In this document: one piece after another, positions 1 to 64,000 of the stretch
How the letters are laid out: each line of letters begins with the position of its first letter
How positions within the stretch are numbered: the stretch's first letter is position 1
Source of the DNA: Chloroflexota bacterium
Lineage (GTDB): Bacteria; Chloroflexota; Limnocylindria; Limnocylindrales; CSP1-4
Direction: 5' to 3'
Assembly (NCBI GenBank): GCA_016191425.1
Contig: JACPOR010000001.1
Location: 22,442-86,441 of the forward strand
DNA: 64,000 nucleotides
Notes under the pieces: model-generated
Seen by the model: the letters and a program-made list of their open reading frames with translations, nothing else
What the model was told of the DNA's origin: nothing
Database searches by the model: none
Made by a program: the position numbers and the translations under genes

Positions 1-2
1 GG

Positions 3-266
3 GTCCATCGGAATCAGGAGCTCGAGGGCCTGTCGCGGATGAGCTTCGTGATCCTCCAGGCGGTCATGAAGCGGCTCGAGGAGCGTCGCAAGACGCGCCT
101 GTTCGCGGAGTTGGGCTCCACGATGAAGCTGCCGCGCTCGGGCCGCGGCCGTCTCTCGCTCGAGGTCATCGAGCTGGCGGACATGGAGCGACCGCCCATC
201 ATCCGGATCCCGGAGTACGTCGAGCGACGCAGCGAGGCTTCGGGCGACGTCACACGCGGCCCGTGA
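3..266 (+). CDS. C-terminal part of a hypothetical protein, possibly truncated by the window edge
   Basis: Open frame continues upstream of the first ATG at 39 to the window start (..VHRNQELEGLSRMSFVILQAVMKRLEERRK..); stop at 266. Confidence 0.5.
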   Translation, partial: VHRNQELEGLSRMSFVILQAVMKRLEERRKTRLFAELGSTMKLPRSGRGRLSLEVIELADMERPPIIRIPEYVERRSEASGDVTRGP

Positions 267-279
267 GAGTACTGATCGC

Positions 280-1443
280 GTGAGGGTCCTCATCGCGCCC
301 GATTCGTTCAAGGGTTCGCTCTCGTCGGTCGAGGTGGCCGAGGCACTCGCCGAGGGCTGGCGCCGCGAGCGTCCCGACGACGAGACCATGCTGGCGCCTC
401 TCGCCGATGGCGGCGAAGGCACGCTCGAGGCCATCGCGGCGACCGGCAGCTGGAAATGGGAAGCGGTCGAAGCGAGCGACCCCATCGGCCGGCCGGTCAC
501 GGCCCGTTGGCTGCGGTCCGCCGACGGGACCCCCGCCTTCGATTTTCCTCGTGCCGTCGTGGAGCTGGCCAGCGCGTCAGGGCTTTCCCGCCTGGCCCTC
601 GACGAACGCGATCCCTTCGGCGCCTCGACGCGCGGAACGGGGGAGGTCATCCGGGCCGTCCTCGACGCCGGCGTTCGCCGCATCGTGCTCGGCATCGGCG
701 GCAGCGCCACGACGGACGGCGGGCGAGGGATCCTCGAAGCCCTCGGAGCGCGCGTCCGGGAGTTGCCCGGCGGCGCATTCGAGATCGACCTCTCCGGACT
801 GGATCCGCGCCTCGCGGACACGGAGCTGCGAATCGCCTGCGACGTCACGAACCCACTCCTTGGCGAACGCGGCGCCGCGGCGACGTATGGCCCGCAGAAG
901 GGCGCGGATCCTGGAGATGTCGAGGCGCTTGACGCTCGCCTCACGAGCTGGGCGGATGCCCTCGAAGGCGCCACAGCGCGCCGCGAACGTGGCTCAGCCG
1001 GTGCCGGTGCCGCGGGCGGCACGGCCTTCGGGTTGCTCTCGATCGGCTCCTGGTTCCGACGCGTCGAATTGGTGCCGGGCGTGGATCTGGTCGTCGAGGA
1101 GATCGGGCTCGAGGAGATGCTCGCCGAAGCCGACCTCGTGATCACCGGCGAGGGCCGCATCGATTCCCAGACGGCATTCGGCAAGACCGCCCTTGGGGTT
1201 GCGCGGCTGGCCCAGGCTGCCCGCGTGCGCTGTGTGGCGGTGGGTGGGGGCGTGGAGCCCGAGGGCGTTGAGGCGCTCGGCCGCTTCGGCGTCACCGTGG
1301 TGCCGGTCTGGGAGCAGCCCGTTCTGCTGGCCCAGGCGATGGCCGCCGGCAGCGCGCCTTTGGTCGAGTGCGGCGCGAGGATGGCGCGGGGATGGCGCGG
1401 CGATGGCGCGTTTCACCGCTCGCCTGATGTCGTTTGTTCTTGA
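280..1443 (+). CDS. Glycerate kinase (glycerate 2-kinase, GlxK/GarK type)
   Basis: MRVLIAPDSFKGSLSSVEVAEALAEGWRR, LADGGEGT, GIGGSATTDGG, TGEGRIDSQTAFGKT motifs. Confidence 0.95.
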   Translation: MRVLIAPDSFKGSLSSVEVAEALAEGWRRERPDDETMLAPLADGGEGTLEAIAATGSWKWEAVEASDPIGRPVTARWLRSADGTPAFDFPRAVVELASASGLSRLALDERDPFGASTRGTGEVIRAVLDAGVRRIVLGIGGSATTDGGRGILEALGARVRELPGGAFEIDLSGLDPRLADTELRIACDVTNPLLGERGAAATYGPQKGADPGDVEALDARLTSWADALEGATARRERGSAGAGAAGGTAFGLLSIGSWFRRVELVPGVDLVVEEIGLEEMLAEADLVITGEGRIDSQTAFGKTALGVARLAQAARVRCVAVGGGVEPEGVEALGRFGVTVVPVWEQPVLLAQAMAAGSAPLVECGARMARGWRGDGAFHRSPDVVCS

Positions 1444-1475
1444 CTAAGGCCCTGGACTAAGGCACCATTCGCCTC

Positions 1476-1733
1476 ATGGCACAAACCGTTAACGTCCACG
1501 AGGCCAAGACACACCTGTCTCGATTGCTCGCGCGGGTCGAATTGGGGGAGGAAATCATCATCGCCCGTGCCGGGCGGCCAATCGCGCGCCTCGAGCGCCT
1601 TGAGGTCGTTCGCCGGCAGCGCAAGCCGGGTAATGATCGGATCCTGATCCACCCGGATTTCGATGACCCTATCCCCGAGTGGGATCCGGACTACATGCAT
1701 CCCGACGATCCGATGCGCGACCTCCTCAGGTGA
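1476..1733 (+). CDS. Type II antitoxin, Phd/YefM family
   Basis: MAQTVNVHEAKTHLSRLLARVELGEEIIIARAGRPIARL; immediately upstream of a PIN toxin with GTGA overlap. Confidence 0.9.
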   Translation: MAQTVNVHEAKTHLSRLLARVELGEEIIIARAGRPIARLERLEVVRRQRKPGNDRILIHPDFDDPIPEWDPDYMHPDDPMRDLLR

Positions 1734-2119
1734 GGGTGTTGCTGGATACACACACGTTCCTCTGGTGGAACTCGAGCCAAGGCTCGAGACTTTCCGTCCC
1801 GGCTCGCGAGATCCTCGCGGACATCGAAACTGACGGATTGGTCAGCGTCGTCTCGGCGTACGAGATTGCCATCAAGGCCGCTCGCGGGGCACTTGAACTC
1901 CCCGCGGAACCTTCTCGATATGTGCCCGACCGTCTTGCGCGCCACGGTTTTGTGGCACTCTCGATCGAGATGCGTCACGTGCTGCGTGCCGGCGCACTTC
2001 CTCCGATCCATCGAGACCCATTCGACCGACTGCTCGTCGCCCAGGCCCAACTGGAGGGAATCCCGATCATCACGGCGGACACGGCGATCGGCCAGTACGA
2101 CGTCGAGGTCATCTGGTGA
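1730..2119 (+). CDS. PIN-domain toxin (VapC-like)
   Basis: VRVLLDTHTFLWW..SVVSAYEIAIKAARG..DPFDRLLVAQAQLEGIPIITAD; GTG start overlaps the antitoxin stop. Confidence 0.9.
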   Translation: MRVLLDTHTFLWWNSSQGSRLSVPAREILADIETDGLVSVVSAYEIAIKAARGALELPAEPSRYVPDRLARHGFVALSIEMRHVLRAGALPPIHRDPFDRLLVAQAQLEGIPIITADTAIGQYDVEVIW

Positions 2120-3003
2120 CGATGGCGGAGCAAGGCGCCAAACTCGTCACGAAGCCATCGGCCAGCAAGCGCCCCGCCATCCGCCCGGGGAAGACATCAG
2201 CCGCAAGGCGAACGAAGCGACGCCCGCCGGACCCGGCAAAGGCGTGGGCACGGAAGCTCGACCGCACCCGCCCGAACCTGGTCAAAGACGTCCTCGACGG
2301 TCTCGCCACCATCCACGGCCATCCCACCTGGGAGCGGCGCCTCGACCCGACGAGCGAGCTGATCCTCACGATCCTGACCCAGAACAGCGCCGACACGAAC
2401 GCCGAACGCGCCTTCGAGTCCCTCCGGGACGCCTACCCGTCCGGCCTCGTGGCCGAGCGCCACACTCCGGGGCCCGGCTGGGGTGGCATGGGCCTGTCCG
2501 ATGGGGCACCGCCCGACTGGGCCGCTGTCGAATTCGCCCCGGTGCAGGAACTGGTCGAGGTGATCCGGCATGGCGGCCTCGCCAATCAGAAGGCTCCTCG
2601 CCTCCAGTCCACCCTCCGCACCATTCGCGAGGCACGCGGCGACTACTCGCTCGAATTCCTGGCCGGGATGGCGCCCCTGGATGCGCGGGCATGGCTGACC
2701 GCGCTCGACGGGATCGGCAAGAAGACCGCCTCGGTCCTCCTGATGTTCTCGTTCGGGATGCCGCTGATGGCCGTCGATCGGCACGTCGAGCGCGTGTCGC
2801 ATCGAGTCGGGCTGATCCCGGCCAAGGCCAGCGCAGACGACGCGCACGACCTCTATCTCGCGCTCCTCAAGCCCGAGGAGACGTACGAGGCACACGTGAA
2901 TCTCATCCGCCACGGCCGTGTCATCTGCCACGCGCGGAACCCGGAACACGAGATCTGCCCGCTCCGCGATCGCTGTCGGTTCGTGGATCCCAAGGCACCC
3001 TGA
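2116..3003 (+). CDS. nth: HhH-GPD DNA glycosylase, endonuclease III-like
   Basis: LTILTQNSADTNAERAF, LDGIGKKTASVLLMFSFGMPLMAVDRHVERV (catalytic Lys/Asp retained), C-terminal Cys cluster CHARNPEHEICPLRDRC. Confidence 0.85.
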   Translation: MTMAEQGAKLVTKPSASKRPAIRPGKTSAARRTKRRPPDPAKAWARKLDRTRPNLVKDVLDGLATIHGHPTWERRLDPTSELILTILTQNSADTNAERAFESLRDAYPSGLVAERHTPGPGWGGMGLSDGAPPDWAAVEFAPVQELVEVIRHGGLANQKAPRLQSTLRTIREARGDYSLEFLAGMAPLDARAWLTALDGIGKKTASVLLMFSFGMPLMAVDRHVERVSHRVGLIPAKASADDAHDLYLALLKPEETYEAHVNLIRHGRVICHARNPEHEICPLRDRCRFVDPKAP

Positions 3004-3033
3004 GCGGACCGGACCCGCGCCTATACTCGGGCC

Positions 3034-3774
3034 ATGTTGATCGGCGGTCGGTGGGGCGAGGGCGTGGCGCCGCGGATCCTGCTTGTGGACGACGACCCGA
3101 ACCTGCTCGTCCTGCTCGCGGACCAGCTCCACGCCGACGGGTTCGATGTCCAGACCGCGCGAGATGGTGAAGAGGCCCTGCGACGGTTGCGGTCGGGCTG
3201 GCCCGACCTGCTGATCGTGGACATGATGATGCCCCGGATGGACGGGCTCACCCTGGCCCGTGAGATCAAGGCCCAGGCCGACCTGCCGATCATCGTCCTC
3301 TCGGCGATCGAGACGGCGGACAGCAAGGCCGACCTCCTGGAGGAGGTCGCCGAGGACTACGTCACCAAGCCCTACCACTACCCGGAGCTCCGGGCCCGTA
3401 TCGTTCGCGTGCTCAGGCGCGTCGGAGACAAGGTCCCGCGACGGGCGATCATCCTCGGCCCGGAGCTGGTCCTGGAACTCCATCGCCGGACGGCCGCCGT
3501 TCGCGGCGAGGCGGTGCCGCTGACGCCCACCGAGTCGCGCCTGCTCTACGCACTGGCGGCGAACCTCGGGCAAACAGTCACGACGGAGACCCTGCTGGAT
3601 CGTGGCTGGACGGACACGGAGAATGCCGATCCCTCCTACGTCTGGGTCACCATGCGGCGCCTGCGCCAGAAGATCGAACCCGATCCGAACAGGCCGGTCC
3701 ACCTCGTCACGGTCCGTGGCATCGGCTACCGGCTCGTCCAGCAGGCCCCCGGCGAACCCGAGGCTGCCGGATGA
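3034..3774 (+). CDS. OmpR/PhoB-family response regulator
   Basis: ILLVDDDPNLL, LLIVDMMMPRMDG, YVTKPY receiver motifs; winged-helix output LTPTESRLLYALAANLGQTVTTETLLDRGW. Confidence 0.93.
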   Translation: MLIGGRWGEGVAPRILLVDDDPNLLVLLADQLHADGFDVQTARDGEEALRRLRSGWPDLLIVDMMMPRMDGLTLAREIKAQADLPIIVLSAIETADSKADLLEEVAEDYVTKPYHYPELRARIVRVLRRVGDKVPRRAIILGPELVLELHRRTAAVRGEAVPLTPTESRLLYALAANLGQTVTTETLLDRGWTDTENADPSYVWVTMRRLRQKIEPDPNRPVHLVTVRGIGYRLVQQAPGEPEAAG

Positions 3775-5252
3775 GCAACGGCCCGGGCGACCAGCGCCTC
3801 GGTCTCGCCCTGTCGTTCCGCGCCCGCCTCACGGCCGGGCTCATCGCTGGGGCCGTCGTCCCGCTCGCCGGGTTCGGGATCGTCCTGCTCGCGGCCGAGA
3901 TCACCCGGACCGGAGGCATCCATTCCACGCTCGGAAGCCTCATCGTGTTCTCGCTGGCGGCGGCCGTCATCGTGGGCGTCGTCTTCGCCTACGCGCTCGC
4001 GAGCAATCTGATGGCGCCGCTGCGGGCAATCGCGCGGTCCGTCGAGCGAGTCTCGGCGGGCGATCTCTCGACCCGCGTGGAGGTCGCCGGCGAGGATGAG
4101 CTCGCACGGCTGGTGGAGAGTCACAACCGGCTCGCGGCCGACCTGCAGCGACGGAACACGGAACTCGGCCGGATCCTCGTGGCCATCGGCGAGACGTCGC
4201 CACGTGACGGGCTCGATCGGCTGATTGCGCATGCGACATCGAGCGCCCGGTCCGCGTTCTCGATGATTGATGCCGTCATCCACATCGGCGATCCCGATGA
4301 CGTGAAGGTCGAGGAGGTCATTCCCGGCGAGTCACGGCCCATCCGGGCCATTCTCGCGCTGCCGGACGAACGGGTCGGCGTTCTGATCGGCCACCTACCG
4401 GCGACGCGATCCTGGGACTCTGCCGATCAGGACCTGCTCGAGCTCTACGCGGGCGAGGTCGCCGTGGCGATCCGGAACGCGCAGTTGTTCAGCCAGGTCC
4501 AGGACCAGACCCATCGACTTGAGGCCCTGGATGCCGCCAAGGACGACTTTCTGCGCGGGATCAGCCACAACCTTCAGACGCCCCTGACAAGCATCCGCGC
4601 CTATTCGGAGCAGCTCCAGGAGGAGCGGCCGGACCGGCGGCTCGAAGTCATCACCGAGCAGTCAGAGCGCCTGTCACGGATGGTTCGCCAGCTCCTGACG
4701 GTGTCTCGCCTCGACGCCGGGACGCTCAAGCCCCGGATCGAGATCGTCGCGCTGGGACCACGCGTCCGGCGGGCCTGGGAGGCACTCGGGGTGGACGATG
4801 TGCCGTTCGAAGTCACCGACGACGCTGCTGGGTGGCTGGCCCTCGCTGATCCCGATCAACTCGACCAGGTCCTCTGGGCGATCCTGGACAACGCCGTCAA
4901 GTACGGCCGCGGGGCGCCCGTGCGGGCACACGTCCAACCCGACGTTGTGGCACGGACGCTACGCCTCACGATCGCGGATTCGGGGCCGGGAGTACCCCAA
5001 GACCTGCAGGGCTCGGTCTTCGAGCGCTACGCGCGCGGAACCTCGCCGGACCACCCGGAAGGCACGGGGATCGGGCTCTACGTGGCCCGCGAACTCGTGC
5101 TGGCGATGGAAGGATCGCTGGACCTGGACGCGAGCGGCGCCGGAGGTGCCGCTGGTGCCGCTGCCGGGGCCGGAGGTGCTGCCGAGGCCGGTGCCGGTGC
5201 CGCGTTCACGATCGCGCTGCCGGCCGAGGCGTCGTCCGCCAACGAGCCTTGA
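3771..5252 (+). CDS. HAMP-containing sensor histidine kinase
   Basis: Two N-terminal TM segments, HAMP, H-box SHNLQTPLTSIRAYSEQL, N-box DNAVKYG, GTGIGLYVAREL; ATGA overlap with the upstream response regulator. Confidence 0.92.
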   Translation: MSNGPGDQRLGLALSFRARLTAGLIAGAVVPLAGFGIVLLAAEITRTGGIHSTLGSLIVFSLAAAVIVGVVFAYALASNLMAPLRAIARSVERVSAGDLSTRVEVAGEDELARLVESHNRLAADLQRRNTELGRILVAIGETSPRDGLDRLIAHATSSARSAFSMIDAVIHIGDPDDVKVEEVIPGESRPIRAILALPDERVGVLIGHLPATRSWDSADQDLLELYAGEVAVAIRNAQLFSQVQDQTHRLEALDAAKDDFLRGISHNLQTPLTSIRAYSEQLQEERPDRRLEVITEQSERLSRMVRQLLTVSRLDAGTLKPRIEIVALGPRVRRAWEALGVDDVPFEVTDDAAGWLALADPDQLDQVLWAILDNAVKYGRGAPVRAHVQPDVVARTLRLTIADSGPGVPQDLQGSVFERYARGTSPDHPEGTGIGLYVARELVLAMEGSLDLDASGAGGAAGAAAGAGGAAEAGAGAAFTIALPAEASSANEP

Positions 5253-5259
5253 GGCTCGA

Positions 5260-5451
5260 TCAGGCGGGCGACCAGCCCTCGCGTGCCGTCCGGCGCCATA
5301 TCACCTGCCGAGGATCGATCCCGACGATGAGACCCGCCGAGATCCCGAGGACGGGCCCGAGCAGGTCCAGTACGCCGAGAACGGCAGAGACCGCGGAACC
5401 TAGGTACCAGGTGGCATAGATCCAGAGACTGGCGGAGGTGAGTCGCTTCAT
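5260..5451 (-). CDS. Small membrane protein, hypothetical
   Basis: 63 aa with hydrophobic segments ASLWIYATWYLGSAVSAVLGVL and LLGPVLGISAGLIVGI. Confidence 0.45.
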   Translation of the reverse strand: MKRLTSASLWIYATWYLGSAVSAVLGVLDLLGPVLGISAGLIVGIDPRQVIWRRTAREGWSPA

Positions 5452-5589
5452 GCGTCCATCCTCGCCCTGATCGACTCGGCCTCCAATTCGGTCATTCGTA
5501 CTATCGGCAAGGCTCCGACCCAGCGAAAGGTCCCATGCAAGGTCTCCGCGGGACGATACCCATCCGAATACGGGGGAACTGCCTCAACA

Positions 5590-6252
5590 ATGCGTCAGAT
5601 TTGGAGGGGAGTGGGGAAGGCAGGCAAAGCGCGCGGACAGGCGCTGCCTGAATTCGCCCTGACGCTGCCTATCTTCCTGCTCATCCTGCTTATTGCGGTC
5701 GATTTCGGTCGTGCGTTTTCGAGCTGGGTGGCCATAAATAACGCGGCCCGAGTCGCGGCGAACTATGCGGCGTCGGTGCCAAACGCCATGTTCGGCCCGG
5801 GCAGTCAATACGAAACGACCGTTCAGAACGAGTCGAACTTGAGCGGCTGTGTCATGACCGGTGTAGCGCAGCCGACGTTCAGCCCTGATCGGAACGTCGG
5901 GGCAACAGCGACAGTCAAACTGACCTGCCAGTTCAAGTTGCTTACACCGTTTATCGGAGGCTTCTTGGGCGACCCAGTCCCCCTATCCGCACAGTCTCAG
6001 TTCACAGTGCGAGGAGGAACGATTGCAGGCGTGCCCGTTCCCCCTCCGCAACCATGCGACGCAACACACTTTCCGATCCCGAATCTTGTTGGACTGACGG
6101 TCGCTGCTGCAAGGGCGCAGTGGTCAGCATCCGTATTCATTGGTTCATTCACTCCGTCGACCGGAGTACCCAACAAGATCGTCACAGGGCAGGTTCCCGA
6201 CGTTGGTGCCTGCAGATTGATCACGCAGACCATGTTTGTGACTCACACGTGA
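5590..6252 (+). CDS. TadE-like pseudopilin with C-terminal PASTA-like domain
   Basis: GQALPEFALTLPIFLLILLIAVDFGRAFSSWVAINNAARVAA (TadE N-terminus); IPNLVGLTVAAARAQW..NKIVTGQVPDVGA (PASTA-like). Confidence 0.85.
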   Translation: MRQIWRGVGKAGKARGQALPEFALTLPIFLLILLIAVDFGRAFSSWVAINNAARVAANYAASVPNAMFGPGSQYETTVQNESNLSGCVMTGVAQPTFSPDRNVGATATVKLTCQFKLLTPFIGGFLGDPVPLSAQSQFTVRGGTIAGVPVPPPQPCDATHFPIPNLVGLTVAAARAQWSASVFIGSFTPSTGVPNKIVTGQVPDVGACRLITQTMFVTHT

Positions 6253-6737
6253 TCGCATATCGTGCTAGTTCAATGCGTGGTGGCCAGTCTCTGGTGGAAT
6301 TCGCCCTGATCCTACCCGTGCTCTTGTTGGTTCTCTTCGGCGTGTTCGATTTCGGGCGCGCGATCTATGCGTACAACGCAGTCTCCAATGCTGCACGGGA
6401 AGGCGGACGGACGGCAATTGTCAATCAGACTGCGAGTGACATTCGTGCTCGGGCAGCCGCCCAAGCTACCGCTCTCGGAATCGATGCGACGTCAACCTCA
6501 TGTCCTCCGAGTGGCCCCAGCGGGGTATGCGTCGAGTTCAAGAACGCGGCGCTAACTTCTGCTTGTACGCCCGCGAACCTAGGCTGCGTTGCGGTCATCA
6601 CCGTCAAGTACTCGATCACTCCGTTGACGCCCATCGTCGGCAGCATCGTTGGTCCTCTGACGATCTCTTCAACCACGAAGCAAGCAGTCGAGAGTCTCTG
6701 TACCACCGGGGGCAGCGTGACGTGCCCAATCCCTTGA
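6249..6737 (+). CDS. TadE family pseudopilin
   Basis: GGQSLVEFALILPVLLLVLFGVFDFGRAIYAYNAVSNAAREGGR; GTGA overlap with upstream gene (alternative ATG at 6273). Confidence 0.88.
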   Translation: MIAYRASSMRGGQSLVEFALILPVLLLVLFGVFDFGRAIYAYNAVSNAAREGGRTAIVNQTASDIRARAAAQATALGIDATSTSCPPSGPSGVCVEFKNAALTSACTPANLGCVAVITVKYSITPLTPIVGSIVGPLTISSTTKQAVESLCTTGGSVTCPIP

Positions 6738-6771
6738 TAACCACGTGTTTCGATTGAAAGAGGTAGGTACG

Positions 6772-7992
6772 GTGCAGATTCGATCCTATCGACAGCGCGA
6801 CGAGCGTGGCCAAGCGATTGCGGTGCTCGCGATCAGTGCGGTGGCCCTCCTTGCGATGGTCGCCCTCATCGTCGATGGCGGGAATGCGTTCTCCCAGCAG
6901 CGAATCACTCAGAATGCCGCCGATGCGAGTTCTGAGGCCGGTGCGGTTGTTCTCATGCAGAGACTCGCGGGAGTCGTGCCGACAAAGACAGGGACCGACG
7001 TCGATACAGCGGTCCAGGCCAAGGCCGCGGCGAACGGGCTGACCACGCCGGTACAGGCCTGCTACACCGATCTCGACGGTCAGCCGCTAGCTTCGGACGG
7101 GTCGGTCGCCGCAAGCTGTGACGTGGCCGCCCAGGTCGGACCCGGTCTGCCGATACCGCCATGCACGGGCTGTGCTGGAACGTTCGCAGCTGGGGTTGAG
7201 GTGCACGGCTCGCGACCGTTCAACAACTTCTTTGGTGGGATTGTGGGCCTGAATGGTGCAATGGCCTCTGCCCAAGCGACCGCCAAGGCGGGATACGTGA
7301 CCGGCTACCCCGGGCAGGTCATCCCAGTGACTTTCCCAGTCAGTGCAACGGGCTGCGATGGTACTGGAGCGGCGTTGACGTCGACAACGCCGTGGCCATG
7401 GGGCCCTGAGAACGTCCTCTCAGTCCCGCTGTGCGGAAATAGTCCCGGCAACGTCGGCTGGCTCGATTGGACTCCCCCTTCCGGGGGAGCCAGCGAACTC
7501 GCGGGAGCAATTGTTGGCAACCCGCCCAACCCAACAATCACGACCCCAAAGTGGTACTATATTACTGCGACGGGAAACGTGAATTCAGGGCCCGTTCAAA
7601 CGTCGATGGACTCGTGGAACGGTGGCGATATCTACCTGCCCATATTCAACGCCACATGTAATAGTACACCTGCAAATACGTCAAACCCAGTCGGTCAAAT
7701 CGCCGACTGCGTCACCGGCGGAGGGACACTCGGCGGCAATGGGCAGAACCAATGGTACTTTCTCGTTGGTTTTGCGGCTTTCCGTCTGAATCAGTCTTTC
7801 ATCAACGGGAACGATGGCGGTATGTGTGATGCCTACGATGCCCAATTGGTGGCCGGAGGCAACGGCTCCACGTCTTGCCTCATTGGCTATTTCGAGGGCC
7901 CGAATCAAGCCGTTGCCTTCGGGGCGGCGGTTGGGGCGGGAGGGGGTTCCGACAACAGTACATCCCTTCTGGGAGTGCAGCTGATCAAATAG
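6772..7992 (+). CDS. TadG-like Flp pilus-assembly protein (TadE/G N-terminal segment)
   Basis: DERGQAIAVLAISAVALLAMVALIVDGGNAFSQQRITQNAADASSEAGAVVLM; AAAGAGG-like RBS upstream of GTG 6772. Confidence 0.8.
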   Translation: MQIRSYRQRDERGQAIAVLAISAVALLAMVALIVDGGNAFSQQRITQNAADASSEAGAVVLMQRLAGVVPTKTGTDVDTAVQAKAAANGLTTPVQACYTDLDGQPLASDGSVAASCDVAAQVGPGLPIPPCTGCAGTFAAGVEVHGSRPFNNFFGGIVGLNGAMASAQATAKAGYVTGYPGQVIPVTFPVSATGCDGTGAALTSTTPWPWGPENVLSVPLCGNSPGNVGWLDWTPPSGGASELAGAIVGNPPNPTITTPKWYYITATGNVNSGPVQTSMDSWNGGDIYLPIFNATCNSTPANTSNPVGQIADCVTGGGTLGGNGQNQWYFLVGFAAFRLNQSFINGNDGGMCDAYDAQLVAGGNGSTSCLIGYFEGPNQAVAFGAAVGAGGGSDNSTSLLGVQLIK

Positions 7993-8042
7993 CGACCTTG
8001 AACGACGCTTCGCGGTCGCGCGCGCAGGGATCGGGAGTTCAG

Positions 8043-8074
8043 GAGCCGCGCTTCGCGAGAGTGAGACGCGGCTC
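8043..8074 (+). terminator. Hairpin, candidate terminator of the first TadE/TadG module
   Basis: GAGCCGCG(8043-8050) ... CGCGGCTC(8067-8074) followed by TTCTG. Confidence 0.5.
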
Positions 8075-8257
8075 TTCTGATTCGAGGGCGTGCGGATCGG
8101 TGCAGTTCAGGGCGTTGAGGTTCGAAACCCCGGACCAATAGGTACTCCGGCTACCCCCAGCGGGCTATGCACGCGGGCACCGCGGCAAGCCAAGGTGCAA
8201 GGAGACGACGCCAGCCTTCAAGGCGTCGATCCACACCACCGAGGCACCGGCATCACC

Positions 8258-9109
8258 ATGAGGTTCAACAGGTTCTTTCGCCGCCGCCGAGACCGATCGC
8301 TGGGTCAGAGCCTGGTTGAGTTTGCGCTCATCCTGCCCGTCTTTCTCGTGATCATCTCGGTTGCCCTCGATCTGGGCCGGCTCGCGTACGCCCGCGTGAC
8401 GATCGCGAACGTTGCTCGCGAGGCCTCCTTCCAGGCCGCGCAGACACCCACCTCGTACCAGGCCGGCCAGCCCTGTTCAACGTCGAATCCGGACGCCAAC
8501 TTGGTGATCTGTCGAGGAGTCCTGGAGTCGACAGGCTCGATCGTCACCGTGACTCCCGCGGACATTACCCTGACCTGCTCGCCCAGTTGCGCGACCGGCA
8601 CCATGGGGACCACAGTGACGGTGAAGGCCACGGGGCAATTCACCCTGTTGACGCCGGTCATGTCGGTGTTCTTCGGTGGCCCCACGATCTCGTTCAGTTC
8701 GAGCGCGACCAACCAAGTCGCAGCGCTCCCGGTGTATACGACCACGACGACAACCAGCAGCACGACAACGACCAGCACGACGACCACGTCGACGACAACC
8801 ACGACAACCACCGTCGCCTGCGTGAAGCCAAGTGCGGGTTTCACCTACTCAACGTCCCCGGCCAGTAATCAGTCGCCCGTGACGGTCGCGGTAACGGACA
8901 CGTCGACGTCCTCGGCGAGCTGCCCGATCACCTCATGGATCTGGAGCTGGGGCGACGGCAATCCCAACTACATCGGCCGGGTCGTGTCGCCCAATCACGT
9001 GTACACGAACAACTCCGGTTCGAATCAGACCTACTTCCTCACGCTGACCGTGGCGAACGCGGCGGGCAGCACCACGAGCGGCGCGCAAGGGATTTTCGTC
9101 AAGAAATGA
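8258..9109 (+). CDS. TadE-like pseudopilin with Thr/Ser-rich linker and C-terminal PKD-like domain
   Basis: GQSLVEFALILPVFLVIISVALDLGRLAYARVTIANVAREA; (T/S)n linker; CPITSWIWSWGDGNPN..HVYTNNSGSNQTYFLTLTVANAAGSTT (PKD-like). Confidence 0.87.
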   Translation: MRFNRFFRRRRDRSLGQSLVEFALILPVFLVIISVALDLGRLAYARVTIANVAREASFQAAQTPTSYQAGQPCSTSNPDANLVICRGVLESTGSIVTVTPADITLTCSPSCATGTMGTTVTVKATGQFTLLTPVMSVFFGGPTISFSSSATNQVAALPVYTTTTTTSSTTTTSTTTTSTTTTTTTVACVKPSAGFTYSTSPASNQSPVTVAVTDTSTSSASCPITSWIWSWGDGNPNYIGRVVSPNHVYTNNSGSNQTYFLTLTVANAAGSTTSGAQGIFVKK

Positions 9110-9585
9110 ACGACCAGCTGAAACCATGGCAGATCCGATCCCGGCGACGCCGGCGCTCTGACGGTCAGGCGCTCGTCGAGTTCTCGATCGCACTGATCCC
9201 ATTCCTGTTCCTGCTCATGGGGACCGTGGATCTCGGTCGCGGGATCTACTCGAATAATGGGGTCGCCCAGGCGGCTCGCGAGATCGCCCGCGTCACGAGC
9301 GTCCACCAGTGCGTGGGTCCATGCACGACAGCTTCGTGGTCAGCGGAGACATTGGGCGTCGTGAACACGCAGCGGCAGCTCGTGCCGGGCTTGTCGGCCG
9401 CAGATATCGCCATCACCTGTGTCGACGTCACGGACACGGCAGTCACGGTTGCGGCCGGCAAGTCCTGCCCTCCGTACGACTTCATCCGCGTCACGGCCAG
9501 TGTTTCGTTCAGCGTGATCACGCCCCTGCTACCCGTGCCGAAACCCATGACCTTCAGCTCAACCGCCCACGTACAAGTCCCATGA
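9106..9585 (+). CDS. TadE family pseudopilin
   Basis: DGQALVEFSIALIPFLFLLMGTVDLGRGIYSNNGVAQAAREIARV; ATGA overlap with preceding gene. Confidence 0.88.
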   Translation: MNDQLKPWQIRSRRRRRSDGQALVEFSIALIPFLFLLMGTVDLGRGIYSNNGVAQAAREIARVTSVHQCVGPCTTASWSAETLGVVNTQRQLVPGLSAADIAITCVDVTDTAVTVAAGKSCPPYDFIRVTASVSFSVITPLLPVPKPMTFSSTAHVQVP

Positions 9586-10547
9586 TCAAGGAGCCGATTG
9601 CCATGTCTCGTCCCCTCCCCCGCGGCGATACCCCGGTCGGCCTTGGCCCTCGCGCCGAGCGAGAGCGCGGACAGATGCTCGTGATTTTCGCGCTGGCCAT
9701 GGTCGCACTGGTCGCGATGGTCGGACTGATCATCGACGGCGGAGACACATTCCTCCAGCGCCGTGACCAGCAGAATGTCGCTGATGCTGCAGCAATGGCC
9801 GCCGGATATGCGATGGTCAATGGTCAGAGCCCGACCGCCGCTGCGCAGGCTGTCGCGGGGGCGAACGGCTATACCAATGGCCAGGACAGCACGGTTGTGA
9901 GCGTGACCGTCGGGACGAGCTCCATCACCGTTGATGTCAAGCGACCGCACCGCAACTACTTCTCCGGCGTGGTTGGCATGGCCTCCTGGGATGTTTCGAC
10001 GACGGCCACGGTTCAGGCAGGGACCCCGAACGCCGCGTACGGTGCGATGCCACTGATCTTCAACCAGAAAGCGTTCGACAAGGCTGGTAACAAGGCCGGC
10101 GTGTCGGTCAACTTCGATGAGCCGGGCGTCTTTGACGGAGACGTCCCGCAGAATGACTCGAGTTTCAACTGGACGGTGTTCTGTACGGCTACCGGCAACC
10201 CCTGCAATCTCAACAGCGCCACCGCCGACGACCTGATCAACAGCAACGGTAACTCAACATGGGTCCGACTCGACCAATTCATCGGCCCGCTCAATAGCGG
10301 CGCCCACACCACGTTGTTCAATGATCTTGCAAAGAAGATCGACGATGTCTATCCCGTCGCGATCGTCAACGACGCCGGCCAGTTGCTGGGCTGGGCGAGC
10401 TTCCACCTGACCGGATCCGTGGGCGGCAGCACGAAGCAGATCAGTGGCTGGTTCGACGAGCCGATGAACCGCCAGGACATGTTCATCGATCAGAGTGGCC
10501 CAGCGGCAGCGAAAGCCTTCGACTACGTGGTCAAGCTCACGAACTGA
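9582..10547 (+). CDS. TadG-like Flp pilus-assembly protein
   Basis: ERGQMLVIFALAMVALVAMVGLIIDGGDTFLQRRDQQNVADAAAMAAGYAM; ATGA overlap with preceding gene. Confidence 0.82.
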   Translation: MIKEPIAMSRPLPRGDTPVGLGPRAERERGQMLVIFALAMVALVAMVGLIIDGGDTFLQRRDQQNVADAAAMAAGYAMVNGQSPTAAAQAVAGANGYTNGQDSTVVSVTVGTSSITVDVKRPHRNYFSGVVGMASWDVSTTATVQAGTPNAAYGAMPLIFNQKAFDKAGNKAGVSVNFDEPGVFDGDVPQNDSSFNWTVFCTATGNPCNLNSATADDLINSNGNSTWVRLDQFIGPLNSGAHTTLFNDLAKKIDDVYPVAIVNDAGQLLGWASFHLTGSVGGSTKQISGWFDEPMNRQDMFIDQSGPAAAKAFDYVVKLTN

Positions 10548-10639
10548 CGCGCGCCGGTAACTACCACGGAAGCGAGCACGGATCGTCGCGATGGTGAGCT
10601 GGGCCCCACATAGCGGCGCGGGCCTGATCGATCGGGCCG

Positions 10640-11401
10640 TCAGCCCAGGCGGTTCGTTCCAAGTCGGCGATTCGCGAGGGCCGGGATCTGGCGCCGCACG
10701 GCGGCAACCCGATCCGTGTCGATCACCGCGTGCACGATGACCTCGCGATCCGGTGCCTGCGCCACGACGATCCCCCACGGGTCGATGACCATGGAGTGGC
10801 CGTAGGCCGGCCGTCCCGGGGGCCCGCCGATCTGCGCCGGTGCGATGACCCATGCGCCGTTCTCGATCGCCCGTGCCCGGAGCAGCACCTCCCAATGATC
10901 CCGTCCCGTGCGCTCCGTGAAGTTGGACGGCACCGCCAGGATCTCGGCGCCCTCCAGGGCCAACGTCCGGTACAGCTCGGGGAAGCGCAGGTCGTAGCAG
11001 ACGGTCATGCCGAGAGGAGCGCCATCGACGTTAGCGATGACCAGTGTTTCGCCGCCGGTGACCCGGGCGCTCTCGAGATCCTTCGGGCCGTCATCGACGT
11101 CGACATCGAACAGGTGGATCTTTCGATAGCGCGCCGCGATCTCGCCGTCGGGTCCAATGAGCGTCGACGTGTTGTACGGACGGCCCGGATCCGGCGCCGT
11201 CTCGGCGAGACTCCCGACGAGGACCCAGCAAGCGTGGGCTCTGGCGATGTCGGCGAACGGCGCGGTGAATGGGCCCGGTATCGGGCGAGCTGAGGCGCGG
11301 AACCCGTCGTCGGGGCCACGATACTGGAGATACTCCGGAAGCGCGATCAGCCGAGCACCGCCACGGGCTGCCGACTCGGTCAGCTCGGCCGCCCGGGTCA
11401 C
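10640..11401 (-). CDS. Carbon-nitrogen hydrolase (nitrilase superfamily, Nit-like); true N-terminus uncertain
   Basis: GARLIALPEYLQYRG, YRKIHLFDVDV, GMTVCYDLRFPELYRTLALEGAEILAVPSNF, RARAIENGAWVIAPAQ. Confidence 0.88.
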   Translation of the reverse strand: MTRAAELTESAARGGARLIALPEYLQYRGPDDGFRASARPIPGPFTAPFADIARAHACWVLVGSLAETAPDPGRPYNTSTLIGPDGEIAARYRKIHLFDVDVDDGPKDLESARVTGGETLVIANVDGAPLGMTVCYDLRFPELYRTLALEGAEILAVPSNFTERTGRDHWEVLLRARAIENGAWVIAPAQIGGPPGRPAYGHSMVIDPWGIVVAQAPDREVIVHAVIDTDRVAAVRRQIPALANRRLGTNRLG

Positions 11402-11479
11402 GTTCGCGTCCGGCTCGGGTCCGGCGTTCGTCTGGATCAGGGCGACGGGTAGTTCGACTCAGACCATGGTAGCGAGGGC

Positions 11480-11690
11480 GCCGGAATGGGCGACGTGGGC
11501 CGGCGGCACGTGGCGGGCCGGAACCCCGACGTCTTCCGCCGCCACTGCGGGGGTTGCGGCCGGCACGGCGACGTGGGGCGGCGCCACTACCGGGTGGCGG
11601 GCCGGCACGGCGACGTCGTCCGCGGCCACTGCTGGGTGGCGGGCCGGCACGGCGACTGTCTTCCGACGCCACTACCGGGAGGCGGCCGGC
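11480..11690. repeat. Imperfect tandem repeat, about 40-bp units
   Basis: Recurring GGGTGGCGGGCCGGCACGGCGACGTCGTCCGCGGCCACTGCT-like units between the nitrilase and lipoprotein genes. Confidence 0.75.
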
Positions 11691-12160
11691 AATTCGTCCC
11701 CGGACTCGTCCACGAGGGCCACGGCGCCGGCGGCGGTGACCTCGAACACCCACTGGTGCCTGTTGATGCAGCCGGCCTGGCAGTCGCCCCAGCCGATGAC
11801 GTAGGAGATCCGGAACCCATCGTCGGCAATCGACTCCCCGGTCCACCAGGCGGAGGCGCCGATCAGCCTCGGATCCAGCTCACCGATGCCGACGAACCGC
11901 TGATCGCTCGCCGCGACGCGGGCGGCCGCCTCTTGCGGTGAGTTGACCCGTCCGGCGGCCGGGCTGCTGGAGGGACGAGCCGGAGACGAGGCGACCGGCG
12001 TTGCCGGTGCCGGCGTTGCCGGTCCCGCCGTTGCGGGTGCCGGCGTTGCCGGACCCGCCGTTGGAGCCGATCCGGCCCCGCCCCCGCAGGCCGCAAGGAC
12101 GGTGAAGGCTGCGAGAAGGATCGCGGCGGAAACGCTGCCGCCCTGACGCGTTTGAGTCAT
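11672..12160 (-). CDS. Putative secreted lipoprotein with Ala/Pro/Thr-rich linker
   Basis: Lipobox-like LAAFTVLAACGGG; PATPAPATAGPATPAPAT repeat; Trp/Cys-containing C-terminal domain. Confidence 0.7.
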   Translation of the reverse strand: MTQTRQGGSVSAAILLAAFTVLAACGGGAGSAPTAGPATPAPATAGPATPAPATPVASSPARPSSSPAAGRVNSPQEAAARVAASDQRFVGIGELDPRLIGASAWWTGESIADDGFRISYVIGWGDCQAGCINRHQWVFEVTAAGAVALVDESGDELPAASR

Positions 12161-12206
12161 GGCCGGTGACGGGGATTCCTGGGTCCTGGTTCCCCGGTCC
12201 TGCCTC

Positions 12207-12488
12207 TCAGCGCCCGAGAAGCACGTTCTCCGGCTCGGGTCGAACCTCGAAGTGCGACACGTGGGCCAAGGCTTCGTCCACGGTCCGGTGGACCGTCACC
12301 GTTGCGTTCGGATACCCCGAGGCCCGGACGAGAATCTGCAGGTGGGCAGCGGCCGTGGTCGAATCCGCGTCGACGACGCCGTGGCGGATCTGCTCCCACG
12401 CGGTCTCCACGGCTGACCGGAACGGAATGTCGTCCCAGGCGACGACCTTGAGCTCCACGCGATGTTCCAGCATGGCCATTACCTCCAT
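12207..12488 (-). CDS. Hypothetical small protein
   Basis: MEVMAMLEHRVELKVVAWDDIPFRSAVETAWEQIRHG..ATVTVHRTVDEALAHVSHFEVRPEPENVLLGR; start chosen downstream of the repeat-encoded extension. Confidence 0.55.
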   Translation of the reverse strand: MEVMAMLEHRVELKVVAWDDIPFRSAVETAWEQIRHGVVDADSTTAAAHLQILVRASGYPNATVTVHRTVDEALAHVSHFEVRPEPENVLLGR

Positions 12489-12504
12489 GCCGATGATGAG
12501 TCGC

Positions 12505-12690
12505 TTCCGGTCCGACCACGAGGGCCCTCCCGGCCGATCGCCCGGGCCGTCCGGCCCGATCCGACCACGATCGGCCCGATCCCGACCACGTTCGGTCCAT
12601 CCGACCACGTCCGGTTGGTCCAACCACGTTCGGCCCGGCTCGGCGGGATCGGCGAGACTCCTGACCCGATCAGACCACCCTCGGCCTGGG
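12505..12690. repeat. Imperfect tandem repeat of about 20-bp units
   Basis: Repeated CGATC(C)GACCACG(A/T)(T/C)CGG(C/T) units upstream of the 12207-12488 gene. Confidence 0.75.
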
Positions 12691-12996
12691 GAGGACGTTC
12701 TGCCGTGAAGAACCAGTGCCTGAATTGGCATCCCCTGGTCAGGCAGGAGACGGATCTGCCGCGTTCAGTGTGACCGTGGAGGAGTCGCCGGTCCGGCTCT
12801 TCAGGCTCCACATCCACGCGACCGGCCGTGGTCGCGGGCCGCCAGCCGGCACAGGACGGCCCTACCCTGAAGGAACCGTCGGTCTGTTCTGCTGTAAAGG
12901 ACACGGGACGCTGGGCCGACACGCACACCGGCACGGCCGGGCGCCGGTCCGCCGCCCATGGGATCGTGCTGGGATCGCGCGGTGCCTCGCGGTAGC

Positions 12997-14085
12997 ATGC
13001 TTCGGATGGCCCTGCCTACCCAGCTCCCGAGTGCCCGACACGTGACGCGTCTGTCGCTGCCGCTGATCGGTGCCTTCGTCGTCGGCGCGATCGCGTATGG
13101 CGGGCTCTACACGTTCCCGGCCCTGTCGGTGGCATTCGCCGAGGAGTTCGGCGTCAGTCGCACCGTGGCAGTGACACCCTGGACCATGTTCCTGCTCGTG
13201 ACGGCCATCTCGAGCCCGTTGCTGGGCCGCGCCTACGACGAGTTCGCCGACCGGGACCTCCTGACTGCCTCCATGATCCTGCTTGCCGCGGGCTGGCTGG
13301 CGATGTACCTGGCGCCGGACATTTCCATCGTGATCCTCGCCTACGCCGCCTTCCACGCCCTGGGGCTCCAACTGGCGTTCATCGGGACCACCACCGCCAT
13401 CGCGCGCCGGTATGCGGGTGTCTCCGGGCTTGCCCTCGGGATCGCCTACGCTGGCCCCGGAATCGGCGTCGCCGTGGCCCTTCCGGTCGCAGCGGGGCTG
13501 ATCCAGACGGCCGGCTGGCGATCCACTTCGCTCGCGTTTCTGGCCGCGTCGCTCCTGGGCGTGGTGTTCGTCTGGTTGATGACCGCGGGCCCCAGGGTAC
13601 TCGTGCCGGCGCGGCCGGCCAGCGGCACAACGCGGGAGAAGGAGTCGGAGTTCGCGGCGCGGGCAAGCGGCCTCCACGAGACAGCCGCACCGGGTGCCGT
13701 CTCGGCCGGCTTCGATGCGATCATCGGCGGTGGTGTGCTGCTCGCGTTCGGCGCCGCATCCGACGCGCCGGCCCTGGCCCTGGTCGGGATCATGGCCCAC
13801 GGGGTTGGGACCGGGGCCACGATCGCCGTTCGATCGGCCGCCCTGTCCGATGTCTTCAGCGGACCGAACTTCGGGACGATCTTCGGCTTCATGGCCGTCG
13901 CCTACCCGGTCGGGGGCGCGATTGCCGTCTATACCGGCTCACTCTCGGCGGACCGGTTCGGGAACTACCTGCCGCTCGTCGCACTCGTCATGGTCGCCCT
14001 CGTGGGCTGGGCGGTCGCGCTCTGGATCGCCGGTCCGCGCCGACGAGGCGGACGCAGCCGGACGAGCCCAGCATCGTCCGACTGA
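12997..14085 (+). CDS. MFS transporter (short form)
   Basis: Multiple hydrophobic helices, LSLPLIGAFVVGAIAYGGLYTFPALSVAFAEEFGVSRTVAV..SSPLLGRAYDEFADRDLL. Confidence 0.8.
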   Translation: MLRMALPTQLPSARHVTRLSLPLIGAFVVGAIAYGGLYTFPALSVAFAEEFGVSRTVAVTPWTMFLLVTAISSPLLGRAYDEFADRDLLTASMILLAAGWLAMYLAPDISIVILAYAAFHALGLQLAFIGTTTAIARRYAGVSGLALGIAYAGPGIGVAVALPVAAGLIQTAGWRSTSLAFLAASLLGVVFVWLMTAGPRVLVPARPASGTTREKESEFAARASGLHETAAPGAVSAGFDAIIGGGVLLAFGAASDAPALALVGIMAHGVGTGATIAVRSAALSDVFSGPNFGTIFGFMAVAYPVGGAIAVYTGSLSADRFGNYLPLVALVMVALVGWAVALWIAGPRRRGGRSRTSPASSD

Positions 14086-14129
14086 AGTCGCCCGCTTGCT
14101 GATTTCGCCCGCGAACGGCCCTCCAAGGC

Positions 14130-14270
14130 TCAGGTGTCGGGAGACCCGCCTCCCACGAACAGGACTGGACCGGCGGCAACGAACGCGGCCGGCAGCAGGA
14201 CCAGGATGACGATCAGGGCCAACCCTACCAGCACGGCCGTGCGTGCCAGGGACCTCGCGAGAGCGATCAT
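14130..14270 (-). CDS. 46-aa single-TM protein (not in supplied ORF track)
   Basis: Reverse-strand reading: MIALARSLARTAVLVGLALIVILVLLPAAFVAAGPVLFVGGGSPDT*; overlaps the 3' end of the GlsB/YeaQ-like gene. Confidence 0.5.
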   Translation of the reverse strand: MIALARSLARTAVLVGLALIVILVLLPAAFVAAGPVLFVGGGSPDT

Positions 14271-14533
14271 CCGCGACGCATCCCTCTCGAGCCCTGGAAG
14301 AAGCGGACGACGAAGATCACGAGGATGGCACCGAGCGTCGCGATGACGATGCTCTCGATGTTGATGCCGTCGACAGTCCCCACCTTGAAGACGGTGGCCG
14401 CGATATAGCCGCCGACGAGGCCGCCGACGATCCCGAGGACCACCATCATGATGAGGCCCTCACGGGAACCCATGACCTGATTGGCAAGGAAGCCGGCGAT
14501 CGCGCCGACGACGATCCATGCGATGAGACCCAT
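14267..14533 (-). CDS. GlsB/YeaQ/YmgE family (transglycosylase-associated) membrane protein
   Basis: MGLIAWIVVGAIAGFLANQVMGSREGLIMMVVLGIVGGLVGGYIAATVF. Confidence 0.88.
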   Translation of the reverse strand: MGLIAWIVVGAIAGFLANQVMGSREGLIMMVVLGIVGGLVGGYIAATVFKVGTVDGINIESIVIATLGAILVIFVVRFFQGSRGMRRG

Positions 14534-14625
14534 TGATGATCTTCCTTCCGATGTGTCGCGCCGTCTTCCGGCGGCCGAGGTTGCCCGGGCGGGCCAGAAA
14601 GCCCGCCCGGTGCTGGATGCCCTGG

Positions 14626-15099
14626 TCAGGCCGGTTCGCGCCGGAAGATCCCGACCGCCCAGAGGATGATCATCTCGAGAATGGTCCAACCGATGAGCGC
14701 GACGATTGCCGTGATATCGAAGGTCGATCCAGCCGAGCGCAGCGCATCGGTGCGCAGGATCCCGTCGAACGGGGCGACAAACACTTGGCTCAGGTTCAGG
14801 ATCCCGGACACGAGGCCGTTCGCTTCCCTCGCGTCGAGGAGCAGCAGCACAAATCGCAGGCCGATGAGCACCTGGACAAGCCCGAAGATCAGCACGATGA
14901 TGCGTCGGGACATCTCGGATCTGCCGGGGTCGACCGTGGTGGTCTGCCGATCGGTCCGCACGGACGCACGGCTGGCCGGAACGGCGTCTGTGGCGGGCGC
15001 GATGGCCGGAACGGCGTCTGTGGCGGGCGCACTGGCGGGCGCGGTAGTAGGCGTCGCGCTCTCGGTCACGACGGTCTCATCAATTCTCTCGGTGGACAT
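14626..15099 (-). CDS. YggT family membrane protein with Ala/Pro-rich N-terminus
   Basis: RIIVLIFGLVQVLIGLRFVLLLLDAREANGLVSGILNLSQVFVAPFDGI; about 30-bp duplication in the N-terminal linker (ATDAVPA x2). Confidence 0.75.
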   Translation of the reverse strand: MSTERIDETVVTESATPTTAPASAPATDAVPAIAPATDAVPASRASVRTDRQTTTVDPGRSEMSRRIIVLIFGLVQVLIGLRFVLLLLDAREANGLVSGILNLSQVFVAPFDGILRTDALRSAGSTFDITAIVALIGWTILEMIILWAVGIFRREPA

Positions 15100-15301
15100 G
15101 ACTTCCTCCCTGGACGCAGGCATCCGCGGAACCGGAGGGCCAACGGAGCCACTCCCGAACGGAGTGCTGATCTGGACGACCGGCATCCCGAGTCTCCGGC
15201 CACCTGCGCTGAAAGTCATGACGGTCCGTCATCTGGTATACAGATGAAGCTTGGCTTCCTGGCTGGTCGGCCCACAAGCGAAGTTCGGAGGGCGATACCC
15301 A

Positions 15302-16099
15302 ATGGCAGTTCACGATCAGGCTCAGGCTCGGCGAGCGCTCGTCCTGCATGATCGCCCGCTCGTCGTGGACCTCATCGAGCTGACACTGAACCATGGCCTC
15401 TTCGTCGTGGAGGCGGCGACCTCGCTTGCGCAGGCCGAGACGATTCTCGCCGAGTGGCGGCCGCACCTGGCTGTGATCGACATGGATCACGATGACAGCA
15501 CGGCGCTGCTGCAGCGGATCGTCGGCACGAATGCCCTCACCCAGAGCCGGACCCCCGCCGTCGGGCTGACGCGGCGGGGTGACCTGAAGACCAAGCTGCG
15601 CGCCTTCGATCTCGGCGTCGACGACATCCTGACCATGCCGTTCTCGCCGGAGGAGTTGCTCGCCCGCTCGATCGTCGTCAGCCGTCGCGCCACCGGCTCG
15701 GACCGGGCCATGGTGCCGACCATCCGCCTCGGCGAGATCGAGATCGATATCCTCAACCGTCAGGTCAAGGCGGGAGACAGCGTGGTTCACCTGAGCGGAA
15801 TCGAGCAGAGCCTGCTGTATCTCCTCGCAAGTCGTGCCGGCCGTGTCATCTCGCGAGAGGAAATCCTCGACACGATCTGGGGAACGGACTTCGTCGCCGA
15901 GAGCAACGTCGTGGATCGCCACATCCGGAGCCTCCGTGTCAAGCTCCAGAACGACTATCGGCACCCACGATTCATCGCCACGGTCCCCGGCAAGGGCTAC
16001 CGCTTCATCCCGAAGTTCTCGAACGCCGGCTGGGACGGTGGCACCGCCGCCAGGCAGGCCGAGCCGCACAGATCCAGACGTCGCCCTCGGCCCATCTGA
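15302..16099 (+). CDS. OmpR-type winged-helix response regulator with degenerate receiver
   Basis: LAVIDMDHDD, DDILTMPFSPEELLAR; C-terminal winged helix LSGIEQSLLYLLASRAGRVISREEILDTIWG..VDRHIRSLRVKL..GKGYRF. Confidence 0.88.
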   Translation: MAVHDQAQARRALVLHDRPLVVDLIELTLNHGLFVVEAATSLAQAETILAEWRPHLAVIDMDHDDSTALLQRIVGTNALTQSRTPAVGLTRRGDLKTKLRAFDLGVDDILTMPFSPEELLARSIVVSRRATGSDRAMVPTIRLGEIEIDILNRQVKAGDSVVHLSGIEQSLLYLLASRAGRVISREEILDTIWGTDFVAESNVVDRHIRSLRVKLQNDYRHPRFIATVPGKGYRFIPKFSNAGWDGGTAARQAEPHRSRRRPRPI

Positions 16100-16119
16100 C
16101 CGCTCGGTCCGCGTTCGTC

Positions 16120-16235
16120 GCGGCCCGGAGATCCTTCGGCCAGGAGGTACTTCGGCCAGGAGATCCTGCGCCGAAGATCCTGCGCCGGGGAATGCTTCGC
16201 CTGGAGATCCTGCGCCCGGAAATCCCCGGGCCGCG
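16120..16235. repeat. Imperfect tandem repeat of GGAGATCCTGCGCC-like units
   Basis: Units GGAGATCCTTCGGCCA / GGAGGTACTTCGGCCA / GGAGATCCTGCGCCG / AAGATCCTGCGCCGGGG / GGAGATCCTGCGCCCGG downstream of the response regulator. Confidence 0.7.
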
Positions 16236-16340
16236 TTTCCCCCAACCGGATGACGAGGCGTCATGACAGGGCGACCGGAACTGGCACAGTGGTGATCCAC
16301 TCGGGCCTCACGCCCGCATCACGCGCCTCCTCGCAGCGAG

Positions 16341-16367
16341 AGAGCCCGTCTCTGGGGGACGGGCTCT
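16341..16367 (+). terminator. Intrinsic-like hairpin
   Basis: AGAGCCCGTC (16341-16350), 7-nt loop, GACGGGCTCT (16358-16367), then TCT. Confidence 0.6.
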
Positions 16368-16450
16368 TCTCGCACTCCCTTCATGGCACGAGGACGTAAG
16401 CCGCCTTGGCGCATCTGCAATGCGGTCGGGGGGATCTCCAAGGTCGGGAG

Positions 16451-16527
16451 GCCGATGGCCGACCGCCGATGGCCGACCGCCGATGGCCGACCGCCGATGG
16501 CCGATGGCCGATGGCCGATGGCCGACC
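16451..16527. repeat. Tandem repeat, 14-bp and 7-bp units (GATGGCCGACCGCC / GATGGCC)
   Basis: Direct reading of consecutive GATGGCCGACCGCC units followed by GATGGCC units. Confidence 0.9.
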
Positions 16528-16542
16528 CCTACGGCCAAGGAC

Positions 16543-17136
16543 CTACGGGAGGACGGGCAGGCTCTCGCCCGGAAGTCCGGGGATCGTCTTTGGCACGATC
16601 GATGTGATATCGGTCGGGAGCAGCGGCCCGAGGATCGCGAGGACGAAGGGTACGGTGACCTGCTCGAGGAGCTGTCCGATTGCCGAGGCGTCCACCCCCG
16701 CCGCGATGTCCGTCAGGATGCCGAAGCCGGCAAGGTCCGCCAGTGAACCGACAGCAGCTGAGTACGTATGCAGGATGACGATGGCAGCCGAGGCGATCAT
16801 GGCCGCCTCGAACATGCCGAGGGCAGCACCGAGGGCCTTGTCCAGCGCTCGGCTGACGCCCTGGACGGCGACCCGAGAGAGGACCGCGCTGGACAGGAGA
16901 TTCAAGCCCACGACGAGGACCGCGAAGGCGACGCTGTAGCCGACCATGGCGGCGTACGCCGTCGGAATATCGGGGAAGAACCCGACGACGAGGGCGCCGA
17001 TCGGCTCCCGAAGATACGCGCCCAGGACGAACGCGACGGCCAGGGACACCAGACCGGCCAGGCGCCGCACGAATCCACTCTGCCAGCCAGCGGCGATGAA
17101 GAGGGCAAAGATCCCGAGGAATACGAGGTCGGCCAC
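16543..17136 (-). CDS. CvpA family membrane protein
   Basis: MADLVFLGIFALFIAAGWQSGFVRRLAGLVSLAVAFVLGAYL..RALDKALGAALGMFEAAM. Confidence 0.85.
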   Translation of the reverse strand: MADLVFLGIFALFIAAGWQSGFVRRLAGLVSLAVAFVLGAYLREPIGALVVGFFPDIPTAYAAMVGYSVAFAVLVVGLNLLSSAVLSRVAVQGVSRALDKALGAALGMFEAAMIASAAIVILHTYSAAVGSLADLAGFGILTDIAAGVDASAIGQLLEQVTVPFVLAILGPLLPTDITSIVPKTIPGLPGESLPVLP

Positions 17137-17416
17137 GATGTCTCCAGCCTTTCAGGGGAGGGCCTGCGGCTTCACGGGCCGCGACAATGGTCACGCCCAG
17201 CGTATCGCGGCCGGGGCCGATCAGTTCTCGGTCACGGCCTTGTCGCCTGCGTGACCCAGGCCGACATGGCGGATCGCCTCGGCTTCTCGACCAACGGGTA
17301 CACATGGGTCACCGGCCCATCGCGCTGGCGTTTGGGGTTCCCTCACGGCACACGAATCGCGCGATGCTCAGCGACGTGCCGGGCCGAGGCGCCCGGATGA
17401 CGTCGTTTGCTGCTCC

Positions 17417-17824
17417 TTAAGGGAGGATCCGAAAGCGTCCGCCATTCAGCGGTCGCAGGACGTCGAAGTGCCGGTGATCGAGGGTCGCGATGGTTCGCGT
17501 CCGGTAACGCTCGGCCAGGATCACGTTCGAAGCGTCCGCGACGCCGATGTTCTGGTCGGCATACCGCTCGATCACGGCGTGAGCCTGAACGAGCCCATCG
17601 ACATCGATCGCGGGCAGGTCCCAGGCACCGCCGGTCAGCTCCCGCAGAACGGCCAACTCGGCCAAGACGCCGAGTCGAGACGCCACGAGATAGTCGAGCT
17701 CGGCGACCACGTAGGGCGAGACCACGAGGGGCTCCGTCGCCCCGCCGAGAACCGCGGAGACCGTCCCGTGATCAGGCTCATCGGTGTCGAAGAACGCGAG
17801 GAGTGCGCTCGTGTCGACGATCAC
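17417..17824 (-). CDS. PIN-domain toxin (VapC-like)
   Basis: MIVDTSALLAFFDTDEPDH..VVAELDYLVASRLG..IGVADASNVILAERYRTRTIATLDHRHF. Confidence 0.92.
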   Translation of the reverse strand: MIVDTSALLAFFDTDEPDHGTVSAVLGGATEPLVVSPYVVAELDYLVASRLGVLAELAVLRELTGGAWDLPAIDVDGLVQAHAVIERYADQNIGVADASNVILAERYRTRTIATLDHRHFDVLRPLNGGRFRILP

Positions 17825-18036
17825 CGCTCGCCGAACCCGGGGAGATGTTCGTCCGCCTCCCGCGCGATTGGAGAGCGGCTCGCGAAGAGGCCACCGCGGG
17901 GGCGCGGTCGATCATCACCGACGGCTTCGCGGATCGAGTCGCGAATGACCTCGGCCTCGGACACGCCTCGCTGCCGGGCAACGCGCTTGATCGCCGCCTT
18001 GAGTTCCGTCGGCAGGTAGATGGTCGTCTTGTCCAT
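17821..18036 (-). CDS. Ribbon-helix-helix antitoxin (CopG-like)
   Basis: MDKTTIYLPTELKAAIKRVARQRGVSEAEVIRDSIREAV; overlaps toxin start. Confidence 0.88.
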   Translation of the reverse strand: MDKTTIYLPTELKAAIKRVARQRGVSEAEVIRDSIREAVGDDRPRPRGGLFASRSPIAREADEHLPGFGER

Positions 18037-18239
18037 GGTTTGTATGGTACCACCGCTGGCGCTGGGTGAACGTGGGGAGCGACTGCGTCCGCCAAGCCCG
18101 AGACGGTCCTTGAGTACCATGCAGGCCTGCAGTTATCAGCTGTTCAGCGCTGTGCCCGGTGATTCGGGCCGATCACGGTGGTCCTAGCCAAGCTCGCGAA
18201 GAGCTACTCTCGGAAGACATCGGCTATATTGTCGCTCCG

Positions 18240-18314
18240 GCCGACATAGCTCAGCGGTAGAGCAGCTGTTTCGTAAACAGCAGGTCCTCGGTTCAAATCC
18301 GAGTGTCGGCTCCA
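18240..18314 (+). tRNA. tRNA-Thr (anticodon CGU), CCA encoded
   Basis: GCCGACA..TGTCGGC acceptor, anticodon arm CTGTT-TCGTA-AACAG, T-arm CTCGGTTCAAATCCGAG, 3' TCCA. Confidence 0.95.
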
Positions 18315-18455
18315 CTTCTCGTTTCGTGTTCACGAAGGTCTCTGTGGCGTTAGCACGGTCCTCGATTCCGGCGGCGGCTGGGCGAAGACGTGCCAACTGG
18401 ACGGGTTTCCGACCTCAACGCGGCCGATCCTGCACGACCCCGCGTGGCATCAATC

Positions 18456-19214
18456 TCATGAGCCAGCCAACAGGCGCACGACGAGCACGACGGCAGCGCC
18501 AAGCGCCGACACGCCGACGAGGAGTGGACCGTCGGCCGGCCGGTGGTGCTGGGATTCGGGCAGGAGATGGGTCGCCCCGATGGCGATGAAGACCCCGGCG
18601 AACCACGCCAGCAAAAGGCCGAGGACGACGGGTGACACCGACAGTACGGTGCTCAGGCCCACCCCGAGAAGCGGGGCGAGGGCGTCGAGGACGAGCAACG
18701 CGATCGCGAGCTTCGCGCCGCTCGCGGCATCGAGCGCCAGGGCAACCACGTTCATCCCGTCAGCGAAGTCGTGAGCGAGAACGGCGACCAGGACGATGAC
18801 GCCGATGTCCGCACTGGCCTGGAATCCGAGGCCGATGGCGAGGCCGTCGAGTGTGCTGTGGAGGATCAGGCTGATGGGTGGCAGGACAGCCAGCTTGGTT
18901 CGGGGAGGCGCCACCGTTGCGCTTGCGACGCGCTCCCGATCGTGGGCTGGCTCCTGGTGCTCGAAGCTCGTCTGGTGGACGAACGATTCGATGAGGGTGA
19001 AGAGCAGATAGCCCGCCATCGCCGCAACGCCCACCTCGAGGACACGGTCGGGGCCGACCAGGGCCTGGGCTTCGGGCAGGATCGTGGCGATGGCCGTCGC
19101 CACGAGCACACCCGATGCAAACGCCATGAACGGGTGGAGCCGATGTCGCAGGCGCAGGGCGGCAATTCCGCCGACAAGCGTCGAGAAGAAGGGCAGGATG
19201 GCGGCGATCGGCAT
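18456..19214 (-). CDS. ZIP family metal transporter
   Basis: HSTLDGLAIGLGFQASADIG, AHDFADGMNVVALAL, His-rich loop HQTSFEHQEPAHD. Confidence 0.85.
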   Translation of the reverse strand: MPIAAILPFFSTLVGGIAALRLRHRLHPFMAFASGVLVATAIATILPEAQALVGPDRVLEVGVAAMAGYLLFTLIESFVHQTSFEHQEPAHDRERVASATVAPPRTKLAVLPPISLILHSTLDGLAIGLGFQASADIGVIVLVAVLAHDFADGMNVVALALDAASGAKLAIALLVLDALAPLLGVGLSTVLSVSPVVLGLLLAWFAGVFIAIGATHLLPESQHHRPADGPLLVGVSALGAAVVLVVRLLAGS

Positions 19215-19483
19215 CGCGCTATCCTGCGTCGATCAGGCGGGCGGTTCCAGACACGCGGAGCATGGGCAAGGGTCTTCCGTCGATCTCGAGTCATGGTCGA
19301 TCCGGTGGGCCGCTCGAAAGGTATCACCCCGAGGCCGTAGCAGGCTGGACCCTGGTCGCGTCGTGATGCTGGCCACCACGCGATGCTCCTCCGGACCGTC
19401 AGGTCAAGCACTCATGCACCCTGTCCGGGGGGAGAACCAGACCAGGCCCAGGTGGTGCGTCTGGGGCCGCTACTCTTTGGCGC

Positions 19484-21160
19484 ATGGCCCACGAATTCAT
19501 CTACTCGACCTACAAGCTCGCCCGGCACTACCCGCCCGACAGGACGGTCCTGGAGAACATCTCGATCTCGTTCTTCCCGGGCGCCAAGATCGGCGTCATC
19601 GGCGGCAACGGCGCGGGAAAATCGAGCCTCCTTCGGATCATGGCCGGCCTCGACGACGACTTCGTCGGTGAAGCCCGGCTCACGCCCGGGTTCAGCGTCG
19701 GTTACCTGAGCCAGGAACCCGAGCTCGACCGGACGAAGGACGTCAAGGGCAACGTCATGGACGGTGTCGCCGAGGTCCGGGCGCTGATCGACCGGTACAA
19801 CGTAGTCATGGCCCGCTGGGCCGAACCGGACGCCGACTACGACGCGATCGGCACAGAGCAGGCGACCCTCGAGGACCGGATCAACGCCGCCGACGCCTGG
19901 AACCTGGAACGCAACGTGGACATCGCCATGGACGCCCTTCGCTGCCCGCCGGACGATGCCGACGTCGCGACGCTGTCCGGTGGAGAGAAACGGCGAGTTG
20001 CCCTCTGCCGGCTTCTGCTCCAGCATCCGGACCTCCTGCTCCTGGACGAGCCGACCAACCATCTCGACGCAGAATCGGTCTACTGGCTCGAACGCTTCCT
20101 GAAGGAGTACTCGGGGACTGTCGTTGCCGTCACCCACGATCGCTACTTCCTGGACAACGTGGCCCAGTGGATCCTGGAACTCGATCGCGGCCGAGGCATC
20201 CCCTTCGAGGGTAACTACTCGAGCTGGCTGGAACAGAAGCTCGCCCGGCTTGCCGGCGAGGAGCGGGCCAGCGACGCTCGCCAGCGAACACTGGCCCGTG
20301 AACTCGAGTGGGTGCGGCTCGCGCCGCGCGCCCGCCAGGCCAAGGGCAAGGCTCGCCTCGGGACCTACGAGAAGCTGCTCGCCGAGGCCCAGGCGGACAG
20401 GGGCCCCGGCCGCGACCTGGAGATTGCCATTCCCCCGGGTCCGCGGCTCGGCGAGAGCGTGATCGAGGTCAACGGCCTGAGCAAGGCCTACGGCGAGGCG
20501 GTCCTCATCGACGACCTGTCGTTCTCGCTCCCGCGGTCCGGCATCGTGGGGGTCATCGGCGCCAACGGTGCCGGCAAGACGACTCTCTTCCGGATGATCG
20601 TGGGCCAGGAGGCGCCGGACCGTGGCACCATCAGGCTCGGCGAGACGGTCCAGCTGAGCTATGTCGATCAGAGCCGTGACGACCTCCGTGCCGATGCGAC
20701 AGTGTTCGACGAGATCGCCGGCGGCGCGGAGTTCATCAGGGTCGGTTCGCGCGAGCTCCCGGCCCGCGCCTACGTCTCGAGTTTCAACTTTCGCGGTACG
20801 GACCAGCAGAAGCCGGTCGGCCGGCTCTCCGGCGGCGAGCGGAACCGCGTCCACCTGGCGAAGCTCCTGAAGTCGGGCGGCAATGTCCTGCTCCTGGACG
20901 AGCCGACCAACGACCTCGATGTCGACACGCTGCGGGCGCTCGAGGCTGGTCTCGAATCCTTCCCGGGCTGCGCGGTGGTGATCAGCCACGATCGCTGGTT
21001 CCTGGACCGGGTCGCCACCCATGTGCTTGCTTTCGAGGGCGACAGCCAGGTGCGCTGGTTCGAGGGCAACTTCACCGAGTACGAGGAGTTCCGGCATCGG
21101 GAGCTCGGCTCGGCTGCCGATCAACCGCACCGGATCAAGTACAGGCGCCTCGCCTCCTGA
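19484..21160 (+). CDS. ettA: ABC-F ATPase, energy-dependent translational throttle protein EttA
   Basis: Two ABC domains (GGNGAGKSSLLRI, LSGGEKRRVALCRLLLQHPDLLLLDEPTNHLDAES; GANGAGKTTLFRM, LSGGERNRVHLAKLLKSGGNVLLLDEPTNDLD); EttA-like MAHEFIYSTYKLARHYPPDRTVLENIS. Confidence 0.96.
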   Translation: MAHEFIYSTYKLARHYPPDRTVLENISISFFPGAKIGVIGGNGAGKSSLLRIMAGLDDDFVGEARLTPGFSVGYLSQEPELDRTKDVKGNVMDGVAEVRALIDRYNVVMARWAEPDADYDAIGTEQATLEDRINAADAWNLERNVDIAMDALRCPPDDADVATLSGGEKRRVALCRLLLQHPDLLLLDEPTNHLDAESVYWLERFLKEYSGTVVAVTHDRYFLDNVAQWILELDRGRGIPFEGNYSSWLEQKLARLAGEERASDARQRTLARELEWVRLAPRARQAKGKARLGTYEKLLAEAQADRGPGRDLEIAIPPGPRLGESVIEVNGLSKAYGEAVLIDDLSFSLPRSGIVGVIGANGAGKTTLFRMIVGQEAPDRGTIRLGETVQLSYVDQSRDDLRADATVFDEIAGGAEFIRVGSRELPARAYVSSFNFRGTDQQKPVGRLSGGERNRVHLAKLLKSGGNVLLLDEPTNDLDVDTLRALEAGLESFPGCAVVISHDRWFLDRVATHVLAFEGDSQVRWFEGNFTEYEEFRHRELGSAADQPHRIKYRRLAS

Positions 21161-21333
21161 CGGGGCGAAGCGCCTTGGGCCGGTCGGCGGCCCATGGTGC
21201 GGCCAGGAAGCGGTGCTTCAGCTGTCAGGCGCTCGACCATCGCGACGTCGAGTGCTTCGCGCGAGGGGAAGTGATTGCGAAGCGTGCTGGGCGCCACGTC
21301 CCCCCCCCGGCGGAGGGGACAATCGGGTGCAGC

Positions 21334-21861
21334 TCAGGGCGTCCTGAGCCGGTTCGGCCCGTCGCGAGGCGGGGCGAGGTTCGCGAGGCCATCGATCACG
21401 GTGACGTTGGGAAGGGTCCGCAGGATCGACGGCGGCGCGATCACTTTCCATGATCGACTGCCTCCGCCAAGCACGATCCGCGGTCGATCCATGACAGCAG
21501 CGTCCACGTAGAGTGGCAGGTCGGCCGGTAGCCCGAAGACCGTCACGCCGCCGATCTCGTGGCCCGTGATGGCCCTTGTGTCCTCCGCCGCCGCGAAGGA
21601 TGCCTTGCGCGTTCCGAGCTGCTCCTTGACCGCTCGATTCACGTCGAGACGATGGGTCGCCAGCACCACACAGGCGGCGAATACGGGCGGGTTGGATTTC
21701 CCGACCACGATGATCGTGTTCGCGCTGTCTTCCGGCAGGAATCCGTAGGCCTCGCAGAAGGCGGCCGTATCGGCGAGCGCGGGGTCGCAGGCGAACAGCA
21801 TGTACTCGCCGTGGCCAGCGAGCGCCGCTTCGAGGGTCGCCCGTTCGATGTCGAAGTCCAT
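21334..21861 (-). CDS. YbaK/EbsC family aminoacyl-tRNA deacylase-like protein
   Basis: TIIVVGKSNPPVFAACVVLATHRLDVNRAVKEQLGTRKASFAAAEDTRAITGHEIGGVTVFGLP. Confidence 0.85.
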   Translation of the reverse strand: MDFDIERATLEAALAGHGEYMLFACDPALADTAAFCEAYGFLPEDSANTIIVVGKSNPPVFAACVVLATHRLDVNRAVKEQLGTRKASFAAAEDTRAITGHEIGGVTVFGLPADLPLYVDAAVMDRPRIVLGGGSRSWKVIAPPSILRTLPNVTVIDGLANLAPPRDGPNRLRTP

Positions 21862-22171
21862 AGCCGGAACGGTACGGGAGAACGGCCCCGGCGTGGATCG
21901 GGCTGGAACGTCCGGACGGCCCGCGCCCTCACGCCACAGAGGCGTTGGCGCGGGTCGGTTGCCGTCGGGCCCTGGATGCACGTCCGTCTGGACCATCTTC
22001 GGACCCAACCGGTACCAATCTCTGTCGTCGCGGAGGGGTTCTGCGCCTATCATCGTGAAACCTTCACGGGACGGAACGCCTCTAGTACCTGGAAGGAGTT
22101 GCCGGCACATCGGCGATTCGGCGGTGATTCGCGGCTCCTCGAGCGAAGCAGCATCTGAAAGTAGGCATCGA

Positions 22172-23221
22172 ATGAGACGAACCGAATCACGCCTGGCGGC
22201 GACGCTCACTGGGGCGCTCCTGCTCGGCCTTCTGGCGTTCCCAGCTGCGGCTGCGGCCCAGACCAACGGACCCATTGCCCAGACCGGCGGCATGACGGCG
22301 GTCCTGCCGCTGTTCGGCAGCCCCGGCCTCACGGTTGCCGTCACCCTGGATGCGGTCGGCAGCATCTCGGGCGTGGCGCTCACGCCCACCGGTGTCGTGG
22401 CTCAGACGTCCAGCGACCCGAGCGTTGTCAAGTTCGCCAATACCGCCGGAACCACGACGGTCAAGGTCAGGGCCAAGGGCGACAAGCTCTCCATCAGCGC
22501 GAAGTCGACCAGACTCGCGGACTTCATCGGTACGGGGACCTGGTCGGCCAACGTTTTCGGAACCGGTACTGCGACCGTCAGCTACACGATCGGCACCGAC
22601 GGTTCGGGGAAGCCGACGCTGAGCATCGGGACACCTTCGGTCGTTGCCGGGGTCACGTCGGTTGTCATTGCGCCGACGACCAACTCGGGCGATGGAGATG
22701 AGGGCGCCTCCGCCAGCGGTGGGGTGATCTTCAGCTCGAATGGCTTTGTCAAGCGCCTCAGGATCAGCATTGAAGTCGACCGCGACGGCGGGGCGGCTCA
22801 CCTCCGGATCACGCTGAGCGGCAAGGATCGCCAGAAGCTCAGCGACGCCCTCGGTGCGCTGGTCGCGGTGGGCAATCGGACCTGGTCGGCTTACCTCTGC
22901 GACGGCGCGACGCGGGTCACGGTGACCTACAAGGTCAATGCCAACGGCACGGTTTCATTCGTCTCGGCGACCCCCGCGGTTCCCGTTGCCGTCGTCAAGA
23001 CCGGCGACAAGGGCTTCCGTGTTCGTTTCGACGGCACGAAGGTCGGGGTCGCCGTCAGCCTCCGTCAGGATGAGAACGGGACGACCTACTCGCTCAGTGT
23101 CAAGGGAAGTTCCGGCAACTGCGGCGGGAACCGCTCGGACTCGGGTGATTCGAGCAAGGGCGACTCGAACAGGGGCGATCGCTCGGGTGCCTCCAACGGC
23201 GGGTCCAGCGAGAGAGACTGA
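22172..23221 (+). CDS. Secreted hypothetical protein
   Basis: Signal peptide MRRTESRLAATLTGALLLGLLAFPAAAAAQ; beta-rich repeats with GTGTWSANVFGTGTATVSYTI / VGNRTWSAYLCDGATRVTVTYKV. Confidence 0.65.
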   Translation: MRRTESRLAATLTGALLLGLLAFPAAAAAQTNGPIAQTGGMTAVLPLFGSPGLTVAVTLDAVGSISGVALTPTGVVAQTSSDPSVVKFANTAGTTTVKVRAKGDKLSISAKSTRLADFIGTGTWSANVFGTGTATVSYTIGTDGSGKPTLSIGTPSVVAGVTSVVIAPTTNSGDGDEGASASGGVIFSSNGFVKRLRISIEVDRDGGAAHLRITLSGKDRQKLSDALGALVAVGNRTWSAYLCDGATRVTVTYKVNANGTVSFVSATPAVPVAVVKTGDKGFRVRFDGTKVGVAVSLRQDENGTTYSLSVKGSSGNCGGNRSDSGDSSKGDSNRGDRSGASNGGSSERD

Positions 23222-23296
23222 GCCCGCTCGGGAGACTGAGCCCGCTCGGGAGACTGAGCCCGCTCGGGAGACTGAGCCCGCTCGCGAGACTGAGCC
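23214..23296. repeat. 18-bp tandem repeat (GAGACTGAGCCCGCTCGG), about 4.7 copies, starting at the stop codon
   Basis: Direct reading; TGA at 23219, 23237, 23255, 23273 and 23291 in the same frame. Confidence 0.95.
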
Positions 23297-23329
23297 CATC
23301 CTCAGCACCACCACCTCCGGTCGACGATC

Positions 23330-24022
23330 GTGCAGGTGACCGCATTGCGCCGGCGCCGCCCAAAGGGCGGCGCCGTCTTCCTGAGCCTTGCCGTCATCGT
23401 CGCCGGGTGCGGCCCGTCCCTTCCGCCCGCGGCGTCGACCTCCCGCCCCGCAGATAGCGTCCCTTCACCGGAGTCGTCGAATGTCGGCGGGACACCGGAA
23501 GGGCGCCTGACGACGGCCCTCATGGCGCTCAAGGGCGGCTACACGTTCGAGACCGTCCTGGCTGTCGGAGGCATCGAGGCGGCCAGTGTTGCCGGCCGTT
23601 GGTACCAGGGTGCCAGCGAGCTTTCGATCACGTCGAGCGGCGCGACCGTGACCTATCGCATCATTCCACCGAGTGCCTGGCTCCAGGACGAGAGCGGTGC
23701 CTGGGTTGAGGCCGATGCCGCCTCTGCGACCGCTGACCCGCTCAGCCCGCTACTCGCCCCGTCAGGGATCGAAATCGCCGCCGGCCCCGGTGGTTCGGAC
23801 GGTACTGACGCCATCGTCGCGACGTACCCTGCGGCCGCTCTCGGCCTCCAGGGCACTGACCCCGTCACCGTGACGATCTCGATCGCGGCCGATGGCACGA
23901 TCTCGACCCGCTACGAGACGACCCTCGCCACGGGTGTCGGGGTGTCGGAGACCGTGCTGAAGCCTGCACCAGCGCAGGATCCGATCAGCGCACCCTCGCC
24001 GCTCCCCGCGCCCACGCCCTGA
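23330..24022 (+). CDS. Putative lipoprotein
   Basis: RRRRPKGGAVFLSLAVIVAGCGPS lipobox; secreted-type domain. Confidence 0.65.
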   Translation: MQVTALRRRRPKGGAVFLSLAVIVAGCGPSLPPAASTSRPADSVPSPESSNVGGTPEGRLTTALMALKGGYTFETVLAVGGIEAASVAGRWYQGASELSITSSGATVTYRIIPPSAWLQDESGAWVEADAASATADPLSPLLAPSGIEIAAGPGGSDGTDAIVATYPAAALGLQGTDPVTVTISIAADGTISTRYETTLATGVGVSETVLKPAPAQDPISAPSPLPAPTP

Positions 24023-24089
24023 CACGCCCCGGCCGATACGCGTCCATCGGAGACCGTCCCAGCCGACCCCGGCGCTCCGCAATGGTCCC

Positions 24090-24215
24090 GGTGGACATCC
24101 ACGGTCCGGTGATCCCCGCGGTCCCGGCGATTCTCCACAGTCCCGGTGATTCTCCACAGTCCCGGTGATCCCCAACGGTCCGGTGATCTGCCACCGTCCC
24201 GGCGGTCTCATGATC
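24090..24215. repeat. Imperfect tandem repeat of 17-21-bp units (GTCCCGGTGATTCTCCACA)
   Basis: Five to six recognisable units between the lipoprotein stop and the next ATG. Confidence 0.85.
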
Positions 24216-24277
24216 ATCGAAGAATTCACGTCCATCGTGCTGTCATCAAGCGATCCCGACGGACCGCACCGACGCAC

Positions 24278-25084
24278 ATGGAGACATACGAAGTGACAGA
24301 CGAATTCACGACCTCGACGGAGCGGGTCCCGACTCGACCCACTTCCGTAGCGAGGATCGGGCTCATCGGGGCCGCAGCGGCTGCCCTCGTGGGCGCCGCG
24401 ATCCTCATCTTCGGAGCCACGGCGGCGCCTTCGGGCACGCTCGCGGCAGCGAGTACCAGCAACTCGGCGGCCATCGAGCTCCCGGGTCAGGGACCCGACG
24501 ACGGCAGGATGGGGGACGTTGGTGGAGGCCGACGGTTCGGCGCAACCACCATCACGGCGATCTCCGGCTCGAGCATTTCGCTCGAGACCGAGGATGGCTG
24601 GAAGCGAACGATCGCCATCACGTCGGCTACTGCTCTGACCAAGGGCGGCGCAACCATCACCCAGTCCGATCTCAAGGTCGGCGACGAGGTCCGCTTCCAG
24701 CAGACCCGCCAGACTGACGGGACCTTCACGATCACGAAGCTCAATGTCGTGCTCCCGCACCTTGGCGGGACCGTGACGGCGGTATCCGGATCGACCATCA
24801 CGGTCACTGAACGTGATGGCACCACGGGCACGATCAAGGTCACCTCGAGCACGACGTACGCGGTCGGGATGACGACCGGAAAGGCCCTCTCGGACATCGC
24901 CGTCGGCATGCGGGTCGCTGCCGTCGGCACTCTGAACTCGGATGGCTCCCTGACCGCGACCGCCATTCAGGCGATCGATCCCGCAACGATCCCGGGGCCG
25001 GGCTTCCAGCGCGGCCATGGTGATGGCGGACCCTCGAACGACGGTACCGGAACCGGCGCCTCGACCGATACCGACGCCGGCTGA
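24278..25084 (+). CDS. Membrane-anchored hypothetical protein with DUF5666-like domains
   Basis: TM VARIGLIGAAAAALVGAAILIFGATAA; repeated TAISGSSISLETEDGWKRTIAITSATAL..TAVSGSTITVTERDGTTGTIKVTSSTTYAVG. Confidence 0.65.
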   Translation: METYEVTDEFTTSTERVPTRPTSVARIGLIGAAAAALVGAAILIFGATAAPSGTLAAASTSNSAAIELPGQGPDDGRMGDVGGGRRFGATTITAISGSSISLETEDGWKRTIAITSATALTKGGATITQSDLKVGDEVRFQQTRQTDGTFTITKLNVVLPHLGGTVTAVSGSTITVTERDGTTGTIKVTSSTTYAVGMTTGKALSDIAVGMRVAAVGTLNSDGSLTATAIQAIDPATIPGPGFQRGHGDGGPSNDGTGTGASTDTDAG

Positions 25085-25102
25085 CCCAGGCTCCCCACCC
25101 TC

Positions 25103-25133
25103 GATCGCCGGACGGGCTCCCCGTCCGGCGATC
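25103..25133. terminator. Perfect 13-bp stem hairpin between convergent genes
   Basis: GATCGCCGGACGG-gctcc-CCGTCCGGCGATC; the flanking 17-mer TCCGGCGATCACGACTG is tandemly duplicated (25124-25157). Confidence 0.6.
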
Positions 25134-25275
25134 ACGACTGTCCGGCGATCACGACTGTCAGGCACGGCCTTCGTGGCCGACCATTCGGTGCCAAGGGAGA
25201 TGACAAGGTCCGGGCGAGGGCTGTTGAAGCCTCGGCCCCGGCCGGCGGGCGGGCCGGCCGGGAGCATGCGGTCGT

Positions 25276-26640
25276 TCAGGTCGCTGCCTCGACCTCGATG
25301 AGGCGGCGGCGCAGGAAGCGGCGCTCCGCGGCATTCACCGTCAACCCGAGGGCACGTTCATACGCGCTGCGAGCGTCATCGTATCGACCGAGGCGACGGA
25401 GCAGATCCGCCCGGGCCGCGTAGAGGTATGGATAGGCATCGAGGACCCCTGTTGTGACGATCTCGTCGATCCTGGCCAGGCCGACCTCGAGGCCTTCGTC
25501 CATGGCCACGGCCACGGCGTGATTGAGCGCGACGACCGGGGAGGGCGCTCGCCGAGCGAGTTCCTCGTACAGGCCCGAGATCTGATGCCAGTCGGTGGCT
25601 CGGGGCGAGCTCGCCTGGTCGTGAAGCGCGGCGATCGCCGCCTGCAGCTGGTAGGGACCGGGAGCGCGCATCCGCAGCGCACGCTCGACGAGCGCGGCGC
25701 CCTCCTGAATCGCCGCGGCGTCCCAGCGGTTTCGATCCTGATCGTCGAGCAGGACGAGCTCTCCCTCGTCCCCGACGCGGGCAGCCGCGCGGGCGTCATG
25801 GAGGAGCATCAACGCCAGAAGGCCGAGAACCTCGGGCTCGTCCGGCATGAGGGCAAGGAGAACGCGCCCGAGTCGAATCGCCTCGGCCGACAGCTCCCGT
25901 CGCACAAGGGACTCGCCGGATGACGCGCCGTAGCCCTCGTTGAAGATCAGGTAGATGACCGACAGCACGCCGTTCAGGCGCTCGGGGAGCTCCTCGTCCC
26001 CGGGACAGGCCGCCCAGGGTGCGGAGCGTGAGCGCGACCCGTGCATCGACCGGGAGTGCCGGATGGCAGCACGTGAAGATGAGGCGAAGGCGATCGTCCT
26101 GGATCGGCATCTCGTTCTCCTCGTCTCCCGACTCGCCTGCGGCGAGCTCGTCCTCGATGATCTGGGCCCGGCCCACGGCATCGGCCTTGTCGACGAGCCG
26201 CCTGGCTCGGCGGAGGCGATCGATGGCCCGGTTGCGGGCCGTTGTGGTGATCCACCCGCCCGGGTTGGGTGGTGTCCCGTCGATGGGCCACCGTTCCAGC
26301 GCGGTGACAAACGCGTCCTGGACGGATTCCTCAGCGAGCTCGAAGTCCCCGATCGACCGGATCAGGCCCGCCACGACCCGGCCGGACTCCTCCCGGAACA
26401 GGCGGGCGACCGTGGCCGCGGCGGTGGCTTTGGCGTCAGTGGCATCACCGGCGGCGGCATCAGCGGCGGCATCAGCGGCGGCATCAGCGGCGGCATCCGC
26501 GGCGGCGGCGGCATCTCCGGCGGCGGCATCAGCGGCGGCGGCACCCGCGTCGGCGGCGGCATCCGACTTCGCGGCACCAGCGGCGGTGGCGGCGGCATCC
26601 GACTTCGCTTCCCCGGTCAGCTCGCCCCGCCTCCGCCCGT
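25276..26640 (-). pseudogene. ECF42/SigI-like sigma factor disrupted by an out-of-frame internal deletion
   Basis: One frame: ATVARLFREESGRVVAGLIRSIGDFELAEESVQDAFVTALERWP..IFTCCHPALPVDARVALTLRTLGGL; C-terminal domain continues in another frame: DEELPERLNGVLSVIYLIFNEGYGASSGESLVRRELSAEAIRLGRVL..; the sigma-4 HTH lying between them is absent. Confidence 0.8.
26440..26600. repeat. Low-complexity GCGGCGGCATCA-type repeat encoding an Ala/Asp-rich N-terminal stretch
   Basis: Reverse-strand translation DAAADAAADAAADAAAGDA within the sigma-factor frame. Confidence 0.85.
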
Positions 26641-27006
26641 CATGGCGTAGCCTGCCGGAAGTTGCCAGATCGGCCGGACCTCGATGGTCCCGCGCTTTGC
26701 AGCAGGGATCTTGGCCGCCATCTCGATGGCCTCGTCGAGATCGGCGCACTCGAGCAGGTAGAACCCGCCGAGGGCCTCCTTGGTCTCTGCGAAGGGACCG
26801 TCCGTGACTGCGAGGTGCCCGTCGCGAATGCGCACGGAGGTGGCCGTGGACGTCGGCTCGAGCGCCTCACCCGCGATGAACTGGTGACGCTCGCGGGTCT
26901 CGACCGTGAAGGCGCCGTAGGCGGCGAGTTCACTGGCCATGGCCTCGTCATCGGCCGCGGTCCGGGCGCCCACCTCGGCCTGGTAGATCAGGAGCAGGTA
27001 TTGCAT
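26617..27006 (-). CDS. YCII/DGPF-domain protein (usual ECF42 partner)
   Basis: MQYLLLIYQAEVGART..TDGPFAETKEALGGFYLLECADLDEAIEMAAKIPAAKRGTIEVRPI. Confidence 0.93.
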   Translation of the reverse strand: MQYLLLIYQAEVGARTAADDEAMASELAAYGAFTVETRERHQFIAGEALEPTSTATSVRIRDGHLAVTDGPFAETKEALGGFYLLECADLDEAIEMAAKIPAAKRGTIEVRPIWQLPAGYAMTGGGGAS

Positions 27007-27058
27007 CGATGGTGTCTCCGTTCGGCAGGTGCTTCATGAGGGGGACGGTCCGGCCGTC

Positions 27059-27370
27059 CTATCCAGACGACGAATTCGACGGTGCGGAATCGACACTGCC
27101 CATCGCACTCCGCGCACTCCCCGCCTTCGCGACGGGCTGCGTCAGGAATCGCGCGCTCGTCGTCGGCAGCTCCGGCTCCGGCTCGGCCTCCGCCGCCCGA
27201 TGTTCGAGCTCCTCCGGCAGGGCCCGGCTGATGCCACCCATCGCCTCCACGGTGCCCATCAGATCCGCCAGGATGTCCTGCGCGTGGTCCAGCTCTACGC
27301 CCGCCATATAGCCGGTGTAGCCGGCGATGTCGGCGATGATGAGACAGGCGGGTTCGGCTCGGTTCTGCAT
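27059..27370 (-). pseudogene. Truncated DUF2652-like (adenylate-cyclase-like) protein remnant
   Basis: MQNRAEPACLIIADIAGYTGYMAGVELDHAQDILADLMGTVEAM then low-complexity tail and stop; the rest of the expected domain is missing. Confidence 0.55.
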
Positions 27371-27440
27371 GGCTCCGTCGTGGTGCCCGTCGATCATCCC
27401 GGTTGGGAGCGACGATGTCGAGGGGGGTATCGTCTCACCG

Positions 27441-28931
27441 ATGAAAGGGCAGCCGGAAGTGCTTCGGATCAATGACCGTGAGATCACGATCACCAACCCG
27501 GGCAAGATCTTCTTCGCCGAGGCCGGGATCACGAAGCTGGACCTCGTCCAGTACTACCTGGCCGTGGCCGATGGAGCGTTGCGAGGCGTCAGCGGGCGGC
27601 CCATGGCACTCAAGCGATTCGTCAACGGGGCGGCCGGCGAAGCGTTCTTCCAGAAGCGAGCCCCGGAGAATCGGCCGGACTGGTTGCGGGTGGCGACGCT
27701 CTCGTTCCCGTCCGGGCGAACGGCGGACGAGATCGTGGTTGATGATGCCGCCGGCCTCGCCTGGATCGTCAACCTCGGCTGCCTCGACCTGAACCCGCAC
27801 CCGGTTCGAGCCGACGACCTCGACCATCCCGATGAATTGCGGGTGGACCTCGACCCCATGCCGGGGATCGAGTGGGCACAGATTCGGGACGTGGCGATGG
27901 TCGCCAGGGAATCACTCGAAGCGGTGGGGCTGGTGGGCTGGCCCAAGACATCGGGGTCCCGGGGAATCCACATCAACGTGCGAATCGAGCGGCGCTGGGG
28001 ATACCCGGAGGTCCGGCGTGCGGCCCTTGCGCTGGCCCGCGACGTGGAGCGGCGGGCGCCGGCGCTCGCAACCTCCAGGTGGTGGAAGGAGGAGCGCCAC
28101 GGCGTCTTCCTGGACTACAACCAGAACGCCAAGGATCGGACCGTGGCGTCCGCCTATTCCGTGCGACCGTTGCCGGATGCACGTGTTTCCACCCCGCTGG
28201 CCTGGAACGAGCTCCCGACCTGCGAAGCCGAGGCGTTCACCGTGGCCACGGTTCCCGGGCGGCTCGCGGCAATGGGCGATCCGGGCGCGGGCATCGATGA
28301 GGCGGTCGGCTCGCTCGATGCCCTGCTGGAGCTGTCGCGGCGCGACGAGGCCGATGGAGTCGGTGATGCGCCCTGGCCGCCCAACTATCGCAAGCAGGAT
28401 GGCGAGCCACCCCGGGTCCAGCCATCACGCCAGCGTCGCGCGGCCGCGGCGTACGACACGCCGGAGGCGGAGGCGGATCGGGAGAGAGCTCGGGCCGCGA
28501 TGGAGCGCCGGTATACCGCGGCCCAGGCGGCGCGCGGAGCAGCCGTGGCCGCGGCCAATGGCGGTGGCGGCCCGGGAGCGGGTTCCGGAACGCGGCCGAC
28601 GCCGACCGGGCGCCGGCGGTCGTCGGTTCCTGTCATCGAGATCTCGCGGGCAAAGTCGAAGGAGGAGGCGCTCGCAGGTCTGGACCGCTGGAAGGCGCGA
28701 TGGCCGGCGGCCGCAACCGCCCTCGAGCCGGCCGACGTGCTGGTGGACGGAATGCGCGGCCGCTCGTCCTTGTGGTATCGGGTGCGCGTGAACCTCATCC
28801 ACGTTCCGGAGGCGGCCCGTCCCCCCCAGGAGCCGCTGGATCCGGACTACGACCCGTGGGCCGGCTACGAATGGCCTGACCGGACGGGGCAGGCGGAGCG
28901 AGCGACGCGCACGAAGCGCGAGGACGCGTGA
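27441..28931 (+). CDS. LigD-type DNA polymerase/primase (PolDom) protein
   Basis: ITNPGKIFFAEAGITKLDLVQYYLAVADG, FQKRAPENRPDWLR, ELRVDLDPMPG, KTSGSRGIHINVRIE, FLDYNQNAKDRTVASAYSVRPLPDARVSTPL. Confidence 0.95.
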   Translation: MKGQPEVLRINDREITITNPGKIFFAEAGITKLDLVQYYLAVADGALRGVSGRPMALKRFVNGAAGEAFFQKRAPENRPDWLRVATLSFPSGRTADEIVVDDAAGLAWIVNLGCLDLNPHPVRADDLDHPDELRVDLDPMPGIEWAQIRDVAMVARESLEAVGLVGWPKTSGSRGIHINVRIERRWGYPEVRRAALALARDVERRAPALATSRWWKEERHGVFLDYNQNAKDRTVASAYSVRPLPDARVSTPLAWNELPTCEAEAFTVATVPGRLAAMGDPGAGIDEAVGSLDALLELSRRDEADGVGDAPWPPNYRKQDGEPPRVQPSRQRRAAAAYDTPEAEADRERARAAMERRYTAAQAARGAAVAAANGGGGPGAGSGTRPTPTGRRRSSVPVIEISRAKSKEEALAGLDRWKARWPAAATALEPADVLVDGMRGRSSLWYRVRVNLIHVPEAARPPQEPLDPDYDPWAGYEWPDRTGQAERATRTKREDA

Positions 28932-29004
28932 GGCTCAGGCCTGTTGCGATCCGGCGTCGTGTGAGATGACCACATTCGAAGCTCGCGCACCGCGGGCCGA
29001 GTCG

Positions 29005-30909
<1,905 letters not shown>

Positions 30910-30967
30910 TCATGCCCGGGTCGTGCGGCGTCGTCGCATCAGCGTGCCGGTCGGCTTTCCGCGGGCT

Positions 30968-32068
30968 TCAGGCGCCGCCCATGATCTTCGCGATCTCGTA
31001 GGCCGGCGTCTCGTCCAGTTGATCGTACCGGCACGCCGCCGGCGGCTTGTCCGGGCGCCAGCGCCTGAAGGTCGTCGCGTGGCGGAAGCGGGTCCCCTGC
31101 AGGTGGTCGTAGGCAACCTCCACCACACGCTCGGTTCGGAGCGGCTCCCAGGACAGGTCCTTGCCGCGATTCCAGCGTGACGTGGCACCGGGCAGGCGCT
31201 GACCGGAGGCGTCGGCGTCACCGTGGGACGACCACTCGGCCCACTCCCGCCAGGGATGCTTGTCGAGCGCGCCTTCCCGGAGCGGCGCGAGCTCCTCGAC
31301 GAGCGCGGCCCGGCGATCCCAGGTGAACGAACTCGTGATCCCGACGTGGTGGAGCGTGCCCTCGCCATCGAACAGGCCGAGGAGCAGCGAGCCGATGTGC
31401 GTACCCGGGCCGTTCTTGTGCCAGCGGAACCCAGCGACGACGCAGTCGGCCGTTCGCTGGTGCTTGATCTTGACCATCGCCCGTTTGCCGGGCTGGTATG
31501 GTGCGTCGAGTCGCTTGGCAACCACGCCGTCCAGGCCGGCACCTTCGAATCGATCGAACCACTCAGCCGCGAGGCCACGGTCGCGGGTTGCGGGCGTCAG
31601 GTGGACCGGTGGCGCGGCCGTTCGCAGCGCCGACTCCAGCCGTTCTCGCCGCCTGCCCTGCGGGATCGATCGCAGGTCCTCGTCGCCGAGCGCGAGCAGG
31701 TCCCAGGCCACGAACGATGCCGGGGATTCGGCAGCCAGCATGTTCACGCGCGACGCGGCGGGATGAATCCGGAGCAGGAGGGCCTCGAAGTCGAGCCCAC
31801 CGCCGCGCGCGATCACGACCTCTCCGTCGAGCACGCATCGATCCGGCAGGGCTGCCCTGAGCGGCACCGCGAGTTCCGGAAAGTAGCGATCGAGGGGCTT
31901 CAGGTCCCGGGACTGGATGAGCATCTCATCGCCGTCGCGGAACACGATCGCCCGGAAGCCATCCCATTTCGGCTCGAACAGCCAGCCGTCCCCGTCGGGC
32001 AGGGCGTCCGATGCCTTCGCCAGCATCGGCTCCAGCGGCGGCGGGAACGGCAGTCGATCCAGGACCAT
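30968..32068 (-). CDS. ATP-dependent DNA ligase (LigC-like)
   Basis: MLAKASDALPDGDGWLFEPKWDGFRAIVFRDGDEMLIQSRDLKPLDRYFPEL, DGEVVIA, EGAGLDGVVAKRLDAPYQPGKRAMVKIKHQRTADCVVAGFR. Confidence 0.94.
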   Translation of the reverse strand: MVLDRLPFPPPLEPMLAKASDALPDGDGWLFEPKWDGFRAIVFRDGDEMLIQSRDLKPLDRYFPELAVPLRAALPDRCVLDGEVVIARGGGLDFEALLLRIHPAASRVNMLAAESPASFVAWDLLALGDEDLRSIPQGRRRERLESALRTAAPPVHLTPATRDRGLAAEWFDRFEGAGLDGVVAKRLDAPYQPGKRAMVKIKHQRTADCVVAGFRWHKNGPGTHIGSLLLGLFDGEGTLHHVGITSSFTWDRRAALVEELAPLREGALDKHPWREWAEWSSHGDADASGQRLPGATSRWNRGKDLSWEPLRTERVVEVAYDHLQGTRFRHATTFRRWRPDKPPAACRYDQLDETPAYEIAKIMGGA

Positions 32069-32169
32069 ACGGGCAGTGTAGACGGGGCCCCACGGACCGA
32101 ACCGACCCGGCGCGTGTTGCCTCGTTCCGCCCCGCCGCGGCCGTGACTGTCATTGCTCCGCGGCACCGG

Positions 32170-32290
32170 CGCCGCACCTCGACGGCCGGGCGCGGCCTGC
32201 ACGCGCGGCCCGCACGCGCGGCCTGCACGCGCGGCCTGCCACCGCGCGCGGCCGTACCGGGCGCGGCCCGAACCGCGCCCGGCCGTGCCT
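32170..32290. repeat. GC-rich 12-bp tandem repeat (CACGCGCGGCCTG)
   Basis: Consecutive CGCGGCCTGCACG / CGCGGCCCGCACG / CGCGGCCTGCACG / CGCGGCCTG units. Confidence 0.8.
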
Positions 32291-32297
32291 GCCCCGG

Positions 32298-32699
32298 TCA
32301 GCGAGCGACGACGACCGTGGCCTTGGCGTGGGTCGCGACGTGCTCGGAGACGCTGCCCTGGAGCACGCGGCTCATGAGGTTGAGGCCGCGCGAGCCGACC
32401 ACGATCGTGTCAAATGCACCGTCTTCTGCAATTCGCTCGATCGTGGCGGCCGGCTCCCCGGTGGGCTCGAGCAGCTCCGCCTCAATGCCCTTCTCGGCCA
32501 GGAGGCGGCGTGCCTCGATGAGCTCCTGGGCATGGACGCTCACGTCATCCCATGGATCGACCGGAAATCGGCCCGGATGAACGGGAACGACGCTGACGAC
32601 GGACACGCTTGCGCCCGTCAGGTGAGCGAGTTCGGCTGCGGTCTCGAGTGCGTGTCGGGCCGGGTCGCCGCCGTCATAGGCTACGAGGATCTTCTTCAT
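32298..32699 (-). CDS. Universal stress protein (UspA family)
   Basis: MKKILVAYDGGDPARHALETAAELA..DTIVVGSRGLNLMSRVLQGSVSEHVATHAKATVVVAR. Confidence 0.94.
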   Translation of the reverse strand: MKKILVAYDGGDPARHALETAAELAHLTGASVSVVSVVPVHPGRFPVDPWDDVSVHAQELIEARRLLAEKGIEAELLEPTGEPAATIERIAEDGAFDTIVVGSRGLNLMSRVLQGSVSEHVATHAKATVVVAR

Positions 32700-32815
32700 G
32701 GTGGGCTCCTTTCGAGCGGCACCAGCATCGCGCGCAGGGCCCCATGAGGTCAGCGGCCGCCGGAACTGAACAGAGGGGCCGAATCGCCCCAACCGGACAA
32801 GTACGATATCCCGCG

Positions 32816-33646
32816 ATGGCCGAGGATCAGGGCACCCGCTACGACCGCATCGCCGGGGGCTACGCCCGGTATTGGGCGCCGGTCATCCGTCCGGCGGCGC
32901 TCCGCCTGCTCGACGACCTCGCGCCGCTCGTGCCAGCCGGCGCACCGAACCTGATCGACATCGGCACCGGCACCGGCACACTCGCCTTTGGAGCACTCGA
33001 GCGCTGGCCGAACGCGAAGGTCACGGGCATCGACGCCTCATCGGAAATGGTCGCCTGGGCCGCCGGGGAGGCACCTGCCCAACTCCCGACAGGGAGCTCG
33101 GATCGGTTCGCCACGGCCGTCAGCTTTGCCGATCGTCTCCCCTTCGAGGACGCCACCTTCGATCTCGGCATGTCGTCCTTCGTCATGCAACTCGTTCCGA
33201 ATCGCGCGGCCGCCCTGCGCGAGGCAAGACGGGTGCTCCGGCCCGGTGCCCCATTCGGGTACGCGACATGGCTTCGCGAGAGCGGAGAGGTCGATCCGCC
33301 AGACCGAATCCTTGACGAGGTCCTCGATGAGTTCGGGTTCGACCCACCCGAGGCTGACTCTCCATCCGGGGACCCGGCAACCGCTCGTGCTGCAGCCGAC
33401 GGCATGCGACGGGCCGGATTTCGCGAGGTGACCGCGCGCGAGGGCGTCCTCACCCATCGCTGGACGGTGCGCGGCTACGCGGACTTCATCGAGCACTTCT
33501 CGGAAGAGTCGCTCTTCGGCGAACTCGTGGAGCGCGAACGTCGGGCCCTGCGGCACCGGCTCGTCGAACGCCTCCGACGACTTCCGGCGCGGGACATGCG
33601 CCTGCGACTGCCCGTCGTGTACGTGATCGGGCGCGCGCAGGGCTGA
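32816..33646 (+). CDS. Class I SAM-dependent methyltransferase
   Basis: NLIDIGTGTGTLAFGALERWPNAKVTGIDASSEMV..RLPFEDATFDLGMSSFVMQLV. Confidence 0.92.
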   Translation: MAEDQGTRYDRIAGGYARYWAPVIRPAALRLLDDLAPLVPAGAPNLIDIGTGTGTLAFGALERWPNAKVTGIDASSEMVAWAAGEAPAQLPTGSSDRFATAVSFADRLPFEDATFDLGMSSFVMQLVPNRAAALREARRVLRPGAPFGYATWLRESGEVDPPDRILDEVLDEFGFDPPEADSPSGDPATARAAADGMRRAGFREVTAREGVLTHRWTVRGYADFIEHFSEESLFGELVERERRALRHRLVERLRRLPARDMRLRLPVVYVIGRAQG

Positions 33647-33709
33647 CGGACTCGGGCGCGCCACGTTGGTGGTCGCGACCGGTCGGTCGCTGGCTGAAGC
33701 TCCTCCGGA

Positions 33710-34393
33710 TCAGTCGCCGGGCGAAGTGCCGGAGCCCGAAGCCTCGGATCCCGAGGCCTCGGCTCCCTCGGCCGCGGTTTCTGCCGCCTCGATGGCCTCT
33801 TCGGCACCAACCACGGTCGGCTCCTCCTCGACGCGCGGCGGCGAAACGCGAGCGACGATCTCGTTCGGGTCGGTCAGCAACGTCACGTCGGCCGGGATCG
33901 CGATATCGCGGAGCCGAACGACATCATCGAACGTGACCAGGACGGAGATATCGTAAGCCAGCGATTGGGGCAGGTGATCCGGCAGCGCCTTCACCCGCAC
34001 GTGCTCGATCGGGTGGAGCAGCGTGCCGCCGTTCAACTTGACCGCCTCGGATTCGCCAGTTGGGACGAGTGGCACGTCCACGGTGAGCGCATCGGTCATC
34101 CGCACCAGGTACAGGTCGGCGTGCAGCGGTCGCTGCGTCACCACGTGAAGCTGGACGCCGTGGACGAGGACCGGTCGGGGCTTCTTGCCGTCGATCGACA
34201 GGTCAACGAGCGTGTTCGCGCTGGTTCTGTGCCGGAGCAACTCGAACGCGTGGGCGTCGAGCGCGACATTGGTCGACGCGACGCCGTTGCCGAAGACGAC
34301 GGCCGGCAACTGGCCCTCGCGACGGAGGCGGCTGACGGCTTTTCCCGTGACGTCGCGGTGAATCGCCGTGAGCGATGGTCGTGCAGTGGACAT
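33710..34393 (-). CDS. rplY: 50S ribosomal protein L25/Ctc family
   Basis: VTGKAVSRLRREGQLPAVVFGNGVASTNVALDAHAFELLRH..VLVHGVQLHVVTQRPLHADLYLV. Confidence 0.92.
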   Translation of the reverse strand: MSTARPSLTAIHRDVTGKAVSRLRREGQLPAVVFGNGVASTNVALDAHAFELLRHRTSANTLVDLSIDGKKPRPVLVHGVQLHVVTQRPLHADLYLVRMTDALTVDVPLVPTGESEAVKLNGGTLLHPIEHVRVKALPDHLPQSLAYDISVLVTFDDVVRLRDIAIPADVTLLTDPNEIVARVSPPRVEEEPTVVGAEEAIEAAETAAEGAEASGSEASGSGTSPGD

Positions 34394-34485
34394 GAGCGGG
34401 CGATACCTCTGAATCTGGAAGCGCCACGGTACCACGAGGACCCCTTTTGCGGCCCAGTTGATGGTCCCGATGTACGATCGAGCAC

Positions 34486-35184
34486 ATGTCCAGCACCATC
34501 CTGATCGTCGAGGACGAGCACGCCGTCGCCCGGGGGATCGAGTACGCACTCCAGCAGGAGGGTTATACCGTCGCGCTCGCCAGGTCCGGCGAGGAAGGCC
34601 TCGAGCTGGCGATCAGCCAGGCACCCGACCTGGTGATCCTGGATGTCCGCCTTCCGGGCATCGACGGGTTCGAGGTCCTCCGCCGGCTCCGGGCGTCGGG
34701 TTCGCGCGCCCCGGTGCTGATGCTGACCGCCCGAGACGATGAGGTCGACAAGGTCATCGGCCTCGAACTCGGGGCGGATGACTACGTGACCAAGCCCTTC
34801 GGCCTGCGGGAACTGCTCAGCCGGGTCAAGGCCCTGCTGCGCCGCGCGTACGGCGACCTGGCGGACGCGGTCGGGGGACGAGTGATCCGGCACGAGGACC
34901 TCGTGATCGACCTCGACCGGCGCCGAGTCACGCGGGGGGAGCGACGGATCAGCCTGACGCCGACCGAGTTCGAGATCCTTCGTCACCTCGCCAGCCGCCC
35001 GGGGCGGGTCTACACCCGCGGCGAACTCCTCGAGCTGCTGCGCGACTACGAGGCGCTGGACCAGGACGAGAAGACCATCAACGTCCACATCAGCCATCTC
35101 CGCGACAAGATCGAGGACGATCCGACGCGCCCCATGTTCGTCCAGACCATTCGAGGTGTCGGCTACGCCTTTGCCGAACGCTGA
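34486..35184 (+). CDS. OmpR-family response regulator
   Basis: [49 protein letters not shown]; winged helix [29 protein letters not shown]. Confidence 0.95.
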
Positions 35185-35185
35185 G

Positions 35186-36856
35186 ATGACGGACCTTGAG
35201 GGCCCGGTCCCCGTGCCGGTCGACCCACCTGTCCCGCCGCGACCATCGAGCGTGGCGCTGCCCGGGCCCCGCGGTTGGCGCCGACTCACGCCCCGGACTT
35301 TCCAGGGAAGGCTGACCCTCGCCTTCGTGGCGATCCTCGCCCTGACGTTGACCCTGGTCACGGTCGGCGTCGTGAACCGGCTCGGAGACTATTTCGACCA
35401 ACAGCAGCGCGAGGACCTGACGGCGCGCTCCCTCGGCGTCGCCCAATACGTGGCGCTCGTGGCCGAGGCGGCGAGCGGCGTCAGCCCGGTCCTCAGCTTC
35501 GATAATGTCGTCGACCCGCGGGTGGTGGTCCAGCTGACCCGAAGCACCCAGCAGCGGATCCTGGCCGATCGGCTCGGCAAAGCGGACGTGGACATCCGGA
35601 TCGGAACGATCGTGGACAACGTCTTCGCCCCGGCCTCGAACGGTCAGTTCACCGCCCTCCTCGAGTCCGGCGCGCCCGTTGGCCAGACGCGGGAACCCAT
35701 CACCAGCGACCCGACCTTCTACACGGTGAACGGTGGCTTCGTGCCGTACGTGGTCGAAGTCACGCTGTCGAACCCGTTCACCTATCGGGCGACCGCGTTG
35801 GCGACCACGTCCGGCCTGCTGGCCGTGATCGGCCTCCTGGCCCTGGCCGTGTCCATCTCCGTCGGTGCGGCGATGGCTCGGCGGATCACGATCCCGCTGC
35901 GCCGGCTCACCGAGGCCAGCCGCGGACTCGCCGAGGGCGATCTGGCCCGCCGCGTGCCGGACGACCCGGCACAGTGGGGGTCGCGCGAGTTCGTGGAGCT
36001 CGCGCTCCAGTTCAACACGATGGCCGACCAGGTCCAGGAGAGCGTGGAGATCATCCGCCGCGATCGGGATCGTGGCCGCGACTTCCTGGCCGACGTATCC
36101 CACGAGCTGCGCACGCCGATCGCGGCGATGCGGACATTCAACGAACTCCTGCGCGAAGGCGCGGGCGAGGATCCCACCGCGCGCGCCGAGTTCCTCGAGG
36201 CCAGCGCCGTGCAGCTGGAACGCCTCGACTGGCTCGCCCAGAACCTGCTCGAGCTGTCCAAGCTGGATTCAGGCCTCGTGCTCCTCGACCTTCGGCCGGA
36301 CGACATCCGGGCGACCGTCGAGCAGGCTGTCGAGCAGGCCGATGCGGCGGCCCGGCGGCGAGGCCTCGACCTTGCCGTCCATCTTCCGGCTCACCCGCTC
36401 CGGATCCGGCACGATCCGGTCCGCGTGGGCCAGGTGGTCGCGAATCTCGTCGGCAACGCCATCAAGTTCACGCCGCGGGGCGGGCACGTCACCGTCGATG
36501 TCGGCGGGACGGACGGCGGCGTGAAGATCGTCATCAGCGATACCGGCGTGGGAATCGACGCTGCCGAATTGCCGCGCATCTTCGAGCGCTTCTACCGCGG
36601 GACCCGGGCCAGCGAGGCTCGCGGCAGCGGCAGCGGGCTCGGGCTCGCGATCGTCCAGAGCATCGTCGAGATGCACGGCGGCACGGTGAGCGTCGAAAGT
36701 CGCCTCAACCAGGGCTCGACCTTCACCGTCACCCTTCCCCGTGACCCGCGCGTGATCGATCTCAACGCGAGCGTTCGCGCCGGGGCGGCGGGCGCGATGA
36801 TGGCGGAAACTTCATCGTCCCGCGACCTGAAGGTGAATCCGGAAGGGGCAGGATAG
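35186..36856 (+). CDS. HAMP sensor histidine kinase
   Basis: [63 protein letters not shown]. Confidence 0.95.
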
Positions 36857-36928
36857 GAGCGTTCCCTGGACTCGGGCCGCGATTCCCGCCGGTTCTCCCC
36901 AGACGAGCTACATGAGCACACATCAACC

Positions 36929-38476
36929 ATGACGACTCCCGACGAATCCGGTACGGGCCAGGGCATCAATCCACAACCCGACCCTCACGACGCCAGCGCT
37001 GCGGACGTATCGACCTCAAACGACGCGCCGACGCCTCCCCCTGACGCGTTCCCATGGACCAGCGCCCCCGTCGCTGGATCGGCGATGAAGACCGAACCGG
37101 ATGCGACGGTCCCGGCAATCGACGATTCCCTGCCGACAACCTTCACGCCGGAATTCGAGCGGCGACCCCAGTGGGCGACGACGGGTGCGGGAGCGGCGCC
37201 AGCCACGGCCGAGACTGCCTCGCCTGACGGTGCACCATCGGAAGCCGCCTGGGATCGCGCCGACGCAGTGGCGGCGGCGGCAGCAGCGAGCGCCGCCGTG
37301 AAGGCGTCGGAGGCGCAGCGCTCCCGACGGGTCGGTCTTGGTTCCATCGTGACAACGGCCCTGCTCTCAGCCGTCCTTGCCAGTGGCGGCACGTTCGCCG
37401 CCCTGCGCGCGAGCGGCGCCCTGGACACCACGAAGGCAGGCACGGGCGGCACGGCTGTCACGACGGCCGGCGCGAAGGTTCCGGTGACCATCGATGAGTC
37501 GTCGGCGGTGATCGATGCAGCAGCCAAGACCGGCCCCGCGATCGTCCGCATCTTCGTCACCGGGACCACGACCGATCCCTTCGGCGGCACCATCCCCGAG
37601 CAGGGCGTGGGATCCGGGATCATCTTCGACCCCAACGGCTGGATCCTGACCAACCGCCATGTCGTGACGGATTCGAACGGCGGAACCGCATCGTCGCTGA
37701 CCGTCGAACTCAAGGATGGCCAACAGTACGAGGGCAAGGTCTACGGGATCGACACGCTGACCGACCTGGCGATCGTGAAGATCAAGGCCACCGGACTGAC
37801 GGCCGCCACGATCGGATCTTCAGCGGATCTCAAGGTCGGCGAACTCGCGATCGCCATCGGCAGCCCGCTCGGAACGTACTCGAACTCTGTGACCTCCGGG
37901 ATCGTGTCGGCGACGGGGCGCAGCGTCACCGTCCAGAACGGCGATCGGCTGAGCAATCTCATCCAGACGGACGCGGCCATCAACCCCGGCAACAGCGGCG
38001 GCCCGCTCCTTGACGCGGTCGGCGACGTGATCGGCATCAACACGGCCGTCGCGACCGGCTCGAACGGGATCGGATTCGCGATCCCCGTGGACATCGCCCG
38101 TCCCATCATGCAGCAGGCCCTCGCCGGCGAGCCCCTGGCGCGCCCGTACATCGGCGTCCGCTATGAGGCGATCACGGCCCAGGTCCAGGCGCGGGACAAG
38201 CTCTCGACGAACGAGGGTGCGATCGTGAGCCGCGCCCAGGACGGCAGCGGCGGTTCGCAGGCAGCCGTGGTTCCGGGCGGTCCCGCCGACGCGGCCGGCG
38301 TGAAGGAGGGCGACATCATCGTCGCCATCGGCACGCAGGCCATCGACACGGAACATCCGCTCGACCTCGTCCTGGCGGGCTTCTCGCCGGGTCAGACGGT
38401 GGACCTCAAGATCATCCGCGGCTCGGCGACGATCACGCTGAGCGTGACCCTCGGAACACGCCCACCGAACCTCTGA
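36929..38476 (+). CDS. HtrA/DegP-like serine protease with TM anchor and PDZ domain
   Basis: ILTNRHVVTD, DTLTDLAIVKI, TDAAINPGNSGGPLLDAVGDVIGINTAV; C-terminal PDZ GGPADAAGVKEGDIIVAIG. Confidence 0.95.
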   Translation: MTTPDESGTGQGINPQPDPHDASAADVSTSNDAPTPPPDAFPWTSAPVAGSAMKTEPDATVPAIDDSLPTTFTPEFERRPQWATTGAGAAPATAETASPDGAPSEAAWDRADAVAAAAAASAAVKASEAQRSRRVGLGSIVTTALLSAVLASGGTFAALRASGALDTTKAGTGGTAVTTAGAKVPVTIDESSAVIDAAAKTGPAIVRIFVTGTTTDPFGGTIPEQGVGSGIIFDPNGWILTNRHVVTDSNGGTASSLTVELKDGQQYEGKVYGIDTLTDLAIVKIKATGLTAATIGSSADLKVGELAIAIGSPLGTYSNSVTSGIVSATGRSVTVQNGDRLSNLIQTDAAINPGNSGGPLLDAVGDVIGINTAVATGSNGIGFAIPVDIARPIMQQALAGEPLARPYIGVRYEAITAQVQARDKLSTNEGAIVSRAQDGSGGSQAAVVPGGPADAAGVKEGDIIVAIGTQAIDTEHPLDLVLAGFSPGQTVDLKIIRGSATITLSVTLGTRPPNL

Positions 38477-38480
38477 GCAC

Positions 38481-38535
38481 TGCCGGGACCGGGCTGCCGG
38501 GACCGGGCTGCCGGGACCGGGCTGTCGGGACGGAG
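38481..38535. repeat. Tandem repeat of CTGCCGGGACCGGG at convergent gene junction
   Basis: Three near-identical units plus a degenerate copy between the htrA-like and folB stops. Confidence 0.9.
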
Positions 38536-38539
38536 CTTC

Positions 38540-38911
38540 CTAGGCGGATCGGCGGCGGCGGATCTCCACGCCCGCATGGGCGAGCGGTCCGCCGAGCCGT
38601 ACCTGTGGCTTCCGAACCCGGATCACGACCTCCTCGATCGCGGGAAAGTCGGACAGGAGCTCATGGGCGATCGCCTCGGCGAGCGCCTCGATGAGGTTGA
38701 ACGTCGTCGATTCCACGATGGTCCTGACCGTCTCGTAGACCCGCCCGTAGTCGAGGGTCCGGGCCAGGTCGTCCTCGAGCCCGGCCGGCTGCAGGTCGGT
38801 GAACAGTTCGGCATCGACCTCGAATCGCTGCGCGGTGACCTTCTCATGGTCGAAGACGCCGTGACGAGCCTCGAAGACCATGTCGACGAGCACGATCCGA
38901 TCCGACGTCAC
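38540..38911 (-). CDS. folB: Dihydroneopterin aldolase
   Basis: DRIVLVDMVFEARHGVFDHEKVTAQRFEVDAEL..LDYGRVYETVRTIVESTTFNLIEALAEAIAHELL. Confidence 0.95.
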   Translation of the reverse strand: MTSDRIVLVDMVFEARHGVFDHEKVTAQRFEVDAELFTDLQPAGLEDDLARTLDYGRVYETVRTIVESTTFNLIEALAEAIAHELLSDFPAIEEVVIRVRKPQVRLGGPLAHAGVEIRRRRSA

Positions 38912-39822
38912 GTGGCCACCTCGTGCCAGGTCCCGCGGACGATGGCATCGGCGACGCGTGCGGCCCGGACGTTCTCCCGGACGTCATGGACGCGGACCAT
39001 ATCCGCGCCGGACGCCACGCCCAGGGCGGTCGTCGCGAGCGTCGCCTCGAGGCGCTGGCCCTGGGGAACGTCGAGAATTCGACCAAGAGTGGACTTCCTC
39101 GATGTACCCAGGACGAGGGGGCGACCGAGGATCGCGAGGGTCTCGAGCTCACGCAGGACGACAACGTTGTGGTCTGCGCTCTTGCCGAAGCCGAAGCCCG
39201 GGTCGATGAGGATGTCCTCCCAGGCGACGCCGACAGCGAGCGCGCGCTCGATCGCCCGCTCCAGGTCGCCGATGACCTCCGCCATGAAGTTCGTATAGCG
39301 CGCCTCTTCACGATTGTGCATGAGGACGATCGGCGCGCCGAGGCTCGCCGTCAGCCGCAGGAGCGCGTCGTCCGAGGCGACACCCCAGATATCGTTGATG
39401 AGGTTCGCCCCTGCCTCGACGGCCGCCTCCGCGACCGCCGGCTTGGTGGTATCGACCGAGATCGGCATGTGGGGCAAGGCGGCGCGGATCCCTCGCACGA
39501 CGGGAACGACCCTGGCGATCTCGGCGCGGGGGTCGACCCGAGCGTACCCGGGCCGCGTCGATTCACCGCCGATATCGATGAGGTCGGCGCCGGCGTCGGC
39601 CATGCTCGCTGCCAGCTCGATCGCCGCCATCACGGCCGGCGATTGCCCTCCCCCGACCGGTGCACCGCGCAGCAGGCCGTCGCCGGAGAACGAATCCGGG
39701 GTCACGTTGATGATCCCCATGACGAACGTGCGCGTACCCCAGGCGAAGCGCGTCGGGCCGATCTGGGTCGTTCCGGGCGAGGGCCGGAGGCCCGTCGCGC
39801 TGGTGCGTGGCGCCTCGGTCAT
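38908..39822 (-). CDS. folP: Dihydropteroate synthase
   Basis: MGIINVTPDSFSGDG, GADLIDIGGESTRPG, PISVDTTKPAVAEAAVEAGANLINDIWG, DPGFGFGKSADHN. Confidence 0.96.
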   Translation of the reverse strand: MTEAPRTSATGLRPSPGTTQIGPTRFAWGTRTFVMGIINVTPDSFSGDGLLRGAPVGGGQSPAVMAAIELAASMADAGADLIDIGGESTRPGYARVDPRAEIARVVPVVRGIRAALPHMPISVDTTKPAVAEAAVEAGANLINDIWGVASDDALLRLTASLGAPIVLMHNREEARYTNFMAEVIGDLERAIERALAVGVAWEDILIDPGFGFGKSADHNVVVLRELETLAILGRPLVLGTSRKSTLGRILDVPQGQRLEATLATTALGVASGADMVRVHDVRENVRAARVADAIVRGTWHEVAT

Positions 39823-41183
39823 GTGGGCGGCTCCTCGGGATCGCGCACGGCCGGATCGTCCACCAGCCTGCGCCGCGCGTCACCGACAAGGTACAGCGAC
39901 CCGGCCACAACGATCGGACCAGGAGCCGTCGCGATTGCCCGGTCGAGGGCGTCGCCGGGATCCGCGACCGCCTCGACCTGCAGGTGCGGCGCGATCGCCC
40001 GCCAGCGGGCGGCCAGTGCGGACGCGTCGAGCGCACGCGGAACGTCCAATGAGGTACAGATCACCCGACCTCCGTGCATCGCCCGCGCACCGAGGAGCGC
40101 CCGGATGGTCCCATCGGTGTCCTTGTCGGCCATCGAGGCGAAGACGAGCGTGAGCGGCGGAGGAACGACCTCGTCGCCCCCGGTCAGTTCCGATCGGAGG
40201 TCGTCGAGCGCGGTCGCGAGCGTGGTCGCGCCGGCCGGGTTGTGGGCGCCGTCGAGGAGGACGTCGCGTCCAGTCGCATCGATGAGCTCCAGGCGCCCCG
40301 GCCAGGCCGTCGTCGCGTAGCCCCGGCGTCGCGCCTCGACATCGGCGGTCGCGATGCCGGCGCTTTCGAGCGCGTCCAGCAGGGCGTCGGCGATCGCCAC
40401 GTTGGCTGCCTGGTGCCGGCCCCGCAGGGCCACGTGCGCTTCGCCGAGCCCCGGCAGTTCGACGTCGATTCCTGCCCGTCCCACGCGGAGCAACGACGCG
40501 GGCTGCACCTCGCGCAACGGGGCACCCACGCGCCGGGCGCGTCGCCGGATTACGGCGAGCGCCGGTGGCTCCGCGCCGGTCACGGCCAGGTCGCCCCGCT
40601 CGATGATCGCGGCCTTCTCGCGGGCAATCAGGGGAATCGTTGCGCCGAGGCGGTCCGTATGATCGAGGGCGACGTTCGTCACCACGGCGACGCCGCCATC
40701 CCAGGCGTGCGTGGCGTCGAGACGCCCACCGAGGCCCACCTCGACAAGGGCGACGTCCAGGCGGTTTTCGGCGAACCAGCGAAACATGACCGCCGTCAGG
40801 AGCTCGAACTCCGTCGGCTCGCCATGGCGTCGGGCGACCCGGTCGGCGAGCGGGAGGATCTCGGTCACAAGCCTGGCGAAGGTGTCCGGATCGATCAGCG
40901 CACCGTCGAGGACGAGCCGCTCGCGATACGAGATGAGGTGCGGCTTCGGTGTCTCGCCGACCCTCAGCCCGGCTGCGCGGAGTGCGCTCCCAGCCAGCGC
41001 GAGGACGCTGCCCTTGCCGTTGGTCCCGGCCACCAGGGCTCCGCGAAACTCGAGCTGGGGATCGCCGAGCGCGTGGAGGAGCGCCCGGGTCCGGCCGAGG
41101 CCGAGCCGAATCCCGAACCGTCCACGAGCTTGAAGCGTTCGCAGGGCATCGTGATAGGCAGTACCGACGCCGACGTCAGTCAT
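39819..41183 (-). CDS. folC: Bifunctional folylpolyglutamate/dihydrofolate synthase
   Basis: VAGTNGKGSVLALAGSALRAAGLRVG, ALVEVGLGGRLDATHAW, TNVALDHTDRLGATI, LLDGAHNPAGATTL. Confidence 0.95.
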   Translation of the reverse strand: MTDVGVGTAYHDALRTLQARGRFGIRLGLGRTRALLHALGDPQLEFRGALVAGTNGKGSVLALAGSALRAAGLRVGETPKPHLISYRERLVLDGALIDPDTFARLVTEILPLADRVARRHGEPTEFELLTAVMFRWFAENRLDVALVEVGLGGRLDATHAWDGGVAVVTNVALDHTDRLGATIPLIAREKAAIIERGDLAVTGAEPPALAVIRRRARRVGAPLREVQPASLLRVGRAGIDVELPGLGEAHVALRGRHQAANVAIADALLDALESAGIATADVEARRRGYATTAWPGRLELIDATGRDVLLDGAHNPAGATTLATALDDLRSELTGGDEVVPPPLTLVFASMADKDTDGTIRALLGARAMHGGRVICTSLDVPRALDASALAARWRAIAPHLQVEAVADPGDALDRAIATAPGPIVVAGSLYLVGDARRRLVDDPAVRDPEEPPT

Positions 41184-41252
41184 GCATCACAGCCCAACGC
41201 ACGTCCGGCCCGGGGTGACGAGACAACGTCCGGGCCGGGCCGCGGTGACGGG

Positions 41253-41861
41253 TCAATGCAGAGACAGGTCTTCCTCATAGAACACGCACTGGTTGAAGCG
41301 CGGCGAGAGGCAGACGTCGTTGATGAAGCCCGGCTCGAGGTGAACGCCGCCGCGGAGCTGGCAGCGCGAGGTCGTTGCCTCCTGACGCGCGAGGGCCTTC
41401 AGGAGGTGGGGCGCGTGGATCGGGAGCGCGCCGCGGATGCCGGTCATGTAGAAATGGGGGCAGACGTTCCGGCGTAGGCTCGGCAGCCCGAAGGCGCGGG
41501 CGCGGGCCATCTCGGAGCCACTCCGCAGGGCAGCCATGTTCCCAGGCGCGGCCCTGTTCCCACCCGAGGTCGCCGTCCCAGGCGCGGCCCTGTTCCCACC
41601 CGAGGTCGCCGTCCCAGGCGCGGCCCTGTTCCCACCCGAGGTCGCCGTCCCAGGCGCGGCCGCGTTGCCTACTGAGCGATTCTCCGATCCGCCGATACCC
41701 ACGCGGGGATCCGGACCCGCCTGCCGACCGGCGTCGTTGAGGGCTGCCAGGGTCGGCACGCGGGCGATCGGACCCAGCCCGAACGCCGGGCGCCCGTCTC
41801 GACGGCCTGCATCCTCGGAGACGCGCGCCGGCCGTCGAGAACGCGAACCGCGTCCGTCCAA
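41253..41861 (-). CDS. Hypothetical Cys-containing protein with 12-aa tandem repeat near the N-terminus
   Basis: GTATSGGNRAAP repeats, then NVCPHFYMTGIRGALPIHAPHLLKALARQEATTSRCQLRGGVHLEPGFINDVCLSPRFNQCVFYEEDL; start codon uncertain. Confidence 0.55.
   Translation of the reverse strand: MDGRGSRSRRPARVSEDAGRRDGRPAFGLGPIARVPTLAALNDAGRQAGPDPRVGIGGSENRSVGNAAAPGTATSGGNRAAPGTATSGGNRAAPGTATSGGNRAAPGNMAALRSGSEMARARAFGLPSLRRNVCPHFYMTGIRGALPIHAPHLLKALARQEATTSRCQLRGGVHLEPGFINDVCLSPRFNQCVFYEEDLSLH
41537..41660. repeat. 36-bp in-frame tandem repeat, about 3.4 copies
   Basis: Unit CCCAGGCGCGGCCCTGTTCCCACCCGAGGTCGCCGT repeated nearly exactly. Confidence 0.95.
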
Positions 41862-43178
41862 GTGCTCCCTCCCACAGTCGAGCCGTCACTCCGAACGCAT
41901 CCGGAGTGCATCAGCGTACACCGCCGCATGAGGGATCCGCCGGAACAGGACCGATCCGTGCGACCATACGAACCGATGCCGACCAGACGCGGAAGCCGCT
42001 CGTCGCACGTTCGGCCCCGCCCACCGAGCACGGGCCGCCCATCACCGCAGCGGGTTCGCATTCCCGCGCCGGACGCCTACCGGCTCAAGAAGGCCAGAGG
42101 CATCTCGAGCCGGCGACGCCGGATTCCGTTTCTCGCCCGGGTCCTCCTCGCCGCTGCGCTGGTCGTCCTCGGCGGCGCGGTCTTCCTGACCGCCGGTGGT
42201 GGCGTCGGTGCGCTCACCGGCGCGCTGTCCAGGTCCCTGTTCGGGTTCGTCGACAGGATCACGGCGACACCTGAGCCATCGGCGACCAGCCTCGTCGTGT
42301 CGGACGCCCCGATCATCGCCCTCCCCACCGAGCCGTATACGAACCAGCCAACGGCGGACCTGCAGGTCACGATCCCGGCGGTGGAGGTCGGCAACACCGG
42401 AGCCCGCCTCCGAATCTACCTGACGCTCGAGGGCCAGGCGCCGGCGCCGATCGCCGAGGTACCGATGGGCACCACCATCCGAATGGTCGTGCCGGTGGAG
42501 TTGACGCCCGGCCGAAACGACTTCAACGCGACGATCGTCGTCGGCGGCGTCGAATCGGAGCCGTCCCCCATCGTGACCTTCATCCTCGACACGGATCCAC
42601 CCGTCCTCGTGCTGGCGACTCCCAAGGAAGGCGCGACGGTCAACGCGGACAACGTGACCCTGAGCGGCACGACGCAGCCGAGAATGACTCTCCTCGCCCG
42701 CAATCAGGCCAACGGAACGTCGATCTCCGGGCAGACAGCGGCGGATGGCACCTTTGCGCTCAACCTGCCGCTCGAGAATGGCACGAACGCCATCCTCATG
42801 ACGGGTCGCGATCCGGCCGGCAACGTCGGCGAACTGACCGTCAACCTGGTCCGTGGGAGTGGCACACTCACCGCTTCCCTGACCAGCTCCGCCGCCCGGA
42901 TCTCCACCGCGTCGCTGCCGGTCTCGATCCAGCTCAGTGCCCTCGTCCTGGACCCTGACGGAGCCCCGCTCCAGGGCGCCGCGCTCACATTCACCCTCAC
43001 GGTGCCCGGGATCCCACCGATCTCGAAGGATGCCGTCTCCGGTATCGACGGCCGGGCGTCGTTCACGACGACCCTGCCGAGTGATGTGACGGTGGGTTCA
43101 GGCCTTGCGACGGTCCTCGTGGCAACGGCGGAATTCGGGACGACCTCGGCGCAGAAGACGATCACGATCGTCGAGTAG
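41862..43178 (+). CDS. Membrane-anchored protein with Ig-like extracellular domains
   Basis: TM FLARVLLAAALVVLGGAVFLTAGGGVGALTG; DTDPPVLVLATPKEGATVNADNVTLSGTTQPRMTLLARNQANG..; start probably internal (for example MRDPPEQ). Confidence 0.7.
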   Translation: MLPPTVEPSLRTHPECISVHRRMRDPPEQDRSVRPYEPMPTRRGSRSSHVRPRPPSTGRPSPQRVRIPAPDAYRLKKARGISSRRRRIPFLARVLLAAALVVLGGAVFLTAGGGVGALTGALSRSLFGFVDRITATPEPSATSLVVSDAPIIALPTEPYTNQPTADLQVTIPAVEVGNTGARLRIYLTLEGQAPAPIAEVPMGTTIRMVVPVELTPGRNDFNATIVVGGVESEPSPIVTFILDTDPPVLVLATPKEGATVNADNVTLSGTTQPRMTLLARNQANGTSISGQTAADGTFALNLPLENGTNAILMTGRDPAGNVGELTVNLVRGSGTLTASLTSSAARISTASLPVSIQLSALVLDPDGAPLQGAALTFTLTVPGIPPISKDAVSGIDGRASFTTTLPSDVTVGSGLATVLVATAEFGTTSAQKTITIVE

Positions 43179-43259
43179 CCGCTCCCCAATCCGATGTTGC
43201 CCCTCCGCCATCCGATGTTGCCGCTCGACGCGGCCGGCGTCGGCAGCTACCATGCGGCC

Positions 43260-43703
43260 ATGTCGATGTGGCGGTGCCCGCACTGCGCGACTCCCCAGGC
43301 AGAGACCGCTCGCTGCTGGGTCTGCCACAGATCTTCGACCACCTGTTCGACCTGCCGTCATTTCCGGCGCAGCGTGGCGGCGCAGGTGGGCTTCTGCGGC
43401 TTCGATCGGCGCCGGCTCCCGTTGGCTGGGACTGAGCAGCGCGGCTGCTGGGAAGCAGGCAACGTGCCGGCATTCGACTTCGTGTCGAGCATGGTTCCAA
43501 CCGTCTCGAGCCGACGTGACCGGGGCAACCACCGCCAGTTCGTACCGGTAGAGCTTGTCGGTGACCGCCTCGACGCCGCCGTCCCGACACCGATAGGCGG
43601 TCGGACGGTGCCGGCCGGAGCCGCCGTGGCGACGCCTTCCGACCTCGTGGTCAGCAATCGCTGGCAGGATCGCATGACGCTCTTCGGCGAGCTCGACCGC
43701 TAG
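43260..43703 (+). CDS. CXXC zinc-ribbon-like protein
   Basis: WRCPHCATPQAETARCWVCHRSSTTCSTCRHF. Confidence 0.6.
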   Translation: MSMWRCPHCATPQAETARCWVCHRSSTTCSTCRHFRRSVAAQVGFCGFDRRRLPLAGTEQRGCWEAGNVPAFDFVSSMVPTVSSRRDRGNHRQFVPVELVGDRLDAAVPTPIGGRTVPAGAAVATPSDLVVSNRWQDRMTLFGELDR

Positions 43704-43794
43704 CTGATCGCGCCGCACGTGGTGTTGAAGAACGCCGTTGCCACCCACCGTGCACCTCCACGGATCGGTTGCCGCCCCGCGGGATCGGGCGACG

Positions 43795-43862
43795 GCTGTC
43801 GTGATCGGACACGGCCCGGCGGGATCGGGCGACGGCTGTCGTGATCGGACGCTGCCCGGCCG
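43795..43862. repeat. Direct repeat GGCGGGATCGGGCGACGGCTGTCGTGATCGGAC x2
   Basis: Two near-identical consecutive copies between convergent genes. Confidence 0.9.
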
Positions 43863-43964
43863 CGGAAGAACCGTCGAGGGACCACTCGTCGTCGCCGGCC
43901 GCTCAGCCGACCGGCTTGGACCTGCCCCGGAGCCCGGGATCCACCGGCGCGCAGGAGCGACCCG

Positions 43965-45986
43965 CTAGGGGCAGGTTGCCGGCTTGGTGTCCACTGCGGT
44001 GAAGCTGATCGCCGTTCCGGGCGGGTGCAGGGAGCCGGCCGCCGGGCTCTGGAGGGAAACGAACCAGGCGTTGTCGGCCGGATCCGGGAACGTCGCGCCG
44101 ACCACGAATCCGTCGGCGACGACCTGCGCCCCGGCCGAGCCGACCGTCAGGCAGATGTAGTCGCCGACCGGGATCGGAGCGGGCGTCGGCGTGGGTGATG
44201 CCTCGGGCGGCGCAGTGGGGGTGATCTCGGGAGTCGGTGACGGCGTCGGGCTCGGCTCGATCGTGGGCGACGGTGACGGCGTCGGCTCCGGGCCCTTGGA
44301 GACGACGTAGGTGACGGCGAGGCCCTGGGTAACGACCAGACCAGGGCCGGGATCCTGGCTGATGATCGCCCCGGCCGGGATGAAGGCGTCGTACGCTTCC
44401 GTGCGGGTGGCGATGGTGAGCTTGGCCGCCGCGATCAGGTTGAGTGCTTCGGACTCCGTCTTGCCTCGCAGGTCGGGCACGCCGACAGTCTGATCCCCGA
44501 GGGCGAGGGTCAGCTTGATCGTGGTCCCGGCGCCGACGGCAGTGCCGTCGACAGGATCCTGGACGAGGACCGTGTCGTCCGGTTGGTCGCTCGGCTCGAA
44601 GGCCGCCCGGGCAACCTTGAGCCCGACACGCTCCGCGGCCTTCTTGGCCTCGCCGTAGGTCATGCCGACGAGGTTGGGGACCGCCACCTCCGCCGGCCCG
44701 GGCGTCGGATTCGTGTTGATGAGCCGAAAGATGAGGAAGGCAGCAAGCCCGAGAATGACGATCGCGAGGAGTCCGGAGATCCAGAGCCACGGGCTCGTCC
44801 CGTCATCGCGATCTCCGTCGTCTGGGTCGACATCCGGTTGCCGCCGTCCGGCACCAACCGGGCGGGGCCGTGGGGGATCGTCGGCACGAGCGTACGCATC
44901 GGGCGCATAGGGAACGCGCGCGCCGGGGTTCGAGCGGGCGATCCCGGCAATGGTGGGCCCACTGACGGGGGCACCGGGACCCGGCGCAACGGCCGCCGCC
45001 GCCGCCGCTCCACCGAGCGCCGCGAGCCCGGCAGCATTGGCTTCCCCGGCGGCAGGGGCGACCGCCGCTGAGGTGCCGCCAGGTGCCGCCGCAGCTGACG
45101 TGCTGCGCCGTGCCGCGGCGGCTGAAGCGCCGCCAGGTGCCGCCGCGATGGCGCCGGCCGACTGTTCGGCGAGAAAGCGATCGAGTGCGTCGGCCATGGC
45201 ACCCGCCGTCTCGAACCGGTCGGCGGGGTCCGTTGCCATCGCCTTCCGGCTGATCGCCTCGAGCACCGGCGGAACACCGCTCCGGATCGCGCTCGGACTC
45301 GGCACGGGCCCAGTCAGGCGGGCGGTGGCGATGGCGGCCGCGGAGTCACCCTCCCACGGGCGCCGGCCGGTGAGCAGTTCGTACAGGACGATCCCGAGGC
45401 TGTAGATGTCCGACGCGGGCGAGGCCAGCTCTCCACGCGCCTGCTCGGGGCTGAAATAATGGACCGAACCGAGCGTGGTCCCGGGCAGCGTCAGGGCCGC
45501 TTCCGCGATCGCCCTGGCAATCCCGAAGTCGGTGACCTTGACCCGGCCCTCACGGGTGACGAGGACGTTGCTGGGCTTGATGTCGCGGTGGACGAACCCA
45601 CTGGTGTGCGCGGCGGCAATGGCACGGGCGATCTGGGATGTCAGTCGCGCGGCCTGCCGAGCCGGGAGCGCGCCGCTGCGCCGGACGATCGAGGCAAGGT
45701 CCTCGCCGTCCACCAGCTCCATGATGATGAACGGCCCGGCCGGATCCGTGCCGTAGTCGTAGACCGCCACGACGCCCGGGTGGTTCAGGGACGCCGCGGA
45801 TTGCGCTTCCTGGCGAAATCGGGCGAAGAAGTCGGGGTCGCGCCCGTATTCGGGACGAAGCACCTTGACGGCGACGTCGCGCTCCAGCTGGGCGTCCCGG
45901 GCGCGGTAGATCGTGGCCATCCCGCCCTGTCCGAGCAGTTCGATCAGTCGGTATCGACCGCCGAGGATGGTGCCGATCTCTGCCAA
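43965..45986 (-). CDS. PASTA-domain serine/threonine protein kinase (PknB-like)
   Basis: GRYRLIELLGQGGMATIYRARDAQLERDVAVKVLRPE, HRDIKPSNVLV, DFGIARA; TM; PASTA repeats VPNLVGMTYGEAKKAAERVGLKV / VPDLRGKTESEALNLIAAAKL. Confidence 0.96.
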   Translation of the reverse strand: MAEIGTILGGRYRLIELLGQGGMATIYRARDAQLERDVAVKVLRPEYGRDPDFFARFRQEAQSAASLNHPGVVAVYDYGTDPAGPFIIMELVDGEDLASIVRRSGALPARQAARLTSQIARAIAAAHTSGFVHRDIKPSNVLVTREGRVKVTDFGIARAIAEAALTLPGTTLGSVHYFSPEQARGELASPASDIYSLGIVLYELLTGRRPWEGDSAAAIATARLTGPVPSPSAIRSGVPPVLEAISRKAMATDPADRFETAGAMADALDRFLAEQSAGAIAAAPGGASAAAARRSTSAAAAPGGTSAAVAPAAGEANAAGLAALGGAAAAAAVAPGPGAPVSGPTIAGIARSNPGARVPYAPDAYARADDPPRPRPVGAGRRQPDVDPDDGDRDDGTSPWLWISGLLAIVILGLAAFLIFRLINTNPTPGPAEVAVPNLVGMTYGEAKKAAERVGLKVARAAFEPSDQPDDTVLVQDPVDGTAVGAGTTIKLTLALGDQTVGVPDLRGKTESEALNLIAAAKLTIATRTEAYDAFIPAGAIISQDPGPGLVVTQGLAVTYVVSKGPEPTPSPSPTIEPSPTPSPTPEITPTAPPEASPTPTPAPIPVGDYICLTVGSAGAQVVADGFVVGATFPDPADNAWFVSLQSPAAGSLHPPGTAISFTAVDTKPATCP

Positions 45987-46069
45987 GGAATCCTCCGAGT
46001 GACGGAACCGGGCGCGCTGCCCGTCCGGATCGTAGCGTACGACGGTGCGTGGTTCGCCACGGTGACGGA

Positions 46070-46951
46070 CTACCCCTGCAGCTCGAGGCCCCGAAGATGG
46101 GCGCGGAGCTCCGCGGCGAGTTCCGGGCGCTCGAGCGCCAGCTCGATCGTTGCCTTCAGCCAGCCCATGGTGGTCCCGGCGTCGAAGCGGCGCCCTTCGA
46201 ACTCGTAGGCGAAGACGGATTGCTCCGCCATGAGTGCCTCGATGGCGTCCGTAAGCTGGATCTCGCCACCCGATCCGCGCTGCGTCTGCTCGAGCTTGTC
46301 GAAGATCTTCGGCGTCAGGACGTAGCGGCCGATGATGGCCAGGTTCGAAGGTGCCGTCCCGGGTTCCGGCTTCTCAACCACCTGGGTGATCTGGCGAAGG
46401 CGCGGGTCCTGCTCATCGGGCCCGGCACTCGTGCCCACGATGCCGTAGCGCGAGGTGTCTTCGGAGGGTACCTCGCTGACCGCCAGGATCGAACTGTGGG
46501 TCTGCTGATAAGCGTGGATCAGCTGCCCGATCGCGGGGCGCTCCGAGATCACCACATCGTCGGGGAGGAGGACCGCGAACGGCTCGTGGCCGATCAGGTC
46601 CTTGGCCATGAGGACGGCATGACCGAGACCCAGCTGCTCCTTCTGGCGAACGTAGGCGATCTGCGCGAGGTCGCTGATATGGCGGACCTGGCGGAGCTTT
46701 TCGATCTCGCCCTTTTCCTCGAGCAGGTGCTCCAGCTCGTAGGACAGGTCGAAGTGATCCTCGATCGCCCGCTTCTGGCTGGAGGTGACGATGATCACCT
46801 GCTCGATGCCGGCGGCGACTGCTTCCTCGACGGCGTACTGGATGATGGGCTTGTCGACGAGGGGCAGCATTTCCTTCGGCTGCGCCTTGGTCGCCGGGAG
46901 AAATCGGGTACCCCAGCCGGCTGCCGGGAAGACGGCTTTTCGGACGCGCAT
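46070..46951 (-). CDS. galU: UTP--glucose-1-phosphate uridylyltransferase
   Basis: MRVRKAVFPAAGWGTRFLPATKAQPKEMLPLVDKPIIQYAVEEAVAAGIEQVIIVTS. Confidence 0.96.
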   Translation of the reverse strand: MRVRKAVFPAAGWGTRFLPATKAQPKEMLPLVDKPIIQYAVEEAVAAGIEQVIIVTSSQKRAIEDHFDLSYELEHLLEEKGEIEKLRQVRHISDLAQIAYVRQKEQLGLGHAVLMAKDLIGHEPFAVLLPDDVVISERPAIGQLIHAYQQTHSSILAVSEVPSEDTSRYGIVGTSAGPDEQDPRLRQITQVVEKPEPGTAPSNLAIIGRYVLTPKIFDKLEQTQRGSGGEIQLTDAIEALMAEQSVFAYEFEGRRFDAGTTMGWLKATIELALERPELAAELRAHLRGLELQG

Positions 46952-47020
46952 GACACCCCTTGGGCGAATGGTGGGCAGTCCCGAGGATACCACCCGGGGG
47001 CGTTCGAACCCCTCGGAGCC

Positions 47021-47770
47021 TCAGTTCTCGAGTCGCTCCATGAAGGCGCGGACGGCGCTCGCGAAGGCATCCGGAAGGTCGAGCGGGGTCAGGTGGCCCG
47101 AGAGCGGGAGCACCCGTCGCGACACGTTCGGAATGTCGCGCAGAAACGATCGCTCGCCGAGCCGGAAGATGAGGTCGAGGCCGCCATTGATCACGAGCGT
47201 CGGCCCTCCATAGGCTCGAAGACGGTCGCGGAAACGGGTCTTCGTGAGCGATCGCACGGCGACGGCGCCACCTCGCGGCCAGTATCCCGCCGCCACGATC
47301 GGCTCGGCGATCTCCGCCGGATAGCGGCGCCGGAAGGCCCACGTGTTGAGCGCGTCGAGCTGGCGCTCGGGCGCCGCGACCAGGGCCCAGGCAAAGAGGC
47401 GAAACGCCAGGGCCGTGATCCCGGACGGCTCGGCCGTCGAGCCGGTCAGGACGAGGCCCCGAACCCGCCCCGGCGAGCGCGCGGCGGCAGTCATGGCGAC
47501 ATATCCGCCCAGAGACAGGCCGACGAGCACGGCCGGCCCGCCGTGCGCATCGTCGATCGCGGCATCGATGCAGTCGGCCGCCGCGTCGAGGGAGAACGGC
47601 TCGTCCGCCAGTGCACCGTGACCGGGCAGATCGACGCAAAGGCAACGATAGGTATCGGACAGGCGCAGGACGACGGCCCGCCAGGATGTCCGGGTGAGCC
47701 GTGTCCCGTGAATGAAGACGATCAGGGGGCCATCGTCGGGACCCGCGACCTCCCAGGCGCCGTTGGTCAT
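47021..47770 (-). CDS. Alpha/beta hydrolase
   Basis: LIVFIHGTRLTRTSWRAVV, CVDLPGHGAL, VLVGLSLGGYVAMTAA. Confidence 0.9.
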   Translation of the reverse strand: MTNGAWEVAGPDDGPLIVFIHGTRLTRTSWRAVVLRLSDTYRCLCVDLPGHGALADEPFSLDAAADCIDAAIDDAHGGPAVLVGLSLGGYVAMTAAARSPGRVRGLVLTGSTAEPSGITALAFRLFAWALVAAPERQLDALNTWAFRRRYPAEIAEPIVAAGYWPRGGAVAVRSLTKTRFRDRLRAYGGPTLVINGGLDLIFRLGERSFLRDIPNVSRRVLPLSGHLTPLDLPDAFASAVRAFMERLEN

Positions 47771-48825
47771 GATCCGGCGTCGCCGAGGCCGCCCGGCGCG
47801 ACGTCGCCGAGCGGCGTATCACTCGATGACATCGTTGCGGGCACCGGCCCGTCTGACCCCTCGAGGCTCGGCTCCGGCTCACCCGCCGGCAGCATGGCCG
47901 GCTCCGCGGGACGCGCCCGCTGGATCAGGACGGCCGCACTCAGGATCGCCACGCCGCCCGCCGCCTGGATCGGACCGATCGCCTCACCGAGGAACAGCGC
48001 CGCCAGCAGGACACCGACGAGGGGCTCGATGAGCATGAGGATCCCCGCCCGCACCGGGCCGATCCAGCGGATGCCGGCCAGGAACAAGGTGCTGGGAACG
48101 GCCGCGGCGAAGATGCCCCCGAACAGGAGCAGGCTGAGCAGGGCCGGCGTGCCGAACGGCAGCTCGAGGGACGAAGCTCCGTCACCCAGCACCGCGAGGA
48201 TGCCGGCGATCAGCGCCGACGCCGCGAGGATGAAGCCCATGGCCTGGTCGGTCGGCACGTGGCGGTACCCGCGACGGCTGACGAGGACGAACACGGCCTG
48301 GCTCGCCGCGGCCGAGAGGGCGAGCAAGACGCCGATCGGATCGATTCCCTCGGTCGTGCCCGCGGTGGGCCCACCCACGACGACAGCCACCATGCCACCC
48401 AGCGCAACCATGAGGGCAATGGCGCGTCGCCAATCCATCGGCTCCCAGCCGAGGAGGCTGGACACGCCGGTCACGATCGCCGGGTAGAGATAGAAGCCGA
48501 GCAGGACGATGGCCACCGGGACACGGGCGAACGCCAGGAACATTGCCATGTTCAGGGTGGCACCCATGAGCGCGGCGACGCCGAGCGAGGCTCGAGCCCG
48601 CACATCGAGCGAGCGCCAGCCCACCAGGCGAGCTCCGCGCCGGACGGTCATGACGACGACCAGGGCCATGGCGACGGCTCCGATCCCCGCTCGCCAGGTG
48701 ACGAAGGCGAACGGCGTCAGCCCGAAGCCGTAGGCCGTTCGCGAGAGAACCCCCAGCATCGCGAACAGGCTGGCGGCGACCGCGACGGTCAGGCTGCCGA
48801 AGAGCGGGCTCCGTCCTTGATCCAC
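47767..48825 (-). CDS. EamA/DMT family transporter
   Basis: About 10 TM; two EamA-like halves; FVTWRAGIGAVAMALVV, GPVRAGILMLIEPLVGVLLAALFLGEAIGPIQAAGG. Confidence 0.88.
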   Translation of the reverse strand: MDQGRSPLFGSLTVAVAASLFAMLGVLSRTAYGFGLTPFAFVTWRAGIGAVAMALVVVMTVRRGARLVGWRSLDVRARASLGVAALMGATLNMAMFLAFARVPVAIVLLGFYLYPAIVTGVSSLLGWEPMDWRRAIALMVALGGMVAVVVGGPTAGTTEGIDPIGVLLALSAAASQAVFVLVSRRGYRHVPTDQAMGFILAASALIAGILAVLGDGASSLELPFGTPALLSLLLFGGIFAAAVPSTLFLAGIRWIGPVRAGILMLIEPLVGVLLAALFLGEAIGPIQAAGGVAILSAAVLIQRARPAEPAMLPAGEPEPSLEGSDGPVPATMSSSDTPLGDVAPGGLGDAGS

Positions 48826-48844
48826 GGGTCCATGGTACGAGTCC

Positions 48845-49018
48845 GATCAGGCCGAGTCGGATCAGGCCGAGTCGGTTTCCCCGCTCGGGGCGTGTCTCAC
48901 CGAGCCGGATCGGATCGCGCAGGATCAGGCCGCGTCGGATCAGGCCGCGTCGGGTCAGGCCGCGTCGGGTCAGGCCGCGTCGGGTCCCCGCTCGCGGCGT
49001 GTCACACCGAGCCGGATC
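48845..49018. repeat. 15-bp tandem repeats (GATCAGGCCG(A/C)GTCG) with a duplicated copy of a gene 3' end
   Basis: Several GATCAGGCCGAGTCG / G(A/G)TCAGGCCGCGTCG units; CCCCGCTCG(G/C)GGCGTGTC(T/A)CACCGAGCCGGATC present at 48879-48911 and 48985-49017. Confidence 0.85.
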
Positions 49019-50019
49019 TGGGTGAACGGCACGCGGAACTGACGGAACACCTCGATGGACACGAGGAACCCGGCCAGGAGGAAGATGACGGCCACGAGCT
49101 TTGCCACGGCGAACGGCGCCGTGATCCCGAACCGGTTCAGCGTGTCCCCCGCAGAGGCCACGAAGGCCCCGACCGCGATGAGCAGGGTCGCCGGAACGCG
49201 ACTGTGGAGCCGGCCGGCCATCAGGGCCGTGACCGCGCCGGGCAGCGACGCGACGAAGTTCACCGTCAGCGCGACCGGCGCGATGAACAGGTTGAACAGG
49301 AACGCATCACCTGTCTGGTCGGCGTCGAGCGAATACGCGAGTACGCGCTTCTTGGGCATGAACACGTAGGCGGAGAAGAGCGCGCCGAACAGGAGCGCGA
49401 GGCCGCCCGTGACGTTCAGGAACGGCGTCAGGAGGCGGAGCGAACCCGGGAACAGGGCAGCGGTCGGCTGACCCGTCGACGGATCGAGGACGTAGCCCGG
49501 CGCCGGCAACGTCACCCCGACGCTCAGGACGACCGATGCGATCGTGGCACCGACAACCCCGATCGCCGCGATCCGGGGCCATCGCTCGTTCTGGAAGTAC
49601 GTCTCAACGGCGACGGCCAGCCCCAGGATCGTGGCGCTGATGAAGTAGACGATCGGCGTGGCGCCCGCCCCGGCATAGTCGAACTTCCGCTGGGTCAGGA
49701 ACGCGAAGAGTCCGCCGAGGAACAGGGTGAACGCGAACGCGTACCCGAAGCGCGTCCGATTGAGCAGGAACGCCGTCCCGAGACCGAGCCAGCCGGCCGT
49801 CCAGACCGCGCCGGTCAGGTACCAGGTGCGATACAGGGCCTCGTTCCAGCCGACTGCCGCCGCGATCGCCTCGGACCCGGACGCGATCCCGAAGAAGGCC
49901 ATGCCGACTGCCCAGACAAGCTGGAACGTCTGGCGCCGTTCCCGCCATTGATCGAGCAGGGCGAGCGCGAACCCGACAGCGAGGATGGCCGTGAGGCCGG
50001 GAATGAGCCAGTCGGTCAC
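48970..50019 (-). CDS. Multi-TM protein of unknown function (paralogue B)
   Basis: VTDWLIPGLTAILAVGFALALLDQWRERRQTFQLVWAVGMAFFGIASGSEAIAAAVGWNEALYRTWYLTGAVWTAGWLGLGTAFLL; GTG start overlaps upstream gene stop. Confidence 0.8.
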   Translation of the reverse strand: MTDWLIPGLTAILAVGFALALLDQWRERRQTFQLVWAVGMAFFGIASGSEAIAAAVGWNEALYRTWYLTGAVWTAGWLGLGTAFLLNRTRFGYAFAFTLFLGGLFAFLTQRKFDYAGAGATPIVYFISATILGLAVAVETYFQNERWPRIAAIGVVGATIASVVLSVGVTLPAPGYVLDPSTGQPTAALFPGSLRLLTPFLNVTGGLALLFGALFSAYVFMPKKRVLAYSLDADQTGDAFLFNLFIAPVALTVNFVASLPGAVTALMAGRLHSRVPATLLIAVGAFVASAGDTLNRFGITAPFAVAKLVAVIFLLAGFLVSIEVFRQFRVPFTQIRLGVTRRERGPDAA

Positions 50020-51041
50020 GCCTCGACGCCCCGGGAGCGGAGCACCCGCCCGGTGAACGGAATGCGGAACTCCCGGAAGACCTCGACCGAGACGAGGAAG
50101 CCAACGAACAGGAACAGGACGCCCAGGAATTCGCCGACGAAGAAGCCGCTGGTGGACCCGAAGCGGTTGGCGCCGCTGGTGATGGCCGGAATGAAGCCGC
50201 CGATCGCGATGAGGATGGTGGCTGGAACCCGGCTGTTGAGGCGGCCCGAGAGCAGGGCGACGATGGCGCCCGGGATCGAGGCCACGAAGTTGACGACGAT
50301 CGCGACCAGGGCCACGACGAGCCTCACCGGCGATCGGCTGCCGTTGCGCTCGTAGCGGATGACGCGCCGCTTCGGCATGAAGACGTAGGTCGAGTAGAGC
50401 GCCCCGAAGGTCAGGGCGAAGGCTCCGGTCACGTTGAAGAACGGGGTGAGCAGCCGGATCGATCCCGGGAAGAGGGTCCCGACGGGGATGTGGGTCGCCG
50501 GATCCACCGCGTAACCGGGCGCCGCCAGCGGGGTTGCCAGCACGAGGCCGAGCGACAGGACCGATCCACCGACGATGGCTCCGAACGCGAGCCAAACCCA
50601 GCGGTCGTCGCGTCGGGCGGTCATGACCACCACCCCGATCGCCAGGACCAGGGCTACGAGGCCGTAGACGTATGGCGCCCCACCTGATCCCGGATAGTCG
50701 TACCTGGCCCACGAGAGCACGGTGAACAACCCGGCCAGGGCCAGCGAAACGGCGAATGCATACCCGAAGCGCGTCTTCGCCAACAGGAAGACGGTGCCGA
50801 GTCCAAGCCATCCGGCCACCCAGATTGCCCCGATCAGATACCACGCCCGATAGAGGGGCTCGCTCCAACCCAGTGCGCCGCCCAGGAATTCCGTTCCCGC
50901 CGACAGGGCATACCAGAGCATCCCGATCGCCCAGATCAGCTGGTAGGGCCGACGGCGATCCCGCCACTGGTCGATGAGGAAGACGAAGAACACGAAGGAC
51001 AGGACGGACGAGCCAAGCGGCAGCACGACGTTGAAGTTCAT
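50016..51041 (-). CDS. Multi-TM protein of unknown function (paralogue A)
   Basis: SSVLSFVFFVFLIDQWRDRRRPYQLIWAIGMLWYALSAGTEFLGGALGWSEPLYRAWYLIGAIWVAGWLGLGTVFLL; collinear similarity to 48970-50019. Confidence 0.82.
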   Translation of the reverse strand: MNFNVVLPLGSSVLSFVFFVFLIDQWRDRRRPYQLIWAIGMLWYALSAGTEFLGGALGWSEPLYRAWYLIGAIWVAGWLGLGTVFLLAKTRFGYAFAVSLALAGLFTVLSWARYDYPGSGGAPYVYGLVALVLAIGVVVMTARRDDRWVWLAFGAIVGGSVLSLGLVLATPLAAPGYAVDPATHIPVGTLFPGSIRLLTPFFNVTGAFALTFGALYSTYVFMPKRRVIRYERNGSRSPVRLVVALVAIVVNFVASIPGAIVALLSGRLNSRVPATILIAIGGFIPAITSGANRFGSTSGFFVGEFLGVLFLFVGFLVSVEVFREFRIPFTGRVLRSRGVEA

Positions 51042-51718
51042 CCGGGGACCTCCCGAGGAGCGCGACGGGCGCTCATGTCTGCATGGACGGCGACGAGATG
51101 GAGCAGGAGCCGATCGAGGAGTGCGACGGCCTGCTCGAAGAGCGAGGCCAGCTGGGTCGCGTCGAGGGCACGTCGCCGGCCGAGCGAGCCGATTTCCGTC
51201 AGGAACGGATGGCGGGCCCGAACATAGACCGCCACGACGTCGGAACCGCTTGCGCCGGCAGCCGCGAGCCGGCGGGCGGTGATCTCGATGAGGCCGAGAG
51301 CCTCGGTCTCCCATCGCGCCCGGTCAACCGGACGCGAAGCGTCGAGATAGGCAAGGAGCACCGCCACGAGGCGGCGGCCGTCCGTCCGGAACTCGGCCCG
51401 CGTCTCCGCCTCGAGGCGGTCGATGGCCGGTGGGCCGCTGTCCGTTCGATAGGAACGGACGTAGGCCCGGTTCACCCGGTCGGAGGTGGCCCCAAGCGTC
51501 GAGAGCGGGCGCCGAACCGCGCGTCGGCTGACGGCGAGACGGTCGAGGTCGGCCCGGCTGAAGCGGCGATGACCTCCGGGCGTCGCGTAGGCGCGAACTC
51601 GACCATCGTCCGCCCACCGTCGCAGGGTGTCCGGATCCACGCCGAGCAGACGGCTCGCAGGACCCAGAGAGAGCCAGTCGCTGGGGGCTCCCGCCGGGAG
51701 GGACGCGGAACGAGGCAT
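51038..51718 (-). CDS. MerR/BldC-like HTH regulator with C-terminal helical domain
   Basis: LGPASRLLGVDPDTLRRWADDGRVRAYATPGGHRRFSRADLDRL; overlaps downstream membrane gene. Confidence 0.85.
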   Translation of the reverse strand: MPRSASLPAGAPSDWLSLGPASRLLGVDPDTLRRWADDGRVRAYATPGGHRRFSRADLDRLAVSRRAVRRPLSTLGATSDRVNRAYVRSYRTDSGPPAIDRLEAETRAEFRTDGRRLVAVLLAYLDASRPVDRARWETEALGLIEITARRLAAAGASGSDVVAVYVRARHPFLTEIGSLGRRRALDATQLASLFEQAVALLDRLLLHLVAVHADMSARRAPREVPG

Positions 51719-51894
51719 TCGGCTTCGACCTCCACACCAACTCCCGACCGGCACCCGGGGACGCGGGCGCGGTTCGGAATCCCGGTAAATCTCGGCATCG
51801 ATCCCGGTCCGGGAACCGGCGGAGAATACGAAGGCCGACGGGCCATGTCAACCACCAATGCTGGTGATCAGGCGGGCGTCCGCCGGAGGGCGTG

Positions 51895-52249
51895 TCAGGC
51901 CTGGACGAACTCGTGATCGTCGCGATGCAGGCCGTCGCAAAGGCCCCAGCGGAACTCGTCCCCCGGGATCGGGATCGGGCGCATGATCTCCCGCACCTCG
52001 CCGCGGCGGCAGAAGAGCCAGCCACGCCGGCGCATCCAGCTGCGGACGTGCGCCGGGTCCCCGTGGAACTGGAACGGCCCCGGGTTGAGGACCGGGCGTC
52101 CTGCCCAGGACACGGGCGTCTCGGCCGCCACGGTGTCCAGAATGTTCACCCGCCACGGCGTGCCGTAAATGATCTCCAGGCAGTCGTCGCAACGTAGAGC
52201 GACGTTGTCGGTGACGACCGTCGAGATCCGAATGCCCATGATCTCCATC
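51895..52249 (-). CDS. Hypothetical protein with CXXC motif
   Basis: MEIMGIRISTVVTDNVALRCDDCLEIIYGTPWRVNILDTVAAETPVSWAGRPVLNPGPFQFHGDPAHVRSWMRRRGWLFCRRGEVREIMRP. Confidence 0.6.
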
Positions 52250-52394
52250 GGGCCGATCCTACCATGCGATCGAGGCTTGGCTGAACTCGGCCGAGCACGG
52301 TTGATCGCCTGCTCGGCGTGGTGCCCCAAAGGGCCACGCGCTTCGGCATCGAAACGAAGGGGACGACCGTGATGACCAGCGCGAAGGGGCGAGG

Positions 52395-52493
52395 ATGCCG
52401 GACTACAAGGCGCTGGAGGCAAGTCGCGTGATCTGGGCGCCGGCCCCGTCGTTGATACGGGCTGGCCCGCCACCAACGACGGGGATCCCCTGA
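52395..52493 (+). CDS. Candidate 32-aa small ORF with RBS and downstream terminator
   Basis: AAGGGGCGAGG-ATG..MPDYKALEASRVIWAPAPSLIRAGPPPTTGIP*; perfect hairpin 9 nt after stop. Confidence 0.25.
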   Translation: MPDYKALEASRVIWAPAPSLIRAGPPPTTGIP

Positions 52494-52501
52494 GCAGCAG
52501 A

Positions 52502-52527
52502 GGGCCCCGAGCGGTCGCTCGGGGCCC
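52502..52527. terminator. Perfect 12-bp stem hairpin
   Basis: GGGCCCCGAGCG-GT-CGCTCGGGGCCC followed by TTT on + strand. Confidence 0.75.
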
Positions 52528-52567
52528 TTTGGGGTTGGCGACTACGGCGGCTGCTTGACTACGGCGG

Positions 52568-53362
52568 CTACTTGAAGAACAGGAAGAGGTCCTGCGCGTA
52601 CAGGCCGGGGGTCACGAACACGTCGCTGCCGCTCCCACTGAGCGTAACGTCGACCGCGACCGTGTGGATACCGGGAGTCACCGCCCTGTTGACGTGGAAG
52701 GTGCCGTTGCCCACGCGGTTCGTGGTGAAGGTCCCGACGATGACACCCTGCCCGCTCGCGTAGGCGTCGAGGAAGAGCCAGACGTCGTAGGTTGTGTTAG
52801 GCGTCACTTTCTTGAGCTGGAGGGTCATCTCGAGGTTGTTCGGGTCGCCCGCGGAGCTGTTGAAAATGACAGCACCGACTGCCGATCCGTTCGGATAGGG
52901 AACGAGGTCCGTCTTCGCGTGTGAACTCGTGGTCACGAACGTCGCGAACCCGGAGGTTGTCGCCCAGGTCCCCGTTCGCGTCCCGGGAGCAACATCCGCC
53001 CATGTGCCAGATATCGACCCAGCCACGGCGATCGCGCCCGTGAAGTTGATCGTCAGCCCACAACTGGACCCCGTGTAGCTGATGGCATCGCCAACCACCG
53101 ATCCGCTCGAGATGGTGAAGAACGAGCAACCACCGCTGTAGTCGAGGGATGTGCCGGTGATCGACGTTCCAGATTGCACCAGGACGAGTGTTTCCGGATA
53201 GTCAACGCCGAGATACTTCACGTTGACGCTGTAGGTGCCCGTGACATTCCAGTACGAGCCTTCCGAGGCGAGGACCGTCGCCGGAAGGAGAGCCCCCGCC
53301 AGACCCAACGCCATGACGAGCGCACCTAACCGCTTGGCCGACACAGTTGCCTCCTTTGGCAT
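52568..53362 (-). CDS. Secreted hypothetical protein
   Basis: Signal peptide RLGALVMALGLAGALLPATVLASEG; beta-rich body. Confidence 0.65.
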   Translation of the reverse strand: MPKEATVSAKRLGALVMALGLAGALLPATVLASEGSYWNVTGTYSVNVKYLGVDYPETLVLVQSGTSITGTSLDYSGGCSFFTISSGSVVGDAISYTGSSCGLTINFTGAIAVAGSISGTWADVAPGTRTGTWATTSGFATFVTTSSHAKTDLVPYPNGSAVGAVIFNSSAGDPNNLEMTLQLKKVTPNTTYDVWLFLDAYASGQGVIVGTFTTNRVGNGTFHVNRAVTPGIHTVAVDVTLSGSGSDVFVTPGLYAQDLFLFFK

Positions 53363-53588
53363 CCGATCGATGCGGGGTCGGTCTCGCCGTTGGCTCGGCG
53401 CGGTCCCGGCGACCGGAGCGCGAACCGCGTGTCACAGCCACCCCGCCAGTCGATCGACGATCCGCTTCTCACGCCGCTGTGCCTAGGGCCGTACGGCCCC
53501 TTCCGGAATCAGTGTGCCCGCACCACGGTTACGGCCCCCGTCTCCCGCCGCTCGCGCATGGCGTCCTCGAAGCCACGATCGTCCGGCT

Positions 53589-54053
53589 TCATTCGGGCCG
53601 CGACGGGTAGGCCGCAGCGTCCTCGTGAACCTGTTTTGGCTCGGGCAGGAGTCGGAAGGATCGCCCACGCGGCGACTGGATCGCGCCGAAATGACGCCGG
53701 TCCAGGGTGACGATCACGTCCGTCTCGAGTCGATCAGCGAGGACGACGATCGAGGCGTCTACCGTCCCGAGCGGGAAGTCGCCATACCGCTCGACGAGGT
53801 CGGCTATCAACGGCCAATCGTCGGGATGCGGATCTTCCACGCCGAACCTGCTCAGGCCTCGTACGAATGCAGCCTCGCCGCCTGGTCCAAGGCGCAAAGC
53901 TGCGAAATGGGCAACCTCGGCGATTATCAGGGTCGGGATGACGAGGTCCAGGTCCCGCCTGCGAAGCACGTCGGCGCTTCGGACGTGATCGGGATCCCTC
54001 CGGTCGAGCGACGCCAGCAGCGGCCCGGTGTCAAGGATCGCGATTGAACGCAT
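53589..54053 (-). CDS. PIN-domain toxin (VapC-like)
   Basis: SIAILDTGPLLASLDRRDPDH..LVIPTLIIAEVAHFAALRLG..LGTVDASIVVLADRLETDVIVTLDRRHFGAIQ. Confidence 0.92.
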   Translation of the reverse strand: MRSIAILDTGPLLASLDRRDPDHVRSADVLRRRDLDLVIPTLIIAEVAHFAALRLGPGGEAAFVRGLSRFGVEDPHPDDWPLIADLVERYGDFPLGTVDASIVVLADRLETDVIVTLDRRHFGAIQSPRGRSFRLLPEPKQVHEDAAAYPSRPE

Positions 54054-54297
54054 CGCGGTAGATCTCGTCCGCCCAGGTCTTCGCGAGGAACTCGTCGAGG
54101 TCGGCGGCGGACCACTCCGAGTCCCTGCTCTCGGCGATCCCGATGAACGGGATATCGCGCGGCCCCTCGTCCGACAGGCCCAGCCGCGCTTCGATCGCCT
54201 CGCGGGCGACCTGCGAGACGGGCACGCGGCGCCGACTCGCCTGCCGCTCGAGGGCCGCCGCCAGATCGTCCGGCAGGCTGATCGTTATGCGTCTCAT
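54031..54297 (-). CDS. Ribbon-helix-helix antitoxin
   Basis: MRRITISLPDDLAAALERQASRRRVPVSQVAREAIEARLGL; overlaps the PIN gene. Confidence 0.85.
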   Translation of the reverse strand: MRRITISLPDDLAAALERQASRRRVPVSQVAREAIEARLGLSDEGPRDIPFIGIAESRDSEWSAADLDEFLAKTWADEIYRDAFNRDP

Positions 54298-54551
54298 ACG
54301 CGCATACTCGCGCACGCCCCACGGCCCGTCAAGCCCCATCCTAGGCGCTCACACGGCCGCGCCAGGATGACGAGCTGGCCGCTGACGGCAGCGGTGATCA
54401 GGGCCCGGCGACAGTCATGGTGTCGGCGGATCAATGAGCCGACAGACGGGCTCGACGCCGCCAGCACGCCACCACGGGTCGTCTCTGATCATCCCATGGC
54501 CCCGGACCGCGGCTCCGGCGCGGCCGTTGTTCGAGAAGAGACGGCGGCTGG

Positions 54552-54625
54552 TGCCCCCAAGGGGATTCGAACCCCTGATCTCCACCTTGAAAGGGTGGCG
54601 TCCTGGGCCTCTAGACGATGGGGGC
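54552..54625 (-). tRNA. tRNA-Glu (anticodon UUC)
   Basis: Reverse complement GCCCCCATCGTCTAGAGGCCCAGGACGCCACCCTTTCAAGGTGGAGATCAGGGGTTCGAATCCCCTTGGGGGCA; anticodon loop CTTTCAA. Confidence 0.95.
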
Positions 54626-54770
54626 CGGGAGTCGGCCGAGTTTACCAGAGGGGTACGGCGGCACCGGAACCGGCACACGCCGGAACCGTCCCGGGACCGG
54701 TTCCGGGCAGGCTGGCGATACGCCTGGTCCCTGCCGATCCGGGCGAGCCGCGCGGCCTTCCGTCCGCTGC

Positions 54771-55160
54771 TCAGGAACGCCAGACGAGCGAGAGCACGAG
54801 GGTCCCCGCGAACGAGCCGAGGGCGAGCAGGCCCGCGATCCCGCCGAGCAGGGCGAAGAGCACGGTCTCCGCCTGGCGGCCGCGTTTCCAGGCCTGCCAC
54901 ATGCGGACGGCTCCACCTGCCGATGCAGCCGCGAAGACGATCCCGAGGACCCCGATTCCGGTCGTCACCATGGGGATCTGGGCAGAATCCTTGACCTTCA
55001 GGATGGCCCAGGCGATATAGGCGAGCGAGCCGACGAATCCCAGGGCCAGGATGATCCGGAACGGGGTGAGGGCAACCGGTCCGACATGCGGGCGCGCGCC
55101 GTTGGTGCGGCGCGGACTGCGTCGAACGGCGCCGGCGGAGCGTTGCGGCTGCGAGCTCAT
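54771..55160 (-). CDS. Small multi-TM hypothetical protein
   Basis: Hydrophobic segments FRIILALGFVGSLAYIAWAIL, PMVTTGIGVLGIVFAAASAGG, FALLGGIAGLLALGSFAGTLVLSLV. Confidence 0.65.
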   Translation of the reverse strand: MSSQPQRSAGAVRRSPRRTNGARPHVGPVALTPFRIILALGFVGSLAYIAWAILKVKDSAQIPMVTTGIGVLGIVFAAASAGGAVRMWQAWKRGRQAETVLFALLGGIAGLLALGSFAGTLVLSLVWRS

Positions 55161-55319
55161 CGGCCGGAGGGTATCAGGGGCGCTCGTTCAGGGCGCCCGA
55201 TCGCAGCCCGGCGGGGTCGGATCGGCGCGCGGTGCTCGGGCGCGAAGCTACGGACGCCGCGGACGCCCTGGACGCCCTGGACGCCGCGGGCGCGAACGCT
55301 GCGGACGCCTCGAGGCCGT

Positions 55320-55943
55320 TCATGCATCCGGCTCGGCGCTCCCACCTCGGGTCCGGTGATAAATGGCGACGTTCCAGGAGAGGCGAGGCCGCTTGAGGGT
55401 GGCAGCGACGGCCGCCCCCGCCTCGCCGAACGCGGATTCGAGGAATGCGGTCGTGGCTTCCGGTGACCCGAACGTCCAGAAGCAGTGCAGCACCCGGACC
55501 CTGAATCCGGCGGCAAGGAACGGGCCGTTACGGCGGGTCCAGAGGCCGTACTCCTCGCGATCCGGGGCGATCCGCGAGACATCATCGCGGCCGTAGTCGT
55601 GGACCACGAGCAGCCGGCCGGACGGTCGCAGGACCCGCTCGGCTTCGCCGAGGTCGGCCGCATCGATGCCGCGGAACGAGGACCACATCCCGACCACCAC
55701 ATCGACCGATTCGTCGGGGAGGGTGGGCCGGAATGGCGAGGAAACCGGCTCCTGATGGACCGTGGCCCCGAGCGTCTGCAGGCCGGCCGCAACCGCTGAA
55801 CCTGGCGCATCGACGAGCAGCACGTCGCGGCCTGCGACCGGGCCCAGCGCCTCGAGGCCGCGAAGGATCTTGCCTTCGACGTCGAGCGCGGCGGCCAGTT
55901 CCCGGGCCTGTTCCTGGGGAAGATCAAACGGCAAATCGGACAC
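55320..55943 (-). CDS. SAM-methyltransferase-like protein
   Basis: VLLVDAPGSAVAAGLQTLGATVHQEPVSSPFRPTLPDESVDVVVGMWSSFRGIDAADLGEAERVLRPSGRLLVVHDYG. Confidence 0.75.
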   Translation of the reverse strand: MSDLPFDLPQEQARELAAALDVEGKILRGLEALGPVAGRDVLLVDAPGSAVAAGLQTLGATVHQEPVSSPFRPTLPDESVDVVVGMWSSFRGIDAADLGEAERVLRPSGRLLVVHDYGRDDVSRIAPDREEYGLWTRRNGPFLAAGFRVRVLHCFWTFGSPEATTAFLESAFGEAGAAVAATLKRPRLSWNVAIYHRTRGGSAEPDA

Positions 55944-55973
55944 GAGGAACGGAGTATAGGTCCGCGAGTCGCA

Positions 55974-56053
55974 GGGGCGAAGACGACTCGTCAGCGGGGG
56001 CGAAGACGACTCGTCAGCGGGGGCGAAGACGACTCGTCAGCGGGGGCGAAGAC
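55974..56053. repeat. 23-bp direct repeats (GGGGCGAAGACGACTCGTCAGCG), 3 full plus partial, between divergent genes
   Basis: Exact period of 23 bp (55974, 55997, 56020, partial 56043); each full unit contains GACGA-C-TCGTC. Confidence 0.95.
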
Positions 56054-56095
56054 GGCGGCCTGGCCCCGTCGCGGGCGTTGGGGCAGAATCAGCCG

Positions 56096-56467
56096 GTGGA
56101 AATCACCCTGCGCGGCATGCCCTGGTCCATCCGCCTGTTCCTCGCCTTCGCCTTCCTGCTGCTCACGGCGATCGGATTGTCGTTGCGGTTCGTGGTCGAT
56201 CTCGCGATCGCCGCCCCGGTCAGCCCGGTCGGCGTGGTCGTGATGGTCCTCCTCGCCTACACGATCTTCACCACGACGCTCGTGCTGCAGCGGAAGTCCG
56301 CGTCGCGGAACCTCGCCCTGGGGCTCGCCTCGCTCACGATCCCGCCCATTCCGTGGGCGCTCGTCCTGGGATTGTTGCCCATCGCGATCTTCTTCGCGGC
56401 GCTCGCCGCCCTGCTCCTCCGCGGCCTGCGCAGCCCGGCGGCCGTGGCGTGGCTCAGCGAACCTTGA
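56096..56467 (+). CDS. Small membrane protein, hypothetical
   Basis: GTG start (alternative ATG 56119); hydrophobic WSIRLFLAFAFLLLTAIGLSLRFVVDLAIAAPVSPVGVVVMVLLAYTIF. Confidence 0.65.
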   Translation: MEITLRGMPWSIRLFLAFAFLLLTAIGLSLRFVVDLAIAAPVSPVGVVVMVLLAYTIFTTTLVLQRKSASRNLALGLASLTIPPIPWALVLGLLPIAIFFAALAALLLRGLRSPAAVAWLSEP

Positions 56468-56624
56468 CCGCCGACGCGGCGCCGTCGCGGCGCGCACGCG
56501 AGCGGACGCGCGGCACGCTACCCTTCGCACGGACAGTCCCACCCTTCCCCGCATCGTTCACCGGCTGGGTCCGCGGCCGCAGGTCGACCGCACAGCCGTC
56601 TGACAGCGCACTACGAGGCCGTTT

Positions 56625-57449
56625 GTGAACACCGGAAATCGACGGACCGGAACGAGCCGCCGCGCCGCCCGCGCCGTGCCCAGGCAATCGTTCGTGGCCC
56701 GCAATCGGCGGCGGCTCCTGTGGGGCCTCGCCGCCGTCGCGCTGGTCGGCATGGCCGGCCTGACGTTCCTCAACGCCACATCGCCCGCCTACGCCTGCAC
56801 GACGCAGTGGTCGCCGGCGCCGACGTCGACGCCGGCTCCTGACGCCACGCAGCGCCTCGGCTACGTCCAGAATGATGCCGGGCGCGACCACCCGGCGTTG
56901 GGTTCCTTCGTCAGGTACGCCGTCTGCCCGCCGGCCAGCGGCAACCACTACAACGCCGAGGGTGAGGGTCCCGTCCGCGCCGAGGTCTATGGGCCGAACG
57001 ACCCGGTCATACCGCAGGGCTGGATCCATAACCTCGAGCACGGTGGGCTCGTGCTCCTCTATCGCTGCAAGGACTCCGACACGGCCTGCACTGACGGCGG
57101 GCAGGCGGCGCTGCGTCAGTACTACAAGGCCTTCCCGAACAGCCCCCTCTGCAACCTGCCGCCCGGTGGGTCCGGTCCGGTCATCGCCCGGTTCGACCAA
57201 ATGAACTGGCCGTATGCGGCGCTGCTCTGGGGCCTCGTGCTGCCGCTCGATTCACTGGACACCGCCCAGGTCAACGCGTTCTTCGCCCAGCAAGGCGACC
57301 GGACGAGCCCCGAACAATGCCCGCGACCGTCGCCCACGCCCCCTCCGCTGGACACCCCGGCACCGTCCGCATCAGCGACCGTGGCGCCGACCGACACCGT
57401 GGCACCGTCCGCCGAGCCTTCCGCGAGCCCGACGCCCGGGGCCAGCTGA
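56625..57449 (+). CDS. DUF3105-like membrane-anchored protein
   Basis: TM RRLLWGLAAVALVGMAGLTFL; YAVCPPASGNHYNAEGEGPVRAEVYGPNDPVIPQGWIHNLEHGGLVLLYRC. Confidence 0.85.
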   Translation: MNTGNRRTGTSRRAARAVPRQSFVARNRRRLLWGLAAVALVGMAGLTFLNATSPAYACTTQWSPAPTSTPAPDATQRLGYVQNDAGRDHPALGSFVRYAVCPPASGNHYNAEGEGPVRAEVYGPNDPVIPQGWIHNLEHGGLVLLYRCKDSDTACTDGGQAALRQYYKAFPNSPLCNLPPGGSGPVIARFDQMNWPYAALLWGLVLPLDSLDTAQVNAFFAQQGDRTSPEQCPRPSPTPPPLDTPAPSASATVAPTDTVAPSAEPSASPTPGAS

Positions 57450-57464
57450 ACTCGGTTCAGCGCG

Positions 57465-58448
57465 GTGCGATTGTTCTCGTTCCTCGCTGACGACGGCCCG
57501 GCCGTCGGCGTCCTGACCGACGGCGACCGCGTCATCCGCCTCACCTCGGTGGATGGCAGTCTGGACCTGGCGCTTGCAGAGGGACGAATGACCGCGCTCC
57601 TGAGGGAGGCCGCCAAGGTCATGTCGCAGGCCGCATCAGGTGACCGGCCCAGTGAAGCAGGCGATCGACCCGGGTACGGTTCGCCCGTGACCGAGCTCGA
57701 TCCGCTGCCGGCCATCGAGTTTCCCGGCAAGGTCGTCTGCGTCGGGCTCAATTACGCCGATCATGTCGTCGAAGGTGGACGGCCCGCTCCGGAACGGCCG
57801 CTCCTCTTCGCGAAGTTCGGGAATGCCGTCGTGGGCGACGGCGAGCCGATCGTCCGACCACAGGGGACCCATGCCCTCGATCTCGAGGTCGAGCTGGGCG
57901 TCGTGATCGGGAAGCGGGCCCGTCGCGTCTCGGCCGAGGAGGCACCCGCGCACGTCGCCGGCTATGTCGTCCTCAATGACGTGAGTGCCCGGGACTGGCA
58001 GGGCAACCCCCAGGCTCTGCGCGCTGGGGAGAAGGGTGACGGCCAGTGGCTCCGGGCCAAGAGTTCGGACACGTTCCTGCCAGTGGGCCCGGTCCTGACG
58101 ACCGCCGAGGCGTTCGATCCCACGGCCGGCCATCGCATTCGCAGCTGGCGGATTCCAGGCGGCGGTCCCGAGGCCGGGACACACATCGCCATGCAGGACG
58201 GGACGACAGCCGACCTGATCTGGACGGTCCCGCAGTTGATCGAGTTCATCAGCCGCCAGATCACCCTGGATCCGGGCGATCTCATCGCCACCGGCACGCC
58301 GGCGGGCGTCGGTGTCTTCCGCGATCCCCCGGTCTTCCTGGAACCGGGTGATCGGGTCCGCTGCGAGGTGGAGGGGATCGGCATGGTGGAAAATCCGGTG
58401 ATCGATTGGTCCGACGCTCCCCCGGGCCTGACTGACGACATCGACTGA
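57465..58448 (+). CDS. Fumarylacetoacetate hydrolase family protein
   Basis: VCVGLNYADHVVEGG, FAKFGNAVVGDGEPIVRP, LDLEVELGVVIGKRARRVSAEEAPAHVAGYVVLNDVSARDWQ, DPGDLIATGTPAGVG. Confidence 0.95.
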   Translation: MRLFSFLADDGPAVGVLTDGDRVIRLTSVDGSLDLALAEGRMTALLREAAKVMSQAASGDRPSEAGDRPGYGSPVTELDPLPAIEFPGKVVCVGLNYADHVVEGGRPAPERPLLFAKFGNAVVGDGEPIVRPQGTHALDLEVELGVVIGKRARRVSAEEAPAHVAGYVVLNDVSARDWQGNPQALRAGEKGDGQWLRAKSSDTFLPVGPVLTTAEAFDPTAGHRIRSWRIPGGGPEAGTHIAMQDGTTADLIWTVPQLIEFISRQITLDPGDLIATGTPAGVGVFRDPPVFLEPGDRVRCEVEGIGMVENPVIDWSDAPPGLTDDID

Positions 58449-58454
58449 CGGCCG

Positions 58455-58535
58455 GGCTTGACCTGGCCCCGCAACAGCTGGCCCGGCAACAGGTGGCCCG
58501 GCATAACCTGGCGTCGGCATCACCTGGCCCGGCAT
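58455..58535. repeat. Imperfect tandem repeat (ACCTGGCCCGGCA(A/T)(C/A))
   Basis: Five imperfect copies immediately upstream of the tdh-like gene. Confidence 0.75.
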
Positions 58536-58549
58536 CGAGGAGAGACACC

Positions 58550-59578
58550 ATGCGCGCACTGGTGAAAACCGACGCAGGGCCCGGGCTGACACTGCTCGAT
58601 GTCCCTGAGCCGGTCGCGGGCATCAACGACGTGCTGGTCCGGGTCCACAAGACGGGGATCTGCGGGACCGACCTGCACATCGAATCCTGGGACCTCTGGG
58701 CCGCGAGGACCATCCGGCCGCCGCTCATTGCCGGCCACGAGTTCGTCGGCGAGGTCGTGGAGTTCGGCAGCAACGCCAGCGACCTGCACCGCGGTGACAT
58801 CGTCAGTGGCGAGGGGCACGTGATCTGCGGACGGTGTCGCCACTGCCGCGCCGGACGCTGGCACCTGTGCGCCAATTCGATCGGGCTCGGCGTCGGGCGC
58901 GACGGGGCATTTGCCGAATACGTCGTCCTGCCGGTCACGAACATCTGGCACCACTGGCCCGGTATCGATGAGGAGGTCGCCGCGATCTTCGATCCGTTCG
59001 GGAACGCCGTTCACACCGCACTCGCCTTCCCGGTCCTCGGCGAGGACGTCCTGGTCTCGGGTGCCGGACCCATCGGTCTCATGGCGATCGCGGTCGCCCG
59101 TCACGCAGGAGCGCGGCACATCGTTGCCTCGGAGCCGAACGCCTACCGCCGCGCGCTCGCGGCGAAGATGGGTGCGACGAGGGTGGTCGACCCGCGGGAG
59201 CGCGATCTCCACGACGTCCAGGTGGAGCTGGGCATGGTGGAGGGGTTCGATGTCGCCATGGAGATGTCGGGCAACGCGGCGGCCCTGACCTCGGCCATCG
59301 CCAACATGGCCCACGGTGGCGGCATCGCGATCCTCGGCATCCCGACAGCGGAGATCCCGATCGACGTGACGACGATCGTCTTCAACCAGCTCAGCCTGCG
59401 CGGGATCTATGGTCGCGAGATGTACGAGACCTGGTACAAGATGTCGGTCATGCTCCAGTCGGGCCTGGACATCACCCCTGCGATCACGCACCGTTTCTCG
59501 TTCCGCGATCATGAGGCGGCCTTCGCCGCGGCACGATCCGGCGATTCGGGCAAGGTGATCATGGATTGGACGACCTGA
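58550..59578 (+). CDS. tdh: L-threonine 3-dehydrogenase
   Basis: VHKTGICGTDLHIESWDLWAARTIRPPLIAGHEFVGEVVEFG, structural Zn Cys cluster CGRCRHCRAGRWHLC, FDPFGNAVHTAL. Confidence 0.94.
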   Translation: MRALVKTDAGPGLTLLDVPEPVAGINDVLVRVHKTGICGTDLHIESWDLWAARTIRPPLIAGHEFVGEVVEFGSNASDLHRGDIVSGEGHVICGRCRHCRAGRWHLCANSIGLGVGRDGAFAEYVVLPVTNIWHHWPGIDEEVAAIFDPFGNAVHTALAFPVLGEDVLVSGAGPIGLMAIAVARHAGARHIVASEPNAYRRALAAKMGATRVVDPRERDLHDVQVELGMVEGFDVAMEMSGNAAALTSAIANMAHGGGIAILGIPTAEIPIDVTTIVFNQLSLRGIYGREMYETWYKMSVMLQSGLDITPAITHRFSFRDHEAAFAAARSGDSGKVIMDWTT

Positions 59579-59603
59579 AGCACCGTCCCGGAGGTTGCAT
59601 CGC

Positions 59604-60830
59604 ATGACGACCACGTCGCGGCCCGACCCGCTCGCCTTCCTGGGCGACGAGCTCGCGGACCTCCACGCGAAGCACCTGTATCGGCCGCTCCGGATCATGT
59701 CCTCAGAGCAGGGGCCGGTCGTTACCGTGGACGGGCGCGAGGTCATCAGCCTGTCGTCCAACGATTACCTGGGCCTGACCCACCATCCGCGCCTGAAGGC
59801 CGCGGCCGTCGAGGCTGTCCGCGCGTTCGGGGCGGGGTCGGGCGCGGTCCGGACCATCGCCGGGACCATGGCCATCCACGAAGCGCTGGAAGCGGAACTC
59901 GCCGCCTTCAAGGGCAGCGAGGCAGTCCTGACGTTCCAGAGCGGCTTCTCCGCCAATACGGGCGTCATCCCGACCATCACCGGCGAGACGGACCTCATCG
60001 TGTCCGACGCCCTCAACCACGCCTCCATCATCGACGGTATGCGCCTGTCCAGGGCGCCCCGAAAGATCTATCCCCACGCCGACGTGGCAGGTCTCGAGGC
60101 CGTGCTTCGTGAGGCCACCGAGCTCGGTCGCCCGGGTGGGGCGGGACCCTACCGGCTCATGCTCGTGGTCACGGACGGCGTGTTCTCGATGGACGGCGAC
60201 ATCGCGCCCCTGCCGGGGATCGTGGACGTGGCGGAGCGCTACGGCGCCGCGGTCTTCGTGGACGACGCCCATGCCTCCGGCGTCCTGGGACGCAACGGCC
60301 GCGGGTCGGTGGACCACTTCGGGCTCACCGGCCGGGTGGCCATCCAGGTCGGAACCATGTCCAAGGCGATGGGCGTTCTCGGTGGCTACGTGGCCGGGTC
60401 GCAGGCCCTGCGCGACATCCTCGTCCAGCGCGCCCGACCGTTCCTCTTCTCGACCTCGCATCCGCCGGCCGTGGCGGCAGCATGCCGGGAAGCCATCCAC
60501 GTCATGGAGGAGGAGACGTGGCGGATCGAGCGGCTCTGGACGAGCACGCGGCGGTTCAAGGCCGAACTCGCGCGCCTGGGATTCGACACCGGTCGCTCCG
60601 CAACGCCGATCACGCCCGTGATCGTCGGCGACTCCGAGGTCGCGATCCGGTTCTCCGCCGAATTGTTCGAGGCCGGCGTGTTCGCCACCTCGGTCGTGTT
60701 CCCCACGGTTCCCCTGGATCAGGCGCGTCTCCGGACCATCGTGACCGCGGCCCTGACCGACGATCACGTCGATCGGGCGCTCGAGGCGTTCTCGACTGTT
60801 GGTCGTCGCCTTGGCATCATCGCCGGATGA
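59604..60830 (+). CDS. kbl: Glycine C-acetyltransferase (2-amino-3-ketobutyrate CoA ligase)
   Basis: SSNDYLGLTHHPRLK, GSGAVRTIAGTMAIHEALEAELAAFKG, TDGVFSMDGDIAPLPGIVDVAERYGAAVFVDDAHASGVLG, GTMSKAMGVLGGYV. Confidence 0.93.
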   Translation: MTTTSRPDPLAFLGDELADLHAKHLYRPLRIMSSEQGPVVTVDGREVISLSSNDYLGLTHHPRLKAAAVEAVRAFGAGSGAVRTIAGTMAIHEALEAELAAFKGSEAVLTFQSGFSANTGVIPTITGETDLIVSDALNHASIIDGMRLSRAPRKIYPHADVAGLEAVLREATELGRPGGAGPYRLMLVVTDGVFSMDGDIAPLPGIVDVAERYGAAVFVDDAHASGVLGRNGRGSVDHFGLTGRVAIQVGTMSKAMGVLGGYVAGSQALRDILVQRARPFLFSTSHPPAVAAACREAIHVMEEETWRIERLWTSTRRFKAELARLGFDTGRSATPITPVIVGDSEVAIRFSAELFEAGVFATSVVFPTVPLDQARLRTIVTAALTDDHVDRALEAFSTVGRRLGIIAG

Positions 60831-61861
60831 TGGGCGCGGGGGAGGAGTCGGGCGCCGGGCGCGGGTCGGGCGTCGAGGGCGGGTCGGGCGCGGGGGAGGA
60901 GTCGGGCGCCGGGCGCGCGTCGGGCTCCGGGGTCGGGGGCGCATCGGGCGCCGGGGTCGGGTCGGGCGTCGATCGGCAGGGACGGGATCTCCCGCTCGAC
61001 GCGCACGTCCACACGGATCAGTCGCCCGACAGCAACGTCCCGATCGATGTCTACGCCGCCCTTGCCCTCGAGCGCGGGATCAGCGAACTCGCGATCACGG
61101 ACCATGTCGACTTCGACCGCCGCGATCCCGCCTACGACTACGTGGCCTTCTCCGAGCGCGAGCGGACCGTCCGGGCTGCCGCCGAGCGCTGGGCGCCTCT
61201 CGGTGTCCAGATCCGGTTCGGGGCCGAGCTGACCTATCACCGGGCCTGGGAATCCGCCCTTCGGGATCATGTCCGCCGACATCGCTACGACTACACGATC
61301 GGGTCCGTCCACGACTGGCCCGATTCACCGTATACGCCGAGCCGCGTGGGAACGTGGGCATCCGGGCGCCCGATCGACGAGGTCGTCGCCCCCTATTTCG
61401 ACGAGATCGTCGCGGCGGCACGCTCCGGGCTGTTCGACACCATCGGCCACCTCGATGTCGTGAAGCGTTACCTCTATCCCCACCTGACGCCTGGGGATCT
61501 CGCCAGGCACCCTGAGGTGCTCGATGCGGCCCTGTCAGCGATTGCCGCTTCCGGGGTGGCCCTGGAGGTCAACACGAGCGGCCTGCGGCATCGGGTCCTC
61601 GAGACGTATCCGGCGACCTGGGCCGTCGTTCGATTCCGCGAGCTGGGCGGGCGGAACGTCATTGCCGGCTCGGACGCCCACCGCTCCGAATGGCTTGCCT
61701 GGGGCCTCGAGGATGGGTATCGTGCACTACTCGAGGTCGGCTTCGCCTCTCTGGCGTTCCGACGGGGGGCGGAAACCGTGCAGGTCGAGGTGCCCGAGCG
61801 GCTGCGTCTCCCCGGTGCCTCGTCGCGCGGGCATAACGCAATGGGGTCGTCATCGTTGTGA
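60827..61861 (+). CDS. PHP-domain phosphatase, HisJ-like (histidinol-phosphatase family)
   Basis: LPLDAHVHTDQSPDSNVPIDVYAALALERGISELAITDHVDF..FDTIGHLDVVKRYLYP..NVIAGSDAHRSEWLAWG; repetitive Gly/Ser/Ala-rich N-terminus. Confidence 0.88.
   Translation: MMGAGEESGAGRGSGVEGGSGAGEESGAGRASGSGVGGASGAGVGSGVDRQGRDLPLDAHVHTDQSPDSNVPIDVYAALALERGISELAITDHVDFDRRDPAYDYVAFSERERTVRAAAERWAPLGVQIRFGAELTYHRAWESALRDHVRRHRYDYTIGSVHDWPDSPYTPSRVGTWASGRPIDEVVAPYFDEIVAAARSGLFDTIGHLDVVKRYLYPHLTPGDLARHPEVLDAALSAIAASGVALEVNTSGLRHRVLETYPATWAVVRFRELGGRNVIAGSDAHRSEWLAWGLEDGYRALLEVGFASLAFRRGAETVQVEVPERLRLPGASSRGHNAMGSSSL
60834..60975. repeat. 54-bp repeat encoding Gly/Ser/Ala-rich N-terminal extension
   Basis: GGAGGAGTCGGGCGCCGGGCGCG at 60841 and again at 60895, plus shorter degenerate units. 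Confidence 0.85.
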
Positions 61862-62463
61862 ACATGGACGACGAAGCGGTTGACCGGCTGGTCCAGGCTG
61901 CCCAGGGCGGCGACCCCTGGGCATTCGGAAGGATCTTCGATCACTTCCACCTGCCGATCTATCGATTCATCGCCAGCCGCGTCCATCGCCCGAGTGACGC
62001 GGAGGACCTGACGCAACTCGTGTTCGTCAAGGCCCTGGAAGCGCTCCCGCGCTATGAGCAACGGGGCATTCCCTTCGGGGCCTGGCTGTTCAGGCTGGCC
62101 AGGAACACGATCATCGACCATGTCAGGACACATCACGAGGACTCCCATCTCGAACAGGTTGCGGAGCGGGCGCATGACGTGGCCGGGCCCGATGAGCTGG
62201 CCGTGCTTCGTCAGGATCTGTACGCCGTCCAATTGGCCTTGGACCGACTGACGCCCGAGCAGCGCGAGGCCATCGACCTCCGATTCTTCGGCGGGCTCTC
62301 GGCCCGCGAGGCGGCCGTTGTCATGGGCAAGCAGGAGGGAACCGTCCGGGGCCTTCAGTTCCGAGCGATCGCGGCACTCCGCCGGTCGCTGGCAATGGAC
62401 CTGGAGACCGATTTCGATGAAGGCGTCGCGTCGTCGATGCCGAGCTTTGCAGATGTGCGCTGA
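61858..62463 (+). CDS. ECF-type RNA polymerase sigma factor
   Basis: SDAEDLTQLVFVKALEALPRYEQRGIPFGAWLFRLARNTIIDHVR; sigma-4 LDRLTPEQREAIDLRFFGGLSAREAAVVMGKQEGTVRGLQFRAIAALRR. Confidence 0.94.
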   Translation: MNMDDEAVDRLVQAAQGGDPWAFGRIFDHFHLPIYRFIASRVHRPSDAEDLTQLVFVKALEALPRYEQRGIPFGAWLFRLARNTIIDHVRTHHEDSHLEQVAERAHDVAGPDELAVLRQDLYAVQLALDRLTPEQREAIDLRFFGGLSAREAAVVMGKQEGTVRGLQFRAIAALRRSLAMDLETDFDEGVASSMPSFADVR

Positions 62464-62476
62464 GGCGAGGTAGTTC

Positions 62477-63319
62477 GTGAACGACGACCATCCGGGAACA
62501 GAGGAGCTGGAGCAACGCCTCGGGGCGTATGCGTCCGTGCGCCTCGCACCGCGCCGGATCGAAGTCGCCCGCATACGAGCCTCGCTGGTCGAGGAGGCGC
62601 GTATGCGCAGCCTCGATACTCGGCTGGGCAGCCGCCCGCGGCGGCGGTGGTCGGGCCGGCGACGGATGGCGACGCTCCTCGTCGCGGCCACCCTCGGGTT
62701 GTTCGCGGCTGCTGGCGTCACCGCGGCGTCCAGCCCGGGTGGACCGCTGTACGAAGCGCGCATCTGGCTCGAGACGACCACGCTCCCTGCGGACCCCGGC
62801 ACACGGGCCCTCGAACGGATCCACCAGATCGACGCCCGAGTGCTCGATGTCGAGCGGGGCGCTGCCGCGGGTGACCCGAAGGCTGTCACCGCCGCGATCG
62901 GCGCGTATGGGGAGGCGGTCCAGTCCGCTCTCGGGGACGCGGGCACGGACTCAGACCATCTCGCCCATCTCCAGGCCGCGCTCGGCCTGCATGTCGAGGT
63001 GCTCCAGGCCCTCGTCGACGAGGTCCCGGCCCCAGCGGTCGACGCCATCGACAACGCGATCGACGCGAGTCAGCAGGTTGTGGCGCAGATCGCCCGCGCG
63101 AACCAGGGCAATGGTCAGGGCGTGCCGGGCGCCGGGGTGGGCAATGGCACCGGGGCCGGCAATGGCGCCGGGGCGGGTCTGGGCAGCGGTGAGGGTCAAG
63201 GCAGCGGGCAGGGCGGGCAAAGCGGGCAGGGTCAACCCAGCGGACCCAATGCCGGCGTACCGACGAATCCAGGGACCGGCACCAAGCAGCATCCACCGGA
63301 CATCGCACCCAAACAGTAG
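62477..63319 (+). CDS. DUF5667-like membrane protein, candidate anti-sigma or stress protein
   Basis: TM RRMATLLVAATLGLFAAAGVTAASSPGGPLYEARIWLETTTLPADPGTRALERIHQIDARVLDVERGAA; Gly/Asn/Gln-rich tail; adjacent to ECF sigma. Confidence 0.75.
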   Translation: MNDDHPGTEELEQRLGAYASVRLAPRRIEVARIRASLVEEARMRSLDTRLGSRPRRRWSGRRRMATLLVAATLGLFAAAGVTAASSPGGPLYEARIWLETTTLPADPGTRALERIHQIDARVLDVERGAAAGDPKAVTAAIGAYGEAVQSALGDAGTDSDHLAHLQAALGLHVEVLQALVDEVPAPAVDAIDNAIDASQQVVAQIARANQGNGQGVPGAGVGNGTGAGNGAGAGLGSGEGQGSGQGGQSGQGQPSGPNAGVPTNPGTGTKQHPPDIAPKQ

Positions 63320-63344
63320 GGCGCCGGCCACCACACTCGTGGCG

Positions 63345-63420
63345 TGATCGGGCCCGCGTGCCGGCCGCAACGGTGATCGGGCCCGCGTGCCGGCCGCACA
63401 TCGGTGATCCGGCGCGCAGG
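63345..63420. repeat. About 30-bp direct repeats (GGTGATCGGGCCCGCGTGCCGGCCGCA)
   Basis: Two near-exact copies plus degenerate copy immediately downstream of the 62477-63319 gene. Confidence 0.9.
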
Positions 63421-63674
63421 CCGGCTCTGGCTGTGATCGATCTGGCTCATCGGAATTGCCAGGAACGCGCGTGGCCGGGTGCGGATGCTTGCGATTCCGC
63501 TCGTCGGCCGAGCGTGGACGGGCCCGGTTGGATGAGCCACGTCGATCGCGACCGCGGCGGAGGCGCTCATCGTCTGGCCTCCGTCACGTCCCGTAGCGGC
63601 AGGGGAATCCAACGACCGAGATGGGGGCACCCATCCCGGTCGTCGGGTCGGCTCGGGAACAGCGAACCTTTGCC

Positions 63675-64000
63675 CTAGGCGATGCGGTCAGTCGCCTTCC
63701 GGCGCCGCGAAGGCGCGAAGAGGACTGCGGCACCGACCATGGCGGCGAAGCTGCCGATGAGGATCATGGCCGACGAACCGGTCTCGTTGCCGGCGATCGT
63801 GTCCGTCGCCGGGAGCTCGATGCTGACGTTGCCGTCGACCGCACCGAGGACGGCCTGGCTCGGATCAGTGGATCCAGATCCCGCGTCGGTCCAGTTGACC
63901 TCTCCGAGAACCTCCTGCGAGGCTGGGGTCGTGTCCGACGGCGGGGTCGTGTCCGACGGCGGGGTCGTGTCCGACGGCGGGGTCGTGTCCGACGGCGGGG
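63675..64000 (-). CDS. C-terminal part of a surface protein with PPSDTT repeats and LPXTG-like anchor (absent from ORF track, cut by window edge)
   Basis: Reverse-strand reading: (PPSDTT)n PASQEVLGEVNWTDAGSGSTDPSQAVLGAVDGNVSIELPATDTIAGNETGSSAMILIGSFAAMVGAAVLFAPSRRRKATDRIA*. Confidence 0.75.
   Translation of the reverse strand, partial: PPSDTTPPSDTTPPSDTTPPSDTTPASQEVLGEVNWTDAGSGSTDPSQAVLGAVDGNVSIELPATDTIAGNETGSSAMILIGSFAAMVGAAVLFAPSRRRKATDRIA

Follow-up and report, generated by a model that had tools for sequence, protein, structure and literature searches.

An apparently undescribed module of a BldC-like regulator, its candidate operator and seven-helix membrane proteins in Chloroflexota

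BldC of Streptomyces is a MerR-like regulator that consists of a stand-alone DNA-binding domain of 68 residues. Its targets are 9-bp direct repeats, which it occupies head-to-tail; GATTTCCCC is one of the natural sites (PMC5859096). The stressosome protein RsbR combines a non-heme globin-like N-terminal domain with a STAS domain. Bacterial seven-helix sensors include the sensor region of histidine kinases, HisKA_7TM (PF16927), the 7TMR-DISM domains and the LytS/BtsS receptors, of which BtsS binds pyruvate (PMC10653868). The locus described here lies in a window of 64,000 nucleotides (the whole stretch of DNA analysed) from a member of the Chloroflexota. It encodes a helix-turn-helix (HTH) regulator and two seven-helix (7TM) membrane proteins, 7TM-A and 7TM-B. 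Among open PMC papers none was found that joins BldC and Chloroflexi, and none that names the 7TM family. The features are as follows.

51895..52248, (-) strand: upstream neighbour, a Cys-containing protein of about 117 aa with paired cysteines, present at 26 loci
51823..51851, (-) strand: predicted sigma-70 promoter of the operon, TTGACA-17-TATTCT, near-consensus
51778..51797, (-) strand: candidate operator, two copies of a 10-bp direct repeat, TGCCGAGATT-TACCGGGATT; the -10 hexamer lies 25 nt upstream
51038..51718, (-) strand: HTH regulator gene, 226-238 aa depending on the start; alternative GTG start at 51754
HTH regulator, about residues 27-77 of the 238-aa form: N-terminal BldC-like winged HTH domain
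HTH regulator, about residues 91-231 of the 238-aa form: C-terminal globin-like helical bundle
50016..51041, (-) strand: membrane protein gene 7TM-A, 341 aa
48970..50019, (-) strand: membrane protein gene 7TM-B, 349 aa, paralogue of 7TM-A
47767-48825, (-) strand: EamA-like transporter gene, conserved downstream neighbour
47021-47770, (-) strand: alpha/beta hydrolase gene, conserved downstream neighbour
46070-46993, (-) strand: GalU-like nucleotidyltransferase gene, conserved downstream neighbour
43965-45986: PASTA Ser/Thr kinase gene, after the GalU-like gene

The names EamA and GalU are presumptive, given from a reading of the sequences. The three module genes have the coordinates proposed in a sequence-only reading of this DNA, to which it is added that all lie on the (-) strand and are transcribed in the order HTH, 7TM-A, 7TM-B. 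Both gene junctions are overlaps of 4 nt (ATGA for HTH/7TM-A, GTGA for 7TM-A/7TM-B). The ATG at 51718, which follows GGAGG, is the likelier start of the HTH gene; the GTG at 51754 gives the 238-aa form. 7TM-A and 7TM-B are 51% identical over 344 alignment columns (E 3e-120), that is, over their full length, and contain all the collinear motifs quoted earlier for both, so that their description as tandem paralogues stands. In dozens of other genomes each of the three frames is kept at 45-88% identity without internal stops, which, together with the wide occurrence of the 7TM proteins, excludes chance open reading frames.

One correction to the earlier reading is that the three-gene set is not typical. 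Only six genomes (G000, G002, G005, G013, G020, G034) yielded a complete HTH-A-B array, with G013 counted among them though a contig end cuts its B gene. Outside these six, the HTH gene is accompanied by one 7TM gene or the 7TM gene stands alone. Single 7TM genes being the norm, an A+B heterodimer cannot, to judge from gene content, be a general feature. In the 7TM tree a well-supported clade holds 7TM-B and has members mainly at the GalU locus; A-type genes fall outside it. GC-rich tandem repeat arrays with 15-bp units occur at 48925-48986 and 48838-48873, at or just past the end of 7TM-B.

The conserved GalU locus, absent from the sequence-only reading together with the promoter, the operator and the sensor-like C-terminal domain of the regulator, has the order small Cys-rich protein, [HTH], 7TM, [EamA], [alpha/beta hydrolase], GalU, PASTA kinase. 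The GalU/PASTA kinase/EamA/hydrolase neighbourhood extends across families f1 and f2 and is not shared in f3, f4, f22 and more distant members. The GalU-PASTA kinase pair (43965-46993, (-)), with divergent genes beyond it (41862-43703, (+)), is conserved from f2 genomes of about 1 Mb to the window's family. The protein of 51895-52248 (-) had no match in Pfam or NCBIfam, and its gene is not under the operator in the window. Farther upstream of the module, 52568-53362 (-) encodes a probable secreted protein of 264 aa without a Pfam match. The sampled f2 genomes of about 1 Mb (about 1.1 Mb) keep the 7TM gene and lack the HTH gene. Because such streamlined genomes retain 7TM without HTH and operator, the function of the 7TM protein does not need the regulator.

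The regulator is BldC-like, as had been read from the sequence. Its domain matches are HTH_17 (3.9e-10) and MerR_1 (2.5e-8); NCBIfam HTH_BldC is matched at 8e-13 with 48 bits, below the cut-off of 77 bits, and BldC itself (PDB 6amk) at 1.7e-5. In the AlphaFold2 model (pLDDT 89.5) the HTH domain superposes by Foldseek on BldC-DNA structures with TMt 0.82-0.85 over the domain. Thus the DNA-binding domain is shared with Streptomyces BldC both by sequence and by a near-identical fold (TMt 0.85), and the His and Gly of the BldC GGHRR wing are conserved. The window protein differs in its additional globin-like domain and in the 10-bp period of its candidate target. The C-terminal bundle superposes on the RsbR N-domain (3zta) with TMt 0.72, 2.9 A over 141 columns, probability 0.99 and E 0.54, and superposes less well on other globin-like sensors. 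The RsbRD_N family (PF14361) gave weak matches, below the Pfam cut-off, in 2 of 14 HTH relatives (best 0.0063). Since the Foldseek E-values are weak, the bundle is described as resembling the RsbR stressosome domain in modelled fold, and nothing more is claimed. Unlike in RsbR, it is fused to a BldC-like domain and lacks STAS; no stressosome signs were found for the window protein. A heme-binding globin was considered and rejected, as no conserved histidine is present in the bundle. Of 400 genomes of the phylum, 223 encode a protein of this architecture, in most cases not beside a 7TM gene. In the HTH tree the 7TM-adjacent regulators sit in separate clades (the window's family, f22, in which one member is labelled Dormibacteraeota, and f83), with three changes of the adjacency label, at least two of them forced by well-supported branches.

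7TM-A homologues are present in 58 of 61 related genomes, including all 25 of high quality, which makes the family core in this class. Across the phylum it was found in 197 of 400 sampled genomes. The window proteins had no credible match in Pfam and NCBIfam and none above cut-off, in keeping with the earlier remark that neither belongs to a named family. Distant members are for the most part shorter, at about 230-255 aa, with a clean seven-helix core. In 7TM-A this core is extended by an inserted transmembrane hairpin that follows TM4 and by a hydrophobic helix, kinked or re-entrant, ahead of TM6; both window proteins carry these two insertions relative to the short members. The charge distribution suggests an outside N-terminus and an inside C-terminus. 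Invariant in 18 diverse members are W37, Y68, G71, L79, G82, L86, N203, G206, A214, R271, A279, G281 and G314, and near the outer ends of TM2, TM3, TM5 and TM6 there are many conserved polar positions. The AlphaFold2 model (mean pLDDT 90.7, pTM 0.88) found no PDB match with E <= 0.001 in Foldseek, and no significant one among viral models. Searching PDB sequences with a profile of the 7TM family likewise gave no match. Matches to 7TM receptors, rhodopsin and adiponectin-receptor-like proteins were insignificant (TM < 0.5), and no kinship with them is claimed. No conserved neighbour was seen in the gene context of distant members.

Among the described seven-helix sensors, HisKA_7TM comes closest. 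Short core members match it collinearly over the whole domain, the best at 5.3e-6 and 26.9 bits, short of the Pfam cut-off of 28.6, and a genome search with HisKA_7TM independently retrieved a core member (G076:C9, 2e-4). In hhalign the core profile aligned to HisKA_7TM with 25% probability and E 7.7e-4, against 0.2% and E 0.32 for an EamA control. The window proteins, with their two extra insertions, differ: they gave no HisKA_7TM match in the Pfam search, and the profile of long members (A4) showed no similarity (2% probability). No fusion to a histidine kinase was found, the sampled matches being standalone open frames. The sequence comparison is suggestive of kinship between the 7TM core and HisKA_7TM, short of membership. 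LytS/BtsS and 7TMR-DISM share with the family the general idea of a bacterial 7TM receptor; no sequence match to them was obtained beyond E 0.16 for a single family member with 7TMR-DISM_7TM, and no output domain is present. Of the channel, sensor or lipid-interacting role suggested earlier, the sensor part thus gains weak support from the distant similarity of core members to HisKA_7TM; the channel and lipid parts gained no support. Our best guess for the 7TM proteins is a receptor-like role, as free-standing membrane proteins distantly related to the sensor domain HisKA_7TM.

The promoter TTGACA-17-TATTCT is the only promoter-like site in 3.9 kb (0.1 expected in shuffles). About 25 nt after such a near-consensus promoter, HTH-7TM operons of the lineage carry two copies of the consensus NRCCNAGRTT; the pattern has a single match in the window, with 0.01 expected. 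A TTGAC-17/18 promoter is found in 21 of 23 aligned relatives, and the gap between the -10 hexamer and the operator is 23-25 nt in 19 of 21. The operator is present in 24 of 25 lineage HTH-7TM operons, a count that is partly by construction as the weight matrix was built from the same operons, versus 0 of 38 same-locus 7TM genes without HTH; the latter count, the shuffled control and the unlinked operator cases are not by construction. At >= 18 bits there were 53 matches in 3.66 million positions versus 1 in shuffled DNA. Operator columns average 1.37 bits and the flanks 0.32-0.39 bits. The stretch GATTTACC in the window is close to the BldC site quoted above; the candidate target, like that of BldC, is a direct repeat, and its AT-rich cores are of the GATT type seen in the smeA-sffA site. 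By analogy, the regulator may bind its repeats head-to-tail in the manner of BldC.

The operator also occurs beyond the operon. Of the 39 lone 7TM genes that lie elsewhere than at the GalU locus, 12 have it upstream, two of these in reversed orientation. In genome G136 it precedes both the HTH gene (C1) and the 7TM gene (C26), which are located on separate contigs. A search of 151 class genomes gave 38 sites at <= 1 mismatch versus 3 for the backward-read pattern. Thirty of the 38 were fetched as loci and classified: 17 precede HTH+7TM, 5 precede 7TM alone and 8 precede or lie in other genes, among them parA-like, small 2-TM and prmC-like genes. The parA-like genes belong to two f3 genomes, where (L239, L240) the motif stands 78 nt before the gene, close after a -10-like hexamer. 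For the small 2-TM family the motif was seen upstream in two f4 genomes, with a weaker site in G136 (genes L241:1575-1787, L246:1417-1644, L212:2162-2368); one weak Cyt_c_ox_IV match (0.0076) was obtained for it, and a cytochrome-oxidase link is not claimed. In the window's family the regulon thus holds little besides the module, and in other families it is somewhat broader. The strong part of the present reading is that co-occurrence of operator and HTH, together with the unlinked cases, indicates a conserved regulatory HTH-7TM link, in cis and in trans. The earlier proposal that the HTH protein regulates the membrane proteins is thereby strongly supported, by an operator predicted from sequence.

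We regard the HTH-7TM genes as a small regulatory module, composed of a regulator with its own operator and of receptor-like 7TM proteins, with a probability of about 0.62. Gene structure, family assignments, operator conservation and operator co-occurrence with HTH support this at the sequence level. Binding, repression, the direction of control, signal sensing and 7TM function we infer along the following lines. The HTH protein would be a one-component regulator whose BldC-type domain reads the two 10-bp repeats and whose RsbR-type globin-like domain probably serves cytoplasmic signal sensing or oligomerisation. It would bind the repeats cooperatively, just inside the transcribed region of its own operon, and in the window's lineage repress that operon until the globin-like domain receives a signal; repression is predicted from the position of the operator, about +17 to +37 downstream of a near-consensus promoter. 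The regulator would thereby set the amount of one or two co-translated 7TM proteins. A regulator of this kind may, in related families, control an unlinked 7TM gene in trans. The operator lies after the promoter in the window's family, apparently upstream in f4, and is reversed in f3 and f22, with promoters in these other families assigned by eye; repression is therefore not generalisable, and where the repeats are apparently upstream of the promoter, activation is possible.

Another arrangement would make the 7TM proteins sensors that bind or release the HTH protein (membrane sequestration), A and B perhaps as a heterodimer, with the operator serving autoregulation. Translational coupling, the repeated HTH-7TM adjacency, the distant likeness between the 7TM core and a sensor domain, and the near-confinement of the operator (<= 1 mismatch) to the module in the window's family are consistent with it. 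We consider it improbable: the regulator already has a sensor-like domain of its own, many genomes, including the f2 genomes of about 1 Mb that were sampled, keep 7TM without HTH, and with lone 7TM genes as the norm the pair is not general. Also doubtful in our view is a membrane-coupled signalling module of Chloroflexota in which a transcription factor of the BldC/globin type would be under the direct control of standalone 7TM receptors, sometimes two paralogues, with no kinase involved. Somewhat more credible, though still unlikely, is an envelope or metabolic membrane protein (a transporter, or a partner of GalU/PASTA kinase) with HTH as local expression regulator. The neighbourhood conserved across f1 and f2 speaks for this, and retention of 7TM in HTH-less streamlined genomes fits a constitutive function; family and fold matches to transporters or enzymes are both absent, including any significant PDB match to a known transporter or channel fold, and f3, f4, f22 and more distant members lack the shared neighbourhood.

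That adjacency and operator are incidental, the genes being inherited neighbours and the repeats serving another regulator, is very improbable. Single-lineage inheritance does account for part of the synteny, and the BldC-like family is widespread and mostly not beside 7TM; but absence of the operator tracks absence of HTH, the operator is kept in trans arrangements, and the flanks diverged while the repeats did not.

The genes form a real, conserved regulator-membrane protein module, apparently new to description, in which the regulatory link is the strong part; a receptor-like or an envelope/transport role are the main choices for the 7TM proteins. An unnamed 7TM family, core in a class of uncultured bacteria, thereby gains a regulator, an operator and a promoter, and the conditions under which it is used can be put to the test. 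In the regulator, DNA binding of the BldC type is combined with a domain that resembles a stressosome sensor, and the operator gives a hint of target choice by BldC-like proteins outside actinobacteria. If the 7TM proteins are indeed receptors, the module would be a kinase-free receptor module.
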